DNA of 64,000 nt from Blastocystis sp. Blastoise (taxonomy: Eukaryota; Sar; Bigyra; Opalinata; Blastocystidae). Made by a program: the position numbers and the translations under genes. The stretch covers positions 957,001-1,021,000 of the forward strand of contig JBBPEB010000009.1 in the NCBI GenBank assembly GCA_039096225.1, in the 5' to 3' direction. The notes below the pieces were generated by a model. The model did not search any database, was not told the DNA's origin, and saw only the letters and a list, made by a program, of their open reading frames with translations. Of the stretch, positions 1 through 64,000 are shown piece by piece (the first letter of the stretch is position 1; every line of letters starts with the position of its first letter).

Positions 1-1999
<1,999 letters not shown>

Positions 2000-2228
2000 T
2001 TTCGATGCTATTGACAATAAATATTTTTTATTTTTTTAATACTATTTATGGTTTTCCAGTTGAACAAGCTTTCATTTTCATATATTCTCACGAAAATTTA
2101 ACTGACAGAATTTTTCAAATCTACTCAAACAATTTTCTGATTTTTCTGAATTGTTTCCTTGAAATTCTAGAAATATTCGTGTAACTATCATAAGATACTT
2201 TTCTTAGTGTTTATTTATTGAATTCATA

Positions 2229-3094
2229 ATGCAAGAAACAAAAGAAAATCATAATCCAGATTATGTTCTTAAAAGAATAAAATACTGGGCTCATGAACAA
2301 CCCGACAAAGTAATTCATTAGAATTTGTTTTTTAAGTCTATTCTATTTTAGGTCGCTATTCGATATTGCAACGGAAGTGGTGATGTAGATGCAAGTCTAA
2401 CATACAAAGTATATATTACTTTTCATTTTCATTTTAATAAAAATAAAAGGAATTGAATGAAAGAACTTATTTTATATCTCAAAAATTGCTTGCAGAGGTT
2501 GGGTATATAATTTTCTTTATCATTTAAAAGATATTCTAATATTATTTTCTTTAGATTGAAAGAAAACGATTTTGTTATGCTTGTTTATCCACCATCAATT
2601 GATTTTATTGTTATATTTCTCAGCTGCTTGAGAGCAGGACTCATTGTTGTCCCTGTATATCCACCAGATCCTAATAGTTTAAAAAAGAATCTCTATTTAT
2701 TTGAAAGTGTACAGAAGAATTGTGGAGCTACTGTCGCTTTAACGTCATCGTAATTCATTATTATAGTTATAAAAATATTGTTTTTTATTATATATTTTTT
2801 TATTTCACTATTTGTTATTAATTCATTCATTATTTTTATTTATATATTGATTTCTATACTGTTTTACAACTAATTTAACGTTTTCTTTGATATCTATATA
2901 ATGTTATATATATATATATTATGTATATGTATATGTATAGTTTATATTACTCTGCCAAGAAGTTGTCTTCCTTGAAGAATATGTTTAGTCTTCAATCGAG
3001 TTCTAAGTGGCCAGACATGAAATGGATTGTTACAGATAACTATATGAAAACATCTCTTTCTGTTACTATTCCTGAGGGTATATATATAATATAT

Positions 3095-3129
<35 letters not shown>

Positions 3130-3327
3130 TTATATTTATTTATTTATTTATTTATAAAAAGATAAAAAGATAAAAAGATAAAAAGATAAAAAGATAAAAA
3201 TAATTATGATCTATTAATATATATATATATAGATGAATCATTTGATCATTTTTCTGGTGATAAACTGGCTTTTCTTCAGTATACTTCAGGGAGTACGTCT
3301 CTTCCTAAAGTACATATATATATATAA

Positions 3328-3364
<37 letters not shown>

Positions 3365-3474
3365 GGGTGTTATGATATCTATTAAAAGTCTTTCTGCAGA
3401 TATCACCGTGATTATTCGCGCATTAAAAGCAGATACAAGTGTTGTGGTCTGTTCTTGGCTTCCTCAAGTATTTC

Positions 3475-3506
<32 letters not shown>

Positions 3507-4420
3507 GTACCATGATATGGGTTTAATTGGATCAAATCTTGCATGCTTATATATATCCTTTATATATATATATATATCCTTTATATATATATATTTATTA
3601 TGTTTTCCTTCATTTCCGTACTGTGGCGGTTCAGGCGTTTATTTCTCTCCAATCAGCTTCATTAAGCAACCCTTACTTTGGTTGAAATTAATCTCTAAGT
3701 AAATCTATATACTTATTATTATACTTATTATTATACATATATACTTATTATTATTATATATACTTATTATTATACATATATTATTATACTTATATATATA
3801 GATATCACGCTACTCATTTACAGGCCCCTAACTTCGCATATGCTCTCGTTAATAAACGTTTATCAATCCCTCTTCAATCCATGCCGTTAGATCTATCCTC
3901 AGTGCGTCATATATTCAACGCTGCAGAACCAATCATTGAAGACACAGTACATACATTTATAAACAATTTAAAACCCTATAAATTGCCCGCGGAATCCATG
4001 GTTGGCGGTTATGGACTTGCTGAAAACTGCGTATATGTTAGTGATGGTGGTTCACATGCTTTACACGTGGAAAAAGAAGAATTAGAACTAAACGGTCATG
4101 TGAAATTATATAACGGAGATCTTCATAATCATAATAAATATAACGCATTATACAGTTGTGGTAATATATATAAAAATAAAGAAATTGAAATTATTATTGT
4201 GAATGCGGATCAAAAAACAAAAATAGAAGTATATATATAATATATATATATATATATATTCTTTAGCCTGATCACGTGGGTGAAGTGTGGATATCCGGCG
4301 AAACATGTGCTTCTGGATATTATAATCAACCGGAATTAACAGAAGAAACTTTTCATGCACATCTTAATGGTGATGATTCCCGCGATTATCTGAAGACTGG
4401 TGATCAAGGATTTATTCATG

Positions 4421-4477
<57 letters not shown>

Positions 4478-5903
4478 TATATATATATAACTAAATATAT
4501 ATATATATATAGGATGATGAGTTATATATATGTGGTCGTGTGAAGGATTTGATTATTATTCGCGGGAGAAACCATTATCCTCAAGATATAGAAATTAGTT
4601 GTTATAAAGATTCAAATATAAAACAAGGCTCAATTGCTGCTTTCTCTGTACAAACTTCTCATGACGAGGCCCTCGTCATCGTAACGGAATTAAAAGAGTA
4701 TCCGTCTCTTCCTGCGAATGAAAATGAGTATATAGAAATGATAAAGAGAATGGCCAATAATATTAATAATGATCATGGTATATTCCCCGCGGAAATCATT
4801 ATATTAAAATCGAAGACTATATCGAAGACAACAAGTGGTAAGATTACTCGAAATAAGATAAAGATGCAATATAACCACGGGGAACTCAATATTATGTATC
4901 GTTATGTATTTGAGAAAAAAGAAGAAGCGCAAGAAGATGAAATGATAAAGGAACAAGAAATAGAACCAGTGGCTGAAAATGTAGAGAAAGTGGCTGAAAA
5001 TAGTGAAGGAATATTGAATAATAATAATAATCAAGATAATAATAATAATAATAATCAAGATAATAATAATATTATAAACCCTCAAACACAAGAGGCAGAG
5101 ATGAAGCAGTTATTTAACGAGAATTATTATTTTTATACTCCTGATGGTGATAAGATTGAAAAGCCTAAGCTTCATGGAGAGGATTTAGTAACTAGTTTAT
5201 ATGCTGATTTGTGTTCTCTCACGGGAATTGAAAGCTATTATATTGATATATCCTTATTATATTATTATTATGCATATACATTATATTATTAATATAATTT
5301 CATTAATATATCTACGAAAGTCAGTCACTTCAAGCTAATGGCTTAGACTCACTGACTGTTGCTCAAGTATATATATATATATAATGATATAAACTGATAT
5401 TTATATTATTATTATAAATAATTTATATAACAATATTTATTATATTCCTTATATATATAGTACAGTGGTTATTTACAGGAATATTATGGCGCATATGTTG
5501 AAGATGAGATTATGTTTGATCCCGCCATTCCTTTTAAACAAGTTATTAGTATTATTGACGTATATACTTATATATATCTATATTTATAAATATATTTCGT
5601 CTCTATATATCTATTTATTTTGACTTCTTTTCCTATTTAAACATATTACTTATCATAAGTATATTGACTCTTTAGAAACAAGAAGATCGTGATCCTGCAA
5701 AAATAAAAAGAACAACAATATCTGAAAATCAACAAGATTCTGATGCTAATGAAGCAAATCCTAATGAGGATCAAACTGCAACATTAACTATCTCAGGACC
5801 TACGACAAGTACGGTGAATATTCAATCTCGACCTAATAGTTATATAGATGTTAAACCACCCAAAAAATCTTTCTGTGATTTAATTTGTTGTCGAGTAAAG
5901 TAA
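2229..5903 (+). CDS. Fatty-acyl-AMP ligase fused to an acyl-carrier (phosphopantetheine) domain
   Basis: Adenylate-forming enzyme of the FAAL class, which activates fatty acids as acyl-AMP and passes them to a carrier-protein thiol rather than to CoA. Visible motifs in order: VPVYPPDP (about 2650); ATP-binding YTSGSTSLPKGV, spanning an intron (about 3280-3370; Ser replaces the usual Gly); FAAL-diagnostic WLPQYHDMGLIG (about 3455-3530); VGGYGLAENCV (about 4000); YLKTGDQGFI (about 4390); RGRNHYPQDIE (about 4563-4595), near-diagnostic for FAALs; and the A10 lysine in TSGKITRNK (about 4832). A Glu/Asn-rich linker (4900-5090) leads to an ACP-like domain whose attachment site NGLDSL lies near 5338-5355. 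The C-terminus KSFCDLICCRVK has a Cys cluster that could be lipidated (inference). More than ten introns. The ATG gives MQETKENHNPDYVLKRIKYW. Product unknown; no polyketide synthase lies nearby. Confidence 0.85.
3096..3200. repeat. (TTTA)n followed by (AAAAAGAT)n in FAAL intron
   Basis: A tetranucleotide TTTA tract (about 3096-3157) is followed by about six copies of the 8-mer AAAAAGAT (about 3155-3200). Both lie in the intron before the exon encoding DESFDHFSGDKLAFLQ. Confidence 0.9.
4423..4476. repeat. (AAT)n microsatellite in FAAL intron
   Basis: Sense-strand (AAT)n of about 17 units lies between GTATAT and TATATAG boundaries, separating the GDQGFIH exon from the DELYICGRVKD exon. Confidence 0.9.
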
Positions 5904-6323
5904 TAATTGTTTCTATTTATTGTATAAAACATACACTATTGGCGTATTCAATAAATCTAACTATCCTCTATATCTTATTCACTTACTATTTCATCATGGT
6001 CTTTTCTATTCTTCTTATTTTCTTTTCTTTAGTTGTTTTTTCTGTAGTTAATTTCTTGTTTTATTCAATTCTTATTTCATTATTGAATTGTTGTTGTTTT
6101 ATAAAAACCATTTTCATTTGTTAGCTATGAATACATAAATTTGAATACTGAAATGTATAGATTTCAATCTAATAGTCACAATCAATATTTCTAAATGAAT
6201 AATTTAACAAAGATAAATGTGAATAATAAAACAAATAAATTTTAGTCAAAAACAATTTCTTTCTCTAGCCAAAAATACATATTTTTTATTTCATTAATTA
6301 TTCATCTCTATTTATTATTTTAT
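5904..6323. other. Intergenic region between FAAL and RAD17
   Basis: About 420 bp between two tandem plus-strand genes. The first 200 bases are T-rich and form a spurious open frame with no family features. No RNA gene or repeat is evident. It presumably holds the FAAL 3' end and the RAD17 promoter. Confidence 0.6.
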
Positions 6324-7209
6324 ATGAGTGAAAACGAAATTATAAGTGATAGTAGTGATGATGAAGTTACTCTAACGCGATTTGGAAATATTTCTAGCAA
6401 TTGTATTTTATAATTATTGTTATTCATAGCTACTATTTATATCAGACTATTCCACAAATCAAGAAAAAGTTGATAAAACAAAATGTATGCTTCTATCTAA
6501 ATTCTTAGGGTATCATTCATGTTTATAGCAAGGAATAATTGCCCTGAATATACTACACTAATATCAGACGATGAGGATGATATAGAGGATATCAAAAAAT
6601 CCAAGAAAAGAAAGCGTTTCACTATTGATTCTGAATCATCTGATTCTGATTTTGTAGTTACTGTTCAAAAGCCAATACAAGTGGATTCTCAGCCTATTGA
6701 AGAGTTGATCGATATCAGTTCAAATAGTAGCTTTTATTTTGAAGACTCTAATCATTCATTTTCTACTCCTTTAACAAAAGAGAAACCCACGAAACGACAA
6801 ACACAGAACTTCACAGTTAGAACTATATCTCAAACAAAAATGACTCATTATTTTTCTCAATCATCTCAATCTGATTCTGGAATGTATTCTGATTCTTTCT
6901 TTAGTGAGTCGTCTAATCCAACGATACTTCCAACTGAAACTAAAGTCAGCCAAAGTCAGTCTCTCTCATTTGTTTCCTTATCTGATCTATATAGAGATAT
7001 AGATATTCGTATATAAATATTATTTTTTTTACATATATATATATATTTCTATATTATAGAGGAACTTTCAAATAAACCAATATTAAATATAAAGAAATTC
7101 AATAGTATATTATATATATTATTATAATAGTATATATTCTTATTTTATAGATTTATCCACAGTTTCTGAATTAAAAAATAATAATGAGAATAAGATAAAA
7201 ACAACTATT

Positions 7210-7289
<80 letters not shown>

Positions 7290-7902
7290 TCCATATTCAT
7301 TTCCACTTCCTTCTGTTTCTCAACTGTGTATCGGACCAAGAAAAGTATATATATATATATATATGATTATAAACATTCATTGATATGTATATATAGGTTA
7401 AAGAATTTAACGAATGGATAAATACGGTTATAAATCTAAAACCAGGAGAAAATCCTTCATTCCCGCGGTTATGTATTCTTAAAGGACCTAGTGGTACGGG
7501 AAAGGTATATATATTATTAAATATATATTATTATTTATATATTATTATTTATATATATTATTATTTATATATATTATATATATATAGAGGACAATGCTAC
7601 AAAGTTGCTGTCACGATTCTCATATATATATACATGAATACTCAAATAGAAAACTATATACATATAATGATAACTATATACAAGGGTATATATATTATAT
7701 ACTATTATATACTATTATATACTATTATATACTATTATATTATATTATATTATATTATATAGGAGTTCAAGTATTAATGATCTATATCGATTTCTCATTT
7801 CTTCTTCTACTTCTCTACTGGGTATATATTTATATTGAATCATAATGTATTTTTACTATCAATAAATGTATATAGAAGATCACAACCAATCAACAGATCA
7901 TA

Positions 7903-7952
<50 letters not shown>

Positions 7953-8147
7953 CTCTTCCTCTTGGATGAACTTCCCGCCACAATTCTCGCGCCATTCTCT
8001 ACATTTAATAAAGATATGTATATATTTATATATACATATATCAATATATATATTATATAGTGATGCATTTCGGTTGATTCTTTCTACTTATATTCAAAGC
8101 AAACCTCTTTTCCCCGTGGTTATTTTATGGGATACAGATGGTATGTT

Positions 8148-8187
<40 letters not shown>

Positions 8188-9627
8188 GATAGTAGTGGAA
8201 GCAATTATATGAATTTATTCCGTTCCCTCCAAAATGATGGCGGGATATATATTTGTGAAACGAAGAATGTCACAGAGGCCAAGTATATTCTATATATATA
8301 ATAATAATAATAACAACTATTCTATATATATAGAATAAAAATAGCCTTAAAACGTCTTATTTCCTTTTATCCCCGCGGGGATCAGTCTACTTTATCTTCA
8401 AGTATCCCTTCAATTTGTACTGATTGTAACGGCAATCTGAGGAGTGCTGCAAATATGCTTTATTTGAATTATATTCACGGGGGAACACAACTGTATATTG
8501 ATTTATTATTTTCTATATATATTATTATATATATTATTTCTAATATATTTTAAATTATATATATATATATAGAGGTGCTACTGATTCTTCATATACAGCT
8601 GTTCATATATATGGAAAGATTTTACATATTAAATCCGATTTACCGCGGGAATCCGTGTCTTTATCTCCCGATTTATTAGCTTCTATCGATATTACAACTG
8701 CTATATCTTGGATTTCTACGAATATTCCTTTTTTCTCTAGTGATATTGACGATATTTCCGCGGTTATGGAGGATTTATCGATGATTGATTGTCTGTCACA
8801 TGAAAATGGAAAATCGAATTCGTCATCGAAAACTATTTGTGAATTAGAGCGGTTTATTTGTGTAAATACATGCTATAGAAATAATAAGTATATATATGAA
8901 TTGTCTTTATTATATTTTATATATGTTATTCTATATATAACTATTTTATTCAAATTTATTGTCTAATTATATTCTTATATATTTAGTTATATATAATATA
9001 TAGATTCTATTCTTATATATATATAGTCATTATATTCGTGGATATCGCCCTCTCGTGTCTCCTTCATCATATATCTATTCTTCTTCAAATAACCGCGGGA
9101 ATAAAGCATATTCAAAGTCATTGACTGGAAGAGATAAACAAGGCACGTGGAATGCGTTATGCTCCATGTGCGAATATATATTGAAACACAATCAAACGAT
9201 TTCTTTATGTATATATATATATATTATTTCATTAACTATATATATACATATATATTATTATAGTATCATTATTTCTTCTATAATTCTATATATATAGATA
9301 GTAATACGACTCCAAAATTATTAACATTATATATTTTACCGTCTTTATTCAATTCTATAAAGTATATATATATTATGTTATATATATATATTATGTTATA
9401 TATATATATTATGTTATATATATATATTATGTTATATATATATATTATGTTATATATATATATATTATGTTATATATATATATATATATATTATGTTATA
9501 TATATATATATATATATATAGTTTCACTTCTCGGCAGTATCTTTTGGAGCGATATAAAGATATATATATAGATCCATATATATATATGGATAATGAATTT
9601 GAAGAAGATCCAATTGAAGAAGATTAA
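6324..9627 (+). CDS. RAD17: RAD17-like checkpoint clamp loader with an N-terminal PIP box
   Basis: AAA+ large subunit of the RAD17-RFC complex that loads the 9-1-1 clamp at damaged DNA. The N-terminus ([21 protein letters not shown], about 6324-7016) is acidic and Ser-rich with a candidate PCNA box QTKMTHYF at 6831-6854. The clamp-loader part starts at [20 protein letters not shown] (about 7300). Walker A reads GPSGTGK then RT across an intron (about 7483-7595), so the usual GKT/GKS is GKR. Walker B is FLLDELP (about 7955), which matches the RAD17 ILVEDLP position. Then come VVILWDTDG (about 8120), [14 protein letters not shown] (about 8335), and [17 protein letters not shown] (about 8412), the sensor-2 region. 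The C-terminus is an acidic tail, [12 protein letters not shown], reminiscent of the acidic 9-1-1-binding tail known in RAD17 proteins (tentative). At least twelve (TA)n-filled introns. Confidence 0.85.
7207..7287. repeat. (TA)n microsatellite in RAD17 intron
   Basis: About 40 uninterrupted TA units make up virtually the whole intron between the TTIG exon and the exon starting [11 protein letters not shown]. Similar shorter (TA)n introns lie at about 7903-7950 and 8151-8185. Confidence 0.95.
9362..9521. repeat. Tandem minisatellite of TATATATATATTATGT units in a RAD17 intron
   Basis: About eight copies of a unit of roughly 17-24 bases, a (TA)n core plus TTATGT. Copies lengthen towards the 3' side as the (TA)n part grows. 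Confidence 0.9.
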
Positions 9628-9891
9628 TATATATATATATTTCTTTATCAATTATCAATTTTTATGTGTTATTATTGCGTATTGCTATTTTATTTTGATT
9701 TGATTATTTTTCACGTTTTCTTCAATTAATAAATATTAAAGAATAGTTAGTATTTTTGTTCAAGTATATTTATAAAGATAGACAGGAGTATATAAAATAG
9801 TATATATGAACCAAAACTACAATAAACAAATGACAAATTTAAAAACAAATAAAGAAAGACAAGAATAAAAACTGTTATAGTTTAATAGTAT

Positions 9892-10224
9892 TTAAAAACA
9901 TTTATTTAATTTTACTTTATAAATAACTTTCGAATCTTTAGGTATATTAGGATGTTGAGAATGTAAATCAGAAATAACCGCGGGATGAAGTACAACTTTA
10001 CGTTCACCTCCTTCTTTCATAGCTATATACATGAATTAATAATAATTGTTAAATATATTTTTATACAGAATAAAAAGATAATAATAAATGTTATATATAT
10101 ATATATATACATTGAACTGTTTTATCAAGAAGATCGTTGATCTCTTTAATACCGACGCGATACTTATAATTCTGTCCTTCTGATTGTTCAACAAGAGTGC
10201 CATCGGGGAGGGTACAAGAATAAC

Positions 10225-10315
<91 letters not shown>

Positions 10316-10483
10316 TATATATATACTCTATTTGAACGAGATGTCCAAAAGCAGGTTTCTTTCCCTTACCAATAGTAATATCTTTATATGTACAATTCTT
10401 ATTAATCATACGAACTGGCTAAAGAAAATGAATAAATAGAATTATATATAATAATAATAATAAAGATAATAATAGTATCTCAG

Positions 10484-10546
<63 letters not shown>

Positions 10547-11638
10547 TACGAATTCAGTTGCTTCTTTTTTCTTTTGAAGAAATTTTAGATGTACTATATA
10601 ATAATAAATATATTAACTATAATAATAATAATAATATATACATTTATCTTCTTTCATTAATTTCTTTTGTTTTCTACTCATGGCTTTGTCTTCTTTTGAT
10701 TTGGTCTCTTTATTCGCGGGAATTGAGGTTTCTGTTTTTGTTTCAGGGACAACAGTTTGAATATCTACTTTTTGTTCAGCAATAACTTCATTCTTATTAT
10801 CTTTAATTTCTTTAACTATTGTTTCCTTCTTTTCTATTATTTGAGTAGTATTCTTATTATTAGGTTTCACTTCTTCTTCTTCTTTTTCTTCTTCATCTTT
10901 TATTTCTTCAACAATTACACTACTTTTAGGTGAAACATCCTCTTCTTCTTCTTCTTCTTCTATTTCATCATCATCATCATATTCATCATCATCATCCATA
11001 TTACTAAATATATCATTAAACATATTATCTTCATCTTCAAATTCATCATCATCATCTATTTCTTCTTCTTCTTCAAATTCATCATCATCATCTATTTCTT
11101 CATCTTCAAATTCATCCATTCCATCTTTATCTATCTCAATATCATCTTTCTTTTTATTATCTTTTTTATTATTATTCTTCTTATTCACTTCAACTACTTG
11201 GTCATTTTCTCCATCTTCTTCTTCTTCTCCTTCCATATCTTCTTCATCATCATTTAAATCAATAGAAATTTGACCTAAAATTATTTATAAAGTATATAAA
11301 AATAAAAATAATAATAAAAACAACAAATAATTATACTATCATAAAAAAAAAAACATACCAGTGACATCAATACTATTTTCTCCTTCAACTAAGAAAAATA
11401 TAGCTTCTTCAGAAGGATAAACAGTCATATCAAGAGTAATTTGGGGTGTTTCCTTGCTTAAAATACATAAGGAATACTCATTATTACCCATAGCAATCTT
11501 CAATGTGGTAATACCTTTGATAGGACCAATAAGAGCAGCATTGCTGACATGAATTTCACAAGACTTCATATCTAATTCAATAGCACTATTGGCAGCTAAA
11601 TGTAAGCCCCAGAATCTTCTTTCTAAATTTTCTTCCAT
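9892..11638 (-). CDS. Nucleolar-type FKBP with nucleoplasmin-like N-terminal domain
   Basis: Resembles the Fpr3/Fpr4 and insect FKBP39/46 group: an N-terminal nucleoplasmin-like beta domain, long acidic stretches, and a C-terminal FKBP peptidyl-prolyl isomerase domain, generally nuclear histone chaperones. Seen here: MEENLERRFWGLHLAANS...LDMTVYPSEEAIFFLVEG (11638-11350), the nucleoplasmin-like fold; then DDDDE/EEEE tracts mixed with Lys (about 11270-10900); then a Lys/Thr-rich linker ending KQKKLMKED (about 10680). The FKBP domain follows: CTYKDITIGKGKKPAFGHLVQIEY (about 10400-10330), TLPDGTLVEQSEGQNYKYRVGIKEINDLLDKTV (about 10210-10110) and MKEGGERKVVLHPAVI (about 10015-9970). It ends YKVKLNKCF. 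Several aromatic pocket residues of canonical FKBPs are not obvious, so isomerase activity is uncertain. Two introns are almost pure (AAT)n. Confidence 0.82.
10226..10312. repeat. (AAT)n microsatellite in FKBP intron
   Basis: About 28 ATA/AAT units fill the intron between the two parts of the FKBP domain. Confidence 0.95.
10455..10548. repeat. (AAT)n tract with ATCTCAGAT interruption in FKBP intron
   Basis: An (AAT)n tract is broken once by GTATCTCAGATAAT near 10476-10486. The same interruption recurs in three other introns of the window. Confidence 0.9.
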
Positions 11639-12183
11639 GTTATAAAAAGAGTGGCAATGAGAATAACAAAATAAAAAGTTTATATTAACTTGGATGAAAA
11701 TTGTTGTCAGATAAATTTCTGGATTGTTCTAAAAATGGAAATAACCAAGAGTATTTCTCGAAATAAGGTAAGGATACTATTAAAACCAGAATTTATTTTC
11801 TTAGAAGTATTTGTCCTATTAATTCTTAATAATAAAGCTATTTAAGGTTATTCTATATGAACATAAATAGATCTATATTGAATTTATATAATAAAAATAG
11901 TTAATATAGAAAATTATGATATAATTATTATTTTAAAAAGATAATCAACTAGTTTTATATGTCTGACTTTTAAAAATCATGCATATATACGGTTCTCATT
12001 GATAAATAAAATGGAATGAATAAAATAAAGACAATTAATTGTAATTGACTTTTTTTGTGATAAACTAAAGAATGAACAAAGTGAATAGTCTAAAATATTA
12101 AACAATAAATAAAGAATAATTAATTATAATATGAAATCTAAACCAAGAAAACAAACGAATAGAGAATTAGATCTTTATTGCTT
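11639..12183. other. Intergenic region
   Basis: 545 bp upstream of the FKBP gene and downstream of the next minus-strand gene. Plain AT-rich sequence. No ORF of note, no microsatellite and no RNA gene recognised. Confidence 0.5.
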
Positions 12184-13631
12184 TTACATAGAAGGAGCTA
12201 AACCAAGAGAGGCAAAACTATATATATATGTAGATAATAGTATTTAAAAAATAATAATATAGTAAATAAAATATACTTTTCTTGCATAGAAGAATTGAGT
12301 TTTTGCATTCCTTCAGCGAATTCAGGTGATTGACCATAATTAGCAATTGCAATTTGGAAGATCTATAAGAAATAGTATTATTAAGTTATGTAAATATATA
12401 TAATAATAAAAAAATAAATAAATAAAATAAATAAATAAAATAAAAAAAATAATAATAATAATTACTTACAGTCTTATCAACTCCATATTTACTAAAGACA
12501 CTATCTCTAGCTTCTTCAGTTTTCTTAGAGAAATTTTGAAGAATAGTAACTTGAGCATTTTCATCCGTTTCAAGAAGATGTTTAGCTTCATCCATACCGG
12601 CAAGATTATTTTCTTTAATATATTCATCAAGGGAATCCTTTAAACAAGTAAAACTAAGTTGATTTACAGCTTCAAAGACTTTAAGAGTCTTCTCAATTGT
12701 CATATCAGCAGGAAGAAGTTCTTCAACATTATCAGGTTCAACGCCAGTAAATAAAGAAGCAACAACACGAAGAGGGAATACAGCACGCTTAAAATCAATA
12801 TCATCATTTAATAATTTAGAATTCTTAACAACTTCTTCTTCAGTAGTCTTATATTTAGTATAAACCTATAAAATATATAATATTAATATGATTATTATTT
12901 ATATATTTATTTGTTAATAAAAATAAAGTCAAAAATAAAAAATAAATAAAAATAAATAAAAATAAATAAAAAAAAATAAATAAAAAATAAATAAATACTT
13001 GAGTTTCAATTTCAGCAAGACTACTTTGGAATTGTTGAGATAAGATTTGAATGGCTAATTCATTATTACCGCCAACAGTAGCAGCAATTTGAGCTTGATT
13101 TTGACCAATAGCTTGCTATAATAATAATAATAATATAGAATAATAAATATAATAATATATAATAAATATATATACAGCAAGAGTTTCAGCATTATCACCG
13201 ATTTCCTTGAAAATAGCAATCATAGTTTCCTTAGGAACAGCTATATATATATGAATAATAAAGAATATTTAAAAAAAAAAATAGTGAGATTTAACTTTTT
13301 TTCTTCGGTCTTAGGTATACATATATACAAAAGTTATAAAAAAAAATAAATGAGAAACAATAAATAACGACTTAGGGGTTTCCTTAGCAACTTTAGCAGT
13401 TTCTTCAGCAGCAGAAGAAGTAGCAGTTTCTTCAACAGTAGCCTTAGTATCAACTACAGTTTCAGGAGCAGCAGCAACTTCAGAAGTAGCAGCAGCAACT
13501 TGATTGTTTTCGTCCTTCTTTTCTTCAGAAACAGATTTCTTAGAGAAATGCTTGTATATGAAATAAGAAGCAATAGAGGCGGCGGCAACACTTCCGACGA
13601 TGATGAGAGACTTCTTTTGATTATTATTCAT
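12184..13631 (-). CDS. Unknown protein with one N-terminal membrane segment
   Basis: I do not recognise the family. The start MNNNQKKSLIIVGSVAAASIASYFIYKHF is a classic single signal-anchor helix (residues about 9-26) followed by KKS. Next comes an Ala/Val/Thr/Glu-rich linker (to about 13380), then helical exons: KETMIAIFKEIGDNAETLA (about 13235-13170), QNQAQIAATVGGNNELAIQILSQQFQSSLAEIETQ (about 13110-12995), VYTKYKTTEEEVVKN...GVEPDNVEELLPAD (about 12865-12705), MTIEKTLKVFEAVNQLSFTCLKDSLDEYI...KYGVDKT (12703-12470) and IFQIAIANYGQSPEFAEGMQKLNSSMQE (about 12365-12283). The last exon reads NFASLGLAPSM then TAA. The body is probably all-alpha and soluble, tethered to a membrane, possibly an organelle outer membrane (inference). 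Introns are A-rich, with AAATAAAT repeats. Confidence 0.6.
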
Positions 13632-14469
13632 TCTATAGGAATTATGTAGTTTACAGACAGCTTATGAAAAACATAGCAAAAGACATACTTTATGAAAAAG
13701 AAAGAGCAAAGTTGTAGATAGAAAAATGTCAAAAAAATTTCTTTTTTTCGATATTCAAGTCCATTCGTTTCCCCATATACAGAAAATGTGGCATGTTTAA
13801 GGGTTTTGTTATTTCTCTTTTTTATTGAATAACCACGGGAAATCATGTTTAGGTTACACAAATATTATGTTTTATCTGGATTATTTTTTCAAATAGTTTT
13901 TAAAATAGTTTTTTGTACCTTTTATTGAAATGTGATGATCATTTTAGTTTATTTGAACAGTAATTAGTGATATTTATGTAGGAAAAGATTAAAATCACTT
14001 TTGTAAGACATAATTGGCTCAATTGTGTGCTTTTGAATGTGTATAATAAAGTTTAATGTACTTGTAGTGATTTGAACTTATTCAGAAACGATGAATGCGA
14101 ATATTATTTTTGATAATAATAAGAGAATCAAAATAAATTAAAGAAAAATGTGAATATGAACAAAGTACTAAACTAGTTTAATTAGAAGTATTCAAGAGAA
14201 TATAAATATTTATAAAAAGAGTAAAAGTTTAAATAATAACCATATATAGATATATATAAAGCTCATGGACATATACTATACATTCTCGAGCTATTTAAGC
14301 AAAAACTAATACCAACAAAGAGAAGATTAAGAAAGAAAAATAGAAAATAATTCTATTGATATTCAAATATTAAAAAGTCAATAATATTTAAAAAATATTT
14401 AAAAAAAAAGGATACAACAATAATAAAAAAAAAGGGAAAAGATTAAAATATATATATATTCAATAAGAA
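13632..14469. other. Intergenic region
   Basis: 838 bp between two minus-strand genes. AT-rich. One short open frame (13628-13861, -) has no family features and overlaps the promoter of the gene at 12184-13631. It contains AACCACGGGAAATCATG (about 13831), a variant of the CCGCGG-type motif. No RNA gene recognised. Confidence 0.45.
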
Positions 14470-16027
14470 TTATTGTGAATTTGAAGTATTATTGTTTGTA
14501 TCAATAACAATAGCATCATTATTTGGAATACTATGATTATCAGGTGTAGGTATGTTACTCATAGGTTCTGAAGGTGTATTGAGATTAATAGTATCATTTG
14601 AAATAATAGTTTCGTTAATAGCTAACTTATTCTCTTCTTTATTAGAAGTAGTAGATTCTTTGATTTCTTCTATTTTTTCATCTTGAGAAGAAGTTTCTTT
14701 TATTTGTTCAATCACTTTAGACGATACAGGAACAATCATTTGTTTACGAGCCTTCACCTAGAGGATAGTGTATACATAATAAGAGTATAGGAAATATAAC
14801 ATTAATAATATATATAGAATAAGTGATGAAAGTAATAAAAATAATAAAAATAATAATTAATGAAAAAAAAAAAAAAAAAAAAAAAAATTAACAAATAAAA
14901 TAAAAATAAAATAATAAAAAAAAATAATGAATAAATAAAATAAATAAAATAAACATAAAATATACTCTTTTTCTCCAGTCGACAAAGAAGTAGCTAGGAA
15001 TAGACCAACAAACAACAGAAGCAATAAACCCAATAATCATACTCCAAGCGATATCTAAATGAGCATATACATACAAACACGCAGTGACATAAACATATAT
15101 ATGACCACTATAGAAGATTTATATAAATAAAATAATATAAATAAAAAATATAAATAAAATAATATAAATAAAATAATATAAATAAAATAATATAAATAAA
15201 ATAATATAAATAATGTAAAAAAATATAAAATAAAAATACATAATAAAAACATAATAAAAACAAAATAAATAAAAACAAATAAAAAAAATAATAAAAACCT
15301 ACCTAGGTGTACCAATAATAAGTGGTGAGACAGCACCAGCAGTAACACTATCATCTTGAGCAATAGAAATAGTAACCATACTAATTAAGAACATAATAGG
15401 GAATCCACTAATTAAACCACCAATATCTGAAGGACCAAATGTTGATATCATTAAAGCACAAAAAATAACTATAGCTGTCATAGTACCTCTAAATAAATGC
15501 ATTTGAATAGAAGTCTTCTTTTTTCCTTTAGGTGTATCGATAGGAACCCAACAGAAGAAAACACCTTCAATAGCAACAAGGACTGTTAAAATAGGACTGA
15601 AAAAATAGACAGGAAATCCATTATTGACAACTACTTGTTGTAACCAAGTTAAGAAGAAACCTAATAACAACCAACAAGCAACACTTATAACAGAAACAAT
15701 AAATAATCTCCAACCTCTTTTCATACTTCGAGGCATTCTTGGAGGTAACCAAGCCCATAGGGGTAAGAAAATAAATGAACTACAACTAGCACCAAGAGGA
15801 AATCCAAAACATCCTGCAATTGCATCATATTCAGTTTTTGCTTCTGTAAGAAGGACATAAGATGCTGGTAAAATTGTAGAAGGGACTGTACCAAGAATCC
15901 CTCCAACTGCTCCACCAAATGCTTCAATACCAACACACACGGCAATAGCTACAATAAATGCAACACCACAAGAAAGACCAACTTTAAGCCAATTTATAGT
16001 GACTTCTACAGCCTCTTCAAATAACAT
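14470..16027 (-). CDS. Multi-span membrane protein, paralogue A of three
   Basis: Unrecognised transporter-like family. Exon 1 (16027-15300) encodes about seven hydrophobic segments. Two segments look like copies of one motif: FGGAVGGILGTVPSTILPAS near residue 40 and IGGLISGFPIMFLISMVTIS near residue 190. Each is followed by a second Gly/Ser/Pro loop (CFGFPLGASCS; GAVSPLIIGTPS). Between them lies a conserved cytosolic-looking loop, WVPIDTPKGKKKTS, then HLFRGT. After two introns, one with minisatellite AAATAATATAAAT and one with a 21-base poly(A), come AHLDIAWSMIIGFIASVVCWSIPSYFFVDWRKRV and a polar Ser/Thr/Asn tail ending NTSNSQ. Such inverted or tandem motif pairs with P-S loops are typical of secondary carriers (inference). 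The hAT element starts 129 bp upstream of its ATG. Paralogues lie at 35484-36999 and 37672-39198. Confidence 0.75.
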
Positions 16028-16147
16028 CGTTGTCTCTATTTTTATAAGATTAAGTAATAGAAATATAATTTTAATATATGAATATAAATCCGTTTTTATT
16101 TGGTGTTTTCCTAAGGAATGGCTACAAAATGTTGTCTGATTGAATGG

Positions 16148-16155
16148 TTGTCATT
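16148..16155. repeat. Left target-site duplication of the hAT element
   Basis: TTGTCATT directly precedes the CAGGG terminus and is identical to 32308-32315. Confidence 0.85.
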
Positions 16156-16222
16156 CAGGGTGTGCCAAAACTGCGCTTTAAGCGCAAAGTGCGCTTTTCG
16201 ATGTTGTTTTTGCGCTTAAATC
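16156..16222. repeat. hAT left terminus with subterminal AAGCGCA/TGCGCTT repeats
   Basis: Four copies of TGCGCTT or its complement AAGCGCA lie at 16172-16178, 16180-16186, 16190-16196 and 16211-16217. The first two form an inverted pair with a one-base centre. GC-rich repeats of this kind are the usual transposase-binding sites of hAT elements. Confidence 0.75.
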
Positions 16223-17420
16223 TTTTATTTCATTTTTCTTTTAATTTTTATAAATCTACATAGAATAAAACGTTTAATAATTTTTAGAGGATCGAGATAA
16301 GCTCAATAATGATGTTTTTGACATTTTACACGAGGTTTGTGTTTGTTGATGTAATTTGATTTGTTGTTGAATAAATAATAACCTTACACATATTATAATT
16401 AGAGAGCAAATTGAATTTTTTAGCATTTTTAGAATGTTAATCATGTAGTTATAATGATTGATTGTCTTTAAGTATTTAACAATTAGGAAAAAAGCGTGAT
16501 TATGTGTAGATCTTAATAATATAGTAGTAGTAGAATCATAATAGCAATACATGCTTCAAATTTTTACAAAACTTTGAATTCTTTTAAATTGGCTAAATAC
16601 TGATTATTAGTGGTCAAAAAATTTTCAAACTCAGCTCATCAAGACGCATTAATTTACACACTTTTCATGAAAAAAAGACCGGGTGACATAAAAAAGTAAT
16701 TCATTCATTGACTATTATACTATGACATGACAGTTTTTAACTTAAAACATATTATTTTGATATATAATGTATAAATGTTTTGAAATAAGTCATCTAAGAA
16801 GATTTTTGTGACACATGTTGTGACAGATACATGACTTAAAAGTTCATAAGTCATCAAATAACAACAAGTATGATTCCTATATTTGACTATTTGTGTTAAT
16901 TTGGGTGACAAATAAAAATTATTTTGTGACAAAAGTCAATTGCTTAAGATATTCTTTTGTATATTATTTTAAAGACTTTTATTTATGTTTATAATGAAAA
17001 ATAATGTCAATAAATACTAAAAAATATTATAAAAAATAATAATGTAATTAAAAAGTTTTTATTTTTATAAAATATCATGAAGTAGTCTTGTAGGGACTGT
17101 ACAGATACATCCTGACAAGTAATAAAAATTAAATAAACGAAAAGCATATTAAAATATTATTTTTCAAAAATCAAACAAAAAACAATACAATGAACAAAAG
17201 CTGGATTTGAAAAAACAATACGTCCAACAAAATGATTTTTAATAGCCTTATAAAATGGTTTTAAAATGTATTTTATATGTAGAATAAGTCACACAACACA
17301 TTTATAATATTTATATTATAAAATATATTGTTTTTATGTTTAAAAATAAAAAAATAAAAAAACGGTTAGTAGTCACTAGCTTTGCAATTATTATATGACT
17401 TGATGAAAAATATTATAAGG

Positions 17421-17490
17421 GAGTTGTTTGGTCAAATGGTCAGTGCGTATAAAATTTTTACATAGTGGACGGATCGAATCTTACGAGGAA
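17421..17490 (+). repeat. tRNA-like (SINE-like) sequence 1
   Basis: A Pol III A-box-like stretch TTGGTCAAATGGTCAGTGC (about 17428-17446) is followed about 30 bases later by a B-box-like GGATCGAATCT (17471-17481), then a T-run at 17493-17499. The T-stem pairs poorly, so this is a degenerate tRNA-derived repeat rather than a functional tRNA. Confidence 0.5.
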
Positions 17491-17785
17491 CTATTTTTTT
17501 AAACTTTTTCTTTTGACTGCTATTTACAATGATTTTATTTAAAATCAACTTTGTTTCATTTTTATTATCTGTAAACATTATTTACATCATTGATATCTGC
17601 TTTTTAGTTTAGAATCAACATATCAACAAACTTTTTTTTCAAAAAATAGTAATTATTGTTTAAAAACAATTCTAAGTATTTCTAGAATGTTATAAATGTA
17701 ATAAAAGAGCATAAATATAATATTTGAAGATATCAAATAATTTTAAACTTATTATATAGAACACATGAAAAAATAAAATTGAGAA

Positions 17786-17855
17786 ATCGGTTGGTATAGT
17801 TGACCAGCGCTGTAGCTATTATGGTAATTGTCGCTGGATCGAATCTCGCAAGAGG
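17786..17855 (+). repeat. tRNA-like (SINE-like) sequence 2
   Basis: TTGGTATAGTTGACCAGCGC (about 17791-17810) resembles a D-arm with A box, and GGATCGAATCT (17836-17846) resembles a B box in a T-arm where four of five stem pairs can form. T-rich sequence follows from 17857. It shares the B box and spacing with sequence 1, 365 bp upstream. No clear acceptor stem or anticodon. Confidence 0.5.
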
Positions 17856-19382
17856 CATTTTTATTTTTATTTCTTGGAAAAACATCTTTTTATGAAACTT
17901 GTTCTTTTATATATTTATTTTGATTATCTCTTGATACGATCATTTATTTTGGTTTAATTTAATTAACTTAGTTTATCAAGAGTATTCGCCTTGAGTATTT
18001 ATTTTAATTTTTATAATCTGCTTTACTTAATTACTTTCTTTCTTTAGGTATCAAGGCTTTTAGCTTTTAAACAACTCTTTATACTGTGAAATCAGGATCT
18101 ATAGCATTCCAGATGGTTCAAATGGATCAACAAATATTTTTTGTATATAATTCGTTTCTTCATTTGTAATATTTATTTGATTTATCTTTATTTTATAGTG
18201 CAGGATGATCAGTATTTTTCAAGAGTATTTATTGTGCGTTATCTATAAGGTTTATTTAGTATTTATATTAATTATATTATAATTGCTTTTTATCATTATT
18301 ATTTCATTGATTTATTTGTATATTAGTTTATTATAGTGATCGTTATTTTCTTATTTATATTTAAAAGGAATATTATTTCATTTTTGATAACAAATTATAT
18401 ATATAGATATACGAGGTCAATACTTTAATTAAGTGTGGCATTCTTTCTATGTTTAGAATTATTTTATGGTCCTTTAATGTATAAAAATATTGATGAGTAT
18501 ATATTTATTATTATATTTATTAGTATATTTATTATAGTATTTATGATATTTATGATTATGAAAATAATATATATATAGTTCAACTATAGAATTATTTCCA
18601 GTTGTTATCATTTATTATTTTATATATATATATATCAACAATTAGTGAACAATAGATAAGGAAGCTATTCAATTATTAAGCCAATTAAATGATAAACGAG
18701 ATTGTTTATATATGGAGAATGAAGTTTATTGGTCAAAAATTATTCATTATATATATATAAATATTTTTGAAAGAGATACTATTACGGATTCCTTACAACA
18801 ACAAGAATAAGTATATATATATATTATTATTATTATTATTATATAGTTATTTTCAATATTATCTGAATTGATTCCTATAAATTAAAATAATTCTATGATT
18901 TTAGCTACTTTTGCATGTATATATATATATATTTGATTATTATACTTTATTTATATTATCTATATATTAATACTATTTATATATATATGTATAGATATAT
19001 ATACATCATTATCTTCTGAGAGTCCTTACCTTTCATCCTCTCGCCTTCAGGCCCTTATCCCTACCCTCGCACCACTTCTCGCCTCCCCTTTACATACACA
19101 TCGTCTCCATGCACTTCGTATTCTAAAGAGCTTCCAACAACTTGATGTATATATATTATTTTATATAATAATAATATTAATAATAATAATAAATATATAT
19201 ATATATATAGTCGTCTTCAACCTATTGAAAGATCTACCTGTATATATATATCTTCATAATCATCATTATATATATATACATTCTTATAGTTACTTCTTAT
19301 AAGTCCCTCACTGACGCACTCCTCCATCCCTCAAAGAACATTAAAGCACGTTATAATTCCTATACTATTAATTGTATATCAA

Positions 19383-19426
<44 letters not shown>

Positions 19427-21229
19427 GCTGATTTATTAATTGTTATGTATTCACGGGAATATGGTCATGTATCTAATTTTTTTTTCTTATTTATTACCTC
19501 GTATCCCTCTAAATGAGTATAAAACAGTAGCTATCTATGGACAATATATATGTATATAATAGTATATATAAGTATATATAATAGTATATATAATACATGA
19601 ATAATATATATTCTGTGTATTTTCTGCTAATCTTCTTATTATATATGATCTATATATATATATATATGTATATAGAAATACTGGTTTATTGACTGTGAAA
19701 TTGGCGGGAAGTCTTGCTTTGATTCAATTCATCAATATTAAGCCACTTTTCAACAATATATATGCTCAATCAACTCTACAGAATATGTCCGATATACATA
19801 ATATATATATATATGTAGTTCTTATGTAACTAAAAATACATTAAATAAACTATATCAAAATGGAATAAAGACGAATTCTTATATATATAATCAGATACTA
19901 ACAATGGACATGATATTAAGTTTAATTGAACAATCTAAAGTCAGATGGTATATATATATATATATATATTCTTTTTTAATCTATTTATCAATATATATAT
20001 ATTAGGACTCTATCTGAAGACTTATATGCTTCTTTTCCCTGTCTTTATATACATATATACAATTACCCCCTATCTATACACTTATTGATACTATGCATCA
20101 ATTATACACAGATCCCCGCGGGGATCTGATGAGCAAAGAAAGTCAAGGCCGACTTCTTCTAGACAATCTTGATAAGTATATTATATGTTATATACTATTA
20201 TATATTATTATATCTTATTATTATTTATTATTATATACTATTATATTATAGGTATAAGAATAACAAAGATTACACTCAATTCTTTAACGATATTATAAGA
20301 ATAGTATATAACTATATATAACTATATATAACTATATTTATAACTATATATAACTATATATATAGGTGAGTGATGGTATTGCTCTTTATTCTCTACTCCG
20401 ATTGGGTCTCAATTCTACATATATACCTACTCTTATTGATCTGTATATATATAACTAATATATATATAACTATATATATAACTATATAGGTATTTACAAT
20501 TACCCTTTGATTTGATGATTTCCCGTGGGGTTGAGAATATTCATAGTCGTAATCTATTTGTAGATAGAATCAATGGAGAAGCTACTATGAAGTATATATA
20601 TATATGTATAGTATTTTATATAACCATATATATCTATTTTTTCTCACTATATATACCTATATATACTTTTATATATAGTGCCATTATTAATTATTTATCG
20701 TTCAAAGCACGTCCTATATCTGACAAAACTGTTCTTCGAATTCTAAAGCAAAATATCAAAGTAGATCGTCGTATGTGGCGCATACTGTGACATTCTCTTA
20801 TTTTTCTCTTTTTATACTCTATTATAATTACTTATTATTGTTATTCCACATATTATTATGCTTATTATTATATATATTCTAGCTATATATTCCTATATTT
20901 ATTCTAGCTATATATTCCCCTCTTTTCTAGTCATTTCTCCTTCTTACACTGGACATCCGTCAATACTTCACTTCCTCTTTCTCTCTCTTCTCATTCATTA
21001 TGATTAATAACAATGAACCTCTCGTGACTTCCTTGGCGGCAACTATCGACGCGGGAACCAAATATAAGAATGTATATCTATTACAAGAACAATTGAATAA
21101 AGATAATATACATGATTTATATGATAGTCCTGAATTCCTTAGATATCAAGTATATATATATAATATTATCTATTATTACTATATTTATTACTATACATAT
21201 TCTACATTTATTACTCTATATATATTACT

Positions 21230-21274
<45 letters not shown>

Positions 21275-21975
21275 TGTAGATATTCCATCATCTTCCCTCC
21301 TTCTTCTTCCCGCGGAATCCCTTAATGAACTGCTCTCCATAGTGATGACTACTTTCCTATCTCTTAATTCCCCGCGGGACATTCTCTTTGTCTTACAACA
21401 TTCTTCGATGATCCCTCTATTTATCCTTCTTTATATCTTGTAGAAGACACTGTTTAAGGTATATATATATATAAATTAGTTTGAATTATGATGTCATTCT
21501 CTCTTATTCTTTTAGTTTTATATATATATATATATATAATTTTCCTCCCCTTTACAGATTCTCCTGTTGTTCCACTTCGTTACTCGCTCTCCCTTCATCC
21601 CCGCCCTATATACAAAGACTTTACAAGTATTCTTAGATAGAGTTGGATTAGCGAGTAAAGACTCTAATTATGTATATATATATAATAATAATAGTATTAT
21701 TATTGTTTTTGTTTTTTTCTATTACTCTCTATATATCATTAAAAACATAATATTAATACATATATAATTATATTTCTCTATAGCACAAAACGTTACTCTC
21801 TTCGAACATTCTTCGTATCGACATACAGAGCGTCATTCGACCCATACATCATCATTTCCAATATAAAACGGATGACCATGATTGTACATATACCATGACT
21901 ATTAAGGCCGAATATGAATTTATGGAGAAACTAAAGAAGAGTCCAGATGATGAAACGGCACAACTTATTGTATAT

Positions 21976-22268
<293 letters not shown>

Positions 22269-22691
22269 ATAGGTATCTTTAACAGAAGAACGTATAAGAA
22301 ATGCTATAGAGAAAGCAGTTCAGATGCTATTAACGAAATCCTTACCTGAATGTTATCCTATGTGTTTAGTATATCATATATTTGGTCTTTATTATTTAAA
22401 ATGGAATCGTTTTTGGCAGAAGCTAACAGAATGTTGTGTAAGAATTGCGAGTTTTGATAATAAATTATATTGGAATTGTTTTTATGAAAAAGCATATCTT
22501 ATTAATGGTTATATAGATATAAATATATATGATCATATAGGATATAGTATATTATCTAAAGAAGAAAAGAGATATGGTATCGTCTATGGTTTAGAACGAT
22601 TACAAGATAGATATAAACATTATATTAAATATTCTACACTTACATTTGTATTGAAACAACGATTATCGATGGGAGAAGAACTACTTTATGG

Positions 22692-22803
<112 letters not shown>

Positions 22804-24566
22804 ATATATATATTATATAGTTATACAGATGTTAATACTTATTGGACGTCTTTATTCTCTTCTCTTACTGATGTAGCTACTTATATTCGTCCATATAATA
22901 AACAATTTATGGGATTCTTTATAGATTTCTTAAAGAAGAAATATTATGGTTATCGAATAATCTATGATGTTGAAGCTCGTGATGTGATGAAACCAATTCA
23001 TACTGAATTCGAAGAACTTCTAAAACAAAAGAATATTACTACTCCTACTATTATTCATAAAGAAGAAGAAGAAGGAAAAGAAGAAAATCAAGTAAATAAT
23101 GAATTAGAATATATGTATAATTATACGTTACGTCCACGTGATGCTGATGCTCGTCTGAAAGTCTTCTTAAAAATATTCAGTAATTGGCCTGGTATTCAAA
23201 GTATTTATTTAGCTGATTCTTTAAAGAATATATGTATATTATTATTAAATAAGAATGATTCTTCTTTACAGAAATTATGTGTTGAAGTATTATGTTGCTA
23301 TAGTAATTTACCTACTGTTCTATATAAGGAAAGTTTATTAGGATTATGTGATGAATTGAATTATCGTGATACTATGTTAGGATTATATATAGAGAAAGAT
23401 CAAGGAGTTATCAAAGTAGAGCATAGAGATCTTATTATACCTATTATAGAACGTATTTTATATGGTAGACTATTAGATAAGAAGATGAAATCGAAAACAC
23501 ATTATTATGGAAACTTGCTGCTATTTTAAATTATTTATCTATATTAGATTATGAAGAATTAAAGCCATTATTATTTATGATATTATGTTCATTTACAAAA
23601 GATTTATTTATACCTTCTGTTCAATCAGAAGAAGATGTAGCTATATTATTAACTCATATATCTGTAAAGAAAGTTCCTGATACTCGTAAATTAGGATTTT
23701 TGAATAGTTGTTATGATTTAATACGATATATGAGAGATCGTAGTAGTTCTTTTATTCATTATATATTAGCTGCTATAGGATGTAAATTAAAAGATAGTTA
23801 TGATAATAAAGAGAATTTAGAAGATTTATTAAAAGAAGATGAACAAATAGATACAAATGGAAATGATGATGATATTGAAGATATTGAAGATATTGAAGAT
23901 GAAGATGATAATAATAATGATAATAATGATAATGATAATAATAATAATAATATGAAAATTGAAAATGAATTATCTACAGATGCCACTACTATTGCTACTA
24001 CTTCTTCTACTACTTCTAAAGCAGATTCGAATAGAATTCGATGTAAGTTTATTCAACGTCGTATACGTGGTTTATGTATAAAGAGAATAGTTGAATGTAT
24101 AGGTTATTTTAGTAGTTATAATTATAAACAATGGAAATCATTATTATTTGATCCATTAACTCCTTTGTATGAAGTATTACATAATACTATATTAGGATTA
24201 AAGAAAACACCAGTATTATTAAATTACCTCATTTAATATCATTTTCTCCTTCTTTATATTATTTATATGATATTCAACCTTTATTATTACCTACTTTAGT
24301 GGAATGTTTATCATTAGGTATTGATTCTGGTAAACAATTAGGTGCTAATATTGTTAATGATATTATTGCTACTATTAATAATATATTAGGTATTAGAAGA
24401 AGAAATGGATAATTTTGAGAAATCAACAAAGAATGAAAATAGAGAAGAAACTGAAATGAAGAATAAGATGAGAAAAGAAATGAAAGAAACTGATAGTGAT
24501 GATGAAGATGAAATCGAAAAATTAAAAGAAAATATTAAAGAAAAAAAGAATAGAAAGGATCAACGA

Positions 24567-24667
<101 letters not shown>

Positions 24668-24890
24668 ATTTATTATTTTATTATTATAATCATTATTTTA
24701 TTTATTTTGGTTATTATTGCCATATTTATTACTATTATATATATAGAAGAATTATTAAATCGTATGTTGACTAGTAAGGTTATAGCTTATATTTCATCTC
24801 TTCTTGATTCTATTCTCTCTCATATTCAAAGCAGACTGAAACTTATACATAATTTTAGATCTGGTATTAGCGTTAGTATGCTGATATATA

Positions 24891-27800
24891 TATATATATA
24901 TGTATATATTTTTTATTGTTATTTTATTATTCTTTCATATATATATATACATATTAAATGAAACTGGGTTGAATATAGGTATCAAGAAGTACCTAAATGT
25001 GATTAAAAAGTTGAATAGTTTCTTTTCTTCTGTCTTTTGTATATTAATGCTTAAAGTAATTATTTCATTGCTTCGTTTAGTTTGAATATGTTTGATGGCT
25101 TATATCAAATAAATGATAGCTTTATTTGCTCATTTATAAAGACATTTTTTTGTATTTAGGTTAACTTTGTCAAAAATATTATGATTTATGGCCATGTATA
25201 CAAATAAGGTGAAAAGCCTTTCATTCAGTCTGATGACAAAACTCATGAGTATCATATTTTGTTACAAAAAACTTCCTTATGTGTTTGATAAATTCAGCAG
25301 AATTAAGCATGGCTGAAAAAGTGTCACAAAATTTGGTGGCAAGTGTCACCAAAGTCAGGAAAGGACTGACTATTTGATTATTTTTAAAACTTCAGTCATT
25401 CTTTAAAAATTTCAATGATAATTTCATTCTTTTGTTAAAGATTCAAATCAGAATAAGATTATTGCCTATAATATTTTTTCAAACTTGCTTTCTATCTGCT
25501 TTCTGAACTAATAATGGTTTATCATTAAGATTCATATTGGTTTTTGTTGCATTGTGAACTCCTCTTAAATACTAGTCAATATCTACTACATGATGATTTC
25601 CCATTGTTTGTTGATTGCTTTGTTACGTACTTGCTCGTTATGATCAGTGTTCAATACACATATCTTACAATGTGCTACGTGATGGATACTTATCAGTTAC
25701 TTATTCTTGGAATGATTACTTGCAATGTATAATTTTATGAATATTTACAGTTTGTTGCCTTCCATTTATTATTTACATCTGATTTGGTTACTCACCAAAC
25801 TTCCTTACTTCTCTTCTTGAATTAGTATACTCATTTTCTTTTTGTAACTTTGCGATTAATGAGATCTTTATTTATGTTGTTTGTATGTTTGATTTTATTC
25901 GACTAATGTGCTTTTGATTGCTTGTTCTACTTTATAAGTGCTAATTATTTTGTTTTTGTTTTTTATTTTTCTGATACTTCCTTTTTTCATACTGTATTAT
26001 AATGGTATTTATATATAACGATGACATTTTCTTATAGATTTACTTATTATGAATTTTCTTATTCTTATTCTAGTATTTAATAAATACTTAAACACTTCAT
26101 CTCTGCGATTAATACTTACTATGGTTACTAACATACATAAGTTTCTACTGAAGATAGTAGCAGATTAGTAACAATTGATGTTTATTTCTTTTCATCCTTA
26201 AATCCTTTTGTCTATATTACAATATTATCATGTACTCTTATTCTATCAAGTTTACTATTATAAGTTTTTGAATGTTTTAGTATCTTATTGTGTAATTCTT
26301 TAATATGCTATTATACAGGAAAGTATCTATATGATATTTCTTTGTTGTAGTTTTCTGTATAAAATTTTTGAATTTCTTTTTATTCTTTGTATATATTTTC
26401 ATCTTGGTTAATTATTCTTCAACTTCTCTTCATGTTATCGTTAGTCTACTATTATATATTGAATTTTTAGTTATAAACCTTATCTTATTTCCTTATCTTA
26501 TTTCATCTTTTGTTCTTTTAAGGTATTATAGCATTACATTAATTGTATTAGTTTTCTGGTTTTTCAGTCTCTTCCTATCTTCTTCGTATGGTATCTTTAT
26601 ATTTATTAGACTCTTCATTTCTTCTGGTGCTTTTCAATTATTATGTGATCATTCGTAATACTTCACCTGCATGTTCTTTTCCCTTTATTAAAGAGTTTCT
26701 AGATGTGCTATTTTTATATTACTTTTATATTATCCTTAGTTGATATTCCTTTTTCTCCTATGATAGAATTCTTTATGTTCTTATGTTATTCTAATAGTCG
26801 TTTCATATTTCTCTATTAAACATACTATGAGATTTAATGACGATTTTCTTTTCCTTTAATAATTACAAATTCCTCACTATTATATATTATTATATATCTT
26901 AGTTTTATTATTCTAACAGATTTATTTTTATATTTGTTTCTATAATTGAAAACATACTCAATTAATTTATTTTCATATTTCATTCAAATATACTCTTCAT
27001 ATACATATTCATATCCTTCATTTATGGTTTTCTTCGTTTTCTCATGTTCTATATATTATCCCATGGTCTACTTATTTTTGTGCCTATTTTTAATCCTATA
27101 CTTCCTCATTATCTCTATTTCTTTATCCACTTTTCTTTTATTTCTAGTGCTTCTATTGTGTATATTGTGTGCTCATTATTAGACTTATTCATTTTAATAC
27201 TGCTTCATCATTATCTCTCTTCATATTCTTTAATGCTCATGTTTATTGTATTTCCTATTTACACAGTTATTATTTCAGAAGCATTTTCCATTTCTTGTCT
27301 AAATAATATGGGTTTGAATATTTTTATTAGTCCTATTTCTTACTATCGTTTTTTATAATTCTTCTCGTTCGTTTCCTTTCTTTTTCTTTCCAACAATTTC
27401 TCTCTTGGCACTACTCATCATGGATTTTAGTAATCAAAGTTAGGATTTGTTCTCATTGTTGTATTACTATTATCTATATACCACAAAAGATATTTTTATT
27501 ATTTCTCTTCATTCTAAGGTTTTGCTCTTTTTGTTACTTAAACATATTTATATGGCTACTCTTATTTATTATTATTGTGTACATTCTCTTCTTCTTATTT
27601 AATTTTTTATAAAAGCCTAGTATCTACACCTTCTATTCCTTCTATTCTTTCTCATTTCTAATTACTCTCATTTTCCAAAAATGATATAATTATATAATAG
27701 GATCTATGTCTCCATATTTCTTTCGTACTGTTATTTAATAAAATACTATCTCTATTTACTTTAAACCATTTCAACTCCCTTTAACTTATTATCTATATAC

Positions 27801-29421
27801 ATCTTACATTCATGCTGATATGAATACTATAATACTATTTGTATTTCTTCTATTTTGTTGAATACGGTTGAGGTAGTTCTCGAATTGTTTATTTTCTAAA
27901 TTTATTTTCATTTCTATTACTTTAGATATTATATCTTCTTAAGTGCATATGTACATAATTAATATGCTTATATATATTTACACCTGCTTTTTCCGTTATC
28001 AGCCGTTACTTCATATTATTTATACAATGTCTAACTATTATATACAATTTACTCCGTTTGTTCTTTTACTCATGATGATATAATATAGAAATCAACTTCT
28101 TATTACTTCTTATGGTTTATTTATTGTATTTCTATTTATAGATTTATATATATTTTTATACGAATATTGTTCTCTCTTCATGTTATTGTCTTTAAAAATA
28201 TACTAAAAATAATTATTATCGTCTCTTCTACTCATTTATCACTGCCGATTATAAATTCAGTTGATATATGCATTCTTCCTTCTTCTTAACTTCAAATTTT
28301 ATTTACAAGTTTTTAGTTATCTTCTTTATGATCTACATATATAAATATATTCTCATTAAGTCTATGTCAATCTTTCCAATAATTTTTCTTCTGATAATCT
28401 TTCAAATGCTAACCTTTATATAATATCATGAATCTTAATCTAATACTTATTTCATGCTATTATAATATAAAATCCACATTACTTTCTATTATATCATATA
28501 TTCTAATACTCTTTCGGATATATATAATCCCTCATATGATACTTAATATAGATATAACACATCTTGCTCTTTCCTTTTGAATTCATGTATAAATATAAAA
28601 TTGTTGGTGTAAACGATTTAAGATTCCACTTTATATATATGTTTTGGAAAATAGTATATTCTTTAGGAACCAATTGTTATCACTCTCTTTGTGATATTTG
28701 ATTGATAAGTCAGGTAAATGATTTTAGTAGTTATTTGGTTCTTTCTATTGATACATTATGATTGAAAATATATTTTGCTATTTATTTATATATTTAATCT
28801 TCTTGATTAGATATACTATTTGATTTAAGAAGAGTATACTTTATAGTTGTATATTATACTTTTGATTGAATAAAGATTCTTATTAGTATTGGATATTGTT
28901 TTAAAGTATTATACTAGAGAGATTAGTATATATGAAATAATTACTTCTAAAATAATATTTATTTTTCATATAAGTAATAATATTTCTCAGTTATTCGTTT
29001 GATCTGAATATAATAGTACTTGAAAAAGAATATAATTAGAAAAATAATTGAAATATAGATAAAAATTATTAAGGAATAGTGATTCTAATTAAGAAACTAT
29101 ATACTATTGATATAATCAAATATATAAAGGAATATTCAATGTCATCTATTTATAATTATATTTAAAAGATAACAGTATATCTTCTTGAGTTAATTAAAAC
29201 AATACAAATTATAATGTAACAATAAAACATTATGGAATACAAATAGTTAATATAATGAAAACAATATAAATATATAAATATTAATAGTAAAAGAAATCAA
29301 TGTACTTTGTAGTATAAATACAGTAATTAAGTAGTTGGATTAGATTAGTGATTTTGTTGCTAGATGTTATCAATCGAGTTTCTTTTTCTTTAATTTATCT
29401 ATATATAATTAAGAATAGATT
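24891..29421. other. Pyrimidine-rich non-coding block inside the hAT element
   Basis: About 4.5 kb with no gene I can support. From about 25400 to 28600 the plus strand is strikingly T- and C-rich. Open frames here (for example 26368-26658 and 26946-27182) are hydrophobic by composition only. TA and AAT microsatellites are absent. TGTCAC motifs at 25322 and 25344 are the complement of the GTGACA cluster near the left end. Confidence 0.55.
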
Positions 29422-32104
29422 CTATATTATGTGAATTATGAATATAATACTTATAATATACATACGCTCTAAAACAGTAGTTATAAGTGATGAAGAATCA
29501 ATGATATCAGAAGTTAATCCAATTGTCATTTGGGTTGTTGGATTAATAGTGTTTCTGTATTTGTTTTTTATATACACGAGATGACTGAAACCGCTCTCAC
29601 AGAGATATGAAGTTGCAAAGGGAAGAAAACATTTCTTGGCTATATCATATAATAATGGAAAACGACTCTTATGGCTTATATAGAACTCATCTATTGGTAC
29701 GTTATTAAATTCTTCTCTACATGTTTTATCAGCAAGTAAACAGAAATACTCTTCTTTAACATGAAACTCCATTTTATTTTCGTCAGCTACTTTTGAAAAT
29801 GGATTAGTAATCCAATATAAAGAATGATCAATAAGATTAGTTGTTGGTGTATTTTTTGGTTTTTTTATGTTACTATTCGTTTTCTTCTGCTTTTTATTCT
29901 TTTGTACTTCTCCTTGATTTGTATTATTACTTATTTCATTTGGAATGATTGCCCCAAGAGTTATTATACAATTGATATTAGCCTGAATTATATTTATATT
30001 ACTAATGATTCCATTGTATTGTCCTTGAATACTACTATTAGGGAAATTATTAAGAACACCAGAAATACTACCTAAAGTGTATCCATATACTAAATATGGA
30101 AAGTCAATTCTAATCGTTACTTGAGTTTCTATTAATTGCTGAGTAACTATGTCAACATAGGTTATTAAGCCATTTACAACTCCATTTGGAGATACGCAAC
30201 CTTGTAATGATCCAAGAATATTAAATTGGTTTGATACTACTGATGTATTGTTATTAACATTACTATTCACTTCATGAGATATATTTGATGTATTATGTGT
30301 ATTTTCTTGGTCTATTAAATATTCATTAAGGTCTTGAAGATACGATTCATCACTACCAATATAATTTAGTATTTCTGGGAAATAATTCAGTAAATTACGT
30401 CGAAGAGTTATTAGATGATTTTTGATATAAAATATGATTGAATTAATATCAAGCTTGGTTGTAGATACATAATCCTTAAGTTTCGTAAATGATGAATAAT
30501 CGTTATTATTTATTAGTCTTTCTAATCTCAACGATAATTTTATAAATAAATCCTTCATAATGTCTATTAACCCAAATATATATCTATGCTGTCCTTGCAT
30601 TGATTTATTACAATCATAGAATAAACTGGTAACATCCTCAAGGTATAACATTGAAGCTATGAAGTTAGTATCAATAATGGTGTTATATAAGTCCTTCTTT
30701 TCTTTATCCTTTTTTATTACTAGTGTTATTCCATTTCTAAGTAAATTAAATCTTTTAATTGATGAATGGCATGAAAGCCATCTTGTAGGGCAATAAAGGA
30801 GAAGTTTATAACTTCTAATATTTTTTTCCTTTTTTTCTTCCTTCTTATCATTACTATAAACTTCATGAATATTATTATCTATATTATTATCTGTATCAGA
30901 TGTATCTAAAAGGGATTCAACTACTTTATTATATTCTATCTCTAAAGAAGATATATTATTAGGGGAATCAGGTATGTTATCTTGAGGAGAGAAGATAGAA
31001 GAGGTTAATGAATATTCATTATCAATATTGTAATTATTGGATTCGTCTTGTCTAACAGCAGACTTCTTTATATATGAAATTATCTCAACAGCACTTTTGA
31101 ATATATTAGTGAAGTATTTTGGTAAACAGTTTACACAGAGTTCTTCTCTATGAAGAAAACAGTGGATGAACATACAATTCTTATTCTTCTCTAGTACTCG
31201 TGTTTTGAAGGAGTTTTTGTCTCCATTCATATTCGAAGCACCGTCAAAAGTAGCTGATACGCAATTATTCCACAGAAGGTTATTATTATTAAAGAAATTA
31301 TCTACCATGTTAAATATATTATCACCTGTTTTGGAACTAATCTGAAAAATACTTAAAAATGATTCAGTAAACTTTTTATTATATTCGTATCTAGCATAAA
31401 CGAGTAAATAGGATTTCATTTCTATGTCAGTTGACTCGTCAAGCTGAATAGAAAATGATCCTGATTGTCTTATCCTATTTATTACTTCTTGTTGAATTGT
31501 CAAAGCAATTTCATCACTTTTTCTTTTGATACTGCTTGAGGATAACGGAAGATTAGAAAGGACTTTGACATTCTTTAACCTTTCATATTCTTCAATAATA
31601 GGTTTAACTAATTTTTCTCCAGTTCTGTAGCTGTATCCATTCTTTGAAATGGAGTAGGCGATGAAATATGAAAGCTTACTGGATAAATCTGAAAAGCTAA
31701 AGAGAGAATTTGAGTATTCTGTGTTTTCATTATGATCTTTTAAGAGTTCTTGAATGTCATCATATGTGTATTTGCTTAACCCATGTTTATTCTTGAAATG
31801 AGTGAAGAGTTTTGAGGCTTCATAACCTTTACACGTGAGAGTAGACTCACAGATTAAACAAAAATAGGAGTTTTTTGTTAATTTTTTAAATCCATAAACA
31901 ACTGGATTGGCATTATATCTTTTAACTCCTTCTTTTACTTCACTATAATATTTGGATTTAGGATTAATATCTGGTTTATTATTCGTTTCTTCTGTAATTA
32001 TGTCATCATCTTTTTTTTTTTCGTCTGTTGTAGACTTGTCAATCTATATATATATATATATATTACTATTAATATACTTGTAATTTTTTAAAGTACTGTT
32101 CCAT
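29422..32104 (-). CDS. hAT transposase (BED finger, ZBED5/SCAND3-like), apparently intact
   Basis: Cut-and-paste transposase of about 880 residues. Exon 1 (32104-32078, MEQYFKKLQ) joins exon 2 in phase at 32043 across a 34-nt GTATAT...TATAG intron; exon 2 is open to the TAG at 29422. N-terminal BED finger: FCLICESTLTCKGYEASKLF then THFKNKHG (about 31865-31785). Catalytic core: SIQLDESTD (first Asp, about 31455), ATFDGASNM (second Asp, about 31245), CPTRWLSCHSS (about 30800), and SYLCESGFSHL (Glu, about 29610) in the C-terminal dimerisation region. Compared with related hAT proteins it has an extra block of roughly 180 residues (about 30350-29850) between the NYFPEI and YWITNPF segments. It lies next to the element's right end and ends with TAG, unlike the host genes, which use TAA. 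Confidence 0.9.
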
Positions 32105-32250
32105 GTATTTAAACAATAAAAAAAGTTTATCTAATATAGAATGTTCTTTTTGGTTTAGCAAAACATTTTCCCTTATATTTTTGTTTTTCCCGTGTTTTCA
32201 TCACTTAAAATAACTATGAAAATCACGGTAATAAAAAAGTAACTTTGTTA

Positions 32251-32307
32251 TTTAAGCGCAAAAATTTTGGTCCTTTCGCTTAACGAGTAACTACGTGGTG
32301 ACCCCTG
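32251..32307. repeat. hAT right terminus with subterminal AAGCGCA repeat
   Basis: AAGCGCA lies at 32254-32260 and a degenerate CGCTTAACG at 32278-32286, followed by the terminal ACCCCTG. This mirrors the left terminus but with fewer intact repeats. Confidence 0.75.
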
Positions 32308-32315
32308 TTGTCATT
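32308..32315. repeat. Right target-site duplication of the hAT element
   Basis: TTGTCATT directly follows the ACCCCTG terminus and is identical to 16148-16155. Confidence 0.85.
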
Positions 32316-32434
32316 TCCGACTTGTGTCTGTTTAACAGAAAACACTGAATGATTCTCTTTTTATTCTCCAATCATTCTGAGGTCTCTGCTGACGTCAGCC
32401 AATTCTTTTGAGCAATCATCAATCTCCAGATTAT
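32316..32434. other. Short unique spacer between two transposons
   Basis: Host DNA left between the hAT target duplication and the TTAT duplication of the next element. It contains GCTGACGTCAGC (about 32389-32400), a perfect 12-bp palindrome with a CRE-like TGACGTCA core. Before the insertions this DNA would have lain just upstream of paralogue A. Confidence 0.5.
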
Positions 32435-35218
32435 CTGTCAAACGCGTATTGTTTTTTTCTCAAACGCGTATTTTCTCAAGATTATTTTCTAAAATAAAAG
32501 AATAACTGTGATATTTTTTTCTTAGCTATATAACTTTTTATGTCAAGCTTCAGTGCTATTACACACAACATATGATTAAATATTTCATTAGTGCCTTATG
32601 AAGAAGAAAAATAAGAGTCAAATTGTATTCATTTCAAGGGTGTACTCTGTCAAACTTTGTTAGGTCATTCTGATTTCGTAAATACACATAGAGAATGAGT
32701 TCTGACATAATCTTGTCGACAAATAAGTCTTTGAAACTGTCTTCTAGGTCGTGATACTGAACTTCATATTCTTTGTTTGTTTTAATTTATTATGATTTAC
32801 TTTCTACAGAGTACTTTAAATATATTGTAATGACTTAAAAGCTAAATATATGAGATAAAATTTTGAATGGGTTGAAATCCCTATTATAAATAATCAGATT
32901 CTTCTCAAATTGATTTCAACTATTGTACTATGATTAAATGATTGAACTAATTAATAAAATAAATAAAACAATAAATATATTTGTCATGTCATAATTTCTA
33001 TTTTCAGGTTTCTGTCTTTTATTTCAGACAGTCATATTTTTATTTTTAGGTTGCATATGACGTGAATATTTTTCATAATAATTTTTGTAGATTATAAAAT
33101 ATTTTATAATTATTAGAATTGTAAATGATTAACTTCCAATATCATCAAACTAAAAATAATTATATTTTCTTGAGTACCAAATACTTTTGACTACAACAAT
33201 AAGCAAAAAACATAAAAATTAGTTCTTCATAGTTTATTAACACTAAACAGAAAATTTGATTTATTATGGATTTGCAAGCGTCTAGTTTCACCAAATTGAT
33301 TTATTTATAATTTTAATTTATAGTTATAAGATATATGTTATGTGAACTTTAATATTATGTTAATAAATATCTTTTTAATATTTTCCTTATGGAGAAAAAT
33401 AATCATTTTCAATTGACGTTAAAGTGTTTTTCTAAAAAAGGGTTGTTACACTTAGTGATAGTTCTTGATAATTATTGAATTAAAAACAAAAAAAATATAT
33501 TCTTATATATTTAACACTCTCTTATATAAATATTCAAATGATATTTTAAAAAACAAATAATTCTTACTGGTATAAAGAAAGCTGCTAAAAGAAAGAAAAA
33601 GCCAAAAAAAAAATGATTTTTTTCTGTTATTAATTAATGTCAGGTTACCTATCTCTTCATGTAGATTGGGAACAGTTTATATATATTAAATTAGTACAAT
33701 GTTAAGTATCTCTATTTAGTAAAATATAGATTTATATATAAATATTTTAATATTTATTAACACAAAAGAAATTATATGTATATGGCTTTTTGAGTTTTTT
33801 ACACTTTTTTCTTTTTTCCCATATTGAAAAATAGAAATTCAAAAGTATGTGCAGTTTCAAACTGTTTATATGCTTGCTATTACATTATGATAGTGAAAAT
33901 TCTAGAATCAATACATTATGATACAACACAATGAAATGCATTTTTTTCATACTTTTTGACAATAAAGTAATATAAATTATAAATAAATTTCAGAATTTTA
34001 AATTATTTAAAAATGATAGATATTCGACTATAGTTGCAAAAAATATAATAAAGAGAAATAAACACATAAAGAAAACATATATATATTTGACATAATATAC
34101 ATTTTTTAAAAACTCGTTTTAGGGTATTGTTATCATGCCCTTGAATCAATAAATATTTCATTAATTGTTTTCAAGGTTTATATATATAATATAGATTGAT
34201 AGATGCATAATATACCAAAATTTCAATACTCTGTGACTTATTATTAACCGTCAAAATATCATAGTTAGTTAGTGTTTTTATGAAAAACAATAAAAAATGT
34301 AAAAAAAAATAAAATCCTCTTTTTGAAACACTAAATTTAATTTCAAATATTTTAATATAAATAATATAAATAAGCACGGCTTATATTTTATACATATATA
34401 AAAATAGAAACTAGTTAATCATTCTATGAACTTCAGTAATCAGGAATATTCATGGAGTAAAGGAATGAGTGTGAAATTTTTTGTTGTCTTTTTCATTATT
34501 CTTAATTTTTATTATATGTTTATACATAGATATTATTTTATAAATAACTTGACATATTATTTCTTTAACTAATTTATTTTATGAGTAGGATTGTTAACTC
34601 AATATATAAAACTATAAAAAACAGTTGTTAATTGTGTGTCTAAAGGTAGTGTATTTCTTAATGTTAAGTGATTATTTTATCATTTATATTAGTCTTGATT
34701 TAGGGTTGATTATAATATCCAACAAATAATGATTTTTAATGATAATAATATGAGAATTAGCACTAAATTATTGATAAGATATTACTAATTTTTAAGATAG
34801 ATACGTTAACAATAATTGCAGACGATATAGACCTCATTTATGTTGTAATAGACTAATTTTGAAAGAACATTATTCAAGTGATACTTGCTCAAACTCATTT
34901 GAGTGAAAATTATTTGTATATTCTTGAAGATAAACATATTCTTATATATTTTTTAGATTAACTCTTTTTAATAAGTCGCTCTTGTCATTAAAAAAGTTGG
35001 TACTATAAAATAAGACGAGCAACTTTGTGTACTGATTTTTCATTGTGTATTATGTGTATACACTTCATATTTATGAAGTAGTCTCTGATAGATTAGAAAA
35101 GAGTTTATGCAAAAAATTATTTAAAAAAAATAAATATCAACTGAGTTCAACCAAAAACAAAATACACACAAAAACATAAAAATACGCGTTTGAGAAAAAA
35201 ACAATACGCGTTTGACAG
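32435..35218. mobile_element. 2.8-kb non-autonomous inverted-repeat DNA transposon
   Basis: A terminal inverted repeat of about 40 bp starts CTGTCAAACGCGTATTG at 32435 and is repeated exactly inverted, ending CGCGTTTGACAG at 35218. Each TIR contains two tandem CAAACGCGTATT motifs separated by a T-rich 10-12 bases. The flanks are TTAT on both sides (32431-32434 and 35219-35222), giving a 4-bp target duplication. No transposase-like coding sequence was found inside, so it is non-autonomous. The superfamily is uncertain; a 4-bp duplication is compatible with several. Confidence 0.82.
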
Positions 35219-35222
35219 TTAT

Positions 35223-35483
35223 TGATTCGCTGAACTATTTCTAACGGATTCATTAGCAAATGAAAAACGGTTTCCCTGTTGAAATTTTTTTTAAAAATGA
35301 ATTTTATTCATAATAATTTGTATAATGGTTTTTTTTATGTATTAGATAAACAAAACAAGATCTATAAAACACAGATAAAGAAATATATTGTTTTCCTACA
35401 ATACATGAAACATAACAAATAGTGACTAGTGAAAATAATATAAAAAAGCCACAATTCAACGGAATTGAAATTTATTTAGAAGA
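35223..35483. other. Short intergenic region downstream of paralogue B
   Basis: AT-rich DNA between the inverted-repeat element and the 3' end of paralogue B. Nothing recognisable. Confidence 0.4.
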
Positions 35484-36999
35484 TTATTGTTGCTCTGTGG
35501 TGATGTTTGGTGATAAAGAAGTGATGCTATTGTCAGGAACTGTTGTTGCTTTCTCGTTTTCAGTGACAGGATTAACAGCAATTGTTGTCATTTCTATAGA
35601 CTGTTCACCTTTCTTTTCTTGATTTAAATCATTATTATTTACGTTTTCTTTTTCTTTCATTTCAGGATCTACAGGAGATAATTTCATATTTCTATGTTTA
35701 ACCTATATAAAATTATTTTATATAGAAATTGAATTTAGAATATGATTGAGATATTTAATAGATATTAAAATATAAAGTAGTAAATGAAAACCATAGAATT
35801 ATATACTCTTAATCTCCATTGAATGAAATAATAAGAAGGAAGACTCCAAATTAGAACACCTGCACAGAAACCAATAAAACAACATAAATATGGATCCAGT
35901 TTTGCATATACATATAATAAAGAAGTTACATAACAATATATACTATTCCTATAGTAAGATAAACATTATATTAATGTTGATATTATAAATAGAATTATTA
36001 TTATTATTATTATTATTATTAATAATTATAATAATTATTATTATAATATAAATATAATATTAAAATAATATTACAATAATATTCATATAATTATAAATAA
36101 AATTTAATTAAAAAAAAATACATAAATAATAATAAAAATATACGCTGGGTTTCCGAGAATAAGAGGTCCAATGGATCCACGAACAACCTCATCATCTTGA
36201 GCTAAAGAAACAGATACCATCGTAACACTTAGAATAATAGGAAATGCAGAGAATAATCCTGCATATCCACTACTACCAAGTTGAGATATAATTAATGCAA
36301 TAAAAATAACAGCAGCAACTACTAAACCTCTAGCTATATGTGTCCAAATACTCACTTTTTTCTTTCCTTTAGGAGATTCAGGAGGTACCCAACATATACA
36401 TACTCCAACTACCATAATAATTAATGTTAATATAGGACTTAATACAATAATAGGTATTCCCCATATAGGTAACATAGTCTGTAACCAAGTGAAAAATATA
36501 CCTACAATAGACCATGCTAATATAGCTATAATTAAAGTCATAGTTAATCTCCACCCACGAGGTATTTTCTTTGATAATAATCCAGGTACATAAAACCATA
36601 CAGGAAGATATACACAACCAGAACAAAATGCACCTAAAATTGTATAAAATTCATTATTTATATTTTTAAGCTTTATTTAAATAATCATGAATATAATTTA
36701 TAAAAACAAAAATATATATATTTATAATAACTAATAAAAAAAAATTTATATAATAAGAATTAATAAAAAATTAATTTACCTATAGAAAAAGCAAATACAC
36801 CTCCTAAGGAATCATCATCAGTTTTACCATCTGTCATAATAGCAAATGAAGATGGAATGACTGTATTCGGTGCAGAACCAAGGATACCTCCAACAGATCC
36901 TCCAAAGATTTCAATAGAAAAACAAATAAATATAGAAATAAAAAAGGCAACTGTTGAGGAAGTTCCAATTTTAACCCAATTGAGATCTGCAATATTCAT
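35484..36999 (-). CDS. Multi-span membrane protein, paralogue B of three
   Basis: Same family as 14470-16027. Exon 1 (36999-36780) reads MNIADLNWVKIGTSSTVAFF, then FGGSVGGILGSAPNTVIPSS (first repeat motif). The next exon (about 36635-36150) covers the middle membrane segments, the conserved loop WVPPESPKGKKKVS then HIARGL, and the second motif YAGLFSAFPIILSVTMVSVSLAQDD followed by GSIGPLILGNP. After further introns come a YAKLDPYLCCFIGFCAGVL-type segment (about 35910-35850) and a polar tail ending ITSLSPNITTEQQ, then TAA. It is transcribed away from paralogue C, sharing a 672-bp divergent upstream region. Substrate unknown. Confidence 0.75.
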
Positions 37000-37671
37000 G
37001 ATTTATATTTTCTGAACGAAAAAGGTTAAACAACTATTAGAAACGAATTCAATTGGTACAAAATGAATTATTAACTGATCCTAAAGAATGATATATATTA
37101 CTATAAAGTAAAAAATATATACTTGACTAAACCAATATCAATTACTATGAATAAGGATTAAATAATATTTTTTTCACAAGAGAAGGGTAGAAAATCAGAT
37201 GACTGTGCTTAAAAAAATAAAACGAATTTCTAAAAAAAAATCATTAGAAAATATTAAATTTGAGTAGAAAACACTTGAATATTCACGTTAAAGAAAAACG
37301 AAACACTCTTTTATTGGATAAAGTTTCTTTATGTATATTATATTCCCAGTAATAACGAGAAGCATAATCGTGATTATTCTCATATGAATATGCTATTTTC
37401 CATAAATATTCATGAAACTTAAATGTGTGAAAAAGCAAATGACTTCATGACTTGATGCAAAAGAATTCTGTTGAAAATTCTGCTGATTTATTGGCTAATA
37501 TAAATGCATCATTAAAGAATTTTCATGAATATTCTTCAATGAATGAAGGAGATTTCGTAGTGTTTATTTGTATCACCCCATTTTCTTAACCACCCCTTTT
37601 TCTTTTCCCTATTTTTGTTTTTTTTTATATATATTAAAAAACAATATATTTATATTGATTTATTTATAAAT
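37000..37671. promoter_or_regulatory. Divergent upstream region of paralogues B and C with repeated GAATATTC/TTCATGAA motifs
   Basis: 672 bp between two start codons. Related palindromic motifs recur: GAATATTCACG (about 37276), AATATTCATGAAAC (about 37405), TTTTCATGAATATTC (about 37519). They could be operator-like sites, but short AT-rich palindromes also arise by chance here. A CACCCC pair lies near 37573-37590. Function is inferred from position only. Confidence 0.35.
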
Positions 37672-39198
37672 ATGATAGTATTAATTAATTGGTTGAAAGT
37701 ATCTTTAACTTCTGTTGTAGCCTTTGTTGTTGCTATTACTGTTTGTCTTCTCATTGAAGTTTTTGGTGGTGTCGTAGGAGGAATTCTTGGATCAATTCCA
37801 TCTACTGTTGTTCCTGGTTCTTATGTCATTCTCACAGATGCTGCAGATGCTGAACAAGCTATTTCTGGAATGTTTGCTTTTCCATTAGGTATTTTTTAAA
37901 TATTTCATACTGTTTACATTATAATGAATTCTTGAGAAAGCGGTTTTTAAATGTTATACATATATAAATCTATTTCAAAATAGTAATTTAGTATAATTTC
38001 TCTAGGTTCTGCTTGTACTTCATGCTTATTTTTACCTGTTTGGAAGATTTTACCTAAATATATACCTCGTACTATTCCTAAATGGATTCGATTAGTAATT
38101 TTAAGTGTTGTTAGTACTCTCATTTGGGCAATAGGTGGTGTTTTTCTTGTTTGGATTCAAAATTTATTACCTTCAATTGGAGTACCTATTTATGTATTTA
38201 GTCCTATTATCGTATTAATTACTATTATTGTTGGAGTCATATTTTGTTGGCATCCTGCTCCTGCTCCTAAAGGAAAGAATAAGGTCAGTATTTGGGTTCA
38301 TTTAACAAGAGGAATAGTTGTCGCTATTTTCATCTTTTTATCATCTATTATTTCAGCTTATGGTGCTAGTGATTATGCTGGTCTTTTAACTTCTTTCCCT
38401 GCTATTACTATTGTTACTATGCTTTCTGTTTCTATTTCTCAAGATGAATCTGTCACGTGCGGAGCTATTGGCCCTCTTATGCTTGGATATGTCTCGTATG
38501 TTTATTATTATGTTTTTTTAATTCATTATTATATTTATTATTATATTTATTGTTATATTTATTATATTTTATTATGTTATTTTTTTATTTATTTATTATT
38601 AATATTTATTTATTTATTATTAATATTTTTCTATTTCTTTCTTTCAATACGTATCTTACATTAATAATATTACTATTATTATTTTTTATATCTATTCTCT
38701 ATATACTAATTCCTTTATAGAACATGTATATATGCTTACGCTTCTTGCTTATTATTTGTATTCACTTCTCTTGGCATTTGGTGGTCTATGGTAATTGCCT
38801 TCTTTTTCGCAGTTATTATCTATTCTATTCCTTTATACTTCTTTATGCAATGGAGACAACGAGTATTTATTATATATATTATTATTATTCTATTGAATAG
38901 AATATTATTTATTATATATATGTTTTATATTATTTTATACAAATAATATACTATCTATTCTTTATATATTATTGCATACAAATAAAATAAAATCTATATA
39001 TAGGTATGTAGTTCTTCTTGTTGCCATATAGAAACTGATATAGAATTAAAAGGTACTATCTCTCCTGTTCCTATATCTATAAGTGATAATAAAGATACTA
39101 CGAATGAACATTCTCTTAGTCCAGATACTAATAAGAATATAGATAATAATAATAATAATGAAGTACCTAGTGTTACTGTTAAAGCTAAAGATTTATAA
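37672..39198 (+). CDS. Multi-span membrane protein, paralogue C of three
   Basis: Same family. The chosen ATG gives MIVLINWLKVSLTSVVAFVV, matching the NWLKVGL start of paralogue A; the longer upstream frame is not conserved. First motif FGGVVGGILGSIPSTVVPGS (about 37764), then, after an intron, GSACTSCLFLPVWKILPKYI (about 38005). Conserved loop PAPAPKGKNKVS then HLTRGI (about 38248-38310). Second motif YAGLLTSFPAITIVTMLSVSISQDESVTCGAIGPLMLG (about 38375-38490). Exon 3 (about 38720-38863) ends FMQWRQR, and the last exon (from 39004) starts with a Cys cluster, VCSSSCCHIE, possibly a lipidation site (inference), before a Ser/Asp/Asn-rich tail. Confidence 0.75.
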
Positions 39199-39754
39199 CC
39201 ATCTAGATATATATTCATTTCTATGCTATTGTGAGTTTTTTTATCCTTTATTCTTGTGTTTATCATCACTTTTGTTATTTTTTTGTGTTAATTTTATGTT
39301 TGTTTTCAACATTTTTCTTTTATTTGATTCAACACTATCATCCTTTGAGTTTTTGTGTCTTATTTGTTTTGTTTTTTATCAACATCAACATCTTTTGAAA
39401 ATCATTATGATGAATAAATGCTTTGATAAATAGCTATCATTCATACATAATTGCACACTATATAAATTATGGAACATGATTCTATGATGAATTAACATAC
39501 TTTAATAAATTCATTGTTTACTGATCGATCTCATATGAGTCTCTTTCATGTCCTATATCATTCTCATTATGTCTCTACATTAAATCTAATATTTCTAATT
39601 CATAAACAACTCATGATTCTATAAAAAAAATCAAATGAAGTTTTTGTTACACTGTTTTTCATTTGTTTTAAGAAAAAACTCCAGTTAGATTTTGATGGAT
39701 CTTTGTTTTTTTTTAACTTTGTTTTTTAAATTATAATTTCAATGTTTTCATGTT
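39199..39754. other. Intergenic region
   Basis: 556 bp of T-rich DNA between two plus-strand genes. The frame at 39158-39433 is compositional. No RNA gene or repeat recognised. Confidence 0.45.
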
Positions 39755-42700
39755 ATGTCTAGAGATCCAGTATTAATCACACCATTAGGAACAAAATTGA
39801 TGAAATCTATGATAGGATTTCAATATGAAATCAATTATCAAACAACAATCATTCCTCATTCCGATCTATTTAATAAACCTATATCAAAATTCAGATGCAT
39901 AATATATCCTTCTCTATATTCGTCACCACAATCATCAACAGTTCTGTTTTTATTTCAAGTATTTTTTATTGTAGTCATATATAGAATATCTGTATATGTT
40001 GGTGCATCTTTCTATTTAATATAGGATTCATTTCAAAGTTATTTATCGAATGATTCTCTAGTTGAATATCTCTCTGGATTAGGATTTTGTATTGTTTCTT
40101 TTGACTATCCTTTCGCAGGTAAGTCATTATAGTTATTTATATTTTATACGTAGTTATGATGAACATTTTAGGAATTATGTTTTTTTAAATTGTAAAAATA
40201 TTTTTTTTATTTCATTTATAGGAAGTCGCCATTCTCAAGGATATTCAGATGATTGCTCTATAATAGATCTTCTAGAATATGATCTAAACACTATTTCTGA
40301 TGATTATTTAAATTTAAATATACTCTCTCTGCTTCTGTCTCGATTATCTATGTATATTATTATTATTATTATAATAGTATATAGAAACTATATCATATAT
40401 ATATTCATATTCTACTAGTTATATATATAGTGATTATACTATAATTCTAGAATTACTTCATAGAAGACATAATATAGAGTCCACTACAACTCTTCTTATG
40501 GGAATAGGAATTGGAGGAGGATTAGCTAGGTATATATATATATATATATGTAGTTATTTATATAAGTTATTTAAATTGATTTATATATTTATATTATAAA
40601 AATTGGTTTATAAATTTAAATTATTTATATTTATTTATATAACTTATTTAAATTGATTTATAAATTTAAATTATTTATATTTATATAAGTTATGTAAATT
40701 AGTTTATATATATAAATTTAAATTCAAAAATTATTATATATATTTATGAATATATTTCTCTTAATAACTCTTTTATAATTCTAATATTTATTATATATAT
40801 ATATAGTCATTTATTTCATGAATATAATTGTGGTGACTTTTTGATATCTATTCAAGGATTTGATCTCTATTCTTATATAAATATATACAGGAATAATATA
40901 CTCAAATTACCTTTACACTATCACGATAGTATATATATATTATTATTATTATTGAATAATAATTATAATAATAATAATATAATACTCAATAATTATCTAT
41001 ATATAATATTCAATAATTATTTATATATAATATTCACTAATAGTATTATATATATATAGAATTGTATTCATTAATAATGACTTTGTCTTCAGATTCAGTG
41101 ATTACAAATAAACATAAATATACAAGAAAAAGTATGTCAGTTAATCAAAATATATTTTCATAATAAACATATATATAGATGGACAATGTGTATATCTATA
41201 TACATTACCATATTCTATTCAATTATTTCCATTATTTCAAAATAAACCTCTTCTTAAAAATATTCCAGAAAAAGTATATATAATAGTTATTATTCATACT
41301 ATATATATGTGTTAAATATTTTATTCTCATTGATATTATTTGTAAAATATGAATCTATTTTTATTGTTTATATCTATATCTAATGTTTCATGAATATATA
41401 TCATTATTCTATATATAAATGACATCACTAGTATATATATATAGTATATTCCTTGTGGATCTTCAGAAGAATCTATTTCTTTTGTTTCTCTTCTATATAT
41501 CTATTTAAGTCCTTATTTATCTCCTTTCTCTTCTCTTCCTAATTCTTTCTCGTTCTCCTTTTCTCCTTCTTCTCGTCATATTTCTATTGACTGTATAGAA
41601 GAAAAAAAGTATTTATTTAATGATAATGATAATATTAAGAATAACAATGATAAACTGTATAATAATGTTAGTAATAATAAAGACATAGATAAACATATTG
41701 TTCATAATGATATTAATAAGAATATTTCGGTAAACTCAAATAATTCAAGTATTCCTCTCTCTTCTACTTCTCAAACTAATTCTGATATTTGTTATTTACA
41801 TACTTATTCTTTCAATAATCAAGATTCACACGATAATCATGATATAAGAGAGAATTATAAGCAAAATAATAGAAATAATAATAATAATAATAATAATATT
41901 AAAGAAAATAATAATAATAATGGAGATAATGAAGATAAAAATAAAAAAATACAAAGTAATAAATATAATAATAATAATAATAATATTAAAGAAAATAATA
42001 ATTATAATAATAGTATTAAAAATAATAATAATAAAATACAAAGTAATAAACATAACTATAATAATAATAATAATATAGATTTCCAAAATAGTTCTATTAT
42101 TTCAATAGATAAGATAGAACAAGATTCTAGTGATACTCATTCAAAAGTGAAACATATCCCTATAGATAATCCAAATTCAAATGCTATCCAATCATCTCTA
42201 CAAAATAATAATAAACAAGAGAATCTATTGGGTTTCGATCAGAATACTATTTCCTCTTCTTTTAATTCTATGAGTCCTACACAATCGGAGTTATCATATT
42301 GTACTTCTAATAATGAGATGCATCCTATATATACAAATACCGTTGATATTTCTTCTCAATGTATTCCTATCAATAATTCAAATAATTCATTTTCAACAAA
42401 TCATAATGAAGCAAATATTATGCCACCAAATAAATATGAATATGTATCTTCAAATAATATATATAATAACAATACCTCTCCGTCTTCTTCTGGTCCTCCT
42501 GTTTCCTCTCGATGTCTTTCTGTTTATACTCCGTCATCAACAATCTCTCCTATTCTTCCTATTAATAATGATATTAATAGTACTACTGTTGGTAGTAATA
42601 ATTCTCTTTATCATAATAATAATAATTTGGTTAATAACTATAATAATAATAATATCACAAATAATAATATCTCAAATAATAATATCTCAAATAATAATAT

Positions 42701-43256
42701 CTCAAATAATAATATCTCGAATAATAATATCTCAAATAATAATAAAATATCTATATCTGACAATCATTCTTCTCTTTCTCCTTCACAAATATATGAAACC
42801 CATTCTCTATCTTCACAAGCTTCTATTTATAATACATACTCATCTTCTACTATTTCTATTCCAATAAATCCTAATGTATTTCCTACAGAGTCTGTTTATT
42901 GTCCATATTTGAATATCTTCTCAGAAGCTGCAAGAAAGAGAATTGAAATGCTTAATTCTAATACTAATAATATTAATATAAATCAATATAATATTAATAT
43001 AAATCAATATAATAATAATTATAATGAATCTAATTATATAAACACGAATAATCCTATTAATAAAAATGATATATTTATATCTTCTAGAACTCCTGATACA
43101 CAAAACAAACAATCATCATATATTAATAATAATATTAAATATAATAATAATAATACAATTCAATATTCTGACTTACAATCACATGCCTCACTTCATTTTG
43201 ATTCGTCAATTCAAAGTATATATACACCTTATTCGTATAGTTGGCCTATAAATTAA
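39755..43256 (+). CDS. Alpha/beta-hydrolase-like protein without nucleophile Ser, long Asn-rich tail
   Basis: The N-terminal third has an alpha/beta-hydrolase layout: STVLFLFQ strand (about 39938), LVEYLSGLGFCIVSFDYPFAGSRHSQG (about 40060-40245, the usual lid-side FDYRGxGxSxG loop), LLEYDLNTIS helix, and LLMGIGIGGGLA (about 40493-40528) at the nucleophile-elbow position. There GxSxG reads GIGIG, so the catalytic Ser is absent and the protein is probably a non-enzymatic or altered member. After exons FLISIQGFDLYSY (about 40840) and CVYLYTLPYSIQLFP (about 41195), the last exon from about 41450 is one long frame of low-complexity Asn/Ser/Ile, including about five NNISN units (about 42655-42740), ending SYSWPIN. 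Start at the ATG giving MSRDPVLITPLGTKL. Family assignment is moderate; function unknown. Confidence 0.6.
42650..42745 (+). repeat. Coding tandem repeat (AATAATATCTCA)n
   Basis: About six 15-bp units AATAATAATATCTCA encode NNNIS repeats. This is an in-frame form of the ATCTCA-interrupted AAT tracts found in introns. Confidence 0.9.
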
Positions 43257-43486
43257 TTTTCAATCAGTAATTTTTATTGTTTTGTTGCTTATATGTATTT
43301 AAAAAAACAGTAATTATTTACATTTAAAAAAATAATCAAAAAAAAAAAAACAACGACTATTTTAAACACAAACAATTTTAATTATTAAACAAAGAAAATG
43401 ATAAAAAATTGAGAAAGATGAAAAAAGAAGAGAAATATTTCTTTTTAATAAATTATTAATATAAGCATGAAAAAAGAACAACCTTT

Positions 43487-43861
43487 TTATAATTCAGTAG
43501 AAACTAGAACAGGAGAAGGAGTTATTTGTGGAGTTACAGAGTTATTATTATCACTATTTATATTTGAAGGAATATCTGAGTGAACAGAAGTAGAACTTGT
43601 AATAGATACAGGAAGAGATCTCATCTCTATATCTGTATTTATATTCTCTATTTTAGAATCTGATTTATTCTCTGATATCTCGATTTCTATATATATATAT
43701 TTGTTATCGTAAAATATCATAAAGTAAAAATATTTTATTTTATTTATATACTATTTTGTTCAGTTTCTAGAGTTACGTTTTTCTTTTTTAAAAGCATCTT
43801 TTTGTCTTTAACCACAATACAATTATATATTATTAAATCAATCAACAATAGTACACCTATT

Positions 43862-43898
<37 letters not shown>

Positions 43899-44012
43899 TA
43901 TATATATACCAAGTATAGGACATAATAAGAAACAATAGAAAGGAGATATTTGATATAAAGTACCACATAATGTAGGTACAATAATCATGGGAATCTGACC
44001 AGCCATAACACC

Positions 44013-44093
<81 letters not shown>

Positions 44094-44135
44094 CCCACAG
44101 AGAGAACTTGTCCTTGAGCGTGTTTTGGAGCTTCG

Positions 44136-44177
<42 letters not shown>

Positions 44178-45794
44178 ATGTTAAGTTACATAATTAAATA
44201 AATTTCTATATATATATACTGAAAGAACAGAAGAGATAAGTGAGAAAACAAACCCAAATCCAAAGTATATAAGAATAGAAGACATATAACAATCAAACAC
44301 GGACTCAGAAAATAATATATATACACCTCCAGCAACTATATATATATAGATATGTAATACAATAAAACAATATATATATATATACTCATAAACAGAGTAC
44401 CACAAATCATCATTTGACCTATATATATATAACATAAATATATATATAGATTATAGTATACCAATTGTTATCACTTTAAGTAGTGGAACAACAAAACACA
44501 ATTGAGCGATGGAAGTGAATAGCCCTCCAACACAACTGGCGCCACTATGTAAGAATAAATATATATATATATATTTATATATATAATAATATATACCTAA
44601 CAACAAATGAAGAAGAATTAAATTTCTCATTCATAAATAAACCAAGCCTATACAAATAATAATAAACATAAACTCTACTTATCTATATATATATATATAT
44701 ATATACATAGACATAAATGAATGATTTAGCGATTCTGTAAAAAAACGACATAAAACCATAAGTATCATTCTAATATTCCAGTGAACTTTTTCATGTTTTT
44801 TTGATTGTTTTCTTGATTCTTTTAATAATTTGAGTTCTGCATCAATTAAATTGATGCGATTTCTATCTTCATCAGATTGAGATTTCTTATTAAGTATATT
44901 TTTTCGTTCTTTATTTAATTCAGTTCTTTTAATAACAGAATGATTTGTCTCTTTTATAGCAGAGAAACCAATTATAAACATAATAAATGCCATCAAACTA
45001 GCAAGCCAACTATTTGAAATAGTAAATTATATAGGTGTATTAGTTTAAAAGATCTTAAAAAGATTTTTTTATAATAATAAATATAATAAACATAATATTA
45101 AAAAATATAAAAAATATAATTAATATAATAAATATAATATATATAACCTACAAAGGGCTTTCTAGAATCCATTCTCCAAGTAATCCTCCTATACCTGGTC
45201 CAAATACATATGCACCAGAAATGAAAGCACCTTGTTGTGTCATATATTTGGGTCTTTCTTCTAAAGTAGTAACGTCACCAATATAAGCTTGACCTATTGT
45301 TTGACTACCTCCTAAGAATCCAGTATAACCGCGGAAAACAATAAATGCCCACATTGACCAAGAAAATGACTGAAGTAAAGGACCTTAATATATATATCAT
45401 AAGATTAATCTAAATATATAAGAGCAACAAAAAAACAAATATATTCTAAACATTAATTATAGAAAAATAATTGTATAAATTATAATATACCTGTAAATGA
45501 ACCAAATAAAGAGATTAATAATAATAATTTTCTTCCTAAAGAATCTGACAATGTTCCCATTAAGACAACACCTAAATATTTAAAAATAAAAATAATGACA
45601 ATTTGAATTAAAAAACATTATAACATACTAATAGTCTGAAATAGTGCATAACTTGTTAATGTAAGACCAATCTCAGTTGAAGATCCACCTAATTTTTGTG
45701 AAAAGAAAGGAATAATTGGAACAGAAAATGAGTATCCAAATGCATCCATGAAGACAGCTAAATTCACCATTAAAATATCTTTTGTCGGAGCCAT
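43487..45794 (-). CDS. Major facilitator superfamily transporter
   Basis: A twelve-span carrier is expected. The N-terminal exon MAPTKDILMVNLAVFMDAFGYSFSVPIIPFF (45794-45700) carries the TM1 signature with Asp. Loop 2-3 reads GVVLMGTLSDSLGRKLLLLISLF (about 45575-45500), the diagnostic MFS motif A (GxLxDxxGRK). Motif C region GAFISGAYVFGPGIGGLLGEW lies at about 45225-45165, typical of drug/proton antiporters. A charged cytosolic loop rich in Lys/Glu (about 44950-44790) sits between the halves. C-half exons around 44520-43900 are separated by (TA)n and (AAT)n introns. The tail is polar and Ser/Thr-rich, ending SPVLVSTEL. It could be a drug or organic-ion exporter; substrate unknown. Convergent with the hydrolase-like gene, 230 bp apart. 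Confidence 0.85.
43866..44069. repeat. Two (AAT)n tracts in neighbouring MFS introns
   Basis: (AAT)n tracts at about 43866-43898 and 44013-44067 flank a 100-bp exon. Confidence 0.9.
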
Positions 45795-47074
45795 AGTTTT
45801 TTCTTGGTTATAGATAAAGTAGAATTAAACTAGTTATCAGATAGAATTCCAACAATAAAAAATATTTTTTTTTGTATTATATCCAACCACTATGAAATAT
45901 CATTTTGATATGTTTTCTTCATGTGACGATGAATCGAATTTAGAGTTGGTTATTTGCATGATAAAGAATTAAGACATTATAAAAAAACACAAGAAAACAA
46001 ATCCATTTCAGATAATTCCAGGCAATTTCAGAAAAAATTCATTTGCTTTTTTCTTTTGTCGCTATTAATTGAATGGTTGGAAATCAATTTGAAAAACAAA
46101 TTTATTTTCGTTGATTTCGTTGGTTGATTCTTATTATTCATTACTGACTCTATATTCAGTTTTCTAATGAAATATTCTTTGAAAAATCATTTGGAATGTT
46201 CCATATAGATCATTTTATAAAGATGTTTCTATAGTTTATCTATTGAAAGATGTGTTAATAGTATCTATAAAACGAATATATCATTTGATTTATGCTGAAA
46301 AATAATTAAAAAATTAGAATTGGAGGCTTTATAAGAATAAGAAGAATTGTAAAGTATCCAATGAATAAGAATTGAGTTATTGATAACGTAGTCACTATAT
46401 AAAGAAAAGAAAAAAAGAAATTCTTTTGTATTTGATGAAAACTATATAAACGTATCTTGTTTGAAATGAATGCTTATTTTAATATTTTAATAGCTATCAT
46501 TAATCAATTTAAGAATATAAGCTGACAGAAATCTATTATGAAGAGAATAAAATCGAGAAAATGGATGATGTTATTAAAATATCACTCGTAATATATGAAT
46601 TGAATCAGAAGTTATTCTTGTATACATACAACATAATATATGCATCGAAGAAATGTTTTTGTAAACGAGAAGAATTAAGTAATCAAAGGAGAAATTGATT
46701 TATATAGATTTGGTAGTAAATAACGTTATTTTCATGCTTCTCGTGCCTTGAAGAATCTATCTCATTTGTATTAGACGCAAAGAAAAGCAAATACGATGAA
46801 ATAAAATTTACACGATATGTAAAATTAATGAATTTCTTACCTTATTTAATTCTCATATCATTCTAAAAAGTCACTCTAGCATTAACCATTTAACTTGATA
46901 ATTTCTTGTGGAAATAAAACGCTTTATGTGAGAAAGAAATAAAAATCATGGTAAAAATTAAAATTCACGATATAATTCAACTAAATATCCGTGAAAAAGG
47001 TAATTTCTTTGAAATGACCATATTTTTTTGATTCATTATTAAAAAGTATATATACTAAATAAAGAGACTTTACT
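45795..47074. other. Divergent intergenic region
   Basis: 1.28 kb between the MFS gene and eIF3m start codons. AT-rich, no open frame worth noting, no microsatellite and no RNA gene recognised. It must contain both promoters. Confidence 0.5.
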
Positions 47075-48868
47075 ATGAATACTGGATCTTACTATTGCAT
47101 TTCTGATTCTGAGAGAATTGAAGATGTCGTTGCTTCTTTTGTTGCCTCTTGTTTAGTATGTGTTAATTGTCACAAAATTTTGTATTCTAATAATAATGAA
47201 TTCTTTAATGAAATATAAAAAACATATATAGGGTCAAGAAGAATGTGATGCTCTTGAAAATGAACTTAAGGAGTATCTTGATCAAGAAAAGTATTATGAT
47301 TATGTTGTTCGTTGTGTAGATACTATTCCTCAACTCTATTCCTCTAAGAAAATTGAAGGTAATTGTTTTTATTTATTGTTTTCTTTTGTTTTATAAGAAT
47401 TTTGTTTTTTTTTATAAGAATTTTGTTTTTTTTTATAAGAATTTTATTATTTTTTTATAAGAATTTTATTATTTTTTATAAGAATTATATATTTTTAATT
47501 ATTAATATTTCTGATTATAAATATGATTTATAGAATTCAAATGTTTTATCACTGTTCTTTCTGATATGCTTAATTCCATTACAGTCTATGATTTATCTCA
47601 AGATGCTTGTACTGGTATAGCCTCTCAAATTTCTTCTTTAGAAAATTGTACTTCTACTCAAAAGATGGAATTACTTAATATTGTTTTCAACGCTGTTCAA
47701 GCTTTTTCAGCTGAAAAATGTATTGTTTTAAAGTTTATGGTTTCCAATTGTAAAGGTATATATATAAAATTTTTTGTTATTTTTCTATATATATATTATG
47801 TGAACATACAATATTTTTATTTATTATAGGTTTTGAAGAATGTTTATATACTTATATACTAAAGATGGATATCAATGAATGGGATATTACTGTAGATATG
47901 TTCAGAGATTTATTATTATCCTTAAATACTACTCTTCTTCAAATAGAACAATTTGAGAAGTGTAGAGTTGTTTTGATTCATTATTTATTAACCTTCGAGT
48001 CTGCTTCTCATGAGGAATTAGAACAAACCACTCCTTATGCTGTTCAATCTAGTATGTATATTATAATATTTATTATTATAATGTTTATTATATTTATTAT
48101 ATATATTATAATGTTTATTATGTTATATATATTATATTCTCTTTATTATACTTATTATGATTATTATATTATATTTATTATACTTATTATTTATATAGTT
48201 GTTTATTCTCTTCGTTTCAATACTAAAGTTGAAGAATATAATGAATTAGAATTTATTGCTATTAAATATTTAGCTAAACACGAAGAGTATATTTATTATT
48301 GTTATTATTATTCTATTATATATACTATTATTACTATTCAATATGAATTATTACTATATCTATTGTATAGATATAAAAGTGTATATCAATTATTACACGT
48401 CATGCGTTCAGGAGATCTCGAAAAATTAGAACAATTAAAAGAACAAAATAAAGAATTCTTAGAAAAGAATAATATTGATGTAAATTCTCTTGTTACTTCT
48501 ACTCGTCTATCTCTTCTTCTTTCTCTTCTTAATAATAAAACTATTGTTGAATTTAAAGATATTGCTACTGCTCTTCAAATATCTGAAAATGAAGTTGAAC
48601 GTTGGATCATCGCTGCATATAAACAAAAACTTGTTGAAGGTAAAATTAATCAAGTTAACAAAACATTTACTATCACGTATATATATGATATTATTTATAA
48701 TACGTATAATAATAAATATAATAATAATAACAATAATGTATATATAGTCGTACAACATGTCTTGAATTTACTTCTGACGATTGGAATGCTCTTCAAAATA
48801 AAATCCGTTCTTGGAAAAATACAATTCAAAATGCTATTCATTCTATAGAACAAATTGAAGGATTATAA
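47075..48868 (+). CDS. EIF3M: Eukaryotic translation initiation factor 3 subunit M
   Basis: PCI-domain subunit of eIF3, a scaffold on the 40S ribosome during initiation. Features: MNTGSYYCISDSERIEDVVASFVAS (47075), CDALENELKEYLDQEKYYD (about 47250), HEAT-like helices (TQKMELLNIVFNAVQAFSAEK, about 47655; CLYTYILKMDINEWDITVDMFRDLL, about 47845). The PCI module follows: LATSTRL-type helix (NIDVNSLVTSTRLSLLLSLL, about 48475), then winged helix TIVEFKDIATALQISENEVERWIIAAYKQKLVEGKINQVNKTFTI (about 48540-48675). The C-terminal exon SRTTCLEFTSDDWNALQNKIRSWKN (about 48748-48825) matches the family's closing helix. About six introns, TA-rich or (ATT)n. Length is close to the usual 375 residues. It is single-copy and well preserved. 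Confidence 0.92.
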
Positions 48869-49064
48869 ATATATATTATATCATATTAAACTAAACAATT
48901 ATTTTTTTTTATCTTTTTATTTGTGTAACTAATTTTTATACATATATATTATGGTTTGTTATTCAAAGTTTTGTTCATTTAAAATATTGTTGTTTTTTTA
49001 ATACACATCAAACAGTGAATAACTGTACATATTATTATAATATATAAACACTAATCAATATATT

Positions 49065-51844
<2,780 letters not shown>

Positions 51845-52244
51845 TTCAAAAGATAATATAATAAAAATTGCGTTAAATGAAGTAATATATTTTTATTAGA
51901 ATAAACCTAATATAATAATGTATTAATTATAACAATACAAATAAGAATTAGATATTTTAACTTTATAATTTCTTTAAAGTTTAATAAAAGTTTTTTCCTT
52001 AAAGACATCATGCATAATTATGTTTATGTATTGCACAGATATTTTGTTATATTCGATTGAAAAAAATAATGTTCGTTAATCAATAACTTATGTGATAAAT
52101 ATGTTTCTATTATCATATATATAGTTTTATTTAATTATGTTAACAATAATAAAACACAAATACATACAAATAAACACAAATGAAACAAATAAATTAAACG
52201 ATATCAATAAATATGATTTTTAAAATATTAAATAATAGAATAAA
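51845..52244. other. Intergenic region
   Basis: 400 bp between the PRIMPOL start and the TOP3A stop. Plain AT-rich. Nothing recognised; presumed PRIMPOL promoter and TOP3A 3' end. Confidence 0.5.
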
Positions 52245-53243
52245 TTAATCAAATTGACCATAGATATCATCATCTCCCCATCCGGAATCGAAATCAGTTG
52301 TATCACGTGCTCCGTTTCCAAAGTCTTCATAATTATTATATTTCTTCTTATTGTAGAAGTTCATAGAGTCATCATACCCTTCATTATAATCATTATTATT
52401 ACGTTTATTTTGGTAATTCGTATCATCATCGAACATATTAAAGGTCGATTCTACATTAGTATTAGCCTTAAGAATCGGGCAAGATCTCTTTGTATGACCA
52501 GGTTGACCACAAACACTGCATTTTCGAATACCTTTCGTATTGGTAGATATACCTGAACTTTGAGTATAATTATTATTGTTATAATTATTTTTTCGTTTTT
52601 TACTAGAATAAGATGTGTTTGAAGTAGAAGTGAATGAATTATTTGTATTGTATGAAGATGCTATAGAAGATAATTGTAGATTTAAAAAAAATGTGTTTAT
52701 ATATAGTATATAAAATATATATTAATAACAAGAAGAACAGTAATTGTAATAAGTATAATAATAATATATAATAATTAATAATAATATATTAATAATTAAT
52801 AATAAAAAATATAATAATAAATAATAAAAAACATAATAATAAATAATAATAAATATGATAATCAATAATAAAATATATAATAATAATAAATAATAATAAA
52901 TAATAAATACCATCATATCCTTTGTTTTGTCCTTGTTTCAAAGGGCATTTCGTGGCATAATGACCTTTTTGATGACAGCAGTAACATTCTACATTCGATA
53001 AATCAACAGCATTATAACTAGAAGAAGATCCAGATATTGATGTTGAAGTATTCCCGCGGGAAATAGAAGAAGAATAAGAAGGAGTAGAAGAAGGATGAGC
53101 ATAAGAGGAGGATTTGTAGGAATTCCCACGGTTATTCTGAGAAGATCGTTGAGGATCATCAACCCATGCAAAAAAATCACAACCCTATATATAATGATAT
53201 AAAAAATATATTAATGAATTAATAATATATAGAATGATACTAA

Positions 53244-53297
<54 letters not shown>

Positions 53298-55385
53298 GGG
53301 TTTTCCTTTAGAGCAACAAAAAAAGTCTTTTCCAAAATTATCATTATTTTTATGAGAAGTTAATTTCTTACAAGGAAGATTGCACATGCAAAGAGGGTAT
53401 TGTGTACTGAGGGTTGGAGACACAAATGCAACAGATGACGCATCCTCTTGAGGAGCCCATTCATTGGAGGATGAAGAAATAGTATTCCCCGAGAAAGAGT
53501 ATTGATTGGTTGAATAGGATGTTTTATCATAATTTGAAGTATTTGAATAATTCTTATTCTTTGTATATTTATTATTACTATTATTATTACTATTATTATT
53601 ACTATTACTATTATTATTATTATTTGATTTTGAAGGACAAATTTCATTTCCATTATAATCATCTTTCCATTGAAAACATTCGCATTGTTCCCCTCGGGGA
53701 TGTGAGCAACAATAAAATTGTCTACCTTTATTAACACCTTCTTTATTCACAGTTAATAAGGAACAAGGCTCATGATGTCCAGGACAGACAGGACAAGAGG
53801 GAGATTGACTATAGATGTGATATTAATTATATATTATATTATATATATATTATATTATATGTATATACGTTGTATTAGTCATAGATATAAATGAATAGGA
53901 ATTATTATTATTATTAGTATTATTTGAGATATTATTATTTGAGATATTATTATTATTCATTGTAGAGGCAACAGTAGTAAGAGGATAATTGTAGTTATTA
54001 TTTATATTTTGAACTTGACTATTATTATTATTATTATTAATATTATTATTATTTGATAGACTGGATACACTAGTTGAATTTATACTATTATTATTATTAT
54101 TAATATTTGAAGAAAGGGAAGATGATGAAGAAATAATAGTAATTCCAGTTTGATTTGTGTTTCGATTTGTGTTCTTCTTGGGTGGAGGAGCCATAGGTTT
54201 TAACCACGATGAAGATTGTACTATAATATATATATATATATACATTATATATAGAAAATATAGATTATACATATATTTAATACTCAATAATCTCTTAAAT
54301 ATAACAAATTATATATATATATATACCGATAGTTCTTGTAGAAGACTGAGTATTAGTAACTTCATTCCCACGGTTATTCACTATTCTTAACGGTACACCT
54401 TGCATATTCCCAGGATTATCATGTCCATCATCGTTATCTTCATTATCCGTATCTATATAAAGAGGGACAATGTGTGACGAAGGGGGGATCGGAGAAGGGA
54501 TATAAGAGGGATCTCGGGAACACAAATAAACATCAGAAAATGTTTGTAATAATATATTTTTTGCTCTTTGTACCTAGAATATAATAATAAGTATATATAA
54601 TTATAAATATAGTTATGTATATTAATAAACATAATATATTCCATATATACCATCATAAACACATTTTTCATCTCTGTTAAACATTCTTGTATAACATCTA
54701 TATATCCGATTTCCCCGCGGGAAATCCTCTTACATTCACTCTCCATATGTGCCCGTAAATAAGGTCGATATAACTCCTGTCCCATATGTACATATCTATA
54801 TATATATATAGTATTATACGATTTATATATTATATTCATAATAATAATAGTAATATCTCAGATAATAATAATAAACATATATATACGCTTCAATAAGTGC
54901 CAGTCCTAACGGAGTAGGTAGAAATCGTTGTTGATTGTTCTTAATAGCATATTCTCTCTTTTGTATAGTGGATATATGCTCAGCTATAGTGGCATCTGTT
55001 CCTATTCCTTCTGTATCCATTCGAGTAATCAATTCACTCTCCGTCAATAATTCAGGAGCCTATATATATATATATATATAAATATTCATACTTATTATAT
55101 ATATAAAAATTCATACTTATTATATATATAATAATCTCAACTATATATATATATACCTTTGTAATACTTTCTTCAAGAGTCAGTGTATACACGTGCAGCA
55201 ATTCTCCTTCTTGTAACGGCGGTAAACTGCTCTCTGTCCAGAAATCATATATATATATATCCAAATAATTTCGTTCTTTTATTACTAAACTTTTCGTATG
55301 AAAATATTCATCACCCATTTTCACGGTTATTTCTATATACATATATATATTATTTATATCCATATAAATTTATAAATTAAATATA

Positions 55386-55419
<34 letters not shown>

Positions 55420-56119
55420 TATATATACCTGTTTCACTACCCACTGCATCTTTAGAAATACATGCTAAAAAATGGCGGGTAATTAATTCATATATTTTTT
55501 GTGCTTTTTGTGGTTGAGTCCCGCGGGAAAAGTCGGTACAATTGGGGGCCATTAATTTGGTAGGATGAATAGGAGGATGAGCATTATCATCATGCTTTCC
55601 CGCGCGTGGGGGACAAAATGAGGTTTGGAGGGAAGAAGCCTATATATATATATATAGATATCATTAGTATTATAATATTGTATTATTATTTATTGAAGAA
55701 TATATATACCATAATATATATATATATAACATAATATACATATATATATATAACATAATATATATATATACATAATTACCCCATGTAGGGTGATTTGTTT
55801 GTTCCTGAAGAAGTGACTGGAGATTAAAATTCGACTTAAAACTATCCGTCTCAGTACGTGGATAACTATATATATATATATATATATATACACTAATTTA
55901 TATCTTTTGAATAAAATATAATAAATATAAAATAATATATATATACCTAATATATCCTTTTTGATACATTTCTTCACATATCTTCATACATTCCTCACTT
56001 CCTATTTTTAAATATCTTGCCGCCCTTTTCTGAAGTTCTACGGTATTTAGCGGGACAGGGCGCCATTTGGTACGTGCAGATTCTTTTACTCTATATATAT
56101 ATAATTATAAAAACAATGA

Positions 56120-56155
<36 letters not shown>

Positions 56156-57768
56156 GAATAAGAATAAGAATAAGAATAAGAATAAAAATAAAAATAAATA
56201 ATAATAATAGTATTAAATAGATGAATATAAGTTGTATACTGTTGAACTACTGGCGTTTCATGTTCACAGAGTGTGAAGAGTACAGAAGTACAATACTGAT
56301 CAAATAAACGATTTCGATTCCACGTAAATGCAATCTCTATATATAGTATATATTTATATATTATATATATAATTACCATTTTTTGTATTTCGTTTCGATT
56401 TCACATCCATCGTATTATCTAACATATATATATATATATATAATATAATATGATATATAAAATATATACTATTAGTAACAGCAGGTATTTTAAAAGAAAG
56501 ACTCCAAAATGGTTCAGGTACAAAATTCTATATATAATAATAATAATAAATAGAATTATAATAATAAATAGAATTATTAACTATGTTATTATATATATAT
56601 AATATAATATACTTTGATTTCTATATATCTTTCAGTAACAAATCCAAGAGTAGGGAATTGACAAGGGCCATAGGAAATGACTTTAAGAGTAGGGTTTTGA
56701 GGCTGTAAAGGGGAGGAATAAGAATAGAATAGGAAATATAGAATAAATAATATATATATATATACAAGAAACATATTCTAATAAATACTATAATATTTTT
56801 TATAATATAATTGATAAAACAATTATATTAATTTATAATAATAATAAAAAAAAACATAAAAAAATCAATATAAAAAAGTAAAAAATCAATATAATATATA
56901 TATATACTTTAATAAGTAATGTTTGAAATCTCGTGAATACACAGCCAATTCTTAAATCGATTTCTTGACGGGCATCGACAGCTTGAGAATCTAATAAATT
57001 GGGAGGTGTTAATGAATTTACAGCGTGATGAATATCCGCGGGAATCAATGCTGAAAAATGAGCTCCTTTATGTTAAAAAAAAAATAGAATATTATTAATT
57101 ATATATAAAATTTAAAAAAATAATAAAATAAAACAAAATATCGACATACTGAGTATTTGAATATTAGGCTTGATTTTAATACATATATCAATGACTTCAT
57201 AAGCTATATTTTCACCTTCACGATCACAATCAAGCCATAAAATGAGTCCATCAACGAAACGAATTTCATGTTCTAATGTTTCTAGACATATAGTATACTT
57301 ATTCACCAATTGATTTAATAATAAAAATATATATAAAGAATGATCAAATAAACGAATGAACAAGAAATGATATAGTGAACATTTTGAATATACTTGCCAA
57401 GGGTTGCATGTCTTTCTTTACAGATTTACGAATAGGTGATGAGAATAATTGTTCTGGAGGAACACTTTGCCAGTTTCTAAATGTAATGAATAATAATAAT
57501 ATTGAATAAAAATGATACTGCACATCATTTCCAAAATCTAATTCCATAATATGGCCAGCAACAGATGTGAATATCATTTGAGAATTCTGTTGATTCTGAA
57601 CTGAGCAAGAAAATTCATATATTGGATTAAATTTTGATTGTCCTTGTCTCTACAGATAATAAATGGCAATAAATCATGTTGATATACCTTATTTAATTGA
57701 CCTTGTGAAAGAATGGACGAAATACCCTTTGCAACAGACGGCTTTTCTGCAACATTCAGATACTTCAT
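52245..57768 (-). CDS. TOP3A: DNA topoisomerase III-alpha with GRF and CCHC zinc fingers
   Basis: Type IA topoisomerase that, with BLM-type helicases, dissolves recombination intermediates. Toprim domain: [17 protein letters not shown] (57760) and [17 protein letters not shown] (about 57230), with the metal-binding DxDxxxE. Further core motifs: [20 protein letters not shown] (about 56980), [21 protein letters not shown] (about 56665). The active Tyr is in [13 protein letters not shown], split by an intron at about 55945/55860. Also [10 protein letters not shown] (about 55550) and [17 protein letters not shown] (about 55020). C-terminal part: two GRF-type fingers ([11 protein letters not shown]...[17 protein letters not shown], about 53800-53660; [11 protein letters not shown]...[17 protein letters not shown], about 53400-53165), then two CCHC knuckles ([14 protein letters not shown], about 52990-52945; [14 protein letters not shown], about 52520-52480), ending DDDIYGQFD. 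Linkers are Asn/Ser-rich. About 17 introns. Confidence 0.93.
53247..53293. repeat. (TA)n microsatellite in TOP3A intron
   Basis: About 22 TA units inside the intron that splits the second GRF finger. Confidence 0.95.
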
Positions 57769-58001
57769 GAGACGTTTATTATATAATTATAGATATAATT
57801 GATATTTATGAAATAATCGTCAAAGAATCAAGTACTTTAGTTTTATATGAAAAAGAGAGGGAAATTTTTTGTTTTTGTTTTTGTTTTTTTATTTATTAAT
57901 TACTTTTTCTTATTTAAAACAAAACGATTTGTATAAAAATATTTAAAAAATATACACAACAGATAATAACGTATATAACGTAAGATTCACTTGATATTAT
58001 T

Positions 58002-59124
58002 TTATTCTTCTTGATTTTCACCAGAAATGAAGAAATCATCATGAAGGTCGTCACTTTCAACATCTATATAGTATAGTGTATAAGTTGTATTACACAAAAT
58101 ACATAGTAATAAATACAAGTTTTTGATAAATATGAAAAAAAAAGAGTAAGAAATCTAAATCATAAAAAAAATTACCTTTTTCAAGTTTGCTTTCAATATC
58201 CTTTTTCAATTTCGATAATGCTTCTAATCCTTTATGAAACGCCTTCTTTCTAAATACAACATCTCTTTTCAAAAAGTCTTCATCGATCTTTTTGGATTTT
58301 TCTTTTATCTTTTGAGTAATTATCATTAATTGTTCACGTCTATATTTAATATATAAAATAGAAATAGGATTATATAAATATATATATTTATATATACTGT
58401 TGAGTAAGTTTTTCAGATAATTCTGAAGAAGGATATAAAGATATATAATAGATTGTATCAGGATAAAAATGAATGTACTATATAGTATCAAGAATAAAAT
58501 AAATATAAATTATAAATAATAAAATATAAATAATAAATAATAAATTAGAATATAGATAATAAACAATATATATAAATAATAAATAATAATAAAAAAAAAA
58601 AAATAATAAAAAATACATCTAATTGTCTATTAAGTAAATCTAATTCAGTAGTTAACTTTTGTTTTTCTTCTTCTGAAGTCTCCTAGATATTATATAAATA
58701 TAAATTTATTTAAAAAAAAAAACACAAGCTAGAGAATATTAATAGATAAAGAAAACAAAATACAGCCTTTAATTGTACATTGATTTTATTCATTCTTCTT
58801 TCTATTTTTGTTTTATCAAAGAATTTCAATTTCTTATGATCTTCTTTATTTTTCTTGTATTCCTTTGTATGTGTCGCCACAAAAACCCTAGATTCAAGAT
58901 CTTCAATTTTTTGTTTTATTTGCTTTTCATTCTCTGGATCAATACCCTAAAAACATATAAATTGAAATTATAAAGAGCTAGGAATAATTAATATGGATAC
59001 CTTTTTGGTTAAAAGTCGTTTCAAATCACGTAATTGATTTTTATTGGACTTCTTTTTGACTATAGAATGAAATATAGGATCTATTTTTTGTTAAAAACTT
59101 TATACTATTAGGAACATAAGCCAT
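58002..59124 (-). CDS. EFG1: EFG1-type rRNA-processing protein
   Basis: Small coiled-coil nucleolar protein of the Efg1 family, involved in early pre-rRNA processing in yeast. The first exon MAYVPN joins at about 59060 to KKKSNKNQLRDLKRLLTKKGIDPENEKQIKQKIEDLESRV, the family's hallmark start. It continues KKNKEDHKKLKFFDKTKIERRMNKI (about 58860-58775), ETSEEEKQKLTTELDLLNRQLD (about 58680-58620), then VHFHPDTIYYISLYPSSELSEKLTQQ (about 58470-58395). Exon RREQLMIITQKIKEKSKKIDEDF (from about 58340) follows, and the tail DVESDDLHDDFFISGENQEE is acidic. Five or so introns. It shares a ribosome-biogenesis theme with DNAJC21 and the UTP20 fragment in this window. Confidence 0.8.
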
Positions 59125-59393
59125 TTCTATGTAATGCGGTTTCTTAAGAAAAATAAGTTCTCAAAAAAAATAATAGAAAAGAACCATAAAAAAATAGTGG
59201 TTTTCAACCAATTTTCATTTTGTTTTCAGGAATTTGTTGTTTTAAAAAGAAATATCAAAAATAAACATGTATACTTTTATTTTTATATATAATAATTACA
59301 TGGAAAATATAGTCGAATATAAACTAATATATAAAAATAAATAAAAAAAAAAATTTGAAGCGCATTTACAAGATAATTATTAAAAAACAGTTA

Positions 59394-60683
59394 TTAATTG
59401 GGATTATAATTGACTTCTTCTATGATAGCAGCAAAACTATCTTCAAGTTCAGGATGTTCTTTTAATAATAAATTGAGAATCGATTTCAATTGATCATTTT
59501 CATAAGAAACCTTATCACATTCTTCATTTAATACTTCTAAATCATTGGTTAACTTATCAATTTCTTTATTTGCATCATCCATTCCCTATTTATAAATATA
59601 TTATTATGATTTATATTTATATTTATTATTCTTCTTATTATTAAGAAATATAAATACACTATGATAATGTTGAAGTAAACGATCTAATTCATTATTTGTA
59701 TTTTCACATGCAGCTTTTTCTTCACTTAAATCTTTAGTAAGTTTATCTGTATCTTTAGTTAATTGATTAATCTTCTTCTTCATATCAGTAATAATATTAA
59801 TCATAACATCAAAAGATGTGACTGGAGTCACTTTCAAAACTTCCTAAAGAGAATTAGTATTATCATTGTTTTATATATAGAATATTATTATATATATATT
59901 AAATAAGATGACATATAAAATTATTATTTAGAGTATAAACATAATAGTGTTAGAAATATTAAAAAAATATATATATGTATGTATTTAAAAATAAATATAT
60001 AATAAAAAAAAAGAGAATAATTCCCACTATATAATATTCACTATACTTGTAATTCTTTCATAATAAGATCGATATCTTTATTATTCGCTAAAGGACAAGG
60101 CTTTTGATTATTATAGTCCTTTTCATTTACACATATCATATTAAATCGAGTCTTTATTGTACTCTCTAATCTTTTACCTATATATAGAATATATTTATAT
60201 ATATATAGAATAATAATGAAAATTATATCTATTATGTATATTATTATGTAGTATATATAATTATAATATGTATAGATACAAGAAACATTATCTAAAGAAT
60301 AATTAATAATATATTGTTGTAATTCATCATAATTGATATCCCCACGTTTAATTGCATCTTTTAATCCCCAAATATCAACTAATTTCTCAATATTAATATA
60401 TACACTATTTAAGGATTGTAATTTTTTTATCTATATATATGTAGTTATATGATAATTATATATTTTTTAATCTATATATATGTAGTTATATGAATATATA
60501 TATATATAATTATATGAATATATATTTAAAAATAGATTTACTTGTTCCTTATAATTGTCAATATCTTCTATATATTTGGATATATCTTCATTATTATTTT
60601 CATTAGGAACAACAGACACACGTTTTTGTATTTCATATAATTGTTGTTCTTTCTCAGATAACTCATTTTGAAGTAATTCAATC

Positions 60684-60725
<42 letters not shown>

Positions 60726-60785
60726 TATATATATACTTGTTTAATATAACCTTCACAATAAGGACATTGTTCAGCTTGTATAACC

Positions 60786-60851
<66 letters not shown>

Positions 60852-62159
60852 TATACAGTTTGGGCAGTATCTTCATAAACATAATTATTATATCCAAATC
60901 CATAGAGATTCTCTTCATCTAACTCTTCTTCCTATATATAATATATAATAAGTATAATAATAATAAGTATAATAATAATAATAATAAGTATAATAATATA
61001 TATACAGGTTCTTCTTCTTCTGGTTCTTCTTCCGGTTCAACTCTTTCAACACTATATAATAAACACATAAATAAAACTATAATATAACTAATAATAATAA
61101 CATAAATAAATAAAAATAATAATAAAAATGCAAATAATATTAACATATATATACATAGGATGTTCTTGATCATATATATAATCATTAAATGCTTGTTGAT
61201 AACAAGTAAAAAACATATTTCGTTGATCTAGTATTTCTTTTGTTTTATCTTCTTCGTCTTTTATAAATTCTGATAATTCTTCTTCTTCTAAAGGAGCAGA
61301 ATAAGTTATTTCAGCTGGACTATAATTCAAATTTAAGCTTAATTCAGTCGAATACTCAGATAATTCAGGCTTACTACGATAACATGGCTATATATTATTA
61401 TTATTATTATATATATATTATTATTATTTAAAAAAAACAAACAAAATATATATATATATACAGTTTTTCTTTTTCTTAGATTCATTTCTCTGATGAGTCT
61501 TTCATTCTCATCACCATCCATTTCATCAAGATCAGTTTCAAGTGATAATAAATCATTATTCTCATACTATAGATCATTTTTCCTTATATATGAATATACT
61601 GTTTATATTATAAAATATTTATAAAATAAATTATATGAATTAGTTGAAATATATATATATCATAAAAAACACACAAAGCACACACACAATTATCTCAATC
61701 ACTTACAATTGCATGATCTAAATGAACTTTTTTGCATTTATCTTGAAATTGATCTCCTTCAGAAATTCTACCCATATTTGACAAACGTGAAACTAGATTC
61801 TTTTTATTTGAAGACTAGATATAGAAGATCAATACGGTTAATAACAAAATAAAAACGATGACTTACAGTCTCATCAGAATCCTCACCTAAGAGACTAGAT
61901 AGTGTCATTGTTTGACGACGACTTTGCTGATGTTCACGACGTTTTTGCATTTGATTACGAATCATCACTAGAAAAACAAGAAATAAAGCAAATAACTCAT
62001 TTATTTTCGTGTATTCAAATAGATCTTACTGGATCGTTTCACAGAAGAATCCAATGAATTCAAATTATCATCATAATCAATGATATTTTTAAAAGAGAAA
62101 CTCTTTCGTTCCTCCAAATCCATTTCACTAAGAATACTATGTGCAGGAGATCGACTCAT
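59394..62159 (-). CDS. Coiled-coil protein of unknown function
   Basis: Not recognised. Start MSRSPAHSILSEMDLEERKSF (62159). The N-terminal third is basic and Ser-rich (RNQMQKRREHQQSRRQTMTLSSLLGEDSDE, about 61970-61880), perhaps nuclear. The middle has acidic patches (PLEEEELSEFIKDEEDKTKEI, about 61290; VEPEEEPEEEEPEEELDEENLYGFGYNNYVYED, about 61045-60870) and a single CPYC pair (about 60755). Coiled coil follows in IELLQNELSEKEQQLYEIQKR (about 60680-60620) and again in VMINIITDMKKKINQLTKDTDKLTKDLSEE (about 59810-59720), then DDANKEIDKLTNDLEVLNEECDKV (about 59580). It ends SFAAIIEEVNYNPN. About ten introns, several (AAT)n-filled (60690-60722, 60788-60850). It could be cytoskeletal or centrosomal, but nothing decides this. 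Confidence 0.6.
60688..60851. repeat. Two (AAT)n tracts in neighbouring introns
   Basis: (AAT)n at about 60688-60723 and 60788-60851 flank the short exon coding AEQCPYCEGYIKQ. Confidence 0.9.
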
Positions 62160-63306
62160 TACTTGCTTTACTGAATAATAAATTGTGTTTTATAATGAAA
62201 AAAAAAACAATTCACTTTTTTAATCTTCAAAGATAACCGTGATTATTTAGAATAGATATGTATGTAATGAATATAAAAAACCATGAAATGTTTTTTGTTG
62301 ATGTAATTCATCAAAATATTCTCTAGGAATCAATTATTTATATTTTGAATAAGTTATTCATAGTATTTAACATATATTTGATTCATTACATAAAAAAAAT
62401 ACATTCATGGTATCATTTTTTTACTAGTCTCTGAGATTTCTATTTAAATATCATTTCAGTCAACGTGTCTATAGGTGCTACTAGTTAATTAATGATGATT
62501 ATAATAATGAGAGTTAGTATACACTGCTTATAAGATAATTACGGTGCTATTCTTTGATTGAATCAAATATTTTGACATCATCTTTATACAGCTACATTAC
62601 ATATATATATTTGTAATGATCAAAAATGTCTAGATTCCATTATAAGTAACTAACATAGACAAATGACACTAATTACTTGTTTAAAAATTGCTCAAATAAT
62701 ACTCTGTGCTAATTATACTCTAATGATATCTGATATTCTATGCAATATTGATTTAAGCTATTTTCAAATGATACTATTATACGAATTTTTTTACTTTTAT
62801 TCTTTTCTTTTTATTCGTATATAATAATTATTTACAAAATATGAAAAATATATAGAGAATATATGACTCTATCTGTCTTCTCTATAAGAAATTATCATTT
62901 GTTGCTCATCACTTTTTTACATGAAGATGATGATAAATAAATATTCCAACAATAATTCTACAATAATGAAAATATGATAAATCAATGCAAATGAAATAAA
63001 AAGACAATAATAAGAAAAATCTTTTAAGACGAAGTGAAATAGTTTTGTGTAGAAACAGAAAACTATTTTATTTTATTGACATTATATAAAATAACATATA
63101 CACATTATTATAATTATAATGATAAGTAAAAATAGATGATAATTCACTTGAAAATGAAATGAAATGATAATCATGTTTATTTTTTAGATTCTATAACTAG
63201 AGCTGTCTATTTTCTGTGAAAGTAACTGATATCTATTTCTCTTACCATTTATTGTCTTTTTTTTAATTTATAATATATATATTATATAATAAAGAAAAAT
63301 AAAAGA
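62160..63306. other. Divergent intergenic region
   Basis: 1.15 kb between the coiled-coil gene and the BTB-like gene start codons. AT-rich, no open frame of interest, no repeat and no RNA gene recognised. Confidence 0.5.
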
Positions 63307-64000
63307 ATGTCAGAACAAGTTGAAGAAAAGCCGAGTGACAAAGAAACTCAAAGTATACTGTTTTATTAGATATATAAAAATAATATGATAGTTAATTTCA
63401 TTTTCAATGATAATAAACAAGTATGCATCCCGTTGAGTATTTTGAACAAATATCCAGAGTGCTTATTATCGCTGAACTACAAAAATGAATATAATTTCTT
63501 AGAAGAAAATGATGCTTATTATATAGACTCACCTCCTTTATGTATTCAATTACTAATTCAATATCTAGAAGATCCTTTATGTATAAATTCTTTAACTTCA
63601 AACAGATTAATTGAATTATTCAATACTTGCAAACACTTTTTTGGTGAGAAACCTCTTTATTTTATTGCAAATATACGTGGATTATTAGTTTCTCGGATTT
63701 TAGAATTTGGTAGACAATATCATTGTTCAATGTAATTTTCATTATTTATTTTTGTTTTCTTATTATCATTTATCTTTTTGTTAACATGATTAGCTTTCTG
63801 GATAAGACGGTTCATACAGTATATCTTAATGATATGACAATAGATGGTATATTATAATTTAAATTCCTATTTTATTAGTCTATTTATATTTATTATTAGG
63901 TTTATTCACATCAGAAAGCCTAAAAGCTTTTCATAATTATTCAATTTTATTTGATTTTTTTAATATCAAAATCATCACTTTAGAATGTATATATATATAT
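63307..64000 (+). CDS. BTB/T1-like domain protein (3' end outside window)
   Basis: MIVNFIFNDNKQVCIPLSIL (63385) then FLEENDAYYIDSPPLCIQLLIQYLEDP (about 63497-63578) and RLIELFNTCKHFFG (about 63607) resemble a BTB/K-channel T1-type fold, in which a short strand pair is followed by a disc-like residue layout and helices. An upstream ATG (63307, MSEQVEEKPSDKETQS) could be the true start; joining it in frame needs an unusual donor, so 63385 is the safer start. Downstream exons FLDKTVHTVYLNDMTIDG (about 63800) and LFTSESLKAFHNYSILFDFF (about 63902) are cut by the window end. Weak family call; partner and role unknown. Confidence 0.45.

Follow-up and report, generated by a model that had tools for sequence, protein, structure and literature searches.

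A 16-kb hAT transposon of Blastocystis that very probably joins an autonomous element to a second, gene-capturing one

hAT elements are usually a few kilobases long, and longer ones usually move poorly. A 64,000-bp stretch of the Blastocystis sp. Blastoise genome (the window) contains a 16,152-bp hAT unit (16156-32307), which raises the question of whether so large a structure is a single mobile element and how it reached this size. We refer to the unit as element A, and its features are collected in Table 1. CAGGG termini in opposite orientation, a common subterminal word, a perfect 8-bp duplication and an intact hAT transposase close to one end had all been described by the first-pass annotation, and each was recovered in the window sequence. 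The two termini are identical at 7 of 11 positions, with CAGGG at both ends, and the left one is invariant in all 18 full copies described below. A search of the 64-kb window against Rfam gave no matches.

Table 1. Features of element A in the window, and one separate copy of the nested element B
Feature	Position	Strand	Remarks
Left target-site duplication TTGTCATT	16148..16155	.	window sequence
Left terminus CAGGGTGTGCC	16156..16166	+	imperfect inverted repeat with right terminus
Left part belonging to hAT A	16156..16615	+	B relatives start no earlier than 16616
Quasi-palindrome TGCGCTTTAAGCGCA	16172..16186	.	GCGCTT/AAGCGC repeats
Subterminal 15-mer TTTTTGCGCTTAAAT, left end	16207..16221	+	
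hAT-like element B inside A	16616..25368 (approximate)	+	left ~120 bp missing, right terminus ..GGAAAGGACTG kept
Captured UTP20 piece 1, exons and introns	18496..19281	+	last ~80 bp of span is microsatellite
2.7-kb segment between UTP20 pieces	19282..22075	+	absent at corresponding place of host UTP20 (L061)
Captured UTP20 piece 2, including UTP20_N domain	22076..24930	+	frameshifted
Right end region common to other B elements	25020..25373	+	
A-specific region	25374..29421	.	no open frames >130 aa
hAT transposase, 873-aa open frame	29422..32043	-	NCBI protein WA158_007455, 876 aa
Subterminal 15-mer TTTTTGCGCTTAAAT, right end	32250..32264	-	
Right terminus CAGGGGTCACC	32297..32307	-	window sequence
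Right target-site duplication TTGTCATT	32308..32315	.	window sequence
Separate B copy L062	C13:1163 kb, 8.3 kb		termini CAGCGACTTCC and CAGTGCCTTCCC; duplication ATTATAGT

We searched the whole genome (33.3 Mb, 34 contigs, here C1 to C34) with the two ends of element A. The left 245 bp was found at 18 places and the right 200 bp at 19, all at 100%, and chance pairing of the ends is thereby excluded. The end coordinates pair into 18 full-length units with spacings of 16,099-22,709 bp, all sharing the same two end points, and one right end on C22 (56001-56200) has no partner. Sixteen of the 18 copies measure 16,099-16,222 bp, while those at C31:218719 and C16:1139961 reach 18,385 and 22,709 bp, respectively. 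Insertions of ~6.49 kb, compared by length alone, lie at the same point in the 22.7-kb copy on C16 and in the truncated copy on C22, and the right flanks of these two copies differ, which would fit the 22.7-kb form having moved too.

The 8-bp target duplication of hAT elements is perfect at 16 of the 18 full copies, and all 16 duplications are distinct. They follow the hAT target pattern nTnnnnAn, with T at the second position in 12 of 16 and A at the seventh in 11 of 16. At C31:218719 the duplication is TCTGCTAG and the left end is preceded by three additional bases; the copy at C16:443718 has no duplication. Empty sites were sought by using the 18 joined flanks as queries, with scores for 40 of 44 candidates. 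The joined flanks of the copy at C13:748006-764224 occur uninterrupted at 8 other places, at 100% over all 220 bp; the empty site thus lies inside a repeat, and this copy was therefore inserted whole and precisely into repeated sequence. The other 17 sites gave only their own flanks and no empty site among the matches listed, from which 4 of the 36 own flanks were missing; an exact empty site is known for one of the 18 copies. That the left and right ends come from unrelated small elements is ruled out, since both ends are paired in 18 copies and one of these has an exact empty site. Taken together, the paired ends, the duplications and the empty site uphold the earlier reading of one single ~16-kb hAT element.

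The copies are almost identical to one another. We aligned the window copy with nine of ten fetched copies, leaving out the rearranged C31:218719, and the alignment has 17 variable columns free of gaps, 7 of which lie outside simple repeats; of its 48 indels, 11 do. Over 14,488 positions outside simple repeats, two copies differ by 0.0147% on average and by 0.035% at most, figures that gene conversion or assembly polishing could have reduced. Compared with the nine others, the window copy is missing 63 bp at 18703. An insertion of recent date, as had been proposed, is in keeping with this near-identity and with the transposase frames described next, and element A appears from the sequence comparison to have multiplied very recently to 18 copies.

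In 14 of the 18 copies the transposase frame is open from residue 8 to residue 873 at least, and the lone right end on C22 also retains it; frameshifts or stops occur in the other four (C8, C15:1313k, C26 and C31:420k). The 14 open frames do not prove selection, because the copies are too young. Used as a query, the protein is 100% identical over 98% of its length to WA158_007455 of Blastocystis sp. Blastoise, which is annotated as a hypothetical protein; this and the other NCBI proteins found number nine in all. In Pfam, the hAT dimerisation domain Dimer_Tnp_hAT (PF05699) scored 22.0 bits, marginally above the cut-off of 21.4 (E 0.00014), and DUF4371 stayed under its cut-off; the precomputed domains of WA158_007455 are DUF4371 (PF14291), PF27073 and PF27046, and PF05699 is not among them. 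We aligned six of the nine proteins, leaving out P0005, P0006 and P0007. D205, D270, C298 and H301 are invariant in all six and E819 is found in five, and we take these to be the catalytic and motif residues of hAT enzymes. By this alignment, the A transposase has a putative DDE catalytic triad. A search of solved structures with the alignment profile, Hermes included, gave no match at E up to 1. In our reading, the enzyme that moves the unit would be the A transposase.

The motif GCGCTT/AAGCGC is found at element positions 18, 25, 36, 57 and 16099, and just twice more in the remaining 47,848 bp of the window. Its first two occurrences form the quasi-palindrome adjoining the left terminus. Hermes of the house fly is described as having 8-bp nTnnnnAn targets and paired left subterminal repeats (PMC10368747). 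Given that these repeats are alike, the quasi-palindrome TGCGCTTTAAGCGCA of element A likely represents paired subterminal repeats bound by the transposase. On the published description, the two elements resemble each other in target pattern, in quasi-palindromic left repeats and in an unequal repeat layout at the two ends (PMC10368747), while their termini and motif sequences differ, and the profile search reported above gave no match to Hermes.

We found that a large part of element A belongs to another transposon. A segment of ~8.75 kb, present in all 18 copies, is a second hAT-like element, B, which is also found elsewhere in the genome; no copy of A without it was found in the genome, and the pre-fusion form of A was thus not seen. 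Among the best 40 of 93 candidates, 14 of 22 places outside A start exactly at 16616 and the other 8 start further in. A B copy with its own two termini and duplication is present at one locus (L062 in Table 1). Its left end was found at 8 places in the genome at 97-100% identity; at 3 of these the terminus CAGCGACTTCC was read. The first ~120 bp of this end are absent from the A copies. Because the left end is lost, B is locked within A and probably cannot leave alone. No duplication matching the right end of B was found at 16616; nested insertion followed by deletion is for this reason only what we infer, and fusion of A and B by recombination or gap repair is equally possible. In the remainder of A, 26622-29400 has a 71-72% relative at C15:595-598 kb. 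A candidate older composite of A and B at C15:592-612 kb found no support: the 1,601 bp expected to hold its right end did not match A, and the B-like left end at C15:612 kb has a different terminus.

Within the B segment lies a copy of part of UTP20, an essential gene. The host UTP20 is on C34, with its C-terminal domain, and the captured copy matches it at 85-96% DNA identity in exons and introns alike. The captured copy is truncated at both gene ends and frameshifted. A role as the sole or working copy is ruled out by the host gene on C34, the frameshifts and the missing ends. Exon divergence is 2.2-2.4% in the two largest blocks and 0.75-6.5% in three smaller ones. In the largest exon, 19 codons differ synonymously between element and host and 18 non-synonymously. 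These differences include changes that took place in the host gene and so do not on their own show a loss of constraint. We regard the captured UTP20 as a passenger pseudogene rather than useful cargo on account of its frameshifts and missing ends, not of the codon ratio. Since exon divergence is ~150 times the mean divergence of the A copies, the capture long preceded the burst. The UTP20_N domain is present in the host gene and in 17 of the 18 A copies, having been deleted from the copy at C31:218719. It also occurs at C15:700809 and C28:236395, inside two of the eight B copies with their own left ends. The 2.7-kb segment between the two UTP20 pieces occurs at 80-93% identity at at least nine places outside A (among the best 40 of 1,284 candidates). 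By eye it looks like parts of two other genes; its exons, joined by hand, matched no Pfam family. The earlier proposal that the element had grown to hold non-transposase cargo therefore stands as far as a host-gene fragment is carried, but simple growth does not describe it, given that ~8.75 kb is a second hAT-like element also found elsewhere with UTP20.

The cargo of the separate B copy L062 differs from UTP20. A part of ~3 kb is 93-95% identical to at least 8 further places outside the B copies found here (among the best 40 of 829 candidates), and a ninth place among the matches listed was matched in two pieces at 95-97%. Where the distance could be read, these relatives lie within ~110 kb of a contig end, and their sequences resemble a multicopy gene family of the host. 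Among unspliced frames, L062 has none open for more than 240 aa, and a Pfam search of the open frames of its cargo gave two families, both under cut-off. B-type ends enclose UTP20, and those of L062 enclose part of a multicopy sequence, an arrangement that may fit Pack-TYPE elements, which have gene fragments but no transposase between their ends.

The surroundings of the 18 insertion sites are rich in CCAAT/ATTGG. Within 140 bp on either side, 28 occurrences were counted in 5,040 bp, at 15 of the 18 sites. When the remainder of the window was sampled at random 2,000 times, the mean count was 7.0 and the highest 17; this background is a single intron-rich window and not a matched intergenic control. 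At 11 sites with longer flanks, the density is 4.85 per kb over the first 150 bp and then 3.33, 0.93 and 0.68 per kb outward. A gene on the opposite strand has its presumed start codon at 16027, and the window copy lies 128 bp upstream of this codon. This pattern fits a preference of element A for insertion near promoters.

We consider it very probable that element A is an autonomous composite giant hAT, in which A was fused with the gene-capturing B and which is moved as a unit by the A transposase. B would first have captured host genomic DNA, including the intron-containing UTP20 and other DNA. The resulting B-UTP20 element would then have joined A, an autonomous cut-and-paste hAT, by nested insertion or by fusion/recombination, and loss of the B left end would have locked B within A. 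Recognition of the outer CAGGG termini and the GCGCTT subterminal repeats would fall to the A transposase, whose frame lies near the right end, and the ~16.2 kb would be carried together into 8-bp targets of the form nTnnnnAn, frequently within CCAAT-rich DNA. In this form the 16.2-kb unit recently multiplied to 18 copies. Two of the 18 copies without a clean duplication, the four broken transposases, the marginal Dimer_Tnp_hAT score, DUF4371 under its cut-off and PF05699 missing from the precomputed domains were counted against this explanation, as were the missing duplication at 16616 and the failure to find A without B.

Other readings account for parts of these observations. The 18 copies might be passengers of the transposase of another hAT family, with the A transposase idle, and related uninterrupted transposase frames do exist in the genome (34-40% relatives at C2, C23, C28 and C33), as do 16 further places with a weaker A-like left end. 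These left ends, however, show just 72-86% identity to a stretch of the query no longer than 155 bp and probably mark other hAT families, and the A frame is open in most copies, even if their youth weakens that argument; we think such borrowed mobility unlikely. Segmental or ectopic duplication, or gene conversion, would also leave near-identical copies, and the copy at C16:443718 has no duplication. Spread by these routes in place of transposition is highly improbable, given that homology between the copies ends at CAGGG/CCCTG, that 16 of 18 have distinct duplications of their own and that one copy has exact empty sites, although some of the near-identity could still come from gene conversion.

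The order of capture could also have been the reverse, with A itself taking up UTP20 and the B elements being later derivatives of A with changed ends, since A and some B copies have 16616-18496, the 2.7-kb segment and UTP20 in common. We give this order a small chance. B has a left end of its own, missing from A, at 8 places, UTP20_N is found in two of these eight copies, and six of the eight are only ~84% identical to the B part of A, compared with differences of ~0.015% among the A copies. The preferred reading remains the fusion of A with an already gene-capturing B.

How does element A compare with known systems? Nested or composite hAT units of maize (Ac/Ds and composite Ds) can move whole, mostly as single alleles, whereas in A the composite itself has multiplied. 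Pack-hATs are much smaller than A. The published account of ToxhAT from wheat-pathogenic fungi describes a 14-kb cargo-bearing hAT nested in a larger element (PMC9594970). It is like A in its hAT type, similar size and carriage of non-transposase DNA; its cargo gene works, while the recognised cargo of A, truncated and frameshifted, is a broken copy of a housekeeping gene (PMC9594970). A further differs in being a fusion of two hAT-like elements, in its stramenopile host and in its 18 near-identical copies, the two elements being compared by their descriptions. Pack-TYPE elements, including plant Pack-hAT, are reported to carry host-gene fragments between DNA-transposon ends, which fits B; they are non-autonomous by definition, whereas A has an open transposase frame in most copies (PMC8903248). 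Polintons, Helitrons, Teratorn and Terminons, the giant eukaryotic transposons covered in a review, resemble A in size and captured DNA and use different enzymes (PMC6431247); in the available text of that review, 'hAT' as a whole word does not occur. In the sources available to us on Blastocystis transposable elements, no element of this kind was described, and the accessible text of the Blastocystis ST7 genome paper has one mention of 'transpos', within repeat masking. Target duplications, target pattern and, marginally, the dimerisation domain place A among the hATs. By these comparisons we would not assign A to a new category, because ToxhAT shows that large cargo-bearing hATs exist and Pack-hATs that gene fragments are captured. 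What is unusual in A is its autonomy at 16 kb, its origin as a composite of two hAT-type elements, its very recent burst and its host lineage.

The 16-kb autonomous composite is here the successful form, caught so soon after its burst that empty sites and open transposase frames are still present, and the size limit of hAT transposition and the step from gene capture to giant autonomous element therefore become testable. Pieces of UTP20 have been spread with their introns through a protist genome and can cause errors in the annotation of Blastocystis genes and in estimates of their copy number. We tentatively suggest, while thinking the opposite somewhat easier to believe, that Blastocystis may harbour a hAT lineage without a size bar, which takes up intron-containing DNA, fuses by nesting and end loss, and multiplies as promoter-aimed units of 16 to 23 kb. 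If this were true, fusion of gene-capturing and autonomous elements would be a normal route to giant transposons.

Some copies of the ~16.2-kb composite hAT element A carry additional inserts. Both a 22.7-kb copy (C16:1139961-1162669) and a truncated copy known from its right end (C22:56001-67024) contain an insert of ~6.49 kb at the point corresponding to window 27904, matched by length and position, yet their right flanks differ, hinting that the 22.7-kb form may itself have transposed. Another insert, in the rearranged copy C31:218719, holds a single open frame of at least 80 aa, 84 aa in length.

Coordinates of inserts, neighbouring genes and the complete B-type element
Feature	Location	Remarks
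4.1-kb insert in A copy C31:218719	L026:2121-6247	inserted at window 29052
Membrane-protein gene	window 15299-16150	paralogous pair (n=2), opposite strands, one each side of A
Membrane-protein gene	window 37987-38664	second of the pair
Complete B-type hAT element, 8.3 kb	L062:93-8361 = C13:1163042-1171310	duplication ATTATAGT

The complete B-type element (B being the second hAT-like element within A) carries on its minus strand an apparently intron-rich cargo gene, different from the cargo of the B inside A. Judged from end positions, at least three further 8.4-kb copies of this type exist (C13:1008k, C17:776k and C23:345k). Its segment L062:6815-8250, which recurs at 71-76% identity in at least 22 other places among the matches listed, is an older repeat family within B.

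TA and TAA/TTA microsatellites make up most of the UTP20 introns, in the host locus and in the element (window 18496-24930), whose copy includes a 291-bp run. These largely microsatellite introns are unlike those of Blastocystis ST7, reported at ~32 nt in the ST7 genome paper.

The membrane-protein paralogues beside A share 46% identity over 162 aa. In the flanks of the 18 A insertions, CCAAT/ATTGG was strongly enriched close to the insertion points.

Another hAT transposase family, 40% identical to the A transposase, was found at C2:16223, C23:490048 and C33:278071; since its three copies have identical scores, it is perhaps also recent. The joined flanks of the A copy at C13:748k were identical over 222 bp to eight places (C34:543077, C34:499861, C14:1138027, C8:1849893, C4:2002833, C4:1024881, C4:350483 and C3:1152181). 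These constitute the repeat family hosting that insertion, and the family is possibly another young mobile element.
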